Shown here: piece by piece, positions 1-64,000 of the stretch
How the letters are laid out: each line of letters begins with the position of its first letter
How positions within the stretch are numbered: position 1 is the first letter of the stretch
Source: Spiroplasma eriocheiris
GTDB lineage: Bacteria > Bacillota_I > Bacilli_A > Mycoplasmatales > Mycoplasmataceae
Length of the DNA stretch: 64,000 nucleotides
Direction of reading: 5' to 3'
Assembly (NCBI RefSeq): GCF_001029265.1
Contig: NZ_CP011856.1
Location: forward strand, 930,001 to 994,000
Made by a program: the position numbers and the translations under genes
Notes under the pieces: model-generated
Told to the model about the DNA's origin: nothing
The model's database searches: none
Seen by the model: the letters and a program-made list of their open reading frames with translations, nothing else

Positions 1-424
1 CAGCAGTCATACAGAAACTTAAAATCATCGCCACCGGAATAACAGTATGTAAAATAACAGTTGAAATTCATTCATACACTGACATCCCCTGAACAATATC
101 GCCCTGAGTAAATAACCCTAACCAGAAAACTAACATGGTCATTGTAATGTATACGGTGGCCATCAACCGAATAATAAAATCAGGTTTTGTATTTTTAAAC
201 TTTTTATGAAATAAATAAAACACAAAATACCCAAAAACCAAATAATTTGATTGGGTCGTAAAATACGCATAATAATGACTCAAGCGTTCCCCATAAGAAT
301 TTAAGTGGTCAGCCCCAGCAGTGCTTAACACTAAAATAAAATCAAGAACTAAAAAAATAAAAATTAAAATAACTCCTATAATCCGATAGATTAGTAGCAT
401 TTTATCAGTAAATAATTTTTTCAT
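1..424 (-). CDS. Pr6Pr-like (FAR-17a/AIG1-like) membrane protein, partial
   Basis: Integral membrane protein of unknown biochemical role, running off the left edge of the window (C-terminus missing). The visible part has a hydrophobic N-terminal helix (about residues 10-32), a second around 50-70 and a third around 88-108. The motif YYAYFTTQSNYLV and, further on, LHTVIPVAM resemble the FT-x-x-SN and H-x-x-x-P motifs of Pr6Pr/FAR-17a membrane proteins; this is recognition by eye and no search was run. One UGA (68-70) is read as Trp and the frame stays open to base 1. The start ATG is preceded by a GGAAAT-like weak ribosome site. It is transcribed divergently from the next gene. Confidence 0.6.
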
Positions 425-739
425 TGAAAATTTCCTTTACATTATTAATTTTAACCGTTCGCAACTCATTTAATTGTTAATATTATAACATAGAAAATGG
501 TCAGCAACTTTAACATTCAATAAATTTGTGATAAAAATTAGTAATTTATGTTAGTTGTAGCATATAATGTAGATAGATAATGATAAAGATAAGATTAGGC
601 GCTAATACTCAAATCAATGCTTATTCATAATATATAAATGAACAATGACTCTTTCTAGTATTTCTTATCAAAAGTTTTATCGATCTATTCATTATTGAAC
701 TTTTGAATGTGAACCATTACCCAAAGGAGTAATAAAACC
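425..739. promoter_or_regulatory. Divergent intergenic region with leader inverted repeats
   Basis: No gene is seen in these 315 bases. A TATAAT box lies at 563-568 on the plus strand. Downstream is a long untranslated stretch with two dyads: TTCAT/ATGAA (624-628 and 638-642) and a 9-bp repeat TCAAAAGTT/AACTTTTGA (668-676 and 698-706). The Shine-Dalgarno AAAGGAG at 723-729 belongs to the gene starting at 740. The dyads are visible; any regulatory role is inference. Confidence 0.4.
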
Positions 740-1048
740 ATGGAACAAAAAAATAATTCTTGAGTAACAATTAGCGTTTTGCCCCATCATAAATACGATT
801 ATGAGGATGATCGCTTAATTTTATTTATAATTCCTGAACCAAGTAACCAGTATTTACGAGTTTTAATTGCAAAAAAAGATGTTTTTTTCTCACCAGTAAC
901 TCACCATTATGAAATTAAAATTAATAAACATTATAACTATTTAATTTGAAAATGGAATAATCTTTCCCAAAAAAATGACCGTTATGCAATATGAAAAGGT
1001 GAAGAATTATTATATTTTTGTAAAGAACAATCAGAATCCAACTCTTAA
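740..1048 (+). CDS. Hypothetical protein, 102 aa
   Basis: Not recognised. It encodes a soluble-looking 102-residue protein, rich in Lys, Tyr and Asn, with no signal peptide or membrane segment. Three UGA codons are read as Trp, which argues that it is real mollicute coding sequence. The start is fixed by a good AAAGGAG ten bases upstream. The stop codon lies inside a rho-independent terminator, so it is probably a monocistronic unit. The Trp/Tyr-rich C-terminal half (IWKWNNLSQ...YAIWKGEELLYF) suggests a small folded domain, but I cannot assign a family. Confidence 0.75.
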
Positions 1049-1064
1049 AAACGAGTTGTTTTTT
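1039..1064 (+). terminator. Rho-independent terminator
   Basis: CAACTC (1039-1044) and GAGTTG (1053-1058) form a 6-bp stem with an 8-base loop followed by six T. It overlaps the stop codon of the 102-aa gene. Confidence 0.7.
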
Positions 1065-1183
1065 AAAGACAATTTACAAAAAATTTACTTTTTATAAAAT
1101 TTTCCCTTCAAAAATAACATAAAAAAGTTTAAATTATAATTTTTTATATTATGATTAATTTATATATAAGTAGGTGAAAAACA

Positions 1184-2065
1184 GTGAATGTCATTAAAGT
1201 AACACCCCGGGGATATTGCTTTGGGGTTGTTAAATCAATTAAAATGGCGAAAGATGCCATTAAGAATTATCCCGGACAGCAAATTTATATGCTTGGGTTT
1301 TTAGTTCATAATCATCATGTTGTTAATGAAATTACTAACTTAGGAATTATTCCGATTAATGATTTCAAACAAGATCGCTTGGCAATTCTACAAACCCTGC
1401 CTAATAATTCGGTAGTGGTATTAAGTGCCCATGGAAGTCATGAAAAAATTAAGGATGTTGCACAAGCTAAGAATATTATCCTGATTGATACTGAATGTGA
1501 ATGAGTAACAGCAACCAAAGATTTAATTAAAGAATACCTTACCAAAGATTATGAAATAATTTTTATTGGGAAAGATTATCACCCAGAGACCAATGCCATA
1601 ATGTCAATTGACTCACGAATTCATTTAGTAACCACCTTGGCCAATGTTGATAAAATAATTGATAAAGTTGACCCCCACAAACCAATCTTAGTTACTAATC
1701 AAACTACCCTTTCCAAAATTGATATTGAAGAAATTGTTAACAAATTAAAAAATATCTTTGGAAATCGTATTCTTTTTAAAAATGATTTATGTAATGCTAC
1801 CTTAGAACGTCAAAATGCTGTCTTAAACTTGAATCCCCACGAAGTTCAACTGTTATTAGTTGTTGGAGATGAACGGAGTAATAATACTAATAAATTAGTG
1901 GAAATGGGTGAAAGTATTAATATTAAATCCTATCGCATTAATGATAAAAATGATATTAATCCGGGGTGGTTAACAAATGTTACTACCGTGGCTGTTACCG
2001 CGGGTGCTTCGACTCCTAGCTTACTGCAATTAGAAGTTATTAAATATTTAGAAAATTTACCATAA
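1184..2065 (+). CDS. ispH: 4-hydroxy-3-methylbut-2-enyl diphosphate reductase
   Basis: IspH/LytB, the last enzyme of the MEP pathway, makes IPP and DMAPP with a 4Fe-4S cluster. It is 293 aa, near family length. Cluster cysteines are visible in TPRGYCFGV (about residue 12), DTECEWV (about 104) and NDLCNATLERQ (about 205). HNHHVVNE, LSAHGSHEK, YHPET and the C-terminal TAGASTP match the family. The usual DATCP around the second cysteine is changed to DTECE, which is unusual. The start is GTG at 1184 with AGTAGGTG upstream. A TATAAT at 1135-1140 is a likely -10 box. It supplies the same pathway as dxr at 17-18 kb and feeds UppS. Confidence 0.95.
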
Positions 2066-2066
2066 A

Positions 2067-2099
2067 AAAACATTATTAATAATAGTTAATAATGTTTTT
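2067..2099. terminator. Bidirectional terminator between ispH and nif3
   Basis: A 13-bp perfect stem (2067-2079 with 2086-2098) has a six-base loop, with A-run on one side and T-run on the other. It lies between convergent genes and overlaps the last codons and stop of nif3. Confidence 0.8.
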
Positions 2100-2843
2100 A
2101 ATTTGATATGGAATAATATCAATTGGTTTTGGTAATTTTCCCTTTAAATATTCACTAAAATGGTTAGTATAATAATTTTCCATATAATGGTTAAAACAAA
2201 CAACGGGAATTTGTTGTTCATCAAATTTTAGCCACTCATTTCATTTAATTTCACCAGTAATAAACAAGTCAATCTTATCAGTTAACCGATGGATGATACT
2301 ACCACCAGCACCAGTACAAATGGCAATTGTCCTAATTTTTGTGGTTAAATCACTAATATTATGTTGAACCACCGGAATTTGAAAAATATTTTTTAGCTTG
2401 GTAATAATATCTTGATAGTTTAATGGCACTGGTAGCCTCCCTTGTTTAGCAATATTATCATGGGCTAGGTTAATAATATTTTGACATCCAAGATTCTGGA
2501 GAATTAAACTATTCATCCCGTTTGCTAATTGGCTGTCATAATTAGTATGTGTTGCATAAACTACAATTTGGTATTGATCTAATAACTGAAAAATTGGTTT
2601 TTTAGTAACATCCTGTTTTTCTTGTTTCAATTTATTGAATACAAAAGGATGATGGGTAATTATTAAGTTTACCTTTTCCGCCACTGCTTTTTTAATAACG
2701 GCGGTTGTTAAATCTAAGGCTACTAAAATTTTATTAACTTGGGTTGTTGGTTTACCATACTGATAGCCAGTGGGATCTCATTTACAGGCAAGTTTCTTTG
2801 AAAAATCTTTTTCAATTATTTTAAAAATCGCTTTGGCTTGCAT
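2076..2843 (-). CDS. Nif3-like dinuclear metal centre protein (YqfO/DUF34)
   Basis: Nif3/DUF34 family protein, 255 aa, a toroidal hexamer with a dinuclear metal site whose substrate is poorly defined; often linked to GTP cyclohydrolase-like activity or metal handling. Family motifs are seen: NLIITHHPFVF (about 66-76), TNYDSQLANGMN, CTGAGGS and TGEIKWNEWL, with NHYMEN near the C-terminus carrying the last metal-binding His. Two UGA-Trp codons lie in the C-terminal third. Start ATG 2841-2843 is one base from the trmK stop, so the two are translationally coupled. This is the last gene of the era-to-nif3 operon, in the usual Firmicutes position after trmK. Confidence 0.88.
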
Positions 2844-2844
2844 C

Positions 2845-3507
2845 TTAAATCACCTTATTAATTAATTTAATTTTTTGTGTTAATTCTTTGGCTTTCGTTG
2901 ATTTGACAGGAACCTTTTCTAATAAACTTTGATAATGAACCACTTTTAATAACCACTTTTCTTTAAAAATCGCGCTTTTTTCTTTGCGTAAAATTGGTCC
3001 AAACATAATATCTTTTTGGTTTTTAACTTTTTTCCCAGCTGATTTATTAATAACAAGAATTTCATAAATAAGATCATTTTCTTTCATAATTAATTCTTGT
3101 TCTAAAAAATAATGCTGTGTTTTCACCCACTGGCGAAGTAAATTGGCATCATCATTTGGACAAAGAATATATCGTTCAATATTATCAGCATCTTGTTCTA
3201 AAATTGTTAAAATTGTGTTACTTCCTAATCCCGAAATAATACAACTATCAATAGCAATTTCCTTTACCCCCGTTAGTCCATCTGCTAATACGGGAGTAAT
3301 TACTTCGCCAACTTTATATTTAGCAATATTTTTTTTTGCTTGTTCAAGAGGTTGTTCAGCAATATCACAAGCATATGCTTTGGTAATTAAATTACCTCTT
3401 GCTAAATAAATTGGAATTAACGCATGGTCAGTTCCAATATCACAAATAACATCATTATGATTAACTTGTTTAGCAATTAGCAATAAGCGTTCTGACAAAA
3501 TTTCCAT
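2845..3507 (-). CDS. trmK: tRNA (adenine(22)-N1)-methyltransferase TrmK
   Basis: TrmK (YqfN) methylates N1 of A22 in tRNA using SAM. At 220 aa it is of normal length. The Rossmann SAM motif is VICDIGTDHALIPIYLA (about 18-34), followed by ACDIAEQPLEQAKKNI, DGLTGV and GLGSNTILTIL. The C-terminal half is the Lys-rich coiled part (EKWLLKVVHYQSLLEKVPV...KAKELTQKI). It lies four bases after the rpoD stop and one base before nif3, the standard order dnaG-rpoD-trmK-nif3. The frame has no internal UGA. Confidence 0.93.
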   Translation of the reverse strand: MEILSERLLLIAKQVNHNDVICDIGTDHALIPIYLARGNLITKAYACDIAEQPLEQAKKNIAKYKVGEVITPVLADGLTGVKEIAIDSCIISGLGSNTILTILEQDADNIERYILCPNDDANLLRQWVKTQHYFLEQELIMKENDLIYEILVINKSAGKKVKNQKDIMFGPILRKEKSAIFKEKWLLKVVHYQSLLEKVPVKSTKAKELTQKIKLINKVI

Positions 3508-3511
3508 TGTG

Positions 3512-4870
3512 TTATCCTTTAAAGAAATCTTTCAAAACTTTTGCTTTTGAATTTGACTGATTAGGTTTAAACTTACGAATTGTTTTAGCTTCAATCTGAC
3601 GAATCCGTTCACGGGTAACTTTAAACTCTTTTCCAACCTCTTCTAATATTTTTGGCGAATCATATTTTGATAAGTGTTTATCAATAATTTTATTTTTACG
3701 ACTTTGAACTTTTTCAATCGGAGTGTCATAATGAATATCTAAACTTTTAACAGTTTGCACAAGTTCAGGGAATGATTCATCTTCACATTCTTTTGCTAAG
3801 CGTAACACAGTTCGTAATTTTGTTGGTAAAATTCCAAAGCGCATACGAATTACCTTTTCTTCTCGAGCAGATAAAATTTCATGAAAAACTTCATCAATAA
3901 CTTCGCGTAATGATTCTTTTTCAGCATATTCATCCGGAGTAAAAATATCTTTATCATCAACAAAGTCTCCAAAATGCGTATCATCTTCATCTCCAATTGG
4001 TTTTTCTAATGACACTGGTTCAATTGATAATCGTTTAATTTCCCGAACTTTTTCCCCCGTCATTCCTTGACCCATGCGGTCAGCAATTTCATCAAAAGTA
4101 GGTTCCCTTCCTAATTCTTGGGTTAGTTGCCGTTCAATTCTTGTTAACTTGTTAATTGTTTCAACCATATGAACAGGAATTCGGATTGTTCGTCCCTGGT
4201 CGGCAATGGCTCTGGTAATGGCTTGACGAATTCATCACGTTGCATAAGTTGAAAATTTAAATCCTCTCGTATAGTCAAACTTATCAACTGCTTTCATTAA
4301 CCCAATATTGCCTTCTTCAATTAAATCAGAAAAATCTAAACCACGGTTTAAATGTTTTCGGGCCACAGAAACTACAAGTTTTAAGTTAGAAGTAATTAAT
4401 TTTTCACGACCATATTTTTTTTCTTCAGGATCACTAGATTCTAACATTTTAGCATATTTAATTTCTTCATCTCGCGTTAAAATTTTACTTGTCCCTAACA
4501 CATTAAAATAAGCTTTAATAATATCTTGAATTTTTGTTTCGTTAGAAATTCCCCCGACTTTATATTTAATGCGATCTTCGCGAGGTTTTTTTGTAGTTTT
4601 TTCTTCGCTAATTGTTGCCGAGTCATCTTCTAAATCTTCGGTTAAATCTTCGGCGTCTAAATTTACATCACTAAATTCAACACCATTAGCCAATAATTCT
4701 TCAAAATATTCATCAACATCATTATCTTCTAATTCAAAATGTTCATTAATTAACTCTAATACTTTTTCTTGTTCAATTTCATTGTTGTTTTCTTCAAGAA
4801 ATTTATTAATATATTCCTTAAATTCTTCAAATGATTTCATGTTTTTAACTTCTTTTTTTGATAACATCAT
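3512..4870 (-). CDS. rpoD: RNA polymerase principal sigma factor (sigma-70/SigA)
   Basis: Principal sigma factor, 452 aa. After an acidic N-terminal region 1.1 (about 1-90) come region 2 ([18 protein letters not shown]...[49 protein letters not shown]), region 3 and region 4 with the -35-binding helix [19 protein letters not shown]. The Trp-Trp pair of region 2.3 is encoded with UGA. Between MRFG and ILEEVG there are about 60 residues ([20 protein letters not shown] onward), where most SigA proteins have roughly ten; see findings. Two tandem ATGs are present; the first, 13 bases after AGAAGGGG, is used here. It follows dnaG by six bases. Confidence 0.96.
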
Positions 4871-4876
4871 AATTTT

Positions 4877-6730
4877 TTACCCCTTCTTAAATTTTAATCT
4901 TAAATTCATTTTGTCAATTTCAGTTGATATTACTTGTTGTTCCATAATATCAGTTGTTTTTTTTAATTTAGCCCTTAGCATTGCAATCTCTTTTTCCGTT
5001 GCAAAATCATTTATTAAAATGGCATAGTCTTCTAATGCTTTTGTATTATATTCAGTTTTAAATGTTGAACTATTGAGGATGGTTGTTAATTGGTTAATTA
5101 ACTTTTCCTCATTAATTTCATTACACAACATATTAATATTAACACTTTCTTGGTCCAAATGTCTATGGTAATAGTCAATAATATAATTAGCAATTAGCCG
5201 ATTATCATTATCATTTAAAATGCTAATTTTCTTTTCATAAAAATCAGCAGCCTTCCGTGAATTTAATAATTGTAAAATCATTTGTTGTTCAGCTAATAAA
5301 TATCGTTTTAGAGTTTTAATTTTATAAGCCAACGCATTTTGGGTTATTGTTTTCGGATTAACTGATGTTTTCTTAATTTTTTGGGAATAAGGTAAATCTG
5401 CTGGGACTTGTTTAGGAACCTTTGCTGGCTGGGGACTTTTAAGATTATTAATTTGACTAATTAAAGTTTCTTTCCCAATATTAGTGACTTGGGCTAAATT
5501 ATTAATATATAATTCTTGCTCAATCGCATTATCGGTTGCTTTAATTAAGGGTCCCACAATGTTAATAAATTCTTGGAGTTCATTACCATCGGTTAAATTA
5601 AACCGCGAATGATAATAACTAATTGCAAAACTAACAGGATGGGTTGCTTTTGCAATCATCGCACTAATAACATCAACCTGGCCACTATTCACTAATTCAT
5701 CGGGATCCTGGTTTGTTTCATTATTAACAATTTTAACCTTAAAATTATTAGCTAATAATTTACCAGCGGCTTTTAAACTTGCCTTTACCCCAGGAGTATC
5801 ACCATCTAAAAAGATTAAACATTCATTGGTAACTTTCTTTAAAGCTTGCAGGTGATATGAACTTAAATTAGTACCCATCAAAGCGACAGTATTTTTAATA
5901 TCGATCTTGGTTAAACTAATAACATCCATATAACCTTCTAATAAAATCATGTACCCTAACTTTCGAGCTTCTAGTTTTGCATTTTGAATGTTATACATTA
6001 GTTGTTCTTTTTTAAAAACTTTTGTTTCAGGAGTATTTAAATATTTTACTTGGTGCGCAGTACTTGTTAAAACCCGACCCGAAAAACCAATTAGGTTATT
6101 TTCATCATCTAAAATCGGAAACATTACCCGGTTATTAAAATAATCATAAACTTTACCATTTTTAATTGAAACTACCCCAGCGGCTTCCATCTCATTAATA
6201 TGATAACCTTTCTGTAGCAAGAATTGGTACAAACTATCCGGAGTGTTATCCGCATAACCAATCATAAATTCTTCAATTTGCTGATGATCAATATGGCGAT
6301 TTGTTAAGTATTCCCGCGCGCTCTGACCTTTTTTAGTATTTAAATTATTAATAAAATAGGTTTTAACAACTTCATTCAAAGCAAAAATTTTTTTGTCAAG
6401 GTCATCATAGCGTGCTTTAACTTGATAGCTATCAAGTTCTGTTAAAGAAACTCCGGCAATTGCGGCTAATTCTTTTAAAACCTCAACAAAAGGAATATTT
6501 TTATATTCTTGTAAAAAAGTAAAGACATTACCCCCCGCTGAACAAGCAAAGCAACGATAAATTTGCTTTTCGGGAGAAATGCTCATTGAAGGATGTGAGT
6601 CTTGGTGAAAAGGACATACTGCTCAGTAATTTCGTCCCCGCTTTTCTAGTTTTAAATATTGGGAAATAATTGCCACAATATCAACTTTTGAACGAATTAA
6701 ATCAATTTTTTCGTTACTGACTAACGCCAT
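4877..6730 (-). CDS. dnaG: DNA primase DnaG
   Basis: DNA primase, makes RNA primers for the replisome. 617 aa, typical length. The CHC2 zinc finger is CPFHQDSHPSMSI...YRCFACSAGGN (about 40-65). The Toprim domain follows with ILLEGYMDVISL and FLDGDTPGVKAS, preceded by NRVMFPILDDENNLIGFSGR. The C-terminal part (about 430-617) is the helicase-binding region. Start ATG 6728-6730 follows AAGGAGGGATGCTT. It is between glyS (21-base gap) and rpoD (6-base gap) in the macromolecular-synthesis operon. Confidence 0.96.
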
Positions 6731-6751
6731 AAGCATCCCTCCTTATTAAAA

Positions 6752-8122
6752 TTATTTATTTAATAACTTATCTAAATATGCTGATAATTTACTAATCTCA
6801 ATTCTTGTTTGTTCTGTTGTATCACGATCGCGGACCGTAACTTTCTGATCTTCTAAACTATCAAAGTCAAAAGTAACACAATATGGTGTTCCAATCGCAT
6901 CTTGGCGGCGATAACGTTTCCCAATATTTCCAGTTTCATCGTAGATACAATGATATTTTTCTAATAATTCTTCATATAATTGGTAAGCATGGTCATTTAA
7001 TTGCTTACTTAACGGAATAATAGCAATTTGATATGGAGCCAAGTGCGGATTTAATTTTAACACCACACGGGTGTCATTATCATTAATGGTTTCCACACAA
7101 TAAGCATCATATAATAATGCTAACATTAAACGGCCAACCCCAACTGACGGTTCAATTACATAAGGAAATACCTTAGTATTAGTTTCTTGGTTTAAATATG
7201 TTAAATCTTGTTTTGAAAATTCACTATGACGTTTTAGATCATAATCTGTTCGGTTGGCAATTCCTCATAATTCCCCTTGACCAAAAGGAAATTTATATTC
7301 AACATCAACTGTTCGTTTTGCATAGTGGGCTAATTCTTTGGGGTCATGCTCACGTAAAACATAGTTTTGTTGTTGTAAACCAATTTTTTGTAAAAATAAT
7401 TTAACTTGGTCTAGTCAATATTCAAACCAGTCAGTTTCATCCTGGGGGTCAAAGAAAAATTCTAATTCCATTTGTTCAAATTCACGAGTACGGAAAATAA
7501 AGTTTCCTGGGGTAATTTCATTACGAAATGACTTCCCAATTTGACCAACACCAAATGGTAATTTCTTGCGTAAAGAACGTTGAATATTTTTAAAGTTAAC
7601 AAAAATTCCCTGGGCAGTTTCGGGACGTAAATAAACAACTGATTTTTCATCTTGTAAAACCCCCTGGTTGGTTTTAAACATTAATTCAAACTGACGAATA
7701 GGAGTAAAATCATGGGCATGGCAAATAGGACATAAAATGTGTTTTTCTTCAATAAAAGCAGACAATTCCTCATTAGTTCATCCCCCGGGATTAACCGCAG
7801 GATAAGCCTCCTCAATTAATTTGTCAGCACGCATACGGGATTTACAATTTTTACAATCTAATAATGGATCAGAAAAATGTCCTAAATGTCCCGATGCTTT
7901 CCAGACATTATTATTCATTAAAATTGCGCTATCTAAGCCAACATTAAATTTTGATTTTGTAATAAAAAAATCTCACCATTGACTTTTTAAATTTCGTTCA
8001 ACTTCAACTCCTAATGGTCCAAAATCTCAGGTATTTGCTAAACCACCATAAATTTCACTACCTTGAAAAACAAATCCTTGGGTTTTTAAATGATTAACAA
8101 CTTCTTCTAAAGAATATTTCAT
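6752..8122 (-). CDS. glyS: Glycyl-tRNA synthetase, single-chain class II type
   Basis: Glycyl-tRNA synthetase of the homodimeric (GlyQS) type, charging tRNA-Gly. 456 aa. The class II core is visible: [20 protein letters not shown] (motif 1 area), [40 protein letters not shown] (motif 2) and [14 protein letters not shown] (motif 3), then the anticodon-binding domain ([12 protein letters not shown]...[13 protein letters not shown]). A Zn site CKNC/CPIC is present. Several UGA-Trp codons. Start ATG 8120-8122 follows AGAGAGGAAAAG. A TATAAT (8170-8175, minus) in the 61-base gap after recO could give a local promoter. Confidence 0.96.
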
Positions 8123-8183
8123 TAATTTTTCTTTTCCTCTCTTGTATATAAAGTATTACTCTAAAAATTATTATACTATGTTA

Positions 8184-8939
8184 TTATTTAAAATAAATCG
8201 ATTTTTTCTTCATTTCAAAAATACTATAAGAAAACAAACCAATTTTATCTTGGTAATATTCGCAAAGCATCCGAAAAAGAAGTATAATTTCATTATTAGT
8301 TTTATACTTAACTAAGGTGCTAAAATTAATCTGTTCTAAAGTTTGTCATTGCATAATATCCTTAATTAAATCGACCCTAAAAACAACTTCACCATGTTGC
8401 CAACAGTTTTTGCAAATTAAGCCCTCTTCACTAAAACTAATAGTTTTAATATTTTTTTTACTAAAGCAGCGCGTACAAAATAATAACTTTCATTGGACGC
8501 CAAAAAATCGCAAACTATAAAACATTAACATTACAACAACAATTAAATTATCCTCTGCAGAAGTTAAATAATTTAAGGTTTGTTTTAAAAGATAATAATA
8601 TTGAGGATCACTATCCCGTGGTTCAAAACCCTGATCGGTAATTTCACATACTAATACTCCTAATAAATAATCATTATAATTATTAGCTAGGAATAAATGG
8701 GATGTTAATAAATTTCCGGTTTTTAATTTACTTAATTTATCATCGTGATAAGTTAAAAATAATTCAAATTCTGATTCACAAAACAATTGTAAAGAATATT
8801 TATTTTTTGAATTATTCTTTTTTACACCTGGTGCATAAAAAGAAACCTTCCCATATCCTAAGGAAAAAATGGTGATAATTTGGTCAAATTCATGATAATC
8901 ACGCGTATTAATAACAATGCCAACAGTTTGACTAACCAT
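8184..8939 (-). CDS. recO: DNA repair protein RecO
   Basis: RecO helps load RecA on single-stranded DNA with RecR. 251 aa. The N-terminal OB fold reads TVGIVINTRDYHEFDQIITIFSLGYGKVSFYAPGVKK, as expected for RecO. The C-terminal helical domain holds a four-Cys zinc site, CTRC (about 155) and ICKNC (about 175). Trp at 8490-8492 is UGA. Six bases separate it from the era stop, in the conserved era-recO-glyS order. Confidence 0.92.
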
Positions 8940-8945
8940 TCAAAA

Positions 8946-9842
8946 CTAATAACTTTCTTTGTTATACCCTAATTTGGCAATCATTGATGCTTTTTCGCGC
9001 CATTTTTCCACCACTTTCACAAATAATTCCAAAAAGATTTTGGTATTTAAAATTTGTTCTAACTCTAAGCGGGCTTTGGTTCCAATTTCTTTAATCATTT
9101 TCCCTTGTTTCCCAATAATAATTCCCTTTTGGGAAGTTCTTTCAACACAAATTGATGCCATAATTTTTAATAAATTATCTTGTTCTTCAAACTGATCAAT
9201 TAAGATAGCAACACTATGAGGAATTTCTTCTTCGGTTAATAACAGAATTTTTTCTCGAATAATTTCTCTTATTAAGAATTTTTCGGGTTGGTCGGTTAAA
9301 ACATCGTCGGGATAATACTGAGGTCCTAGTTGTAAATTAGATTTAATTAAGGTTAATAATTGGGTAATATTTTCATTTTGGAGACTAGAGATTGGGATTA
9401 CTTCGTCAAATTTAGCCAACTTATTTCATTCGGTAATTTTAAGAACCAAATCATCTTTTTTAACCAAATCTGATTTTGTAATAACTAAAATTATCGGAAC
9501 ATTCCGTTCTTGAATTGCTTTTAAAATAAACTGGTCATTATCACCAATTCTTTCATTGGCAGGAGTTAAAAATAAAATAACATCGGCTGATTTGGTTGAT
9601 GATAAAGCAACTTTATTCATAAACTTTCCCATTTCATGTTTTGCTTTGTGAACCCCAGGGGTGTCCATAAAAACAATTTGGCTTTCATTGTCATTATAAA
9701 TCCCTTGAATCCGGTTTCTTGTGGTTTGTGCTTTTGGAGTAACAATTGCTACTTTATTATGTAAAATAGTATTTAATAAAGTTGACTTCCCAACATTTGG
9801 ACGACCAACAATCGCTACAAAACCTGATTTAATTTCTTTCAT
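8946..9842 (-). CDS. era: GTPase Era
   Basis: Era, a GTPase that binds 16S rRNA and assists 30S maturation. 298 aa. G motifs: GRPNVGKSTLLN (G1), TRNRIQG (G2), DTPGVH (G3) and TKSD (G4). The C-terminal KH domain carries GIIIGKQGKMIKEIGTKAR. One Trp at 9426-9428 is UGA. It is the first gene of the era-to-nif3 operon; a TATAAT on the minus strand at 9870-9875 is a likely -10 box, with no clear -35. Confidence 0.96.
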
Positions 9843-10001
9843 TTTATCACTTCCAGTTTCTTTACAATAATTATATCTTAGATAACAATAATTTGAGGAT
9901 TTAATGGCTCATCTTTTCTATAAAATTGACATTAAATAATTAATTATTATCAAAAAATCATATATACTACTTTCATAAAGAAAAAACAAGAGGAAAATTC
10001 G

Positions 10002-10790
10002 ATGAAAGTAAAAATTAAAATTTTACTACTTTTAACTATTAGTACTTTAACAATATTTATCTTAATTTTAAATATTTTAGTTAACACCCATAAAATATAT
10101 AATTACGAGGTAAACCGGATTAATACTAAGCAAAAAGTAGTGATGTTAACCTTTGATGATGGACCCGAAGCAAGTGCCGACAATGCAATTCTTGATATTT
10201 TAGAAAAAGAAAAAGTTAGTGGGATGTTTTTTCAAATTGGACGGAATATTGACCAACGTCTTTATAACAAAGACCCCAACATTGCTAATAAATATTTAGC
10301 TCTCCAACGAAGAATTTTAACCGGACCAAGTCATTCTTGGATTGGCAGTCATACTTATTCCCATCTTAATTATCTTAGTCGCCAAAAATTAGCGGTTCAA
10401 GAATTAAACCATACTTATAAATTATTACAAAAAATTTATCAAAATATTTTAAAGATAACAATTACCCCCGAGTTGGTCCCCACGCGGTTTGCATATTTGC
10501 AATATTTTAATGGAATGGATTATATCGGGCAAAAAACTAACAATAAATATTTCATTCGGGGCTATTTAGGAACTGACTATAATGAAAAACGCGCTGGAAA
10601 AAATAAAATCTTGCATGAATATTTATCCCATCTACATCCCGGTCAGATTTTTGTTTGTCATACTCGTAATTATGCAAAAATATGACTCCCAGAATTAATT
10701 CGGATTTTAAAAAATAAGGGCTATCAATTTGCTTCCTTTAATCCTAATAGTCCGCATTACTACCAAAAATATGGAAAGTTGGTGGACTAA
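10002..10790 (+). CDS. Membrane-anchored polysaccharide deacetylase (NodB domain)
   Basis: Predicted secreted, membrane-anchored carbohydrate esterase 4 protein, 262 aa. A single hydrophobic helix (about 6-28) is an N-terminal anchor with no lipobox. NodB motif 1 is LTFDDGPE (about 49-56), motif 2 GSHTYSHLNYL, and the last motif FVCHTRNYAK. The usual R-x-P motif is degenerate (TRFAYL). The family removes N-acetyl or O-acetyl groups from chitin, peptidoglycan or similar glycans; a wall-less cell has no peptidoglycan target, so host or capsule glycan is more likely (inference). AAGAGGAAAATTCG precedes the ATG, and the stop overlaps the next start (TAATG). Confidence 0.88.
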
Positions 10791-11149
10791 TGATTATTTC
10801 AAATTGGGAAATTTTATATACCACTTTAATATTTTTAATCTTTATTTTAATTACTAGTTTAAATAGTTATTTGCTTAATCTTTTAATTAAAAATAAACAA
10901 ATAAAAAAAATTTACTTTTGAAGTTTACTGTTTAGTATTGTAATGAGCGAAATTCTCATTGTCCCCGCGGTTATCTTTAAAATAGTTTCCTTTACTATTT
11001 TTACTAGTTCTTACCAATTAGAAGTAACAACTACTAATTGATTAAGTTTTTGTAGTTTAGTTATTAGTTTGGCATCGATTCTGATAATGCCAAAACAAAA
11101 TGTTAACCTCAAGCAAACTAACAAATATAAATTAGAAAGTACTTCCTAA
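10790..11149 (+). CDS. Small membrane protein, 119 aa
   Basis: Not recognised. Three hydrophobic segments are seen, about residues 6-30, 44-68 and 83-100, joined by short Lys-rich or Ser/Thr-rich loops, ending in a Lys-containing tail. Two Trp codons are UGA. Its ATG shares one base with the deacetylase stop, so the two are translationally coupled and probably act together, perhaps as a membrane partner of the deacetylase (inference). Confidence 0.75.
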
Positions 11150-11170
11150 TAATTTTAGAAGTACTTTTTA
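11136..11170. terminator. Bidirectional terminator
   Basis: A 10-bp stem (AAAGTACTTC, 11136-11145, with GAAGTACTTT, 11158-11167) is followed by T-rich sequence. It ends the deacetylase unit and faces the end of polC. Confidence 0.8.
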
Positions 11171-11173
11171 TTT

Positions 11174-14100
11174 TTAAAAATTAAATGTTATTTGATCATC
11201 CTCAGAAAGATGATTTAGAATTCCTAATTCTTCAAAAGCTTGCATATGTGCTTTGGTAATATTAGTTCTTTTTTGTAAATCATTAATTGAAATAAATTGT
11301 TTAGTATTCCGTGCTGAGACAATACTTTCCCCGACTGCTTCGCCCAAACCATCAATCGTCGCAAATGGTGGTAAAATTATTTTTTCACCATTTTCAACAA
11401 TAACTTTAAAATTCTTTATATCACTAGTTTGCAAATCAATATTTTTCATTTTAATTCCACGGGCATACATTTCTAACGCAACTTCGTAAACAGGAATTAG
11501 GTCTTTTTCTTTTTGCGAAGGTTTATTAAGCATATTAAAGTCTTTTGATTCTAAACGAGTTTGAATGTCACGTAAAACATTTTGGATGGTCGCTTTCCCT
11601 TTTAAGATTGTTTTAATGTCAAACACATCAGTGCGGGTTGAAAAATATGTGGCATAATATTCAACCGGGTAATTAATTTTAAACCAAGCAATTCTTCACG
11701 CCATTAAAACATAAGCAGTGGCATGCGCTTTGGGGAACATATATTTAATTTTGTTACATGAATCAATATATCATTGTTCAACATTATGTTCTTTCATTAG
11801 CTCAACATGCTCAGGAGTTAATCCTCGTCCTTTACGGACATCTTCCATAATTTTAAAAGCACTTTTAGCAGGTAACCCTTTATAAATTAAGTTAACCATA
11901 ATGTCATCTCGACAACCAATAACTTGGGAAATTGTAATATTATGGTTTTTAATTAGATCTTGGGCGTTCCCAATTCAAACATCAGTTCCGTGCGATAACC
12001 CCGAAACTTGGACTAAATCAGCAAATGATGATGGTTTCGTGTCTAATAACATCTTGCGAACAAAACCAGTCCCAAATTCGGGGATTCCAATCGCTCCCGT
12101 TTTTTCATTATTAATATCTTCCGGACTAATTTTTAAACTATCTAAATTTTGAAAGAGACTTAACACCGCGGGATCATTTGTCGGAATTGTTTTAGGATCA
12201 ACCCCAGTTAAATCTTGTAACATTTTTAGAACAGTGGGGTCGACATGTCCTAAAATATCAAGTTTTAAGACGTTATCATGAATAGCGTGAAAATCAAAGT
12301 GGGTAGTTAGCCAACTAGATGTCGTATCATCAGCGGGAAAGTTAACCGGCGTAAAAGCTTCCACTTGGTACTCATTGGGAATAACAACAATTCCACCCGG
12401 GTGTTGACCGGTAGTTCTTTTAACCCCTTCACAAGCTTTAGTAATCCGCTCAATTTCACTTTTTCGTTTTAAATGTAGAATATTTTTGGCTTCAAAATAT
12501 CCTCGAACATAACCAAATGCTGTTTTTTGGGCCACTGTAGAAATTGTTCCAGCACGATAAACACTGCGTTCCCCAAACATTTCTTTGGTAAAATCATGGG
12601 CCACTGGTTGGTATTCTCCAGAAAAGTTTAAATCAATATCAGGGACCTTGTCTGCTTCAAAACCAAGGAATGTTTCGAACGGAATGTCATGACCTTCTCC
12701 GTGCATAATATTTTGACATTGGGGGCATCCCTTGTCAACTAAGTCATAACCACACCGCACACTTCCATCTGTAATAAATTCACTATAACGGCAGTTCGCA
12801 CAAATATAATGGGGTTGTAAAGGGTTAACTTCGGTAATCGCACTCATAGTGGCAACAAAACTACTTCCCACACTTCCCCGTGATCCAACTAAATAACCAT
12901 CACGTAATGATTTATCAACTAGTTTATGGGCAATTCAATAAATAACCCCAAACCCATGTTTAATAATTGCAGTTAATTCACTTTCTAAACGCTCAGCAAC
13001 AATTTTTGGCAGCGGGTTCCCATATTTTGCATAAGCATTTTTATAACATAATTCTTTTAATAACTGGTCACTACCTTCAATTGATGGAGTATATAGTTTA
13101 TCTTTAATAATTTGAACTTTTTCAATTTGATCAGCAATCTTATTAGTATTTTCAACCACAATTTCATATGCTAATTTTTCATCATTTAAGAAATTAAACT
13201 CTGCAAGCATTTCATTGGTTGTTCGTAAAAATTGCTCAGGATACTCGCTAATCCGATTTTTATAGTCAAATAAAGGGTGCGGTTTTCCCCCAATTCCTTT
13301 TGAATGAATATAAACTTCACGGAAGATTTTGTCTTCGGGATTTAAATAGTGGACATCCCCTGTTGCAACTACTAGTTTATTTAATTTTTTAGCAATGTGA
13401 ATAATATTACTAATGACGGTTAGCAACCGCTCCTGGGTTAAATCTCCTAGTTGTACTAAGTGTTTATAAACACTTGGTGGTTGGACTTCAATATAATCAT
13501 AAAATGCCATTGCTTCTTCTAACTCTTCATTTGATTTATTCCGCGCTAATTCAAAAATTTTCCCATTCACACAAGAAGAACCAATTAATAAATTTTTGCG
13601 GTGTTGATTAATAACACTTTTTAATAATTTTGGTGAAGAATAAAAGTAATCAGTATGTGATTTGGTAACTAAGGTAAACAAATCTAAAATCCCAGACTGG
13701 TTTTTTGCTAAAATAGTTAAATGTTTAGCCCGCATTTTTTGATAAACTTGGTTATTATGAATTTTATTTAAGTCGTCATCAATTTCAACATTAAATTCGT
13801 TAATCATTTTACGAAGTTGATGTTCATAAATATCAGCTAAGACAATAGCATCATAATCCGCGCGGTGCGCAACTTCTTCATTATAAATAACATTATAGCG
13901 GCGAGCAATACTTCCTAACCGATAATTTTTTAATCCACTTTCTAAAGCTCGAGATAATTGCAAAGTATCAATTATTGTATTATTGATTTTTGGATGCCCT
14001 GCTTTTTGAATTCAGGATTGAATAAACCCAATATCAAACTCAGCATTATGGGCCACTAAAATTGCATCTTGAAAATAGTCTAAAATCTTATCTACTGATT

Positions 14101-15547
14101 CTAAGAAAGTTGGTTTATCTTGTAACATATCATCAGTAATTCCGGTTAGTTCGGTGGTGAACGAAGATAATTTTATACTTGGTTTAAATAAGTGATTAAT
14201 AGTTTCTCGTTCACCACTAATCCCATCCATAATAACTGCTCCAAATTCAATAATTTCATCATATTCATTACTTAACCCCGTTGTTTCCAAGTCAAAAATA
14301 ACATATTTTGCTGTTCGTAAATTATGCTGTTGCGGGTTTTTAACATACCAAACTACATCATCTAACACATCCGCCTCTAATCCATAAATAACCTTCAAAT
14401 CCGGATATTTTAAACTAGTGTTATAAACCTCGGAGAAAACTTGAATATTTAAGTGATCAGTAATAGCAATTGCTTGGTGATTTCATTTTGATAATAATTT
14501 AAACAAATCAGGAACATTCACAACCCCATCCATCGTACTCATTTTGGTGTGGGTATGAAGTTCAACACGTTTGACTGGAGCATTATCAAGGCGTGTAATT
14601 TCTTCTTTTTCAATTTTAATAATTTTTTTTGAAAAAATAACCTGCTCACTAGCATAAGTATCATAACGAATATCACCATACACACTAATTCAATCATTAA
14701 TATTAAGAGTCTCTAAATTTTCATCGGGATTTTCATCGCGGGTAAAATACTTAATTGAAATTGAATCACTACCATCAGTAATTGTTAGAACATAAATAAA
14801 TTTTTTGGTCGTTGTAGCGACACGATCCTTCGCAAAGATTTTCCCATGAATAATAACATTAGGTTCATCATGGTCAATGTCTTTAATCTTATTATAAGTG
14901 GGAACTTCTAAATTAACTTTGCCATAAAAATTCCGGGGTTTTGTTCCATTATTATTACTGTCTCTTTTAAGGGCGGTTGGTGAAATCTGGGGTTGCTCAC
15001 TTAACTGGCGATGAACATTTTCTCTAATTTTATCAATCTCTTCTTGGTTAATTGCTAAAATATCATTTTCAACCGCTTCAACTTTGACAGTTAAAGTTAA
15101 ATCTTTAAAACCATAGCGACGTAAATGATTTTGGTAATATAAACAATGTTCATTAACTAATTTGCGTTCGCTTTCCGAAGTAACTCGAACAATTAAATTA
15201 TTATCATCTAATTGAAAACTATCAGCGCTTAACTTATTAAAATAACTTTGTTTAACTTCCGATTTATGGGTACGAATATACTCAATATATTCAAAAATAT
15301 TACTAATATTATAATTTAAATTATTAATTTCTAATGTAATTTTAGTGGGGATTTTTTTATTATGTCGTAATGTTGATTCCACATGCGCTAAAATATTAAT
15401 TGGTAGTAACTCATTAACAGCAATAACAATCCGAAAAATACTATCAGTAGTACTATATTCACTTTTAACTACTTTGGCATCTTGAAAATATGCATTATCA
15501 ACTTCCAAATCATTAGCAATAAAAAGTTTAATTAATTGTTGATCCAT
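11174..15547 (-). CDS. polC: DNA polymerase III alpha subunit, PolC type
   Basis: Replicative polymerase of low-GC Gram-positives, 1457 aa. Order of parts: N-terminal domain and OB fold (to about 280), PHP domain starting at [15 protein letters not shown], an inserted DEDD 3'-5' exonuclease ([11 protein letters not shown], then [10 protein letters not shown]), the second PHP half ([18 protein letters not shown]), the zinc-binding [14 protein letters not shown], the palm with [13 protein letters not shown] and the C-terminal HhH region ([15 protein letters not shown]). Several UGA-Trp codons; the whole frame is intact. It follows rseP by 32 bases with AAGGAGAGG as ribosome site. Confidence 0.97.
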
Positions 15548-15579
15548 TGTATTCCTCTCCTTGTTATTAAATTAAGATT

Positions 15580-16920
15580 TTAAAAAAAGACATCTTTAAT
15601 AGTAATTCCAATAAATAACCCAATAAATAATACTGCTCCCGTGACATTAATAACTATCTTTCATTTATGGGGCAATTGTCAATTCCCAATTGGTTCTTCC
15701 TTAATTGCTTTTATTTTATCACTATCATCGCGATATTTTAATAGTAAAATTCGTTGGCGAATCCGGAAATAACCATTTCCTAATGATTCAACAATTGTTT
15801 CTAAAAATTTGAAACCATCTAACGGTGGGATGGGAATTAAGTTTAAAACAAATAAGTTCGCCGATAACATCGCTACATACATAAAGAATGGCTCTGGTCC
15901 TTGGGAGACAATTGTCGACATTGTTTTTGCAATTCCTACTGGCCCTGATAATTGCTGTCACTGACCAGTAAATAATAACCCAAATGATTTTAAAATAGTT
16001 ACTGATTCATTAAAGGTTTCTGTTCACCCAGCCCCATAAGCTTGCGCTGTTGATTGATAGATACGATTAGGCGGGGCAATTCCCACCACATAAGTATTAT
16101 TTCCTTGTTTTAGGGGAACAGCTTCTGTTAAATTTCCATCCCGGAATGCTACACCATTGTCTGATTTATAACGATAAACCTCATGATATTTATTAACTAA
16201 TACATAATTAAGTAAAATCAAATCATCATGTTTTTCATTACTATTATATTGGGTTTTTAAATGGTCTAAAAAACTATAAACCGTTGTGTAATAATTAGGA
16301 ATATTAGTAACGGTTCCGATATCAACCCGGGTAACATCAGGAGTTCCTTTTCCGGTTGTTTTATATTCTTGAGCAGCAACTTTTAATTTTGTTTGATCAG
16401 TTCCCAACCAATAATTTAAAATTACAACATCCTGACAAGTCTCTTTATTTTTAGTAGTCACTAAGGCATTATACAATGGTTCATTAACATCATAGTGGGC
16501 ACCTCAATAAGTCATATCATTAGTTTTCATTCCGGTTGCAGCAAACATGGTTGTAAATATAAAAACAGCAATAAAAAAATTCATTAATGCTCCCGCAACA
16601 ATGAAAATTAAGCGCTTTCACCGCGCAATATTTTCCATCTTACAAGCTTTCGGAACAACTTCATCTTCTCTTCCCTTCGGAGGATCAGTTAATTCACTAG
16701 CAATATAAACATAACCTCCAAAAGGAAAAATTCGAATTGAATATTTGGTTTCTTTCTTACCCCATGAAATAATTTTGGGACCAAAACCAATCGCAAATTC
16801 ATAAACATATGCTCCAGCTAATTTTGCCACAATAAAATGAGCAAATTCATGAATTGTTACTAAGATTAATAAAATTAAGATTCCTAAAAACAACCCTAAA
16901 ATAATTATTCCTGCTGACAT
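15580..16920 (-). CDS. rseP: RIP metalloprotease RseP/YluC (site-2 protease, M50)
   Basis: Intramembrane zinc protease, 446 aa, usually cleaving membrane-bound regulators or leftover signal peptides. First TM carries VTIHEFAHFIVAKLAG with HExxH (about 24-28). GYVYIASELTD follows. A long extracytoplasmic loop (about 130-280) contains TTGKGTPDVTRV and FRDGNLTEAVPLKQGN, with no PDZ that I can see by eye. The third zinc ligand is in NLIPIPPLDGFKF (about 355). Four TM segments are apparent. It lies in the conserved order dxr-rseP-polC; proS, often between, is absent. Confidence 0.92.
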
Positions 16921-16956
16921 TTATTCACCCATTTCCAATTTGTCTGAACGCTTCTG

Positions 16957-18102
16957 TTAATCAGATTTTTCAAAAAAATTATTAACTTCCCTTTTAATAA
17001 TATCATTTAATTCTTTAATTTCTTGATAATTTGTGAGATTTCGGGGTTGATGATGCTGCATAAAATATTCAACATACGGAACAATCTCGTAAAACCGAAT
17101 TTTTTTAGCAATGAATAATGCTCGTAAAGCTTCATTTGCAGCATTCATAACCACCGCCAGAGAGTTTGGTTGCGCTAAGCATTGATATGCTAATTTAATT
17201 GCCAACCACCGGTTAACATTTGCTGGTTGAAAAGTTAATGTTAAATTACTAAAATCAAGGGGTTGAAAAGTAACTTGGCTTTTACGAATTGGATAATATA
17301 AAAAATAGCTAATAACCTGTTCCATGTTAGGAACTGATAGTTGGGCAATAATTGAATAATCATCATATTGCACGGCAGAATGAACAATTGATTGGGGATG
17401 TATTAAAACCTCAATCTTTTTAGTTTTAAATAGATGGTAAGCTTCCAGAATTTCTAATGCTTTATTCATCATACTTGAAGAATCAATTGTAATATTGGCA
17501 CCCATTTTTCAAGTGGGGTGGGAAAAGGCTGTGGTATCATCAATCTTTGCTAACTCTGCTAACGAAAGTTGGGAAAACATTCCCCCCGAAGCAGTTAAGA
17601 AAATTTTATTAATGTGATTATTTGCTTCTAAACATTGAAAAATTGCACAGTGCTCCGAATCAACAGGATACAACGTACAATTATTGGTTGTAATTAATTG
17701 GTTAATCAAATCCCCAGCTAAAACTAAAGATTCTTTATTAGCTAATAATAACTGACGATTTTTAGTCTGCAAACTAGCTAATGTGGGGTATAACCCACCA
17801 AATCCAGAAATTGCGTTCACTACGAGTGCCTGGGGATAACTTGCTAAGATTTGATCAAACCCAGTATTATTAGTCAAAAATTCGAGTTGGGGATATTTTT
17901 GTTGTAATTGCTTAACCTTTGTGGTTGCTAAAACTCAAACTTTTTTAATGCTAGGGAAACTCTTAATTATTGCTGCAAGGTTGGAGAAGTTCTGCCCCAT
18001 TCCAACAGCAACCAGACAAAAATCCTGCGGGTTATTTTTTAAAATTCTTAGTGTTTGACTTCCAATATTTCCACTAGCACCAAAAAGAATAATTTCGCGC
18101 AT
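16957..18102 (-). CDS. dxr: 1-deoxy-D-xylulose 5-phosphate reductoisomerase
   Basis: Second enzyme of the MEP pathway (DXP to MEP, NADPH, divalent metal). 381 aa. NADPH-binding LFGASGNIGSQTLRIL is at the N-terminus; NKESLVLAGDLI and PVDSEHCAIFQCLEAN carry the metal-binding residues; LTASGG and [31 protein letters not shown] complete the active site. One UGA-Trp at 17506-17508. Its ATG (18100-18102) overlaps the cdsA stop by one base. With ispH this supports a working MEP route feeding uppS in the same operon. Confidence 0.96.
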
Positions 18103-19184
18103 TATTTCATTAAAATTGCACTAATAATAAACATAACAACAAACACTAGTGAAAACGAATCAAGACGGTCTAGTACACCGCCGTGCCCAGGTAATAAATT
18201 ACTAAAATCTTTAATATTATATTTTCGTTTAATTCATGAAAATGATAAGTCACCTAATTGCGATAAAATTGATAAAATAATTGCTAATAGCACATAGATA
18301 ATATAGCGCATTGTATTTTGACTATTATCATTTGAAAAGAAATCAAACACTCATTTGCCATCCGCCTGGTCGGTAAATTTAAACATTAAAATTGCATATA
18401 CAATCGCAATTGCACTAGCAACTAGGGTCCCAGTAACCGCTCCCTCTCAAGTTTTATTAGGTGAAACATTTGGAGCTAACTTATGTTTCCCATAACTAAC
18501 CCCTCCGACAAAAGCAAAAGTATCGGTTAAAATAATAATTAAGGCTAGTCATAAAACACTACTTCATCCAAAATTAGGATTTAGCATAAATTTTGTCATT
18601 GCTTTAAAAGCAAAAATCATATAAATACTAAAGGCAAAAGTAATAAACATTTTTCCAAAGGTAATATCTTTCCCGCTTAATATTAATACCATGTAAACTA
18701 GGAAAACAAACAAGTAAATCACAAAAATTAGTCAGTTTTGTAATCATCCTCAATTAGCATAAGTATAAAAAGGAAAATTAATTGGTGCATAACCCTCACT
18801 TACCCTTTCGACCGGTAAAATATATAAGAACACAATTAATAGGTAAGTAATGATTTGGGTATAAATTGGTCACTTATTTCCCCCGTTTAATTTTAAAATT
18901 TCATAGTTAACTAAACATAAAATTAAACAATTTAAAATAATAAAAACATAATTAGCAACATCAATGTGGGCCATTGTTTGCCATTCAGTAGTAATTGCCC
19001 CGGTAAACATATATAACACTAAAAAACATAATAGCACCCCGAAAGTAATATAGCGCTGGCGATATTTTTTCTGAAACATTAAGTGTTTTTGGTTTGGTGA
19101 TGGTGTGCTATTATCAACAGCTGGTTGATTATCACTTGCTGGTGGTTGATTATTATCTGGTGTTTTTGGTTTAATATTATTCAT
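18102..19184 (-). CDS. cdsA: Phosphatidate cytidylyltransferase
   Basis: Makes CDP-diacylglycerol from phosphatidic acid and CTP for phospholipid synthesis. 360 aa, longer than typical (about 270-300) because of a hydrophilic Pro/Asn-rich N-terminus (about 1-50). About eight TM helices follow. The signature is [36 protein letters not shown], with NKTWEGAVTG and [16 protein letters not shown] upstream. Start ATG 19182-19184 is inside the end of uppS (8-base overlap), with GGGGGA ten bases upstream; an in-frame TTG at 19202 is possible but less likely. Confidence 0.94.
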
Positions 19185-19881
19185 CAAGTTTAATTCCCCC
19201 AAATCTTCTATCTCTATTATTATAATCTATTATTGCTTCAATTAAAGCATTTCCGTTAAAATCTGGTCAATATTTTTTTGTAAAATAAAACTCAGCATAA
19301 TAATTTTGGAGTAATAAAAAATTACTTAACCGTTGCTCACCCCCAGTACGGATTAGTAAATCAACAGGGGGGAGTTCTTTAGTATATAAATGGTTGAAAA
19401 TAACTTCTTCAGTAATGGTAGTAATGCGCGGATCGTTTTTAATAGCCATAACCGCCTGAGTAATTTCTTCTAAGGAACCATAATCAAAGGCAAAGGTTAG
19501 CACCAATCCTGTATTATTTTTAGTGTCAGCAATTGCTTTTAAAAAAGCATTAGCTGTCGCGGCAGGAACTTTTGTTCGCCGCCCAATTCAATTTAATTTA
19601 ATATTTTCCTTGTGAAATTTTTTAACTTGCTCATCATTTAACAACCGTTCGGGCATTGTCATTAAATAATTAACTTCCGCTAAATTTCGTTTTCAATTTT
19701 CAGTGGAAAAACAATAAATTGTTAAATATTTAACCCCAATTTCATTGGCTTTTAATGCCACATCTTTAATCCGGCGTGCGCCTTCTTCATGGCCTTTTGT
19801 GCGACTTAACCCCCGTAATGTGGCTCACCGCCCATTACCATCAAGAATAATAGCAATATGTTGTGGAATCTTATTAATAAT
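19177..19881 (-). CDS. uppS: Isoprenyl (undecaprenyl) diphosphate synthase, ATT start
   Basis: Cis-prenyltransferase that makes the long-chain lipid carrier. 234 aa. [27 protein letters not shown] (substrate Asp and Arg/His motifs), YCFSTENWKR and DLLIRTGGEQRLSNFLL are diagnostic. There is no in-frame ATG, GTG or TTG upstream of the conserved core. The first plausible start is ATT at 19879-19881, six bases after AGAGG; the ATG at 19884-19886 is out of frame. A TATAAT at 19915-19920 (minus) is a likely -10. In a wall-less cell the product may carry glycans for surface polymers (inference). Confidence 0.92.
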
Positions 19882-19914
19882 ATCATTCCTCTTTTCTAAA
19901 TTTTACTTAACAAA

Positions 19915-19920
19915 ATTATA
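19915..19920 (-). promoter_or_regulatory. -10 box before uppS
   Basis: TATAAT on the minus strand, 34 bases before the proposed ATT start and directly after a strong terminator-like palindrome at the end of plsY. No good -35 is visible. Confidence 0.45.
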
Positions 19921-19959
19921 CTATATATTTCCAGGGTACTTCGTACTTTTCCAAAAGAA

Positions 19960-19985
19960 AAACATTAAATAATTATTTAATGTTT
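19960..19985 (-). terminator. Terminator at end of plsY (26-bp perfect palindrome)
   Basis: A perfect 26-bp palindrome with AAACATTAAATAA as one arm, followed on the minus strand by TTC and TTTT. The plsY stop codon lies at its centre. It should reduce read-through from plsY into uppS. Confidence 0.65.
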
Positions 19986-20713
19986 GATAAATTATGCAGT
20001 TGTTTTTGTTTTATCTTACTTTTTGAATAAGTCACAATCCCAATTAATAAGGCGGCCAAGTCTAAACAAACATTAATTAAAATAAAATTATCTCAGTAAC
20101 CAGTGTCATTATATTGGTGAAAATGATTAAATCACACTACTTTGCTAGTCATCATCACATGGTAATCGCCACTAACAGTTGTAATCATACTAATTCATGG
20201 TAACCAACAAACTAGGGCAATTGTTAACATACTAAGCCCGGAAGAAAAAGTCACCCGCTTAGTAATCGGATAGATAATTCATCATAACCCCACACAAATT
20301 ATAAAATAAAACGGATTAATCATTAATAAGAAACCTAAAAAACAAGCTACTCCTTTGCCCCCTTTGAAATGGTGGTACACCGGAAAACAATGGCCCAAAA
20401 TCGTAAACACCGCTGGAATATAATAACTTGTTTGGCCCAGGTTAAAACTTGTTCCGGGAATTCTAATACAACTAATTCCAAAAGTGATGAACATCACAAT
20501 AATAGTTTTAATCCCATCCAAGAATACAACTAGTAACCCTCACTTTTTTCCCAAGGTAATTGTGATATTTGTAGCACCCGGATTCCCCGTGTTAACTTTT
20601 TGAATATCAACCTTATGAAAATATTTTGCAATTAAAATACTAAAATTAATTGATCCTAATAAATAACCAATAATAATAGCAATTATTGTTCCTAAAATTC
20701 CATAACCATTCAT
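19973..20713 (-). CDS. plsY: Acyl-phosphate glycerol-3-phosphate acyltransferase
   Basis: PlsY transfers acyl groups from acyl-phosphate to glycerol 3-phosphate, the first step of phospholipid synthesis. 246 aa, somewhat longer than the usual 200 because of extended last loops. Motif 1 LGSINFSILIAK, motif 2 NTGNPGATN and motif 3 GHCFPVYHHFKGGKGVA are all present. About seven TM helices. Start ATG 20711-20713 follows AGAGGAAAG. UGA-Trp codons occur. The neighbour cdsA takes the product further. Confidence 0.94.
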
Positions 20714-20812
20714 TGTACTTTCCTCTAATAAATTATTCTAGTATTAATTTTAATATTTTTTTAATTAAAAGAAAAGAGCTTACTGTAAACTTCCCACGGA
20801 AAAAATAAAGAA

Positions 20813-20830
20813 AAGTATATTGCTATACTT
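20813..20830 (-). terminator. Terminator after frr
   Basis: Stem AAGTATA (20813-20819) with TATACTT (20824-20830) around a four-base loop, followed on the minus strand by a T-rich run. It overlaps the frr stop and stands 100 bases before plsY. Confidence 0.6.
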
Positions 20831-21371
20831 CCATTAATTCTTTTTCTTTAGTTTTCCCTTTTTCATCAATTATTTTAATATAATTATCAGTTAATTTTTG
20901 GATTTCTACTTCATAATATTTTTTATCATCTTCTGATAAATCACTACTTTTTTTAATATGGTCATTCGCATCACGGCGTTCATTACGAATTGCCACTTTG
21001 AAATGTTCAGCTTCTTTTCACATCTCTTTCACTAAAACTTTTCGACGGTCTTCTGTTAAAGGGGGGATGTTTAAGCGAACTAAGTCTCCTTCCGCAATTG
21101 GGGCTAATCCTAAATCTGATTTATTAATAGCTCCCACGATTACGCTAACTAATGACTTATCATATGGTTTAATAACTAATTGGCGAGCTTCAGGGACCAT
21201 AATATTAGCAGTTTGTTGAATTGGGGTTAAGGTTCCGTAATAATCAATCATAATATGTGCTAACATATTAGGGTTAGCTCTTCCCGTTCTAATTTTAATT
21301 AATTCATTTTCAAAACTATTAATGACCTTATCCATTTTGGACTTGGTTGTTTCCACAATTTGGTTTGTCAT
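20823..21371 (-). CDS. frr: Ribosome recycling factor
   Basis: RRF splits post-termination ribosomes together with EF-G. 182 aa, the standard length. The text reads as canonical RRF: SFENELIKIRTGRANPNML, YYGTLTPIQQTANIMVPEARQLVI, LGLAPIAEGDLVRLNIPPLTEDRRKVLVKEM and the C-terminal helix NERRDANDHIKKS...EDDKKYYEVEIQKLTDNYI. One UGA-Trp. It follows pyrH by four bases, the usual pairing. Confidence 0.97.
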
Positions 21372-21375
21372 TTCT

Positions 21376-22098
21376 TTACTTTCCTCCTGTAACTAATGTT
21401 GAACGAGCACTCCCATGTGCTGCTTTATAAATATTATTGGGTTCATTAATATCAAAGACAACAATATCAAGTTCATCTTCCATTGCTAAACTACTAGCGG
21501 TTAAATCCATTACTTTTAATTGTTTGTTTTGTAATTCATTTAAACTAATATTCTCAAAGCGAATGGCGTCTTTATGCGTTTTGGGATCCTTATCGTAAAT
21601 ACCATCAACTCCATTTTTAGCCATTAGCAAAACATCGGCTTCAATTTCAATTGCTCTGATTGTCGCTGCTGTATCAGTTGTAAATTTGGGTTGACCAGTT
21701 CCCCCCGCCATAATCACAATAAATCCTTTTTCTAATTGTGATTTTGCCTTTTTAAATAAATATGGCGACGAAACTTCGGGAACTTGAATTTTGGACATAA
21801 CAACAACTTGGTCACTACCTTCGTATTTTAACACTGATTCTAATGCTAAAGCATTCATTACTGTTGCCAACATTCCCATATAATCGGCGCTAATCGGATC
21901 CATATTAATTGTTTCAGCTCGATTACCACGCCAAATATTACCCCCACCAACAACAATTGCAATTTCTAAACCTTCTTTTTGCAAAGTAACAATTTGTTTA
22001 GCAATTTCATGGAGTTTTTGGGGATCATATGGTTCTTGATGATCTCCTAAAGCTTCACCAGATAATTTTAATAAAACTCTTTTATATTTTAAACCCAT
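21376..22098 (-). CDS. pyrH: UMP kinase
   Basis: Hexameric bacterial UMP kinase (UMP to UDP). 240 aa. LKLSGEALGD, VVGGGNIWRG, MGMLATVMNAL and GGTGQPKFTTDTAATIRAIEIEAD are diagnostic, and FDINEPNNI ends the fold. AAGGAACT lies upstream of the ATG. It opens the pyrH-frr-...-polC series. A minus-strand TATAAT at 22142-22147 is a plausible -10. Confidence 0.97.
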   Translation of the reverse strand: MGLKYKRVLLKLSGEALGDHQEPYDPQKLHEIAKQIVTLQKEGLEIAIVVGGGNIWRGNRAETINMDPISADYMGMLATVMNALALESVLKYEGSDQVVVMSKIQVPEVSSPYLFKKAKSQLEKGFIVIMAGGTGQPKFTTDTAATIRAIEIEADVLLMAKNGVDGIYDKDPKTHKDAIRFENISLNELQNKQLKVMDLTASSLAMEDELDIVVFDINEPNNIYKAAHGSARSTLVTGGK

Positions 22099-22211
22099 AA
22101 TCTTAATAAGTTCCTTTCCAAAAAATATCTTGTTCTATAATATTATAATGATTTATTTTCAGAATAAAAGTTTTTGGTTAAAAATTGTTGGGAAATTAGC
22201 AATTTTTCCAT

Positions 22212-22237
22212 AAAAAAACTTTCTAAGTTCTTAGAAA
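22212..22237 (-). terminator. Terminator after ffh
   Basis: Stem TTTCTAAG (22220-22227) with CTTAGAAA (22230-22237), followed on the minus strand by seven T. It separates ffh from pyrH. Confidence 0.75.
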
Positions 22238-22242
22238 ATTTT

Positions 22243-23592
22243 TTAATTAAAACCACCAAAACCACCAAAACCTTTTGTTGGCATTCGCCCGGATTTGATT
22301 TGTTTAGCCATTTCATCAACTTGTTTTTTAGTTTTTTCAAACTGGTTAATTAATTCATTATATTCTTTTTCACTACGTCCTGAACCTTTAATAATTCTTG
22401 TTTTGCGAGAGATATGTTTTAATAATCGTGGTTCTCTTCGTTCTTTAACTGTCATTGACGATAATAATACTTCCGTAACTTTTAATTTGCGTTCAGCTTC
22501 AATAATTTTTTCTTCACTAATTTTTGGCATTCCAGGAATTAATTTCATAATCCCTCCCATTTTACCCATTTTGGAAAGTTGGCGCATTTGGTTTAATAAA
22601 TCTTGTAAATCAAATTGCCCCATCATCATCCGGTTCATGGTTTTTTTAATATCACGTTCATCTAAAACATCTTTTGCTTTTTCAAATAAGGTTTGGACAT
22701 CTCCCATTCCTAAAATCCGATCAGCCAGCCGATCGGGATAGAAAATTTGCAAATTACTCATTCCTTCTCCGGTTCCAATAAATTTAATTGGTAATTTTGT
22801 TAAATGGGTAATTGATAAGGCTGCTCCCCCACGGGCATCACCATCTAATTTTGTAACAACAACTCCGGTTAGTTTTAACAAGTCATCAAATTTTTCAGCA
22901 ACATTAATAATATCTTGCCCAGTCATTCCATCAACAACAATTAAAATTTCATCCGGACTAACTGTTTTTTTAATTTCTTTTAACTCGGTCATTAATTCGT
23001 CATCAATATGCAAACGACCTGCGGTATCTAATAAAATAACATCATTTTTATTAGTTTTGGCATATTCAATTGCTTGCTGAGCAGTTAATACCGGGTTTTG
23101 TGTTCCTTTTTCAAAAACATCAATGTTTAAATTTTTTCCTAATGTTTTTAACTGATCAATGGCAGCCGGACGATAAATATCACAAGCTACTAATAATGGT
23201 TTTTTATGATATTTTTTTTCTAATAATTTTGAAATTTTTCCGGTTGTTGTTGTTTTCCCACTTCCTTGTAAACCAACCATCATAATAATTGTTGGTTTTG
23301 AAGTTAAAGAAATTTCTTTGACAGTTTTTCCAAAAATATTTACTAACTCTTCATGGACAATTTTAATCATCATTTGGGAAGCATTTAAACCTTCACTAAT
23401 ATATTCGCCTTTAGCTTTTTGTTCAACATTTTTAATAAAATCTTTCACAACTTCATTATTAACATCCGCCTCTAATAATGCCAAACGAATCTCACGTAAA
23501 GTTTCTTTAACAGTTTCTTCTGTTAATGTTGATTTTTTTAAATTTTTTTCAATTGATTTCTTCAATTTCCCAGCTAAAAAGTCACCAATCAT
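22243..23592 (-). CDS. ffh: Signal recognition particle protein Ffh
   Basis: SRP54 GTPase, delivers membrane proteins to the translocon. 449 aa. N domain, then G domain with MVGLQGSGKTTTTGKISK (G1), DTAGRLHIDDE (G3) and TKLDGDARGG (G4), and the Met-rich M domain (MNRMMMGQFDLQDLLNQMRQ). The tail is GRMPTKGFGGFGGFN. Start ATG 23590-23592 follows AGAGGAG. The frame is open upstream too, but the sequence there is not SRP-like. A TTGAAA/TATAAT pair lies just upstream. Confidence 0.97.
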   Translation of the reverse strand: MIGDFLAGKLKKSIEKNLKKSTLTEETVKETLREIRLALLEADVNNEVVKDFIKNVEQKAKGEYISEGLNASQMMIKIVHEELVNIFGKTVKEISLTSKPTIIMMVGLQGSGKTTTTGKISKLLEKKYHKKPLLVACDIYRPAAIDQLKTLGKNLNIDVFEKGTQNPVLTAQQAIEYAKTNKNDVILLDTAGRLHIDDELMTELKEIKKTVSPDEILIVVDGMTGQDIINVAEKFDDLLKLTGVVVTKLDGDARGGAALSITHLTKLPIKFIGTGEGMSNLQIFYPDRLADRILGMGDVQTLFEKAKDVLDERDIKKTMNRMMMGQFDLQDLLNQMRQLSKMGKMGGIMKLIPGMPKISEEKIIEAERKLKVTEVLLSSMTVKERREPRLLKHISRKTRIIKGSGRSEKEYNELINQFEKTKKQVDEMAKQIKSGRMPTKGFGGFGGFN

Positions 23593-23637
23593 GTTTTCAA
23601 CTCCTCTAGTATTTTTAATGTAATCAAACTCTTTATA

Positions 23638-23664
23638 ATTATACATAAAACAATGGAATTTCAA
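23638..23664 (-). promoter_or_regulatory. Promoter of ffh
   Basis: Minus-strand TTGAAA (23659-23664) and TATAAT (23638-23643) with a 15-base spacer, slightly short. Position 46 bases before the ffh start. Confidence 0.5.
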
Positions 23665-23701
23665 ATCTTTTTAAAGATATTTTAAATAGTAGATTAAGGA
23701 T

Positions 23702-23744
23702 AAAAAAATAATCTGACTAAAGATTTAATCAGACTATTTTTTTT
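23702..23744. terminator. Terminator between rny and ffh
   Basis: A long near-perfect inverted repeat (ATCTGACTAA / TTAATCAGAC at its core) flanked by A-run and T-run. It would stop transcription leaving rny. Confidence 0.75.
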
Positions 23745-23798
23745 AATTTATTTATTAAAAATAAAAGAAAAAATTATTATTTAAGTTAATAATTTTTT

Positions 23799-25328
23799 CT
23801 AAATTACGGTTTCAATAAAGCGTAATTCCCGAATTACTGTAATAACAATATCCCCGGGGACAATTTTATTATGACTAATTTTTTCACGAATATCAAAGGC
23901 AATTTTTTGGGTTTGAATATCAGTTGTCCGTTCGGGATTAACAATTACCCGAATTTGACGTCCTGCTTGTAAAGCATAAGCTTTGGCGACTCCCCGAACT
24001 TCCATACACATTTGTTCTAATTCTTTCATCCGGCTAATATAATTTTCAACATTATTATTACGACCACCAGGGCGCGCAGCTGATAAAGTATCAGCAGCGG
24101 CTACTAATGGTGAGTACGGATTATCCATCGGAACTTCACCGTGGTGCGAATGAATGGCATTAATAACAATTGGACTTTCTTTATATTTAGTTGCTAACTG
24201 AACCCCTAAGGTTACATGGCTACCTTCATTTTCAAAATCAACTGCTTTGCCAATATCATGTAATAAGCCCGCGCGAATCGCGATTTCCGGATCGAGTCCT
24301 AATTCGCTCGCCATAATACCAGCTAGTTTAGCGACTTCAATCGAATGCATTAAAACATTTTGCCCATAACTAGTGCAGTATTTTAACATTCCAATATAAC
24401 GAATTAGTTCTAAATCAATATTATAAATTCCTAACTCTGAAATAGTATCTTTTCCAGTTTGTAAAATTGTTGTATCAAGATCAGTTTTTTCTAAGCGAAT
24501 TGCTTCTTCAATTTTATTGGGTTGAATTCGACCATCCGTAATTAACCGTTCCAAGGCTTTTTTGGCAATTTCACGCCGAATCGGATTGAAAGAAGACACC
24601 TGAACAATATTAGGAGTATCATCAATAATTAAATCAACACCCGCGGTTGTTTCAAAGGTTTTAATATTTCTGCCATCTTTCCCAATAATTCTTCCCTTCA
24701 TATTATCATCAGCTAAATTAATAACCGCAGTTGTTTTTTCAACAACAACATCCGCTGAATATCGTTCAATTGCCTGGGTAATAATATTAACAGCTGTTTC
24801 TTTTGCTGCTAATCGGGCATTTACTTCCGCATTTTTTAAAAATTCCCCAATTTGTTTTTGATATTTATCATTAATTTCTTTAAATAAAATATCTTTTGCC
24901 TGATCTTGCGAAAACCCCGCAATTTGCTCTAATTGCTGAATTGTATTATTGATTAAACCATCATATTTAGCTAATAACTCTTGTAATTCCTCTCTTTTAT
25001 AAAATAACTCCTGCTCTTTGTGCGTCAATACTTCTTCTCTTATAATAATATTCTTTTCACGTTCTTTAAAAAAATTTTCGTTTTCTAAAATTTCTGCTCG
25101 TTTTTGTGCGACTTCTTCGCGTACATCTTGTCTAATTTGGGCGGCTTCAACTTTTGCATCTGCTTTCGCCGCATTAATAATTTTTTTGGCAGTTAGTTCT
25201 GATTCTTTAATTTTTTTCTCAGTATTTTTAATTAATTTAAAACGTAGATATTTTTCAACTAAATATCCAATTAAATAAAATATTAAGGCACAAGCCCCTA
25301 ATAATATTACTCATCCATAAACTGGCAT
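23799..25328 (-). CDS. rny: Ribonuclease Y
   Basis: Membrane-anchored endoribonuclease that starts mRNA decay in Firmicutes. 509 aa. One N-terminal TM (MPVYGWVILLGACALIFYLI), a long coiled coil (about 30-200), a KH domain (NMKGRIIGKDGRNIKTFE) and an HD domain (HSIEVAKLAGIMASEL, LLHDIGKAVD, HSHHGEV). Start ATG 25326-25328 follows AAAGGAGCT; the Trp at residue 6 is UGA. Single-gene unit with its own terminator. Confidence 0.96.
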
Positions 25329-25461
25329 GATAGCTCCTTTCTTAATATTAATTAAGAAAAGAAATATTTTATTTTTAATAAGTGGAATAAGATAGTATTT
25401 AACTACCAATATATATTTTACTATTTTATTTAAAAAAGAAAAGGTAAAACAAAATAATAAA

Positions 25462-25481
25462 AAAGTGCGGTTAAGCACTTT
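25462..25481 (-). terminator. Terminator after DMT permease
   Basis: Stem AAAGTGC (25462-25468) with GCACTTT (25475-25481), six-base loop, followed on the minus strand by T-rich sequence. Confidence 0.75.
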
Positions 25482-25498
25482 GTTATAATTCGGTAATT

Positions 25499-26710
25499 TT
25501 AATTATCAATTATTTTGTTCGGATTTTTCACCGGTTTGGCAGAACTGTTAAGCGTTCGCTGGGTTGAATGCTTTAGTTTTCAACGGTTATAATAACTATT
25601 TAAATTCTCATTAAAGGTAATAATAACTAATCCTAGTAAAATGAGCGCCGATCATACTCAATAGTATCATTGTAATTTATCAACATTAATTTCACTAATA
25701 AAGGTATTTCCTAAGATTTGTAAAACTGGGGTTCAAATCAACATTGTCAGTTGGGTTGCTAAAGCATAAGTTCCGTTTGATAATTTAACAGTTTCAAAAT
25801 ACATCAAACGGCCGGTTCCCATTACAATTCCTGACACATACACTAAAATTGCCTGTCACCCATATAAATCAAAGCTGGATTTAAATACTACTCATCCTTG
25901 GTAACCTGGTTGGTTGTCAATGGCGGAAGCGATTGGTAACGCAATAATTAACATTGTTCAAAAACTAATAAATGATTTTACCGATACCACTTCATAGTTA
26001 GATAGTTGAATTTTATTACTATGGAGAAAATAATCACTAATAGTTCCTTCAAAAGCATAACACAACGCCGCAACAAAGGATAATAAAACTCCGGCAATTA
26101 ATTTTCAATTAATTTGTTCTTTCATGAAAAAGTAGTTAAATAACATTCCAAAGGTAAATAAGGTGGTTATTAAAATCCCTACTAGTCCAAAACGGTTAAT
26201 TTTTTCTTTTAAAACAACCCGGCTAATAATCATACAATAAATTGGAGCGGTGTTTAAAATAACGTTTCCTAGGGTTCCATCATTTAAAAATAACGCCGCA
26301 ATCATTAATAACGCCATTGAAATTGGTCCAGCTAGTAAACCAACGCCTGCCATAATTCATACTCGTAAATGTTTTAATTTTAAAATTAGGTTTTTAATGG
26401 AAGAGTATAACCCAACTCCACACATATAACCAAAAGGAAGGACTAAAGTATAAGTTAAATTTTTAAATTTATGATTATTATGAATAAGACTTTTTCATTC
26501 TAAAAATCCAGTTGCAAAGGCTACTAACAGAAAGGACATTAGTTCTTGAATCGTTGCTAAAAATATCGCATAAGTAATTTTAGTTGAATTATCTCCCGCA
26601 AAAAAGAACACAAATAAAGGTGTTAATGAATAAAAAATTGCCGAAGTAACACCAAAAATACTTGCTGCAAACATATGACTTTTTGATTGTTCTAAATTTT
26701 TAGTTTCCAT
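25499..26710 (-). CDS. DMT/EamA-family permease
   Basis: Polytopic membrane protein, 403 aa, about ten TM helices in two similar halves, with the second half containing APIYCMIISRVVLKEKINRFGLVGILITTLFTFGMLFNYF, typical of EamA repeats, and GLYSSIKNLILKL before it. The substrate is unknown: DMT members move amino acids, nucleotide sugars, drugs or other metabolites. The C-terminal tail (about 365-403) is hydrophilic and basic. Several UGA-Trp codons. A TATAAT at 26745-26750 on the minus strand is likely the -10; the gene stands alone. Confidence 0.8.
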
Positions 26711-26812
26711 AAATGCCCCTTTTAAATATCCTTTTTATTTTAAAATTATACCCTAATAATTTAAAAAAATAAATGGGTTTAATTTTTCTGAATTATTATT
26801 TATTTCCTAATT

Positions 26813-26838
26813 AAAAAAACTGATTACTCAGTTTTTTT
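26813..26838 (-). terminator. Terminator at end of ferritin gene
   Basis: Stem of about 11 bp, AAAAAAACTGA (26813-26823) with TCAGTTTTTTT (26828-26838). It overlaps the ferritin stop codon. Confidence 0.7.
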
Positions 26839-27361
26839 AATTATGTGGACTAAACGGATCAATTACTGTTTTTGTATCTGGTTCTTCGCGTTTTGCCATT
26901 TTACGATCTAGTTTGTAATAATCACCATTTGACATGTTGATTCAATCCAAGATATCTTTAACTTCAGCTAGTTCTTCATAAAAATCAATGATAAATCAAT
27001 CATAGAATTTATTAGTAACTAAATCACCTAGTTCGCGGGATCTTGCCGCAAAATGATTTGTAATTTCCGCAAAGTGCTTACGATGATGAGCATATTCTTC
27101 CACAACTTCTTTAATTGATTTTAATTCTTTAAAGACAGGTTCTACTTTTGTCATTTCAAAAGTACCATCGCGATCCATCATAAAGTTCATAATACGACGT
27201 TGATGTAAAACTTCATCTTGCGCTTGAACTTGATAATAATGAGCAAACCCGGGATAACCTAAGCGATCAGCATTAGTACTTAAGTTATAACAAATAAATT
27301 GCATCTTCGCATGTTCATCTAAATATTCTTGCAGATCTTTTTGCATTTCTTTTGTTAGCAT
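26837..27361 (-). CDS. Ferritin-like iron storage protein
   Basis: Four-helix bundle ferritin, 174 aa, normal bacterial length. LGYPGFAHYYQVQAQDEVLHQRRIMNFMMDRDG is the characteristic second helix with metal-binding Glu and His; the first helix holds EYLDEHAKMQFICYNLS and the third EEYAHHRKHFAEI. The last quarter is FYDWFIIDFYEELAEVKDILDWI. Two Trp are UGA. Ferritins oxidise and store iron and limit oxidative damage. Whether the ferroxidase centre is complete is not certain by eye. It has its own extended -10 promoter and terminator. Confidence 0.85.
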
Positions 27362-27391
27362 TTTATCTGGCCTCTCTTTCTATCTGCCACA

Positions 27392-27400
27392 ATTATAGCA
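27392..27400 (-). promoter_or_regulatory. Extended -10 promoter of ferritin gene
   Basis: Minus-strand TGCTATAAT: TATAAT at 27392-27397 with TG one base upstream. The spacer is A-rich with no strong -35. It is 31 bases before the ferritin start. Confidence 0.6.
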
Positions 27401-27449
27401 CTTTTATTTTATTTTTTTTAAATTTTATTTATAATTTTTATAAATAAAA

Positions 27450-28580
27450 TTAATCTTCAATACTCATTTTTCAATTTTTATTATCTTCAATAAATAAATC
27501 TAATAATGGTTGGGGAATTTGTAATTCCGCTAAATCTGATAATTTGATGCTAGTACGAATTGCTAATTCATTGCCACTTTCGACTTTGTGCACTCATTGA
27601 GGTTCTGCAATTAATTCCCGCCCCATTGCTACTAAGGGAATGTTACTATCAAGTACTTTTAAGGCATCATCTGGAGTTTTAACACCCCCCACAGCAATTA
27701 ACGGAATTTTATCATGAAATCTATTGATAATTTCATTAATAACTGGGGTTGGATTTTCTTTATTTCGTAAACTTTTTCGCCATACCCACGAATTCGAAAT
27801 GTGAATATAATCTAACGGATATTTAACTAAGTGATCCATTAAAGCACAAGTGTCTTCCAAAGTAATGCCTGGGTTTTCAATTTCTTCGGGCGAAATCCGA
27901 TACCCAACAATAAATGGTTTGGTACTATGTTCTTTCACAACAGCTAACACCTTTTCAACGACTGCTAAAGGAAATTTCATTCGTTTTTTAAGAGTTCCCC
28001 CTCATTCATCTTTCCGTTGGTTAGCATGAGGTGAAAAAAATTGTTGTAATAAATAGGTATTAGCCCCATGAATTTCAACCCCATCATAACCAGCTTTAAT
28101 GGCGCGTAATGTTGCGGCACCAAAATCTTCAATTGTATCTAAAATTTCTTCCGATGTCATAGCACGGGGAGTAATTGCTCATTCTCGTAATGAAATAACA
28201 GCACTTGCAGATAATGGCTCTGGTAATAACAAAGTCTCACGGTGACATTCACGCCCCCCGTGGTGAAGTTGCATAATGGCAACCCCATGTTTCTCGTGAA
28301 TTAAATCAGCTAATTTTTTTAAATTAGGAATGTACTTATCATCATCAATGGCTGGTTGGCCAATAAAAGCTTTTCCGTTCCGGTTAACATAAGCACACCC
28401 AGCAATTACCATTCCAACTCCCTCAATTCGCGCTTGGTAATAATTTAATTCATCCAACGTATATTTTCCGTTTTCAAAGCCAGAAAAAGTAGTCATTGGC
28501 GACATTATAATCCGATTTTTAATGGTAACCTGGTTTGGAAACGTAAAGGGACTAAATAATTTTTCATATTTGCGATTCAT
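27450..28580 (-). CDS. NADH:flavin oxidoreductase (old yellow enzyme family)
   Basis: FMN-dependent TIM-barrel ene-reductase homologue, 376 aa. LFSPFTFPNQVTIKNRIIMSPMTT at the N-terminus, QLHHGGRE, GVEIHGANTYLLQQFFSPHANQR (catalytic His/Asn region), DEWGGTL and the phosphate-binding PLIAVGGVKTPDDAL and VAMGRELIAEPQW are present. There is no C-terminal Fe-S/FAD extension, so it is the short OYE type. Substrate unknown. Start ATG 28578-28580 follows AAGGAGAAA. It lies 29 bases after lgt. A second member sits at 53-54 kb. Confidence 0.9.
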
Positions 28581-28609
28581 AATTAATTTCTCCTTCAATT
28601 TATTAATAA

Positions 28610-30130
28610 TTAAACTAATGCTACTTCACAACTAATTTCATCACTAAAAATATTTGATGGTTGGTTGTGGGTCATAATCTTAAACGTAAAACTGGTAATG
28701 TGATCTTGGTGACTAAAAACTTTAAAATCATTTAAACTAAAGTATTCCTCAAAACTTTTGTTTTCATATCCTAAGTATGTCATTACTTTTGTTTTAATTA
28801 AGGTTTCTAATTCTTGCTGTTGGGAAATTTGATTATAGTTAATTTGGTGTTGAAGATAATACTCTAATTTTCAGTTTGCCAAATTAGTATAATCAACATA
28901 TTCTTTCTCATACAAATGACCATTTTTCCGCAATTTAATTGGGGCGAATCATTGGGCATAAGCGGCCATTAGTAAACCAAAAATGGCAATCATTCACAAC
29001 ATTGCATAATCTAATGGTCGGTTATTCATCACAAATAAATCTGCCCCATTTTCCCGCTGAGTTTCTAGAACAAAGCGAATTAAGTTTCAACCAAAGAAAT
29101 ATAAACCAGCCTGGACTCCCGAACGAGTAATTCAATAACCTTCTGGGTTATTTAAACGGGTTAGTTCTTTCGCATCATTTACCCACCATTTTTTTAAACG
29201 GTTAATGGTTGGAGAAGATGTTTCTTTAAATTTTTTTGGTTTAATTTGTTCTAATTGTTTTTGGGTAGGATTATTATAGTAAAAAGCTTTGTCCCACACT
29301 TCTTTTCAAGTTAATTTATCAGGTTCTTCAATTTTTCGGTTAAAGAAATGACGAATACTATATTTAAAATCAAACGGATATTTTTGAGGATCTTTTTTTC
29401 ATGGTTTTGGTCCTAAAACTTTACCAAAATTAGGAACCACAAAAGTTAAGATTACTCATAAAATAAAGTTTCAGAATGATTCATATAAAAAGATTGGGGC
29501 TCTTCACTGAATACCCCCCGTTCCAGGAACTAACTCAGGATGATCACCAACTCATTGGAAACAATTATCCCGAATAAAAGCTGGTAATCATTTTAAAGAT
29601 TCATAAGAAACAGGATCTCCTAATAATTCATGGTTAAAGAAGTTTCCTCATCTTCCTAATACCTGTCCTAATAAGATATTAGGCACAATACAGTCAATAT
29701 ATACTCACATTGAAACTCGTGATTTTCGGGCGACAAAGGCAAAGACAATAATTCCGACAACAACCCCAAATAATACTCCTCCGTGAATACTCATTCCGGC
29801 TTTTCAAAAGGCAAATAATGATCAAAAGGGTGCACCCCCATCATAACCAATTAAGGGTTGGCTAGGATCTTCGTTATATTTTCCAAAAAAACTAGCCCCA
29901 AATAATGAAAATGGAATAATAATAAACACTGCTCAAATTAACGGTTCAACGGGAACATTCTTAGCCTTCAAACGGATATAACTAGCAAAAACCGCTAAAA
30001 TCATCCCGGTCGTAATAAATACCGCATACATATGGACTCAACCACCATATGTTGCAATAATATTATGGGGAGTATTGTCCGGATTAATTCAACCCGGTGA
30101 AGGTTCGGCTAATAACAACTGATTTAACAT
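28610..30130 (-). CDS. lgt: Prolipoprotein diacylglyceryl transferase, extended
   Basis: Lgt attaches diacylglycerol to the lipobox cysteine of prolipoproteins. 506 aa, much longer than the usual 260-330. Core motifs are present: AGMSIHGGVLFGVVVGI and LGRWGNFFNHELLGDPV, with RAPIFLYESFWNF later. Extra sequence comprises a charged cytoplasmic segment (about 240-325, PKPWKKDPQKYPF to RLKKWWVNDAKEL) inserted before the last TM helices and a hydrophilic C-terminal tail of about 110 residues. Many UGA-Trp codons. GAAAGGATG precedes the ATG; TATAAT is at 30183-30188. It serves the lipoproteins seen at 47 and 58 kb. Confidence 0.93.
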
Positions 30131-30247
30131 TTTGTCATCCTTTCTCAAGATATCTTTTCCCACAATTTTAATTGTTTCTTTTATTATATATGATAAAGAT
30201 TTTAAGTGCGGAAAAAAACAAAATATTTTAGTTTTTAAAATCTCGAT

Positions 30248-30256
30248 TATGATAAT
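30248..30256 (+). promoter_or_regulatory. Probable -10 region of the 30.3 kb unit
   Basis: TATGATAAT, with TATGAT or GATAAT as -10, faces the unknown gene at 30354. A weak TTTAGT at 30227-30232 could be a -35. Divergent from lgt. Confidence 0.4.
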
Positions 30257-30260
30257 ATTT

Positions 30261-30327
30261 AAAAGGAGGTTAATAACCGAGAGTGTTTAAAACACCAACA
30301 ATTATTTTGTTGGTGTTTTTTTATTAA
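30261..30327 (+). promoter_or_regulatory. Leader with attenuator-like hairpin (shared element, copy 1)
   Basis: Between promoter and gene lie AAAAGGAGGT (30261-30270), the dyad GGTTA/TAACC (30269-30279), and the 17-base element GAGTGTTTAAAACACCA (30281-30297) leading into a 13-bp stem (30289-30301 with 30307-30319) and a T-run. No plus-strand gene lies upstream, so this is not an ordinary gene terminator. GTG at 30283 after the Shine-Dalgarno opens a 14-codon peptide beginning MFKTP. The same element precedes the lipoprotein at 59.3 kb. Attenuation is inference. Confidence 0.6.
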
Positions 30328-30353
30328 TCATCCACAAAAAGGAGGTGCTTTTA

Positions 30354-31109
30354 ATGAAAAATGATGCTAAATACCCAGAGTTTTCTAATTTTGTATTTCC
30401 TGATTTTGAAGGTAATAAGTTAATAGCAAGTTGGGAAAAATGTCAAAGAGACTGTGTTTCCGATGATCCGAATGATATTTTCTCTATATTTTTTACCCAA
30501 AGTGTTAAATTAATTCAAGACCAATTTCAACTAGCAGTTAAGATTGTGAAAGAAAAAATCGGGTCTGATGAAGAATCAACAACAATAGTCCCAATAATAT
30601 GTGAACAATTAGTTAAAAATATTACTACCATTCAATCTAACACAAATATTGCGATGTTAAAAATTATTAATAATGATATTTGGAAAAAGATAACATACCA
30701 TAATTTTCAAAAAATTCCTGGCAAGTTCCGAATCTCAAAAGAAGAGAAAAAAATAATTGGTATAATTAATAATTTTATTAAAAAGAATGAAAACATCATG
30801 AAGAAAACTACCAACTGCTGAGAAAAAGAGAAAAAGAAAAATTTAACTAAAATTGCTGATTTACTAACCGCTTATCTCAAACTTACGGATGCTGAACAAG
30901 CCCAATTTACTGAAATAAATGATTTTATCCTTAGTTACAAAGAACAGTTTAACATCCCCAAAATATCACAAGAAATTACTAACCAATTTAAATTTTATCA
31001 AACCAAACTGGCGGGACCTAATTATGAAAGTTCCAGCGTATATGAGGAAGATTCACCAATTGATTTGTCATTCTCAGGATTCAATCCGGATGAAGAATCA
31101 ATTCGGTAA
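30354..31109 (+). CDS. Hypothetical protein, 251 aa
   Basis: Not recognised. Soluble, no signal peptide or TM segment. The N-terminal part holds FSNFVFPDFEGNKLIASWEKCQRDC, the middle is probably helical (SVKLIQDQFQLAVKIVKEKI, EQLVKNITTIQSNTNIAML), then a Lys-rich stretch around WEKEKKKNLTKI, and an acidic Ser-rich C-terminus (YESSSVYEEDSPIDLSFSG). One UGA-Trp. Start ATG 30354 follows AAAAAGGAGGTG, a very strong ribosome site. It is a single-gene unit with a hairpin leader and lies where the missing 3' end of pflB would be, convergent with it. Confidence 0.75.
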
Positions 31110-31111
31110 AG

Positions 31112-31142
31112 AAAAATGAATTCATAAAGAATTCATTTTTTT
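31112..31142. terminator. Bidirectional terminator
   Basis: Stem AAAAATGAATTC (31112-31123) with GAATTCATTTTT (31129-31140), five-base loop, T-run on the plus side and T-run on the minus side. It lies between the unknown gene and the truncated pflB. Confidence 0.8.
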
Positions 31143-31147
31143 ATATG

Positions 31148-33232
31148 CTATTTTTTATGTTGATCATGGGGATCAATACTACTAATATTTAAATCACCAT
31201 GAATAATTAAGTCTTGATCTTTTCCTAAGGCATTTGGAATAATTGTAAAGGTATTTGAAATACCATCCGATGCATGTTTGAATGGAATTTTAGCGACCGA
31301 GGCTAGGGAATTTACCGCTCCGGTTTTATCTCTACCATTCATTGGGTTGGCCCCTGGTGAGAATGGTACCCCAGCTTTACGACCATCTGGAGAATTACCA
31401 GTTACTTTTCCATATACCACATTTGAAGTAATAGTTAGTACTGACATTGTTGGTTCAGAATTACGGTAGTGGTGTTGACGACGCACTTCGTTCATGAAAG
31501 TTTTAACAACTTCAATTGCAATATCATCGGCACGATCATCATTATTACCATAAGTTGGGAAATCCCCTTCAATGCGGTAGTCAGTTACCACCCCATCGCT
31601 ATCTTTTAATGGGTAAACTTTGGCATGTTTAATTGCTGATAACGAGTCAGTTACGACTGATAATCCTGCAATTCCAGTGGCAAAGAAACGGTGAGCATTA
31701 GTATCCATAAAACACATTTGACTTCTTTCATAGAAGTATTTGTCATGCATATAATGAATAATATTTAAGGCGTTACAATATACACCCGCTAATCATTTTG
31801 CCATTTGGACAAATTTTGTTCATACTTCTTCATAATTTAATGGTGTATTTTCATCGCCATGACAAGGTTCAAAGCGTGGTGACACTTGGTTTTTATGGAT
31901 TTCATCAATTCCCCCGTTGATAGCATATAATAATGTTTTTACTAAATTACAACGAGCGCCGAAGAATTGCATTTGTTTTCCTACCCGCATTGGTGATACA
32001 CAACACGCAATTGCATAGTCATCCCCGTGGGTTGCGCGCATTAAGTCATCATTTTCATATTGCATTGATGAATATAAAATTGAGTATTTAGCACAAAAAG
32101 CTTTAAATCCTTCTGGTAAATGTTGTGATCATAAGATTGTTAAGTTTGGTTCGGGAGAAGGTCCCATGTTTGCTAAGGTATGAATATAACGGAATGCTGT
32201 TTTAGTAACTAATGTACGGCCATCAATTCCCATTCCCCCAATTGATTCAGTGGCCCAAATTGGATCCCCAGAGAATAATTGGTTATATTCTGGTGTTCGC
32301 ATAAATTTAACAATTCTTAATTTCATAATCATATGGTCAACTAGTTCTTGAACATCAGTTTCTGTTAAGACTCCATTTTTTAAGTCCCGTTCAATGTAAA
32401 CATCTAAGAAACCACTTGTTCTTCCAAAACTCATGGCTGCTCCGTTGTTTTCTTTAATCGCTGCTAAGTATCCTAAATATGTTCATTGAAAAGCTTCTTT
32501 AGCATTAGCGGCTGGTTTTGAAACATCAAACCCATATGAAGCGGCCATTTTTTTAATTTCTTTTAACGCTAAAATTTGTTCTGATAATTCTTCGCGTAAA
32601 CGAATAACATCTTCTGTCATTACTAATGAAGTATTACGTTTGTCTTCTTCTTTTTTAGCAATTAAATAATCTGCTCCATATAATGCTAAACGACGATAAT
32701 CACCAATAATTCTTCCCCGCCCGTAAGCATCAGGAAGACCAGTAATAATATGTGACTTACGACACGCACGCATGTCTTCTGTATAAGCATCAAAAACTCC
32801 TTGGTTATGAGTTTTACGGTATTTTGTAAAAATTTCTACCACTCGGTCGGAAACTTTAAATCCATACGCTTCATTAGCCGCTTGGACCATTCGAACTCCC
32901 CCGTTTGGCATCATTGCTCTTTTAAATGGTTTTTCAGTTTGCACTCCAACTACTTTTTCCAAGTCTTTGTCTAAGTAACCAGGTGCATGCGAAGTAATTG
33001 TTGCTGGTAAATCTTCATCGGCATCCAATACTCCCCCATTTTCACGTTCTTGTTTTGTTAATTCCATAACTTTATCTCATAATTTTTTGGTAGCATCCGT
33101 TGGTCCAACTAAAAAACTATCATCACCAGTATATGGAACATAGTTACTTTGAATAAATCCGCGAGTGTCTACCTCATCTGTTCATTTTCCAGCGGTAAAA
33201 CCATCTCACTCAGGAAATCATGTTTTTCCCAT
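31148..33232 (-). CDS. pflB: Pyruvate formate-lyase, C-terminally truncated
   Basis: PflB converts pyruvate and CoA to acetyl-CoA and formate by a glycyl radical mechanism. The N-terminus ([42 protein letters not shown]) and the active-site cysteines (AIACCVSPM) are intact, as are [22 protein letters not shown] and [11 protein letters not shown]. But the protein stops at 694 aa, about 22 residues after that, with HDQHKK and TAG. The family continues for about 80 residues with the glycyl-radical loop (RVSGYAVxF); none of that is encoded downstream. Several UGA-Trp codons. Paired with the formate channel upstream. Confidence 0.9.
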
Positions 33233-33259
33233 TATTTTGTCCCCTCTTTTCTCTATATG

Positions 33260-33288
33260 TTATAAAACTAAAAGTAATGTTTTGACAA
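33260..33288 (-). promoter_or_regulatory. Promoter of pflB
   Basis: Minus-strand TTGTCA (33283-33288), 17-base spacer, TTATAA (33260-33265); 28 bases before the pflB start with AGAGGGGA as ribosome site. Confidence 0.6.
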
Positions 33289-33578
33289 AATTATTTACTT
33301 TTGAAATTAAAAAAATAACAATTGTTAAATATGCAATATTTCAAACAGAAAATAACTTTATCACATCAGAAATCCCACATTAAGTTAATAGTTTATATCT
33401 CTAACTATAAGTAATCACTTAATAACAAATAATTTTTAAAAACCTATCTATTTTTATTATACTCCTAATAATTCTTTTTTCGCAATAGTTGCTCGCAAAA
33501 GATTGCCAAAAATTACCAAAAGGAAATTTTCCTTTTAACAAGAAAAACTCTGGTGTTTTATTTATGGCTTCGTTTAAA
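33289..33578. other. Long AT-rich gap between focA and pflB
   Basis: No convincing gene. It contains a small dyad AACAATTGTT (33317-33326) upstream of the pflB promoter and several short A- or T-runs, no clear terminator for focA. The dyad could be an operator (inference only). Confidence 0.35.
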
Positions 33579-34712
33579 TCATTGGCGATGTGGTTTACTG
33601 TCAAGATTCTGAATTGCTTGGTTAAATTTGGTATTATCTAACACAAATTCGTGATTAATAATTTGAGCAAACCCTGTTTGTAATTGTAATAATTTAATTT
33701 GTTCACTAAAGTATTTTTTTTGTCCTTTAACCGCGGCGGCATTGATTTTTTTACGGGCAATAAAATAACATAGAACTGGAATTAATAAGCCCCCTCCGAT
33801 AAAATTACCAATAAAAGCAGGAATTAAATTAACTAACACAAAATATCCAACTGAAGATGCTGGTAGGACATGGGCGGCTGATAACTGATCACCAACCATA
33901 AAAATATTCATTCAAAAAATAAATGTATTAGCCACAACGTGCTGGAACCCCGCCACGCAAAAAGCAAACAAGGCTAAGAAAATTCCTAAAAATGAAGCGG
34001 CCGCATTTTTTGAAGAATAAGTTAAATATAAAGTGGCCCCGACTAAAATATTACAGTAAATTCCCGACATTAAATTATTTAAAAAGGTTTGACCAATTTG
34101 TTGGCCAGTTGGGATTAGCCCATCAGCAAGGGCACTTCCCACAAATCCCATTTTGTGTTCAATCATTTGCATTGTTTCCGCACTTCATGAATCACCATGG
34201 GTGTTCAATGTCACTGCTTTATCACCCGTTAAAATATGGCCATATACCACGGCAAAATAAATCACAACAGCGGCTAATAAACTTCCTAAAAAGTTTCCTA
34301 AAAAAACTAGCATCAAGTTGCGATAAAATTTTCACGGACTAGCAGCACCAATGCTACTATTAATAAATCCGACACAATGAGAAGTATATAATCCGCCTCC
34401 TAAAAAGGTCAATAAAATTAGGCCAATTGGAAAGGTAATCCCAAAAATTAATTGTTTAACTCCCGTCGTATTAACACCCTGCATCGCAAACAATGCCACA
34501 ATGTAACCCAACGAAATAAATAATCCACCTAAGATTCCGTTGATAATTGTATTCATCACACTAGCATTAATCTTTTTATTTGATGCTTCAAAAGCGCCAA
34601 TGATTGCTTGTTCTGAATAAGAGTGATGTTCATCAAGAATACTTAGTTCAACTGTTGACAACTTAGTTAGTTGTTGTTGATATTTTACAATCCGCGTAAG
34701 TTTCTTATCCAT
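33579..34712 (-). CDS. Formate/nitrite transporter family channel
   Basis: FNT-family pentameric channel, 377 aa, six TM helices. TFLGGGLYTSHCVGFINSS, WKFYRNLMLVFLGNFLGSLLAA, NNLMSGIYCNILVGATLYL and GFQHVVANTFIFWMN (the conserved central His) fit the family. Located upstream of pflB it is probably the formate exporter FocA. N-terminal (about 1-50) and C-terminal (about 330-377) cytoplasmic tails are hydrophilic. TATAAT lies about 90 bases upstream of the start. Trp codons use UGA. Confidence 0.88.
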
Positions 34713-34827
34713 TCAATAATTTTCCTCTCTGTATTACGCTAGTATGTACTTATCTAATTACAAATAAAAGAATTCGTGCCTCAGATAAATAAATACCGGT
34801 AATATTATACAATAAAAAATAAAAAAT

Positions 34828-35421
34828 TTATAAATTTAATAATTTTGTAAAAAGTTCCCAACACTCTTTTAAACCTTGTTTTTTTTCACTCGAAGTCTTA
34901 ATAAAATAATCCGCGGGATTAAAATTTAACATTGTTTTAATTTTTTGTTCATTTTTTTTAATATCATTTTTCTTTAACTTATCTAACTTAGTCCCAATAA
35001 TAACTGTTGGAATTTGATAGTGCTGTAAATATTCATACATAGTAATATCATCACTTGTTGGGTTATGTCGTAAATCAACTAATAAACAAACAAAAACCAG
35101 GTTAGAACGTGATGCTAAGTATTTCTCCATCATTTTACTAAAAGCTAATTTTTGCTGGTTATTAACTTTAGCAAACCCATAACCAGGAGCATCAACAATT
35201 CGAAACTGATTATTATTAATACTAAAAAAATTTAACATTCTTGTTTTACCCGGAGTTTGGGACACCTTGGCGAGTTGGCGACGATTAGTTAACATATTAA
35301 TAAAACTTGATTTACCAACATTACTTTTTCCTAAGAAGCAAATTTCTTTGACCTCATCATTAATTCAGTCTTTTTTATCAACCGCTGAAGTAAGATAGGA
35401 TGCTGTTTTAACTGCGAACAT
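34828..35421 (-). CDS. engB: Ribosome biogenesis GTPase EngB/YsxC
   Basis: EngB (YsxC/YihA), a TRAFAC GTPase needed for 50S assembly. 197 aa. FLGKSNVGKSSFINML (G1), SQTPGKTRMLNFF (G2), VDAPGYGFAKV (G3) and GTKLDKL (G4). One UGA-Trp near residue 19. Start ATG is two bases after the stop of the SpoU methyltransferase gene, so they are coupled. Confidence 0.95.
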
Positions 35422-35423
35422 CA

Positions 35424-36215
35424 CTATTCTCCTTTCTGCTGCTTATTAATTTCATACATTAAAATTGTTCCTGCTTGAGCAACATTTAATGAATCTAACT
35501 TGACATTAATTTTAATTTTAACATTTAAATCACTATTATCTAGTATCATTGGTGATAGCCCACTACCTTCGTTGCCTAAGCAAACGGCATATTTTTGGTC
35601 GATAGCAAAAGTGGTTGTTTCTAAAAATGTTGAATTATCACTAAGATTAGTACTAATAATTTGATATTGTTCTTTTTTTAAATGGACCAAAAATTCAGCA
35701 ACAGGGTGAGAAATTACATGAATATTCAAATAAAATAAAGCGCCTTGACTAGCACGGATAACTTTATCATTAAATAAGTCAACCCCATTATGAACTAAAA
35801 AAACATTGGGAAAATTAAATCCGAAACTAGTCCGTAATAATGTTCCTAAGTTCCCTGGGTCTTGAATATTTTCCAGAATTAAAGCATTCTGGTGGTAATC
35901 AATTTTTTGATGGCTAAAATATTTGGCTAAGTTAATAATTCCCAAAATTGGTTGGCTCGTGACACTTGTTGACAGTTTCCTAATAATTTGGTCGGTTACT
36001 ATAATAATATTAACATTTTGGTATTGGTTAACTAAATGTAAATTATCCTTCGTTACTAAAATCTCCACTAATAAATTATTATCATAGGCACTACTAATTA
36101 AATGTAAACCTTCAATAAGGGCTAACTGTTTAACATGACGAATTTTATTATGCTTTAATTTAGCTAATTCTTTAATATATTCATTTTGACTTGAATTAAT
36201 TTCACGATACCCCAT
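35424..36215 (-). CDS. SpoU/TrmH-family RNA 2'-O-methyltransferase
   Basis: SPOUT-class RNA 2'-O-ribose methyltransferase, 263 aa. N-terminal substrate-binding domain (SSQNEYIKELAKLKHNKIRHVKQLALIEGLHLI), then LENIQDPGNLGTLLRTSFGF, VDLFNDKVIRASQGALFYLNI, CLGNEGSGLSP and LDSLNVAQAGTILMYEI, the three SpoU motifs. Which rRNA or tRNA nucleotide is modified cannot be told from sequence alone. No internal UGA. It is between an unknown gene and engB. Confidence 0.93.
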   Translation of the reverse strand: MGYREINSSQNEYIKELAKLKHNKIRHVKQLALIEGLHLISSAYDNNLLVEILVTKDNLHLVNQYQNVNIIIVTDQIIRKLSTSVTSQPILGIINLAKYFSHQKIDYHQNALILENIQDPGNLGTLLRTSFGFNFPNVFLVHNGVDLFNDKVIRASQGALFYLNIHVISHPVAEFLVHLKKEQYQIISTNLSDNSTFLETTTFAIDQKYAVCLGNEGSGLSPMILDNSDLNVKIKINVKLDSLNVAQAGTILMYEINKQQKGE

Positions 36216-36233
36216 AATTTTCTCTTTTCTTTT

Positions 36234-36932
36234 TTAATCAACATATAAAAACCCAACAATATAGCGTTTTGTCGTTGGATTAGCCCAATCTTTTTTAGTT
36301 GCTTTTGTTTTGCGCATAATAGTCACCATTGAACGAGGGCGTTTCGGAGGATCTTGCATTTTACCTAATAACACAGTCAATGCTGTTTTATTACTTTCTT
36401 TATTATAATCTTCAGTATCCTTTACTCCCTCTTGTTTTGCCATAATCCGCACCTTATTTTTTTTAAACCATTTTTGGAAATGAACATAATCATGGTATGA
36501 TCATTCTTTTTCTTCTCACCCTAAAATAATGCGGTCTTTTTTTTCATCTCATCCTACTAAATAATCCCGAATCTGGGTATTTGCTGTTGGTCCTTGTTCC
36601 ATCATTTTAAAAGTCCGCGCAATTGTTTGGTCAATTGTTTCAAACCCATAACCAACAAAAGCATTCCCAACTCAATGGTGCTTATAAATTGGTTTGACAG
36701 GATCCATTGGCTCGGTAAAAGTAATTGCATAGGACCAATATTTATCATCTGATTTACTTTTAAACAATTCATAACCAAATTTTTGATGTTTAATAACAAC
36801 ACAATCTTTTTTAATTAAAATTACTAAATCTTTAAATGCATCAATAAATTGTTGTTTTTCATCTTGGGTCAAATGGGCTTTTAACTTAGCTTCTTTCATA
36901 TTAATAATACGCTGAGTATAATAGGAAACCAT
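36234..36932 (-). CDS. Hypothetical protein, 232 aa
   Basis: Not recognised. Soluble, basic and Trp/Tyr-rich; residues read MVSYYTQRIINMKEAKLKAH at the start, WSYAITFTEPMDPVKPIYKHHWVGNAF in the middle, GWDEKKDRIILGWEEKEWSYHDY and a Lys/Arg-rich end (PPKRPRSMVTIMRKTKATKK). Trp is encoded several times by UGA. RBS AAAAAGGTGGTG. It lies 18 bases before the SpoU gene, so it may share its transcript. The basic C-terminal half would suit nucleic acid binding (inference). Confidence 0.75.
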
Positions 36933-36959
36933 TAATGCACCACCTTTTTACTAACTATC

Positions 36960-36985
36960 CGTTATTCTATTACGTTATTCTATTA
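36960..36985. repeat. Tandem 13-bp direct repeat
   Basis: CGTTATTCTATTA occurs twice without gap (36960-36972, 36973-36985), just upstream of the 232-aa gene and next to the promoter-like sequences TATAAT (36982-36987, minus). Confidence 0.7.
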
Positions 36986-36993
36986 TATGATAT

Positions 36994-37022
36994 ATTTTAT
37001 ATTTTATTAGGGTTTAAGTCAA
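36994..37022 (-). promoter_or_regulatory. Promoter of the 232-aa gene
   Basis: Minus-strand TTGACT (37017-37022), 17-base spacer, TAAAAT (36994-36999). A second -10-like TATAAT lies at 36982-36987 next to the 13-bp repeats. Confidence 0.45.
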
Positions 37023-37045
37023 AGTAAATCGTGAAAACCTTGTTT

Positions 37046-37899
37046 TTAGGTTCCCACAGTATTTTGATAAAAATCTTCCTCATATTTTTCTAAAATAAAT
37101 AGGATAAAATCAATATAAACAAAAACTAAGATGTATTCATCTTTTTTCAAAAAATTAAGGCTATTATGAATAACTAACGAATCCGGATAATGGGTAATCC
37201 GGTTGCGTACATAAATCACATCATGTCATAACTCTAGTCACAATTCAAAATTACCTGGTTTTATCTTTTCAATGAAAAAATCCAATAAAAATTGCTGTTC
37301 TTTCTTTTGATAATTTTCATTCAAAAGTTCATTAACTTTTTTGCTATATTTACTATAAATATCATTCTTATTATTAAAAAGTTCCTCATCATAATTTTTT
37401 AATTCCTTTTTCATTTGGTCCAAATACCCAATTATTTTATTTCAATCACAATAATAGGTTAAAAATAGCTTTTTAATACAATTAACCAAGTTTGAATAAT
37501 TAAAAGCCGTTTCTAAATAATTTAAATCATCATTACTAATATTTTTTTTAAATAGGGAATCGTTTGCGTAATTTGAATTTTTAAATTAGTTAAGATTTGG
37601 CGCCGGATTTTATGATTATAATTTGAATTTAATGTTGGGGATGAATTACTAGCCAGAAAAATAATCTTATTATCAACAATTTCTTGGGTTCATTGCAAAA
37701 ATAAAATTAAATAATTATAAATCTTATTATCGTCTAATAATTCTAAGGTTATGATGCTATTTAAAAAGGGATCAAAAATTTTATCCATTAAAAATAAATA
37801 ATCTTGTTTAACCGGATGATCCATAAAGATCTGATGAAACTTGGTTAATTGTTCCATTAAAATCTTTTGTTTGGTAGTTAGTGATAGCAAATTAATCAT
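37046..37899 (-). pseudogene. HEPN-like protein gene with -1 frameshift at an A8 tract
   Basis: Two overlapping frames make one 284-aa protein. The first (start ATG 37897-37899 after AAGGAGG) runs MINLLSLTTKQKILMEQL to IPYLKKILVMMI and stops at 37522. The second, entered by a -1 slip at the A8 run 37542-37549, continues ISNDDLNYLETAF to the stop at 37046. The codons there are TTA AAA AAA, a fit to the A AAA AAA slippery heptamer. The second part contains DVIYVRNRITHYPDSL, an RN-x3-H motif like HEPN ribonucleases of toxin and defence systems. It may be a pseudogene, a programmed frameshift or a phase-variable gene. Two Trp UGA. No antitoxin is seen beside it. Confidence 0.6.
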
Positions 37900-37927
37900 T
37901 ATTTTTTTAATTACCTCCTTAAAAATA

Positions 37928-37954
37928 AAAAAAGAGAAAGCCAATGGCATCTCT
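37928..37954 (-). promoter_or_regulatory. Hairpin in the leader of the HEPN-like gene
   Basis: On the minus strand AGAGATGCC pairs imperfectly with GGCTTTCTCT and is followed by seven T, between the extended -10 TGTTATACT (37967-37975) and AAGGAGG. The gene upstream already ends with its own terminator at 38098-38122, so this hairpin looks like a leader attenuator. Confidence 0.45.
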
Positions 37955-37966
37955 CTGAGTTAAGTA

Positions 37967-37975
37967 TAACATTGT
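37967..37975 (-). promoter_or_regulatory. Extended -10 promoter of the HEPN-like gene
   Basis: Minus-strand TGTTATACT, an extended -10 box; TTGTTT-like sequence about 16 bases upstream. Starts transcription about 68 bases before the ATG. Confidence 0.45.
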
Positions 37976-38097
37976 TAAAATAAAAACAAACCATTTTCTG
38001 TTTTTTTATGTTAACTTTTAAAATTTCAGTTATTGCTATGATTTGATCTTAAGTAAAATAACAGCTAGCAACTAATAGGTAAATTTTACAAATAAAA

Positions 38098-38122
38098 ATA
38101 GTAATTAAGCTAATTACTATTT
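38098..38122 (-). terminator. Terminator of the aminopeptidase operon
   Basis: Stem TAGTAATTAA / TTAATTACTA-like repeat with T-run on the minus strand; overlaps the stop codon of the last gene. Confidence 0.65.
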
Positions 38123-39494
38123 AAAAATTCTTTATTTTGATAAATTCAACTAAACTTTCAACCATCACACCAGTCCCCCGACTATGATAATCAGCAGTTC
38201 CGGCAATATCTAAGTGCAATCACGGGGTTTCTCCCGCGAATTTGCTAATGAAAGCGGCACCATTTCCTACTCCATATTCACGGTTAGTGGCCGCATTTTT
38301 AAAATCAGCAATTTCAGAAGTTAAATTATCATAATTTTCTAACTGAATTGGTAATCATCAAACTGGTTCTAAGGTATTCTTAGTAACCTTTGTAAAATTC
38401 TTCACCAACTTTTCATTGTTGCTAAACATCCCACTAATGTTAACCCCCAAAGCATTTTTAACCGAACCAGTCAACGTTGCAACATCAATAATTGTGGCTG
38501 GCTGGTAAGTTTGTTTAGCATAACTAATTCCATCTGCTAATACAAGACGTCCTTCAGCATCCGTGTTATTAATTTCAACATATCAACCTGCATGTGATTT
38601 AACAACACTTTCAGTTAAAATTGCATTACCCCCAATTGCATTTTCCGTTAACATTGCAACTGCAAGTATATTGGCAGGTACTTCTTGCTCAGCTAATGCG
38701 CTAATGGCTGCTAAAACAATTGCGGCCCCAGACATATCAAATTTCATCCCTAACTGCCCACTACTACTTTTTAAACAATAACCACCACTATCAAAAGTTA
38801 TTACCTTGCCAACGAAAGCAGTCTGGTATTCACTAGTAGTTTTATTACCTTGATACTCCACGATAATCATACAAGCACGGTGACTACTACCCTGGTTTAC
38901 TGCTAATAATAAATTTAATCCCATTTTTGTCAATTCTTGATTTTCATAAATCTTCATTATTAAATTCTTCATATTTTTTAACTTGTCTTTTCAAAAATTA
39001 GTAAACAAAACTGGGGTCATTAAATTAGCAGGCATATCTTGTAAATACCGAGCTGTATTAACCCATTGCATAAGGCGCTGGGTAGTTGGAATAATATCCT
39101 CTAAGTCCGGATAAGCTGAGTGATAAATTAAAAGATTATAATCCACATTCGGAAGTTCTTTTTTAAATTGACATTTTTGTGGATTAAAAACATATAAAAT
39201 TGCTTTCAAACTTGTTTTTAATAACTCCGTACAATTAGGAAGTGTTGATGAAAAAGAACTAAAATCAAATAATATTTGTGAATTCGAAATCTGGGTTAAA
39301 ACATTAATTAGCTTTTTTTTATAATGAAATAAATCAGCTAATAAATCATAGGAAACTACTAATTCAATATGGGATTGGTTTTCGCTGGTAATATTCTGGA
39401 GAATAATTTTCTGCTTACTTGTTTTCTCAATAATAAAGATAATTGTTAAATAATCTGAATTTTCACGACTAGTAGTTGCTTGAATTATTAACAT
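38121..39494 (-). CDS. M17 leucyl aminopeptidase family protein (copy 1)
   Basis: Cytosolic M17 aminopeptidase, 457 aa. The N-terminal domain (to about 155) is divergent. The catalytic domain shows [32 protein letters not shown] (metal-binding Lys and Asp), [14 protein letters not shown] and [15 protein letters not shown] (Asp/Glu metal ligands and catalytic Arg), [14 protein letters not shown] and [12 protein letters not shown]. The usual GKG is GKV. It starts one base from the stop of the MalY-like gene and ends the operon. A paralogue is at 42.6-44.0 kb, so peptide degradation has two versions here. Confidence 0.9.
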
Positions 39495-39495
39495 C

Positions 39496-40695
39496 CTATC
39501 GCTTCCCTTCTAATTCCATAAAAGCAGTTTTAATTTGTAGCAATAATTCTTTTAAAAATACTTGTGAGCAACCAAAATTTAGTCGAAAAAAGAATTCCCC
39601 GTTTTGAACAAAATCTTTCCCATACGAAAGAATAATATTTTTCTTTAAAAAGAGTTCTTCAATTTCCTCGGCAGTTAATCCTGTTTCGACAAAATTAATT
39701 CAGGCAAAAAAAGAAGCATCACTATGCATTACTTTACAAAATGGAAGTTCAGTTTGAAAAAATTCTTTAACAATCACAAAATTATTTCATAAATACACAT
39801 TTAACTGTTCTAACCAATCCTGACAGTTATCATAAGCAGCAATGAGAGCAATTGCCCCAAAAGTATTAGGAGAAGTAACCCGGTTAATTTTCATACAATT
39901 TAAGAATCTTGTTGTTAATGTTTCATCAGGAATCACAATATAACTTGTTTTAAAACCTCCAAAATTAAATGCATTATTTGGACTAGTACAAACTATTAAA
40001 TGAGAATAATGTTCAGGAAAAGCTAAACAACTAGTAAATGTTGCTTCCTGGTTAATAATTAAATCACGGTGAACCTCATCGGCAATAACTAACACCTGGT
40101 GTTTTTGACAAATTTTTAACATTTTTTTAATATCTTGTTTAGTTCAGACAATCCCTCCGGGATTATGGGGCGAACAAAAAATAAAAATTTTAACCTGGTT
40201 ATTAATAATTTGATTTTCAAAATCAGTAAAATCAATCTGATAACTATTATCCTGGTAAAGCAAATTATTACAAACTAAGGTGCGGTTATTATCAATAATG
40301 CTTTCTCCAAAGGGACCATAGACAGGAGTTTGCACTAAAATCCGATCCTGCACATTACTAAACTCTTGGATTAAATAATATAAAGTTCCAACAGTTCCAT
40401 AAGTTAAATGAATTCATGAGGGTTGGAGATTAACCTTTAAGCGTTCTTGGTGCCATTTAATAATACTTTGATAAAACTGAGTCGGGACATAGTTATAACC
40501 ATAAATATTAGTCTCTACTCGTTTTTTAATAACATCCACAACCGCAATCGGACATTTAAAATCAGTATCACCAATCCACGCGGAATAAATTTTTTGGTGG
40601 GGATTAATCTGGTAAGTTTGTGTTAAATATTCAATATTTCATTTACGATCATATGTTTCGCTACGATCGACAATTTCATCAAAATTATATTTCAT
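39496..40695 (-). CDS. MalY/PatB-like PLP-fold protein lacking the PLP lysine
   Basis: Fold-type I aminotransferase of the MalY/PatB (cystathionine beta-lyase-like) group, 399 aa. IYSAWIGDTDFKCPIAV, QTPVYGPFG, FCSPHNPGGIVW, VIADEVHRDLI are canonical. But the PLP-binding motif, normally APSKTFN-x-AG, reads TSPNNAFNFGGFKTSY: the Schiff-base Lys is Asn. The nearest Lys is five residues on, in FKTSY, where relatives have LQTSY. The usual reaction would therefore be lost or changed. Relatives such as MalY also have regulatory functions. It sits between an RpiR-type regulator and an M17 peptidase in a PTS operon. Two or more UGA-Trp. Confidence 0.88.
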
Positions 40696-40714
40696 TCTTT
40701 TCACCTATTTCTAT

Positions 40715-41524
40715 TTATTTTTTGATGACCTTATTTAATAATTCATAATAGACTAAATCTAAAAACTGAATTAAAGTTTGAGCTGTGATAGAATAACTAT
40801 CTCAGATTTGTTGTTCATCACAATGAATAATAATTTTGTTTTCAACATCATTAAAGAGCTGGGTTGGATACTGACCCATAATCACATAGATTTGTAAATT
40901 ATTAGTATTTTCTTCAACAGTTGCTAAAAAATTTGCTAACTGTTTATTTTGTCCACTCAGGGTAATAAACAAACAAATATCCTCATCGTGAATTAAATTA
41001 ATTTGGTTTTCCATTAAATTATAATCATTCAAACAAAAAGTTTGAATATTTAGTCATCCCAACCGTGTTGCTCAAATACTCGCAATTTTATAAGCTAGCG
41101 AAAAAGCAAAAATATGAATTCTTTTTCGTTCATTAATTATTTTAGCTAAATTATAAATTGTTAAGTCTTCATATAAATTGCTTAATTCTAAACTAGCTTG
41201 GTATTTAATTGCATTGTATTGATTTAAAAACTTCATTGATTGATTTAATAAACTATTATCAATCGCATACGACATATCATCACTAATATGGTACAGACTT
41301 AAAAACTTCAAGACCATTTTCAATTCTTTAAATCCGCTTAACCCTAAACTATTGCAAAAACGAATAACAGTAGTAGAGACATTACTTAATTTTGCAATAT
41401 CAACAATTGATAATTTACTAATATGGTCTAAATTATCTAAAATAACACTTGCAATCGAACTACGAATTGGATTGTCATCTTTTGCTAACTCTTTAATTTG
41501 TTTCAACAGTTGTTGTTTTGCCAT
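40715..41524 (-). CDS. MurR/RpiR-family transcriptional regulator
   Basis: 269 aa. N-terminal HTH (about 1-75: IVDIAKLSNVSTTVIRFCNSLGLSGFKELK) and C-terminal SIS domain (about 105-250), which in this family binds phosphosugars (ERKRIHIFAFSLAYKIASIW, CLFITLSGQNKQL). The third gene of the PTS operon from the regulator point of view; probably senses the phosphorylated sugar imported by the EIICB and controls the operon (inference). Two UGA-Trp. Confidence 0.9.
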
Positions 41525-41546
41525 AATATGTTGCTTCCTTAAGTTC

Positions 41547-42605
41547 TTAACGCTTCAATAAATTAATTAAAGCATGGGAATGTTTGGTTAAATATTCAAA
41601 ACCGTTGGTGGTAACTAAAATATCATCTTCAATCCGCACACCCCCAACATTGGGTAAATAAATCCCTGGATCAACAGTAACTACCATCCCCGCTTGTAAA
41701 GGTGTGTTATCATATGTTGCGATCCGCGGGGCTTCATGAACTTCTAAACCAACGCCATGGCCAGTTTGATGAACAAAATATTCCCCATATCCCTTTTGAT
41801 TAATATAATCATAACATATTCGGTGAATATCTGATGCTTTAACCCCCGGGGCAATTGCTTGGACTCCTAAGCGTTGGGCTGTTTGCACAACTTCATAGAT
41901 TTCTTGTAACTGCGAACTAATCTCACCAACAGCTAATGTTCGCGTCATATCGGAATAATACCCTTGGTAAACACAGCCAAAATCAATAGTTACTAATTCA
42001 CCTTGCATGATTGGCTTGGTAGTTGGTTTTCCGTGGGGTAAGGATCCCCTCACACCGGAGGTTACAATTGCCCGAGGATAAATTTTATCAGCACCGAGCT
42101 TTGCAAAAGTTGTAAAAATAATATTTTCAATGTCATCTTCGCTCATTCCAACATCAAAATTATCAATTACTTGTTGTAACGCCTGGTCTGTGATTCACGC
42201 TGAATGTTGTAATAAATTAATTTCTTCCGGGGTTTTGACCATCCGTAATTGACGCACCGAAGTTGGAATTAAGGACATGCCAAGATTTTCTTGATACATT
42301 AAATAGAAATCATATGTTAAATATTCATTTTCAAACCCAAGTTTTTTAATTTCGGCAGCAGTAATTAATGTTTTTAGATCTTTAAAAATATCTTTAATGG
42401 CAATAATTTCCGCATTCTGAACTTTTGTTTTCGCATCAGTTAAATATCTGCCATCCAATAATAAAAACGCTTTTGTGCGGGTAATTAATAAATAACCCGA
42501 TGAAGATGGAAAATTAGTATATCAATACCGGTTCACTTTTGAAGTTATCAAAATGGCATCTAAATCATTGCTGACTAATAAATCAGTAACAATCTTATTT
42601 TTCAT
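41547..42605 (-). CDS. Xaa-Pro aminopeptidase (M24)
   Basis: M24 metallopeptidase removing N-terminal residues next to proline. 352 aa. N-terminal creatinase-like domain (NKIVTDLLVSNDLDAILITSKVNRYWYTNF), catalytic domain with TIDFGCVYQGYYSDMTRT (metal Asp), HQTGHGVGLEVHEAPRI (His), VVTVDPGIYLPNVGGVRIEDDILVT (Glu, Glu). Start ATG 42603-42605 overlaps the stop of the preceding M17 gene by 11 bases. Works naturally with the two M17 aminopeptidases in peptide breakdown. Confidence 0.93.
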
Positions 42606-43971
42606 AATACTGACCTTCTAATAAGCAATATTCAATGATTGATTTTACCATTGTTCCTTTTCCACGATCATCAATGTAGGCGGTTCCCGCAATATCAATG
42701 TGGAGAAATGGTAGTGACTCTGTAAAATTATCTAAAAATGCCATTGAATTACCGGTCGGATTATATTTATCATAAGAATGATTGACTAAATCAGCATATT
42801 GGGTATTACTCATTGCTTGATAATTTTCTCGGGTGACAGGCATTCGTCAAAAAGTTTCGTGCGCTTGGCGAGTTGCTTGGTAAAAGCGATGAAATAATTC
42901 ATCACTAGTTGCCATCGCTCCGGTGACATATTTTCCCAAACCTTTAATCATTGCCCCCGTTAAAGTAGCAACAGTAATAATTTTAGTTGCTTGCAATTTT
43001 TGAATGGCATAGGTAATTGCATCGGCCATTACCATTCGCCCTTCCGCATCAGTTGAAGTAACCTGCACTGTTTTACCATTCATTGCTTGAACAATGGCAG
43101 TGTTTAAAGTAGTTGCCCCGCCAATACGATTATCTGTTAAAGGGGCCAGAGCAACAACATTAATTTTAGGAGCTAACTGACTAACTCCATACATAGCACT
43201 AATAACACTTGCCGCTCCGGACATATCATAACACATATTAACCATCCCACTTGGTGGCTTCAACGCATAACCCCCACTATCAAAGGTAATTCCTTTACCA
43301 ATAAATGCGGTTTTTTCGGGGGTTGTCGGATCATTATGATATTCAATAATTAAAATTTTTCCTTCATCCGCACTTCCTTGGTTAACAGATAAAAATAATC
43401 CCATTTTTAACTTTTTAATATCTTCTAAATTTAAAACCGAGATTTTTAAGTTTTTAAGATGGTGGTACTTATTAGTAATGATGTCCACAAAAGCAGCCGG
43501 ATAAATAATATTGGGTGCCCCATCTTGTAAATCACAAGCTAAATTAACACTAGTAATTTCAGCTAATAAGCGTTGGTATAAGATATCAATATCGCGATAA
43601 CTTGTTTTAAGTAGATAATGCTCTGTTTTGGGTTGAACATGTGATTGCATTGTTCATTCTGGATGGGTTGCATATAAAATTGCTTCAATAATAGCAGTAA
43701 TAATTTCTATGTTATCCAACGTAAAAGAATCAATGTCAACTAATAAGGTAAAGTTATTACCCTTAATAAATTTTCTTAAACTAGTACTAATTGTTTGATA
43801 ACAATCCGGGTCGCTAAGTTCACCAGCTAAGTAAAAGGTGTGAGTACTATCTAAAAATGAGATAGCCCCTGGTGTTTTATCCACAAAAATATTATTGTAC
43901 TGCGGGTCTTCTTTTGTTAAAAACTTTAATGTTGCCTGATATTTTTGGGATTTGTCATTAATAAAAATCAT
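42595..43971 (-). CDS. M17 leucyl aminopeptidase family protein (copy 2)
   Basis: 458 aa, paralogue of the gene at 38.1-39.5 kb. [89 protein letters not shown] and PFLHIDIAGTAYID are the M17 signatures. In MVNMCYDM the usual Lys is Cys, while DAEGR is intact. It follows the PTS gene by 14 bases. UGA-Trp at two joints (43651-43653 and 42844-42846). Confidence 0.92.
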
Positions 43972-43985
43972 TATTCCATCTCCTT

Positions 43986-45748
43986 CTAACTTTCGGATTT
44001 CATCTTAATCATTTGTTGTTTGACATCCTCAACCTGAATGCCTACAATAATTTGATGACTAATTGGGGAAATTGTTTTTACCCCAACCGCCCCAACGGCT
44101 TTAACATCAGCATCGGAAATTTCTAACGGATTTTTTAAAGTGATCCGTAACCGTGAAAAACAATTTTCTAGTTTAGCAATGTTAGCTCAACCGCCTAATA
44201 ATTGTAAAATTTTTTCGGCCATTAAATAGTTAGGACTATTTGTTGCTTTGTCTCTTTTTTTAGAATTAGTATCTTTCGCCCCTGTATCTAAAATTGCACC
44301 CATTTTAGTTGATTGGGTATCATCTTCACGACCAATTGTTTTAATATTAAATTTTTTAATCACGAAGTAGAAGACAGTAAAGTAAATTGCGGCATCAACT
44401 GCCCCACACGGAAAGACTAATCATCATTTTGTGCCAATTCCTTGTAATGGTCCGTAAACAATAAAACTAATCAAGTCGCCACCAACACCAACCGAGGCAC
44501 CAATCGCTCCTCACACAACATAGCCCACTGCCACCATAAACGCATGGAAAATATATAATCACGGACAAATAAATAAGAATAAGAATTCAATTGTTTCAGT
44601 AATTCCTCCTACGGCAGTAGCAACAATTCCTGAAATAATAACTCCTTTGACAAATGCTTTGCGTTCTGGTTTGGCAGTTACATACATGGCAATCCCAGCA
44701 GCTGGTAAACCAAAAGCAATTGGTAAAATATAAGATCCTGTTAATCATTTTGCAATATCAGGACTTAGGGGAATTCCATTCGCTAATGATTCTTTCATCG
44801 CATAATAGTTACCCGAAACTGTTTTAATTGTGCCATCCAAAAGTTGTAAATCATATGTTCCTCCCACGGCAGTATAATTAAACATTGAGTTTATCATATG
44901 ATGTAGTCCCGTTGGGCATAACAACCGACTAATTAAAATAAAGATACCTGGTCCAAACACCCCTAAATGTTTTAATGCTCTGCCAAAGTAATACAGTCCT
45001 TTACAAATAAATGGTCAAATAATTGTTAAGACTAACCCAAAAGCAGTAAAAACAAATAAACATAATACGGGGGTAAAACGTTTACCACTAAAGAATGCAA
45101 TCCCTGAGGGTAATTTTTGGTATTGAAAACGTTCATGCATTTTTCAAACAATAATCCCAATAATCATTGCGCCCAAAACATTTAAGTCCATTCCATTGGG
45201 ATAACCAAAAACATTTTTAACGATTTTAATATCGCTAGCTTTAATTCCCCCACTGTTTAAAATTCAATCACTAAATTCTGGGGGTAACACTCCTAAGAAT
45301 CAGTTAATAGTAGCTTCAGTTGCAACATATGCTAGAAAAGCACTAAACGCAGCAGTTCCTTTATTATCACTAGCTAATCCAATTGGAATTGCCATACAAA
45401 ATGCTAATGGTAAAATATCAAAGAAAAATGACCCAATTAATTCAATAAAACCAAAAAAGCCTTTTAATCCTTTTCAGCTGCTGCTATTAACAACAACATT
45501 ACACATTTTTAAAAAATCATCACTCCCAAAAGCACTCCCAACTCCTAAGAAAATTCCGGCTACTGATAATACGGCAATTGGTAGCATAAATGTCCCACCT
45601 AATTGCTGCATGAAACCAAAAAATTTATTATCGGTGCGAGGTTTTTTATTACGCATTGGGGCAAACCACCGTTGTAAAAAACTACTAACTTTTTTAAAGT
45701 CACCGACTGATTTAGGTATTTTTTTTCTGGATTTTCTTTTTTTTCCAT
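43986..45748 (-). CDS. PTS EIICB, glucose/N-acetylglucosamine/maltose type; frameshift near start
   Basis: Sugar phosphotransferase transporter. The in-frame body is certain from ATG 45654-45656 to the TAG at 43986 (556 aa), and the same frame continues upstream in good sequence (KSVGDFKKVSSFLQRWFAPM). EIIC: FGFMQQLGGTFMLPIAVLSVAGIFLGVG, LLCPTGLHHMINSMFNYTAVGG and GGITETIEFLFLFICPWLYI. EIIB at the C-terminus has NCFSRLRITL with the phospho-Cys. No EIIA domain. The ribosome site AAAGGAG and ATG at 45746-45748 are out of frame by one base with the body; two A8 runs lie between (see findings). First gene of the peptidase operon; C-B order as in MalX and NagE. Confidence 0.82.
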
Positions 45749-45857
45749 AAAATATTTCGCTCCTTTCTTATAGAAAAGATACCACTAAGGTAATTAAAAG
45801 AAAATATTTTTAATTAGTTAAGGAAAATGTACTTCAAAAAAGGAAAAAGAAAATAAA

Positions 45858-45885
45858 AACAAGACAAGTAATAAACTGCCTTGTT
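45858..45885 (-). terminator. Terminator after 294-aa membrane protein gene
   Basis: A 9-bp stem (45858-45866 with 45877-45885, one G-U) followed on the minus strand by TTTTTATTTTC. Confidence 0.65.
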
Positions 45886-45923
45886 AAACAAAAGTTCTTA
45901 ACTTATTTTTTTACTAAGTTATC

Positions 45924-46808
45924 TTATAACTCTAAAAAATTAATAAAAATTTGGTCAAAAACTCGTTCAATAAAATAAACTTTCTTCTGAATTCTTTTAT
46001 TATTAGGTTGGCGGGTAACTTTTAAAAAATCAACATACTTTTTCCAGATTTCATGATAAATTGCAACAATTGCTTCATTAAATTTAGTAATGCGTGAAGC
46101 ATCACTTTTTAAATTATTTAAAACAAAGATTCCCCTTTTACTAGTGATTGAAATGTTTTCAAAAGAAATATACTCAAAATTCTCAGCAGCTTGATAAGTT
46201 TTAAATAAATCTTGAAAACCGACAAATTGAACTTTAATTAAATTAGTATAATTATTCAGGATTGGTTTGCGAATTTCGGTAATTTTATTAAGAATAGTTG
46301 CGAACGATGGAATTAATAAAATATTTGCTAAAGTCGAAATACATGCTGAAATAATTGAGCTATCTTTAAAAATTTCTACTGCTTGATAATTAATCACAAT
46401 TGTAGAAATAACATTAATTAATATTAAAAGGTTTAAAAACCAAAACGGAACTCAATTAATGACTTCCTTTTTTTCAATTTTAATATTCTTTAACAAAATA
46501 CTTTTTTCATATACTACTATTTTAATAAAATAAATGTTAGTGTAAAAAAAGTTAGCAATGGTAAATTTTATTAAAATATAAAATGATAATGTTAGAACAA
46601 CATACGAAAAAATAATATTAAGCGGATTATTGGTCTTATGGTTGACTAATTGAAAAATAAAGCCAACCATGATAATAACAAAAATTAGACAATCAATAAT
46701 AAACAAGGATAAATTTAGCGGGCTAACTTTTTTATACTGTTTTAAATAACTATGGTATTCTTTCAAACATTTTTTAAATACATTAAGATCTTGATGTTGT
46801 TTTTTCAT
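45924..46808 (-). CDS. Hypothetical membrane protein, 294 aa
   Basis: Not recognised. Four hydrophobic segments: about 31-53, 64-88, 118-138 and 150-172, then a soluble C-terminal half (about 180-294) with repeated helices (YQAAENFEYISFENISIT, IFVLNNLKSDASRITKF). One UGA-Trp. It follows the lipoprotein gene by 51 bases in the same direction, so the two may form a surface unit. No homology known to me. Confidence 0.7.
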
Positions 46809-46859
46809 TAGCAGTTTTTTCCTTCTACCGATTTTTAATCCAATAATTAAAATAATAAT

Positions 46860-47777
46860 TTATTTTAAATCATAAAAATTTTTGATAAAAGTTAATTTTT
46901 TGTTTGAACTTGTTTTATTATATTGAATTTGGTAATTAGCAAATTTAGTTATGGAAGGAGTAAAATCATCGGCGGTTATTTGACTAAAGACAAATCATTC
47001 GTTTTGATTTTCAACTGTTGATAAGGAAGCGATCTTAGTATTATCATCATAACTATTATTAAAATCAGGCTGGTTATCTTTATCTTTATAAATTTTTAAT
47101 TCAATCTTATTAAATAATGCTGAATCATTAAAAGCAATATTGGTATATTTTCAAGGATCTTTAATTGCCAACATAATTATTGCTCGTTCATCACCAATTG
47201 TTAATTCACTATCTGAAATATCTTTAAAGGCTGGGTCAGTTAATCTAATTTTAATGTAATTCCAAATAATTGAGATATTAATTAGGTCATTCCAATTAAT
47301 AATTTGGCTAATATCTAGTTCACTAATGGCTGGCTTTCAAACAATTGGAACAGTCTTAAACATGCCGACTACTTTAATATCAGCTGGTTTGTCAGGATTA
47401 GCAACAACTTCAACAATAATTCCATCCTCCGCTTTGGGTCAATCGTTAGTGGGGCTAGTTGAGGTTAATATTTTTTTTGTTTGTGCATTATAAATATTTA
47501 TTTTTAAACTGGCGGCAATATCATCTGGGTTAAAAATAGAAATTGATTCAATTAACTTTTGCATAATGGCATTATTTAAATAACCAAAATTTTTAACATC
47601 CAAAGTAGGTAAGCCCGCTAAATAAAGTTGTAAATTTTCAGCAAAGTGAACTTTTGGATCGTCTAATTTATTTAAATCAATGGTTCCGATGCGAATAATT
47701 TCATTACAACTAATTACATTTGAAACAGTCGTTCCCGTAATTACTAAAGCACCTAAGTTTGCTAATAATTTTTTCAT
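46860..47777 (-). CDS. Lipoprotein, 305 aa, unknown function
   Basis: Typical mollicute lipoprotein: MKKLLANLGALVITGTTVSN signal peptide and lipobox VISC (Cys about 24), then a secreted domain. No recognised family. The mature part includes KLDDPKVHFAENLQLYLAGL and SELDISQIINWNDLINISI, and several Asp/Asn-rich stretches; a similar composition occurs in other Spiroplasma surface proteins. Start ATG 47775-47777 follows AAAGGAACAT. TATAAT at 47805-47810 (minus). Processed by the Lgt of this window. Confidence 0.78.
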
Positions 47778-47957
47778 TATTAATGTTCCTTTCACAAAGA
47801 TAAAATTATATTTTTTTGACATTAATTAATTATGTTTTTTCATTCTTGCTTAATTAAATTATATCATAAAAAATAATAAAAAAATTATCGCTTCTATTCT
47901 ATTTATAATGGAAAAAAGATATAATTATATATATCAAAATAGAAAGTAGGGAAAACT

Positions 47958-48227
47958 ATGTCATTAAAAAGACTATTAGCTTCTTTTTTAAATATGATTT
48001 TCTGTTGGTTAAATTTAATCTTATGAATTTTCAATATTGACCCAATTGGGACATTAGTAACCGGAATTAGCGTACCATCAACTAGAAAAGGGAAATTAAT
48101 TTTTGGAGCCTGTTCATTATTACAATGAATTATTATGTTTACTATTATTGGGACAGTAGTTGTTATTGTAATGTGAGTATTAGATAAACCATCAATTGCA
48201 ACTATTATAAGTGGTGCTGCCCAATAA
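47958..48227 (+). CDS. Small two-TM membrane protein, 89 aa
   Basis: Not recognised. Two hydrophobic helices (about 9-36 and 50-78) joined by a polar loop SVPSTRKGK. Four UGA-Trp codons in 89 residues support reality. Weak ribosome site AGTAGGGA. Two TATAAT boxes lie at 47904-47909 and 47920-47925. Its stop is directly followed by a terminator; neighbours are transcribed away from or toward it, so it is monocistronic. Confidence 0.72.
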
Positions 48228-48250
48228 AAAAAGGATTTTAAATCCTTTTT
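48228..48250. terminator. Bidirectional terminator
   Basis: AAAAAGGAT (48228-48236) pairs with ATCCTTTTT (48242-48250), small loop, T-run on both strands. It lies between the small membrane protein gene and pepV. Confidence 0.75.
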
Positions 48251-49599
48251 TATTTATTAATTTTTGTTAACAGTGGAATTGATTTTGTATAGATTTCTAA
48301 CATTTTGCGAAGATCATCAATTTTAACATATTCATTATAAGCATGCATTGTTGATTCTTCAATATCAAATTCGGCTCCAAACGCTACACAGTTGGGCATT
48401 GCCTTGGCATATGTCCCCCCACCAATTGCTAACGGTTGGGCATTATGATCACCGGTAACTTCACGATAAACTTGCATAATATTTTGAATCATTGTACTAT
48501 CTTTTGGCATATGCACGGGATTTTCTCATTTGAGATCAGTTAATTGTAAATCAAATTTTGCTAACTCAGTTGTTAATGGTTTAACAACATCTTCTTGGTG
48601 ATAAGTAATCGGAACCCGTAAATTTAAAGTTAACCGTGTTTTGTCCTGGTTAATTTCAACAATCCCATTATTAACTGTTAAGTTCCCTGATTCATCGTGC
48701 ATTGTCGAAAAAATTTTGCTAAAAGAATAGTCCCGGTATAAGTGTTCTTCCACAAATTTTGCAATTTTTGAAGTTGAATTAACATGGGCAATGGCATTTA
48801 ATGCTTCTAAAGCAGCATTAATTCCACGTTCTGGTAAACTTCCATGGGAAGATTTTCCTTTTATAATTAACATGTCTTTTTCAACATAATTTTCAATATT
48901 TTCGGCAGTTAAGATTGCTTCAATCTTGCTCATTTCTGGTCCTTGGTATTTAACCACATCATTAACAGAATTATAAGCTTCCCCACCAATTAGGGTAAAG
49001 TTTTCGCCTCCACCAACAATATCGGCATTTAAAATTCCTTTTTCGGCATATACCACCGGAAATTCTCCGTCGGGAGTATATCCTAAATCAGGAGTCCCTT
49101 CTGTTTCCATATAACTAGTAATTGATGACCAGTCGGTTTCTTCGGTTAACCCAAAAATTAAGCGAATCCGATAATCTGGTTCAAAACCATTGTCTTTTAA
49201 ATATTTTAACGCATATAAGTTAATTATTGTTGGTCCTTTATCATCAAATGAACCACGACCTAATAACTTGCCATCTTTAACTTGAGGATTAAATGGTTCA
49301 AATTCCCATTTGGTTAAATCTCCGGTTGGCACCACATCTAAGTGCCCTAAAATTGCAAAGATTTTTTCGCCAGTTCCATATTCAACATACCCGTAGCGAT
49401 TTTCCGGGTCTTGGTATGCTTTAAATCCTAATTCCTTTGCTAAATTAATTGCAAAATCAAGAACTTTTTTTGTATTTTCTCCAAACGGAGCTTGGGGAGC
49501 TTTTTCACCACGTACTGAGGGAATTTTAATAATTTCTTTAATACTTTCTAAAGCAGCGGGAAAATATTCCTTTTGTAGTTTTTCAAGATCAATTTTCAT
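48250..49599 (-). CDS. Dipeptidase PepV-like (M20)
   Basis: M20 metallopeptidase of the PepV/Sapep type that hydrolyses dipeptides. 449 aa. ILGHLDVVPTGD (His, Asp), GRGSFDDKGPTIINLYALKYL, LIFGLTEETDWSS (Glu), KGKSSHGSLPERGINA and GGGTYAKAMPNCVAFGAEF (final His/metal region) are typical. One UGA-Trp at 48523-48525. Start ATG 49597-49599. It complements the aminopeptidases of the 38-44 kb operon. Confidence 0.92.
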
Positions 49600-49681
49600 T
49601 ATTAGTACCTTCTTTCTAACCTAACACTTGTTATCTTGTTCTTATTTATAATATAACATACTTTAAGGCCTAGAAATTGAT

Positions 49682-50776
49682 TTAATCCATAATATTGACT
49701 AAAATATCATTTAAAACATTGTATCCCTTCGAAGTACATTTTAAAAATTGATTATTAGCTAAAACTAGATTACCCTTGGTAATTTCTCCCCTAATTTTTC
49801 CTTGGTAATATTCATAAGCTTCTCGGGCATCTTTGACATTATCTAAATCAATTCCCGCGGTTAATCGTAACCCCATCATTAAGATTTGAAAATAATAATC
49901 CGGTAAACTAATTTCACTTACCTTTTGTTCTCATCCTTGGTAGCGCCGAGTATTTTCTAATAATAAGTACTGGTTGTTTTCATTTAGAAAGCCACTAGCT
50001 CCTGGCCCTAATGGTAAAAAAGATTTATTAGTTCAATAACAAAGGTTATGTTGGGACTGCTTTTCAGGAGTTAAAGAATAATTTGAAATTTCATATCGAT
50101 GATAGCCAAAGTTAACTAAAGCGGCATTAATAATCTCATCAAAAGCTAAATCATTATCTGGTAACTTAGTTTTTGTTTTACCCCAGTAAGAGTTTTCTTT
50201 TAAAATTAAGGAATATCAACTAAGATGGTCAGGTTGTAACTGGTTAACCATTGTTAAATCATCGTTAATTTGTTGATAACTTTGGTCAAATAAGTTATAC
50301 ATTAAGTCAAAGGAAATATTATTGAACCCTAATTTCCGAGCTAAATAATAACTATCAATTGCTTGCTGGACAGTATGTTTACGGTTTAACTTGGCTAATA
50401 ACTCATCATTAAAAGTTTGAATTCCAATTGATAAGCGATTAACATGATATTTTTGTAAAATTAAAAGTTGTTCTTTGGTAATCCGTTCGGGGTTTAATTC
50501 AATTGTGTATTCCTGTAAATAATCATGGTTAATCCCACTAAGAATTTCTAGCAATCTTGTTAGTTGGGTATTATTTAAACTATTGGGAGTCCCACCCCCT
50601 AAGTAAATTGTCGTCACTGCTGTTAGTTGTGGTTTAATTCGCGCAAATTCACTTGCTAAAGATGTTAAATATTCATCAACCATCAGATCTTGTGATTTTT
50701 TAATTTTAAAAAAATCACAGTAAAAACAAATATGGTCACAAAAGGGAATATGAACATAGAGGTGTTTAATTGCCAT
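49682..50776 (-). CDS. hemW: Radical SAM protein HemW-like
   Basis: Heme chaperone HemW/HemN-like family, 364 aa. CDHICFYCDFF is the CxxxCxxC motif for the 4Fe-4S cluster (about 13-20). YLGGGTPNSL, ELNPERIT and SIGIQTFNDELLAKLNRKHT follow. C-terminal part ends in KGYNVLNDILVNIMD. Family proteins are often misnamed coproporphyrinogen oxidase; the missing fourth Cys pattern supports HemW. No heme genes are seen in the window, so its client is unclear. UGA-Trp several times. Confidence 0.88.
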
Positions 50777-50817
50777 CTTAATAACTCCTTACTTGTTGAT
50801 AATCTTATCATAAATAA

Positions 50818-50846
50818 AAATAGATAGTTAAGTTAACTATCTATTT
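50818..50846 (-). terminator. Terminator (14-bp stem)
   Basis: Near-perfect palindrome with arms 50818-50831 and 50833-50846 (AAATAGATAGTTAA and its complement). It overlaps the stop of the Gln/Asn-rich protein gene. Confidence 0.7.
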
Positions 50847-52574
50847 ATTACTAAAACGGGAGAAGAATGGAATCCCTTTCCCGTGACGTTTACGACGAGC
50901 AATTAATCACGGAATTGAAATTGCTAAGGTTAGAATAATTAAGAAGATAATAAAGATAATTAAACAAATACGATTTGTTTTTTTCTTTAAAGCAGCTAGT
51001 TCTTCTGGTTTGACAATTTCATAGCCATAATAACCAATAATATTTGATTTTCGTTTTTTAGTTAAGACAATATTCGCAATATGAATTCCTAACATGGCAA
51101 TTAAAATAATAATTGTAATTGTAATTGCAGCCGTTAAGTCCTCCACAATTCCTCAACTTCAAAAACCAAACATAAAATGCTCACCAGTATGTTGTTGAAA
51201 GCCATATAAAATTCCTAAGATAATTCCCCCAAAAAAATATGTTGGAAATGCAATTCAGTTTAAGACGATGCTGCGGACCGTCATTTTTTTATAATTATCA
51301 ATTAAGAAATGGGGAATAGTGTGGTTACCACGGTTTAGATTAGCTAAATAATTATTGGCTTCAATTTTTACTCGTGATAAATCAAAGATTCCTGCAAATA
51401 ATGATCCTAATGATACTAATAATAATGTAATTGTTAAAAATGGATGCGGAATATATTGCGCTTTAATTCCTAAAATTTCTTCTAATCCTTGCTTATGACT
51501 AATAAAATATAGGGCAATAAAGATACTTGTTGCAACTGTTCCCGCAAAACCAACTAAAATCATAATTAATGTTCTAATTTTTTCTGATTTAATTTCACGA
51601 GCAATTTCTAATGGCATCAATTTATTAGCATGTTCGCGACTTAAACGATTAGTGTTATCTTTTGCTCGTAATTGAACTTGATAAGCATATCGTTTATTTT
51701 TCTTTGTCCCATCCAAATTGTCATCTTCATCATAATAATCATTAACAACCGGCGTTTTAGCGTTGACTGGCGTTAATGCCATCTTTTCATTTACCATATT
51801 ATAATCTTGATATGGCTGTGGTTTAGCAGAATGCGAATAATTACTATAATTATTATTTGCTAAACTTGGTGCTGAATTATATTGTTGATATGTTGGAACA
51901 CTTGGTTGGTGATAAGGCTGTTCATACATCATTTCATTTAAATTCATTTGACCATGTGGATTAGTAATCCGACGTTGGTAAGGACGACGATACTGATTTA
52001 CATAAGAATGGTCGTCGGTAAAATATCCATCCGGAGTTCCATCTTGTTGGGAATAACTACCTTGTGGTGGTTGTAAATATTGATCATAATAAGTTGGTTG
52101 ATAGTCAGCCAGTGGTTCTTGATAAGCAGTTTGTTGCATCCGGCGAGGTAAAATGCGTTGGGGTGGTTGGGAATTAACAAATTCATCACTAAAATCATGG
52201 TTATAGTATGGTTCCACATAACCAGCTGGTTTTGGGGCTACTAAATCCGGATGGGAATTAAAATTTTGAGCCTGGTTTTCAAAGGATTCCCCATTTAAGT
52301 AATAGTCTTGTTGACCTTGAACATTCATTCGGGCAGGACGAATAATATTATTATTTTGATAAAGCGCTGCGGTATTATTGACTTGGTGTTGACGGTAATC
52401 TTGGTTGGGCACAATATAGCCATTAGGATTTGGACTAACTTGATTAGTAGTATCATTAACATTGTTATTTTGCGCATTAAAACCACTAGCATTATTAGCT
52501 GGTTGTTGGTTGTTATTCTGTAGTTTATTCTTGTTATCAATAACAAAAGATTTAATCGAGTTAAATAATCCCAT
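50841..52574 (-). CDS. Gln/Asn/Pro/Tyr-rich membrane protein, 577 aa
   Basis: Not recognised. Residues about 15-270 are low complexity: Gln, Asn, Pro and Tyr dominate (QQPANNASGFNAQ, QPPQGSYSQQDG, PYHQPSVPTYQQYNSAP). Then a short basic stretch (GTKKNKRYAYQVQLRAK) and a C-terminal half with about six TM helices (starting near 337 IRTLIMILVGFAGTVATSIFIALYFI). Ends with a basic tail (RRKRHGKGIPFFSRF). Start ATG 52572-52574 after GGAAGGTGG. The disordered domain is probably cytoplasmic. Likely co-transcribed with the 86-aa gene upstream. Confidence 0.75.
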
Positions 52575-52633
52575 ACTTTGTCCACCTTCCCTATCAAAGT
52601 GAATAAAATGTTTAAAATTAAGCAATAATTAAG

Positions 52634-52894
52634 TTAGTCTTTACACCCGTATTTTTTGGCTAACATAATTTCTTGTTCAAAATATTCAACATTTTCTTTA
52701 AAACTGACTTCTTGTTTTAATTTAATAATACTTGATTGCACATCATTTTTGTTTTTTGAACGAAATAATGAAAAAGTAATTACAAAATAAACAATTAGTA
52801 ATAGCGCTGCAAATCCTAGTAACACTCCAATTAACCCTGGTGTTGGAATTGTTAAATCTAAGATTTTAATATTTATAGTTAAGTTTATGCCCAT
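52634..52894 (-). CDS. Single-TM protein, 86 aa
   Basis: Not recognised. Short N-terminal segment, one strong TM helix (about 19-44, LIGVLLGFAALLLIVYFVITFSLF), then a basic hinge RSKNKND and a charged, probably coiled-coil cytoplasmic part (SSIIKLKQEVSFKENVEYFEQEIMLAKKYG). No UGA. Leads the Gln/Asn-rich protein gene by 59 bases. The bitopic topology resembles small scaffold proteins, but the function is unknown. Confidence 0.7.
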   Translation of the reverse strand: MGINLTINIKILDLTIPTPGLIGVLLGFAALLLIVYFVITFSLFRSKNKNDVQSSIIKLKQEVSFKENVEYFEQEIMLAKKYGCKD

Positions 52895-52918
52895 ATAAAC
52901 ACCACACTATCTAATGCA

Positions 52919-52948
52919 ATTATACCAAATTTTTTAAAAATATGGTAA
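52919..52948 (-). promoter_or_regulatory. Promoter with overlapping palindrome
   Basis: Minus-strand TTACCA (52943-52948), 18-base spacer, TATAAT (52919-52924). A 25-bp imperfect palindrome TACCA-N15-TGGTA (52923-52947) covers both elements, as an operator would. Confidence 0.5.
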
Positions 52949-53018
52949 TTATTTTTATTTTTCTGTATTTTTCTTGCTTAGAGTGTTATTTTAATTTTAA
53001 ATCATTATTTAAAAATAA

Positions 53019-54083
53019 CTATTTAATAATATTTGTAATTAAATTTTTATAATCATGATAATCAAATCATAAATTTTGATTTCAATGATAATCAGTTTGC
53101 TTAATTTCATCCACTTTTAATAAATTAGTAATTACAAAATTTGGATTATATAATAAGGGGCGCCCAAACGCAATGGCATCAATATTGTTTACTAGTGCTT
53201 CATTAACATCGGCAATTGAATCAAAATTTCCGACAACTACAACTGGTTTTGTGGTTCATTTTTTAACTGTAACAGCAATTGGCAATCTAAATAATTTGGT
53301 CCCTAAATCAGCAATTACATCAGCCATTCTTACCCGAGCAATAGTTTCGCCACTTGAAACATGTCAATAAGAAACTTTTTCATCTAATAATTCTACTAAT
53401 GGTTGATATTCTGCTAACTCCATTCCGCCTTCCGCATGATCAGTAAATGAAACTCTAATTCCCACCGGGATTTGCACAACATCATAGATGTCATTAACAA
53501 TCTCAATGAGAAGTTGTGATCTTGTTATAATATCAGGACTTTTGATAACATCGTTTAATTTACTGTGAATTAGTTCTGATAAAAAATAACCATGAGCAGC
53601 ATGTAATTCTACAAAATCAAAGCCAGCTAATTTGGCGCGTTTGGCAGCATCAACAAATTGTTGTTTAATAATTTGCAGATCATCATGCGAAGCAATTTTC
53701 AATTGCTCTTGGTTTAAATAGTCATAAAATTTAGTTGCGCCAATAATAGGCATCGCAACTTCCGCTTTTGCGCCTGCATGATTTAACTGAATCCCAATAA
53801 TGGCATTTGCTTGTTTTGAAATATTTACAATACGTTGTAACCCTTCAATATGGCTATCACTTCAAATCCCCAAGTCTTTTTCTCTAATTCTACCATTTTC
53901 AGCAACAGCGGTTGATTCAACAATTATAGTCCCTACTCCCCCATAAGCACGAGCCCCATAGTGTTGAATATGAAAGTCATTTGCAAAACCATTAGTAGCC
54001 ATTAAGGTATCCATCGGAGCCATAACTGCTCGATTTCTGGCTGGTTTATCTTTTATAAATTCAAATCTATCAGTAAAGTTCAT
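53019..54083 (-). CDS. NADH:flavin oxidoreductase (OYE family), copy 2
   Basis: 354 aa. RFEFIKDKPARNRAVMAPMDT, HYGARAYGGVGTIIVESTAV, IGIQLNHAGAKAEV, GFDFVELHAAHGYFLSELIHSKLND and PVVVVGNFDSIADVNEALVNNIDAIAFGRPLL show a short OYE of YqjM-like type. Two UGA-Trp. Substrate unknown; the two copies in the window differ clearly in sequence (376 vs 354 aa). The gene is isolated; AAGCAGGAAA precedes the ATG. Confidence 0.88.
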
Positions 54084-54319
54084 TGTATTTCCTGCTTTCT
54101 AAATTAGTTATATCTTCATAATTTAACCTTAATTTTATTAATTTTAAACTATAGTGTTTCAAAATAGTCATTGGTACTTTATTAAATTTCCAATTCATTT
54201 GTAGTTATTGCTATAAAACAAATAATTGTTTTTATTTTAAATACTTAACTTTCTCAATAATTTTATCTCTTTTTTTTAAAAATATTCATCTTAATATTTT
54301 ATTCCGTCTCGGCAAAAAT

Positions 54320-55816
54320 TTATTCACGGATAATTTTAGATTTTAGTTTATTTTTAAAACTACTTCTTAATAGAATATTAATTTTAGGGACCAATAGCAC
54401 CAGGTGGTTACGATATTCGGCCAAAATAAAATCAGCGGCAAAGTAAAAGATTAATAATAACACTAATACTAACGAAGCACACGAAGTGAAAACAATTGTT
54501 GTAATATCATCAATGACATTTGCAAAATCACCCAGGGCCACAAAATTAGCGGTTGGGTTTTTGAAGGCAAAAATACCAATTTGATCTCACGATAAAATAT
54601 CATCAACACAGCGCACTAAGAATTCTGTCCCAAACAGCAGAATTTGGAAATAACCAACAATTGGGTCCCCCGTTGGCGAACGGTATTTTCATTCACAAGT
54701 CATCGCAAATAAAATATAGTAACACATTGAATAAGCTAACCCATTAATAACTTGTAAGGCTAAGTAGGCATCGGGTGAATGGTTAAAAGCAGAAATTGTA
54801 AAGAAAGCAAACCATAATAATAACCCAATCCCAAAAAAATATTTTGCTCCTAATTTATTATATAATCAGTTACATGCTAAATAAGAACCAAAAACTTGGG
54901 GAATTAAAAATAACTGGTTATTTAACCGAATAAACTGGTCGACCATCGCCCCGCTATGATATTTCTCTCAAGTCCGCTGTCCTAATAATCAAATATAAAT
55001 GTTAGATTGGGAAATCTCTTTCATCCCAATGATAAAAAATAATAACGCAAAAATAATAATAACTTTTTTTCATTTAAAAGGCTCTAAAATTTCGCGTTGT
55101 TCAGCGGTAAAAGGTAACGATGTAAACTCCCCTCTCCGTGAATAAAAAAGATAAAAGAATAAGGCCACACAAATTGATAACAATGATAACGAACCAATAA
55201 TTCCGATAATTCCATGGTTACTAATTTTATTAACTAAACTATAGGTAAAAATATTATGGAAGTCAATTCCAGCTAAAATAGCGAACGTCATAATGGGAGC
55301 TACCAAACTAACTGTTTTAAACGGAAAAAACTTTTTCGCAAAAATTTCATTATAGGTTAAATAAAAACTACTTAAATTAGTGATTCCCAATCCTAACAAA
55401 ACACAAGCAGTAATTTGGGTCTCAAAAGATGGATAAATTACTAATAATAAAACTCCCAAAATAATAGCAATATAAACTGATAACCGGTAAACTTCCCAAA
55501 CTTTTTTCTTACGGAACAAGACAATTAAATTAATTGGAATCATTGCTACTAACGCATAAAATAACGTTGACATTACAAACAAGGCTCCCAACCCACTTAG
55601 TTTATCAATGTTTAACGCTTTTAACGTAAAATTAAAATCATAATTATTGGATAGAATTAAAGATAAGGCAAATCAAAAACAGAAAGTTTGCGCAAAAAAG
55701 ATCTTTTGACTATTGGAGCGAAAAACATGATTTTTAATTAGCATCAAAATATAGAACACCATAATTAATACTAATACAATTGGATTAAAAATAAAGATGT
55801 CTCAATTTGTTTGCAT
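54320..55816 (-). CDS. Polytopic membrane protein, 498 aa
   Basis: Not firmly recognised. About twelve hydrophobic segments spread along the protein, with short basic loops (FRKKKVWEVYRLS, YSRRGEF, SRNHL) and a hydrophilic end (RSSFKNKLKSKIIRE). The size and number of helices suit an MFS-type transporter, but no MFS signature is plain. Many UGA-Trp codons. It stands alone between OYE copy 2 and the ABC cassette, in the same direction. Confidence 0.72.
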
Positions 55817-55899
55817 GCTTACCTCACTTGCTTAAAAGTAATTATAGCACAATATAATTTCATTAACCCTATTAAACACTATATTAATTTATTTTGCAA

Positions 55900-57687
55900 C
55901 TATAAAATATTGCGTTTAATAATAATAATAATAATAAAATAGCTAAGAAATAATAAAACCACACTAAAAGTAAGATAACTGATAATTATTGGTTTTGCAT
56001 TTAAAAAAAATTGGTAATTACTAGTAATTTTGCCATTCCCAAGTTCCAGGGGAAAATCTTGGTAACTCATTAAATAATTCCGCTGATTTGTAAAATCAAT
56101 CACACTATTACTTAGGGGAACAAACCAATATTTATTAACGGGTAAAAACATTGTTCATAACTGATTTCAATGTTCTAAAACATTAATGATGGATAATTCC
56201 CGATAAAGATGCATTAACTTAACATAATGTTGCCAATTACTATCAACTGTTAAAAACTGCGTGGTGATAATCTTATAATCTAGGACTTTTTTAATTATAT
56301 TATCTTCCAACTCTTTAAAAACATAAAAAACATTGTTTTCAAATAACTTCATAATTGCTAACGAAAACTGACTATCATTTGCCACATAATTAGATTTTTG
56401 CCCGACAAAATTAGCTAGGAATAAATTTTGAAAAATATCAACTGGATCATAATTCTGCTCATGATAACTATTTTGATCAACTGTTAGCCAGTTATTATTA
56501 GGATCAAAGACATATAGCGAACTAGTAGTTGATAATTTTAGATTATAAAAAGTATTCCAATCAACAATTTTTTGGTAGTTATCAACTAAGGTTTTTAACT
56601 CATGCTGATAAATATTGTGGTCATTTAAATCATCATAAGATTTAAAAAAATACTGGGAACTAATATTTAAGGTAATTGTCGTTGTTGTTCCAGCCCCTAA
56701 ATCAGTATTAATAATACTATTGATATCAGTCCCATTATATGTTCCCTTTCAGGCACTAACATTATGCGCAGTTAATTTAAGATGTTTTTCGGCAGTTAAC
56801 CCCAACTGGTGGTTAATAAACATCAAACGGTTTAACCGTAAACTTTCATCATCTTGGTTAACTAAAATCTGGGTTAATTGGTTAATAGTTTTCTTTGCAT
56901 AAAAATCATACAATGCTGTAGTTAAGTGGGGATAACTAATCAGATTATTTTTCAACATTTGTGGAAATAATAATGTTGTTTTAATATCACTAACATGGTA
57001 TTTATTATCTCCATATTTTAGCGAAATATTATCACTCATTGCAAAAATTAAGGTATAGGGAATGCCCCCAATTAAAAATAAACTACAAAAAATAATTACA
57101 ATTAGTAAAACAACTTGAAAGTGTAAAAAAGAAATTGCAAATAAAATTCCGCTCGCGGCTAAAAAACTAAAGAATAATAAATAAATAATTAACTTAATTA
57201 GCATTGTTGTTAGGAGATTGCAATTTGCAGGATTAAAACTAAGCGCCGTAAAAATAAGATTTATTATTAACGGAATTCCAAGTCCAATGATTAGAAATAA
57301 CAAAATTGAAATCCACAACGCAATTAATTTTAATAAAAATAACATTGATTTGTGGTACGGTTTTGATATTAATAACAAATATGTGCCATCTTGAAATTCC
57401 CGAGCAAAAATTTTAATTGCAATAAAGAGAATAAATAATAAAACTAATAAATTGGTTAAGATTAAGACACCATATTGAAAATTAATAATTAGTTTATTTA
57501 AATCATTAGTTGCTAAGATTAAATATAAGGTTAATCCTCCCATTAAAACTAATGCTAATCCTGTCAGTAATAAAATCGACATTGATTTTCAAATTTTAAA
57601 AAGAGCAAACAAGATTATTGACCAGCAAGAACTTTTTTTATGGGAATAATTTAAAGCAGCATGGTTAGAATTAAGATTAGTTTTCAT
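55900..57687 (-). CDS. ABC transporter permease with large extracellular domain (copy 1)
   Basis: 595 aa, ABC-2-type permease. N-terminal block of about six TM helices (40-260) contains REFQDGTYLLLISKPYHKSMLFLLK, the ABC-2 pattern E-x-GT-x-x-LL-x-S-x-P-x-x-R/K. Then a soluble domain of about 300 residues (270-565) and a single C-terminal TM (AKPIIISYLTFSVVLLFLSYFIIIIII) ending in KRNIL. It shares this plan and the motif LMSYQDFPLEL with the paralogue at 60.4-62.2 kb. The start is two bases after the lipoprotein stop, so translation is coupled. Several UGA-Trp. Confidence 0.85.
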
Positions 57688-57689
57688 CA

Positions 57690-59324
57690 CTATTCAGCGC
57701 TAAGATTAATAAGCAACGGTAAATATGTTGAATCAGCAATTTTATAACCGGTTGTCATTCATTGACCAATGGCCCCAAATGATAAAATAAAATTTCATCC
57801 CGTAACACCTTGATTTGCTGGATTATGATAAGGAACTAATCATTGAGAATCATTTTGTTTTTGTAAACAAGGGTCATTCCCACTATCATAATAAATCCGA
57901 TCATTTAAACCATTAAACAAATCAATATCTGGTAATGTCTGCACATCTTTTTGGGTTTTAAAATCACTGATTAATAGCGGTAAAAAATTATTTAAATGAC
58001 TATTATTGGGATCTTTTAATTTATTACTTAGATCCTGATTAATGGTAATCGCAACTTGGGGTAGCTGTTGATTAGAAGTGAAATGGAAATAATTAAAAAA
58101 CTTCACGACAATGTTTGCAAAGTTATCTAATTTTTGTTGCATACCCTGTTTAGAAGCTTTTAAATCTAAAGCTAGGGCTGTTCCCCCTTTGGTTACCACC
58201 CCTGATAATGGTAATCCCGCGATGGTAATAATATTAAGGTTAATCTTAAAATTAGCTAAGTCAAAAACATCCCCACTACTAAAAATTGACGAAATTTTTA
58301 AAAAGAACTGTTCAAAATTAGCAATGGTAATTTTACTAGGATCATAACCATTTCCCGTTCAATTTCAGGGAGCGCTAGCAGCAGTCACTGGCTCAACTCC
58401 GTTGGTCGTATTATTAACCCACTGACTTAATAAGGTAATAAAACTTTGACTATTATCATATTTAATATAGCTTAAATAATTTTGTAAAGCCGGCAGGGTT
58501 TTAATCATCGCTTGAAAACCATTTAGAACAAGATTATTAACTACTGGGCCATTTTTATTATCATCAAAATTAATCTGGAATTTTTGGAAAATATTATAGA
58601 ATTTAGACTGTGGATCATCAATGGTAACATTTTGTAAGTTATTAAAATAACCAATTGTCGCATCGGAAATAATTCCAATAATTTTACCAATCGTATTTTT
58701 AATAGCATCCACCCGGTCAGTAGCAATAAATTTAATATTATAATCAATATTTGAACTATAAGTTTTATATTGGACAGTATAGCGTAAAGCAATATTAATT
58801 GTTACCGCGGTTGCTGTTTTAATTGAAGGATCATTAATCAAACTAGCTAACGTATCAAGGTCAATATAAGTTGCACTAATTTTAACGGGCGTAGCTGCTA
58901 ACACCAAGGGATCGCTCGTTAAATAATAAGCAGCATATTGATGTTTAATTTTAGCATTAATTGAATTATTAAAATACTGTTTAAAATTATAATATAAATA
59001 TTGGAGCGCGGAACCATAATTAGCGTCCTCGTAATTCAAATTAACATCTGGTTTTTCTTTAGAGACTAATTTGGCAATGGCACTAAATGCCGGTTGCACT
59101 CCTCCTAATGTAATATCAATGATATTATTTTGTTGAGCACTATAGTCATTTAAATCAGATAATGATTCTTCTTCAATTTTGGATAAGGTTTTTAAATCAT
59201 TATTGATATCATTATCACCCCCACCGGAGTCAGCATTATTATTTATTGGTTTACATCCAACTAAACTAACACCAGGGGCGGTTGTTAATAAAATAATTCC
59301 TAAATAAGTTAAAAGTTTTTTCAT
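57690..59324 (-). CDS. Lipoprotein of the ABC cassette, 544 aa
   Basis: Lipoprotein: MKKLLTYLGIILLTTAPGVS signal and lipobox LVGC (Cys about 24), then an acidic Gly/Asn linker (NNNADSGGGDNDINND) and a secreted domain. No known family; not a recognisable sugar or peptide binding protein. It has a hydrophobic TVDxxx-free body with repeats like INFDDNKNGPVVNNLVLNG and INQDLSNKLKDPNNSH. UGA-Trp several times. Start ATG 59322-59324 after AGGAGATG. It is probably the substrate-binding or surface partner of the two permeases. Own promoter and hairpin leader upstream. Confidence 0.85.
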
Positions 59325-59350
59325 CTTTTGTTCATCTCCTTTAATTAAAT

Positions 59351-59413
59351 AAAAAACACCAATCATATTAAAAACTAATATCACTGGTGTTTTAAACACT
59401 CTTATATAATATA
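59351..59413 (-). promoter_or_regulatory. Promoter and leader hairpin (shared element, copy 2)
   Basis: Minus strand: -10 TATATT (59408-59413), with TTATTA at 59432-59437 as likely -35 (18-base spacer), then GAGTGTTTAAAACACCA (59385-59401), identical to the element at 30281-30297, a hairpin whose arms AAACACCA and TGGTGTTT enclose ATATTA/TAATAT, and a T-run. This may also serve as terminator of the ATPase gene. The region also reads as an in-frame extension beginning MFKTPVILV. Confidence 0.6.
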
Positions 59414-59468
59414 AGTTTATCATTATCTAAATAATAACTTTTTTCCCTTCTTAAAACTTTTTTCTTGT

Positions 59469-60401
59469 CTAACTATGGTAATCAAATTTAATATTGAGTT
59501 TTTTAAATAAAAAATTAAATGAAAACTCTACTTCTTTGATTTTATAAATTTTAATTTGATATTGTAAAGCATACTGGGTAATATAATATAAATCCAGAGG
59601 GCTGCGAATAACAAAATTTAATTGTCTATTTTCAGCTTCATACCAACTAGGAATTCGGTAATATTGAAAATATTTTTGGATTGCTAGTTGGTTGTTACTT
59701 GTTAACGCATAAGTATTTTGTAAATTAAATTTTTTAATGGAACCCGTATAATATTGTTTACCCATCATAATCATTGTAAATTCATCAATATAATTTTTTA
59801 TCTCATCTAATAAGTGGGAAGAAAAAAAGACAGTTTTCCCTTGTAAGGTTAATCTTTTTAAATATTGAATAATTTTTTTACGATTATCAATATCTAATCC
59901 GGATTCTGGTTCATCTAAAATAATAATATCCGGATCATGAATAATTCCCTGGATAATCATAATCCGTTTTTTCATCCCGCTGGAAAATGAATTAACATCG
60001 CGATCACGAAATTCTCATAAATCTAATGACATCATCAATGTTTTAATTCGATTTTTTAAGTAGCTACCACGCAAACCATTGGTTCTTCCTAAATATTTGA
60101 GAAAATTATACGCTGAGATTTTTTCTGGAAATGTTAAAAACTCCGGAACATAACCAATTCTTTTCTTAATTTTAATGGCATTATTTTTGTAGCCATTGAT
60201 GGTAATATTTCCCTTGAATCCTTTTAATCCACCAATTAATGATTTAATTAATACTGTTTTCCCACTTCCCGATGCTCCTAGAATGGCATGCATTTTACCA
60301 GAATGGACAATAAAATTAAACGGTCCCACGATATTTTTTTTAAATTTCTTTTGAAAATTAGTGACTTGAATGGTGGGAATTAACATTAGTTTATTTGGCA
60401 T
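59469..60401 (-). CDS. ABC transporter ATP-binding protein
   Basis: 310 aa. Walker A GASGSGKT (about 51), signature NSFSSGMKKR (a variant of LSGGQ), Walker B IIILDEPESGLD and switch HFFSSHLLDEI. GYVPEFLTFPEKISAYNFLKYL is the Q-loop and helical region of ABC-2 exporters. C-terminal about 90 residues (MMGKQYYTGSIKKF...FKKLNIKFDYHS) are the usual ABC-2 ATPase tail. Start ATG 60399-60401 follows AAGGAGG. It is 16 bases after permease copy 2. Two UGA-Trp. Confidence 0.93.
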
Positions 60402-60417
60402 TATAATTTCCTCCTTG

Positions 60418-62217
60418 TTAGGTAATACTTTTTCGAGCAATAATTATTATTGCTAATAGCAAACAACAAATACTAATAGCTAAGTAAAGATAAATTAAGG
60501 TTTTAATTTTTAAATAATTTTTGGTTTGCAAAATAATCTTATGTTGAGCATCTAATACTAAGGGAAAGTCTTGATAGCTCATTAGTTTGTTTTTTTGACT
60601 ATCAAAATCAATAAAACTATTAGCAAATGGCTGAAATTGATATGGTTCATAACTAATCATGGTCGTTCATATTTGGTTTCAATGTTCAAGTAAATTAAAT
60701 TTTGTAATTAATTGGTACACTGTTGTTAAATTTTGATATTTTTTTCAGTCTTGATTAATCTTTACCGTAGCTAGTTGCAAAATTTTATAATCATAAACTT
60801 TTTGTAGGATATTATCCTCTAATGTTTTTACAACATAAAAGACGGGGTTTTTAAAATAATGGTCCAAACTCTGAATAAAATCAGGACTAGCTAAATATTG
60901 CGAACTAACATGTTCATAATTACTGCTAAAGATCGCTTTAAAAATATTAGCGGGATTAATATTTTTTTCCTGGTATGATAAATTATCAATGGTAAAATAA
61001 GTGTTATCATTAAAAAGCATTAATGAATTAGTATTATTTAAATAATAATGGTAATAATAATCTCAATTAGGGGTTTGGGCTTTAGTGCTCGCAATTAAAT
61101 TTAGTAATTCCTGGTCAATAACATTATGGGAGTTAAGTTCTTGGGAAGTTTTAAAACCATAATCACTGCCTAAGGTTAAATCAAGAGTAGTATCACGGGA
61201 TGGTGATGCTTTTTGATCAGCACTAATAATATCATTAATATTTTGATTTTTATAGGTTCCTAGCCATGATGTAATTTTGTTGGCATGAAAAGTAACGGTA
61301 ATTTTTTTTGTTAATCCTAGTGATTGGTAAAATAACAACCGGTTCTTTTTAAGAAGATTACTATCTGTACCATTAATAATTGCTTGCAAATCACTAGGAC
61401 TATCCTGGGCATAAAAATCATAAATTTTTTTTGTTAACACCGGATTAGCAATCTTATTATCTTGTAAATCTTCCACAAACAAGATTGTTTCACGAAGGCG
61501 ACTGACAGGATAAGTGCCCCCACCATCCGTAAAAGTTATTTCAATATTATTACTCAAGGTACTAATTAATGAATAAGGAAGACCCCCTAATAAAAATAAA
61601 CTACAAAAAATTGTGACAATTAAAATTACAATTTGCGAAGAAAAAATTGAGAGAGCACAGATAATTCCATTGACAGCTAAAAATGATAACATCATCGTAT
61701 ATTTTAATAAATTAACCAGCAATTTTAATATCTGGAGATAAAATATTGGTTTTAAACTAACATGATAAACTACTAAACTAATAAGATAGCCAGTTAATAA
61801 TATTAAACCAATGAAAAAAGCAAGGCAAATTCATAATGCTAATAGCTTTAAGAAAAAAATGGTTAACCGATGATATGGTTTTGAAATTAATAACAAGTAG
61901 GTGCCATCTTCTAATTCACGACCATAAAATTTAATGGCGCCTAATAAAATAAAAATAAGTAAAAAAATATTACTAAAGATAATAACTTCATATTGAAAAT
62001 TAACAATAAAATTACTATATGTTGGCGAAATTATTAATAATGTAACTAAAAAAGCATTAAATAATAAAACTGCTAACAGCATTAATACTCAGATGGTGAT
62101 GCTTTTTGTTACTTTAAAAATTGCAAACGAAATGATCGCCCAAAAAGCCCGTTGACGAGGTGGTAATTGGGACTGGGAGCGTTGAGGGTGGGGATTATGA
62201 GACACATTATTTTTCAT
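60418..62217 (-). CDS. ABC transporter permease with large extracellular domain (copy 2)
   Basis: 599 aa, paralogue of the permease at 55.9-57.7 kb with the same plan: about six N-terminal TM helices with RELEDGTYLLLISKPYHRLTIFFLKLLA, an extracellular domain (about 245-565) including DGGGTYPVSRLRETILF and LMSYQDFPLVL, and a final TM (IKTLIYLYLAISICCLLLAIIIIARKSIT). The N-terminus is Pro/Gln/Arg-rich (SHNPHPQRSQSQLPPRQR). Start ATG 62215-62217 with AAAGGAAT. First gene of the cassette. Many UGA-Trp. Confidence 0.85.
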
Positions 62218-62254
62218 CGTTATTCCTTTACTTATTGAAAAAGATAAATTAAAT

Positions 62255-62299
62255 AAAAAAACAAATAGCACTAACTTATGGGTGTTAGGTACTATTTGT
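62255..62299 (-). terminator. Terminator after argS
   Basis: Stem ACAAATAG (62261-62268) with CTATTTGT (62292-62299), inner CTAAC/GTTAG, then a T-run on the minus strand. It precedes the ABC cassette. Confidence 0.7.
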
Positions 62300-62334
62300 A
62301 CTCTGTTAACTATTTAATTTACAAGATTATTATA

Positions 62335-64000
62335 TTACATTTTTTCCATAACATCAACACCAATTAGGTTAAAAGCATTACTTAAAACTTGGTAAACAAC
62401 TTGAATAAAACATAAACGTTGTTTTGTTAATGCTAAGTTTTCTAAATTAATAACTTTAAATTCATTGTAATAAGAATGGAACTGACGAGTAATATTTTGA
62501 ATATAATCACAGATTAAATGGGGCTGGCGCATTTTCGCACTGGATTCAACATAACGGTTAAATAAATCAATATCATTTAACAAGTTTAATTCTTTATCCG
62601 TTGTTAATAATTCAAATGAACTAACATCATCAAAACTAATATTATTAGCAGCGGCCTGCTTTAACACACTATTACAACGGGCAGTGGCATATTGGGCGTA
62701 GTAAACCGGATTTTTTGAAGAATGTTCTTTTAGTAAACCAACATCTAAGTCCATATGACTTTGCGGTGTTTTACTTGATAACATATAACGAATTGGATCC
62801 ACCCCAATTTCTTCAATTAAATCAATTAACCAAACTGCTGTCCCTTTTCGTTTACTCATTTTATATTCTTGACCATCTTTTAATAACCGTACCATTTGAA
62901 TCATATCAATTTCTAAGATATCTTTGGGATAACCTAGTAACGCTAAACCAGCTAACATCCGAATAATATAACCATGGTGGTCTCCTCCTCAAAAGTTAAC
63001 TAAGTGGTCGGCTTTACTACGTTGTAAACGTTCATTATGAACAGCTAAGTCCGGAGTAATGTATGTATAATCACCATTATTTTTGACTAATACCCGGTCT
63101 TTTTCATCACCAAAGTCAGTTGTTTTTAACCAGAGTGCCCCATCTTTATGATAGGTTTTCCCTAATTTATCATACTGCTCTAGAACGGCATCAATTTTTC
63201 CCCCCGCATAAATTGCTTTTTCGGATGAATAATATTCAATATCAACACGGAATAGTTTTAATTGTTCTTTAATAATGTCTAAGAATAATGCTACTGATTC
63301 ATTTCGGAAAAGTTCGTGGGCAACAGGATCACTTAACTTGTAATCTTCACCATAAGTTAAGTCAACATATTTATCTTGATATTTATCAACAAATTTTTGG
63401 GCAACATCAAGATACATATCACCCTTATATGCCTCTTCGGGAGGGGTAACTTCTTTGCCCAGTAAAGTTTGATAGCAAGTAAAAACAGTAATTGCTAAAA
63501 TATTAATCTGGTTTCCCGCATCGTTTACATAGTATTCAGTTTGGACATTAAAACCAGCAAATCGTAAAATTCGGGCCACACTATCCCCAATGGCTCCGTT
63601 CCGCGCATGCCCAATGTGTAAAAAACCAGTGGGGTTTGCCGAAACAATTTCTAAATTATAAGTATAATTTTTGGGTTGAGATTTTCCATAGTTTGTTTTT
63701 AAAGTTAATACATCAGTCATTATTTTATGTAATTGCGCATTGGCAATTGTAAAATTGATAAAACCTGGTCCCGCTAAACTAATTTCTTTAAAACTTTGTT
63801 GGTCCTTTTCCTTAATATAGCTAATAATTTCATTCGCAATTTCGCGCGGATTGGCTTTTAAATCTTTCGCTAATAATAAGGCTAGGTTCGTTGATAAGTG
63901 CCCAAACCCTTCTTGACGAGGTTTTTCAATAATTATTTCTTTCTCTAAATTTTTGCTTGCTAAATAGCTCGCTAGTAAATCTTCAACAATCTTAATATTA
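62335..64000 (-). CDS. argS: Arginyl-tRNA synthetase, partial (start beyond window)
   Basis: Class I synthetase charging tRNA-Arg. About 555 residues visible; the first codons lie beyond base 64000. The visible N-terminus is the tRNA-binding Add1 domain ([20 protein letters not shown]), then [20 protein letters not shown] (HIGH motif), [54 protein letters not shown] and [14 protein letters not shown] (KMSK motif), ending with the anticodon-binding helices. UGA-Trp at 62986-62988. Terminator follows the stop. Confidence 0.96.

What the first reader, a model, noticed from the sequence alone, without database searches (positions are those of the whole stretch)
30261..30322. Shared leader element before two unrelated genes, possible attenuator or operator
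The 17-base string GAGTGTTTAAAACACCA occurs at 30281-30297 (plus) and 59385-59401 (minus). In both it sits between a -10 box and the ribosome site, overlaps the left arm of a hairpin (AAACACCA/TGGTGTTT) and is followed by a T-run. The loops differ in sequence, but at 59.4 kb the loop itself contains the dyad ATATTA/TAATAT. GTGTTTAAAACAC is itself a dyad, so it could either pair alternatively with the hairpin arm (antiterminator) or be an operator just downstream of the start of transcription. At 30.3 kb no gene lies upstream, so it is not merely a terminator of a preceding gene. Each also starts with GTG TTT AAA ACA CCA, i.e. MFKTP, a possible hydrophobic leader peptide; at 30.3 kb a strong Shine-Dalgarno precedes it.
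Basis: seen in the sequence. Interest (0 to 1): 0.65.

Follow-up and report, generated by a model that had tools for sequence, protein, structure and literature searches.

The report
Shared RNA attenuator controlling ten genes
Ten genes or operons of a Spiroplasma, including one for a DNA/protein-transfer machine, begin with the same 16-base RNA signal fused to a stop-transcription hairpin, which suggests an undescribed common on/off switch in a bacterium with few known regulators.

Summary
The shared string (18 bases) has only two exact copies in the 1.366-Mb genome, but both belong to a ten-member family: GAGTGT-NNANA-ACACC (0.10 expected, 0 for the reversed pattern). In all ten, ACACC is also the left arm of an intrinsic-terminator-like hairpin (ACACC…GGTGT + T-run) lying between a -10-like box and a gene. 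Nine one-mismatch sites in the same genome all lack the hairpin. GTGT-N5-ACAC can form a 4-bp hairpin that excludes the terminator, so I read these as transcription attenuators answering to one unidentified factor. Downstream genes include a type IV secretion/conjugation operon, lipoproteins, several Spiroplasma-only proteins and a glyoxalase-like protein. A sister genome keeps the element unchanged before four intact genes, but mutated or deleted before two broken genes, the two in this window. The element is absent from 12 other genus genomes, the rest of the family sample, Rfam and 84,980 species genomes. The leader-peptide idea fails (GTG is followed by a stop codon in three copies). BglG/LicT antiterminators and extra NusG copies are absent. 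No transcript data were available; termination, the factor and the signal are inferred.

The parts
30248..30256 (+). -10-like box (TATGAT / GATAAT) 24-27 nt upstream of the element at 30.3 kb
   Evidence: Consensus match only; no mapped transcript start
30241..30282 (+). Further inverted repeat TCTCGATTAT...ATAACCGAGA around the likely start of transcription; found only at this locus
   Evidence: Sister genome keeps the pairing: C-G to A-T on both sides, and A x C becomes A-T (sequences; alignment)
30281..30296 (+). Conserved element GAGTGT-TTAAA-ACACC, copy 1: GTGT (30283-30286) can pair with ACAC (30292-30295)
   Evidence: one of 10 genome copies
30289..30319 (+). Intrinsic-terminator-like hairpin (13 pairs) followed by a T-run; its left arm overlaps the element
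   Evidence: hairpin alone -16.2 kcal/mol, z -4.66
30340..30345 (+). Ribosome-binding site AGGAGG
   Evidence: Direct reading
30354..31109 (+). Target gene: 251-aa protein of unknown function (code 4); disrupted ortholog in the sister genome
   Evidence: no Pfam/NCBIfam/PHROGs family
59408..59413 (-). -10-like box TATATT, 6 nt upstream of the element
   Evidence: consensus match only
59386..59401 (-). Conserved element GAGTGT-TTAAA-ACACC, copy 2
59353..59393 (-). Intrinsic-terminator-like hairpin followed by a T-run; arms AAAACACCA.../...TGGTGTTTT
   Evidence: z -5.72; hairpin kept in the sister genome, where one internal mismatch becomes a pair
59335..59340 (-). Ribosome-binding site AGGAGA
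   Evidence: Direct reading
57690..59324 (-). Target gene: 544-aa lipoprotein of a multi-copy Spiroplasma family
   Evidence: LP_plasma signal, slightly under cut-off

Best explanation
Each element is a transcription attenuator in the 5' leader of an mRNA. By default the nascent RNA folds ACACC...GGTGT into an intrinsic terminator just ahead of the gene and most transcripts stop there. When a factor (most likely an RNA-binding protein, less likely a small RNA) holds the small hairpin GUGU-NNANA-ACAC, the terminator's left arm is occupied, polymerase reads through and the gene is expressed. Because the 13 fixed bases are identical in ten leaders of mostly unrelated genes, one common factor should switch the whole set on and off together. 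Shown: the motif, its strict spacing, its fusion to a terminator-like hairpin in 10 of 10 copies, its position before genes, and its conservation with intact genes in the sister genome. Inferred: actual termination, direction of control, the factor, and the signal.
For: Ten copies against 0.10 expected (P about 2e-17) and 0 for the reversed pattern. All ten are followed by a hairpin with a T-run and then an ORF, while none of the nine one-mismatch sites has such a hairpin (Fisher P 1e-5). The spacing is strict: in this genome all 7 hits of GAGTGT-N{14,44}-GGTGTTTT have exactly NNANA-ACACC. At both window loci only 30-35 bases lie between hairpin and start codon, leaving no room for another promoter, so the gene must be read through the hairpin. 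Thirteen of 16 positions are invariant. Pentaloop positions 1 and 4 are complementary in all copies (A-U, U-A, C-G). Sister genome: 0 changes in the 16-base element in four pairs with intact genes; one change in the pair whose gene is broken; hairpin and RBS deleted before the other broken gene. The -10-like box lies at varying distance (about 6 to 50 bases), which suits an RNA signal.
Against: No transcript or termination data. The small hairpin is weak (-2.0 to -2.3 kcal/mol) next to the terminator (-7 to -19), so it cannot win unaided. No candidate factor was found: no CAT_RBD antiterminator domain and only one NusG. The covariation rests on three pair types (22 of 500 shuffles reach it). 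The ten copies represent about seven independent leaders because some genes are duplicates.
Confidence: 0.6

Rival explanations
1. DNA operator: GAGTGT-N5-ACACC is a near-palindromic binding site (RGTGT-N5-ACACC) for a repressor that blocks RNA polymerase just downstream of the promoter; the hairpin is secondary.
For: Near-dyad symmetry and strong base conservation; short distance to a -10-like box in several leaders.
Against: Does not explain why ACACC is always also the left arm of a terminator hairpin (10 of 10). The -10 distance varies from about 6 to about 50 bases. The complementary loop positions 1 and 4 are off the dyad axis.
Confidence: 0.2
2. The signal works without a dedicated factor: the hairpins are constitutive partial terminators that set a fixed low expression level, and GAGTGT is a pause, processing or stability signal.
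For: No factor identified; the terminator is much more stable than the alternative.
Against: A fixed partial terminator needs no identical 13 bases or fixed spacing in unrelated leaders; one-mismatch sites carry no hairpin.
Confidence: 0.15
3. Leader-peptide attenuation: GTG TTT AAA ACA CCA... encodes a short regulatory peptide.
For: A Shine-Dalgarno-like AAAGGAGG lies 13 bases upstream at 30.3 kb.
Against: Three of ten copies read GTG-TAA or GTG-TAG; the sister copy at 59.4 kb has GTT in place of GTG.
Confidence: 0.01
4. Coincidence: two ordinary terminators that share arm sequence.
For: Dispersed 17-mer repeats are not rare in this AT-rich window.
Against: Ten copies against 0.10 expected, all with hairpins, strictly spaced.
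Confidence: 0.01

Closest known systems
BglG/SacY/LicT ribonucleic antiterminator (RAT) systems
   Same: A short RNA hairpin in the leader overlaps the left arm of an intrinsic terminator, and protein binding to it allows read-through (established knowledge).
   Different: The RAT is about 30 nt with a different sequence; the RAT-binding domain CAT_RBD (PF03123) is absent from all 14 genus genomes; targets here are not sugar-transport genes.
LoaP / specialised NusG antitermination
   Same: A leader hairpin lets a specialised elongation factor pass terminators (established knowledge).
   Different: Each genome has one NusG only.
Premature-terminator attenuators surveyed by Naville and Gautheret 2010 (PMC2965389)
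   Same: A premature intrinsic terminator in the leader with a competing structure.
   Different: Mollicutes and Spiroplasma are not mentioned in the main text; this motif is not in Rfam 15.
Phage lambda boxB hairpin (N antitermination)
   Same: Small hairpin with a pentaloop bound by an antitermination protein; loop consensus NNANA resembles GNRNA (from memory).
   Different: Loop position 1 is A, C or U here, not G; the stem also competes with the terminator; no N-like protein was sought.
CIRCE/HrcA operator
   Same: Contains GAGTG.
   Different: The TTAGCACTC half is absent in every copy read.

Membership tests
Transcription attenuator with an intrinsic terminator | Terminator-like hairpin plus T-run in the leader, upstream of the gene | tested here: met
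   10 of 10 copies
Transcription attenuator with an intrinsic terminator | Alternative structure that excludes the terminator | tested here: met
   GTGT/ACAC uses terminator arm bases in all copies, but is weak alone
Transcription attenuator with an intrinsic terminator | Regulated premature termination in the cell | not testable with these tools
   No RNA data held
BglG/LicT RAT system | CAT_RBD antiterminator protein encoded in the genome | tested here: not met
   0 of 14 genomes; control genomes found
LoaP / specialised NusG | Extra NusG paralog | tested here: not met
   One NusG per genome
Known riboswitch, T-box or other Rfam leader | Match above Rfam gathering score | tested here: not met
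   None in the window or in the leaders of nine loci (tRNAs only)
Leader-peptide attenuator | Conserved short ORF | tested here: not met
   GTG-TAA / GTG-TAG in three copies; GTT in the sister genome
CIRCE operator | TTAGCACTC-N9-GAGTGCTAA | tested here: not met
   Second half absent on direct reading of the leaders

The most novel reading that the evidence does not exclude
An undescribed RNA-binding antitermination system of the Spiroplasma mirum clade in which one factor recognises the hairpin GUGU-NNANA-ACAC and switches on a regulon of about ten genes or operons together: a type IV secretion/conjugation machine, lipoproteins and clade-specific proteins that could be its cargo.
Probability: 0.3. 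Interest if true: 0.8.

Novelty: new variant of a known kind. Interest (0 to 1): 0.62.

Why it matters
Mollicutes have few transcription factors, and how they coordinate host-interaction genes is poorly known.

Tried and rejected
Exact 17-mer search: only two copies, which alone would have refuted the finding; the family appeared only after searching the hairpin arms and noticing GAGTGT upstream. One-mismatch copies: all lack hairpins. Genome contigs and viral-contig scans of element plus hairpin: scattered hits in unrelated bacteria and phages, several inside apparent reading frames and none in Spiroplasma, taken as chance (genomes very near the window may be left out there). Rfam: nothing. 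CAT_RBD and NusG paralogs: not the factor. Leader peptide: rejected. Lipoprotein homologs of the 59.4-kb gene in other genomes and type IV pilin loci in other genus members: a crude hairpin scan showed no such element (minus-strand loci were not re-oriented). Protein relatives of the 251-aa gene product in genome contigs and viral contigs: none. Papers: no report of such a leader found in the open-access library searched.

Full report
Observation. The 17-mer is present exactly where stated, and the shared identity is 18 bases. The genome (1,365,714 bases) has two exact copies. Repeats of 17 to 21 bases occur elsewhere in the window by chance, so the string alone would be weak evidence. Both copies, however, precede a strong terminator-like hairpin that lies 30-35 bases ahead of a start codon with a good ribosome-binding site.

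The family. Searching the hairpin arms (AACACC…GGTGTTTTTT) gave seven places in the genome; six of these have GAGTGT at a fixed distance upstream, the two in the window among them. The pattern GAGTGT-N5-ACACC has ten matches (five per strand), none when the pattern is reversed, and 0.10 expected: genome positions 388747+, 646200+, 647254+, 659452+, 800951-, 960281+ (window 30281), 989386- (window 59386-59401), 999400-, 1086677-, 1207903-. All ten run into a hairpin whose arms start with ACACC and end with GGTGT, then a T-run, then a gene. Allowing one mismatch adds nine sites, none with such a hairpin. The looser search GAGTGT-N{14,44}-GGTGTTTT recovers seven of the ten and no variant in spacing. 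The consensus is GAGTGT-NNANA-ACACC with 13 of 16 positions invariant; loop positions 1 and 4 are complementary in every copy (A-U, U-A, C-G), though this rests on three types. Some copies share ancestry: 646200, 647254 and 999400 have similar leaders, and 800951 and 1207903 head related genes. About seven leaders are independent.

Targets. Copy 388747 heads an operon of a lipoprotein, an Mbov_0395-type pilin, an Mbov_0396-type membrane protein, a VirD4-like coupling ATPase, a VirB4-like ATPase and an Mbov_0399-type protein, i.e. a type IV secretion/conjugation cluster. The others precede the 251-aa protein and the 544-aa lipoprotein of the window, a glyoxalase-fold protein (659452) and proteins without a significant Pfam match. 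That the latter are cargo of the type IV system is only a guess.

Sister genome. A genome of 1,132,608 bases in the same genus (G009) has four exact copies, each before an intact ortholog, with no change in the 16 bases, while hairpin loops and flanks vary. The two window loci are the exceptions. At 59.4 kb the element is GAGTTT and the lipoprotein gene is broken by an inversion. At 30.3 kb everything from the terminator arm to the start codon is missing, apparently by deletion between TTTAA repeats, and the gene is disrupted. Intact gene and intact element therefore go together, 4 of 4 against 0 of 2.

Distribution. No hairpin-linked copy occurs in the other 12 genus genomes or in the rest of the 60-genome family sample, nor convincingly in 84,980 species genomes or viral contigs (genomes very near the window may be left out of those collections).

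Mechanism. The -10-like boxes lie about 6 to 50 bases upstream, so the signal is most easily read as RNA. The terminator fold is strongly preferred; the GUGU/ACAC hairpin is worth only about -2 kcal/mol and would need a stabilising factor. That is the logic of LicT-type antitermination, but the LicT RNA-binding domain is absent from the genus, and there is no second NusG. Leader-peptide control is excluded by GTG-TAA / GTG-TAG in three copies. A DNA roadblock operator remains the main rival, but does not explain the invariable sharing of ACACC with the terminator. Direction of control, factor and signal are unknown.

Verdict. Real, non-random, and best described as a clade-specific family of leader attenuators defining a putative regulon. 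It is a new variant of a known kind (terminator/antiterminator switches).

Noticed in passing
window 30241-30282: A separate 10-bp inverted repeat around the probable start of transcription of the 251-aa gene; three of its four differences from the sister genome lie in the arms and keep or restore pairing.
   Followed up: partly
L122 1318-11439 (genome 388817-398938): Complete-looking type IV secretion/conjugation operon, with its start conserved in the sister genome, headed by the element; in this copy the ribosome-binding site GGAGGTG is itself part of the hairpin's right arm, so translation could be gated as well.
   Followed up: partly
L007; G009 818695-820772: Inversion breakpoint splits the sister genome's ortholog of the 544-aa lipoprotein gene.
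   Followed up: no
L109-L111 and L107-L108: Two groups of viral contigs carry GAGTGTCNAGAACACC followed by a GGTGTTTTT hairpin at the 3' end of a short ORF (possibly a Com-like zinc finger in L109-L111, by eye); probably chance overlap with a terminator, but the loop (CAAGA, CTAGA, CGAGA) resembles the Spiroplasma ones.
   Followed up: partly
window 57073/61591 and 61199/62092: Other dispersed exact repeats of 17-21 bases (TAAAAATAAACTACAAAAAAT; GATGGTGATGCTTTTTG), unexplained.
   Followed up: no
G000 646200-648700 and 999400: Clade-specific genes with similar leaders; the products of the 647254 and 999400 copies are paralogs (36% identity).
   Followed up: no
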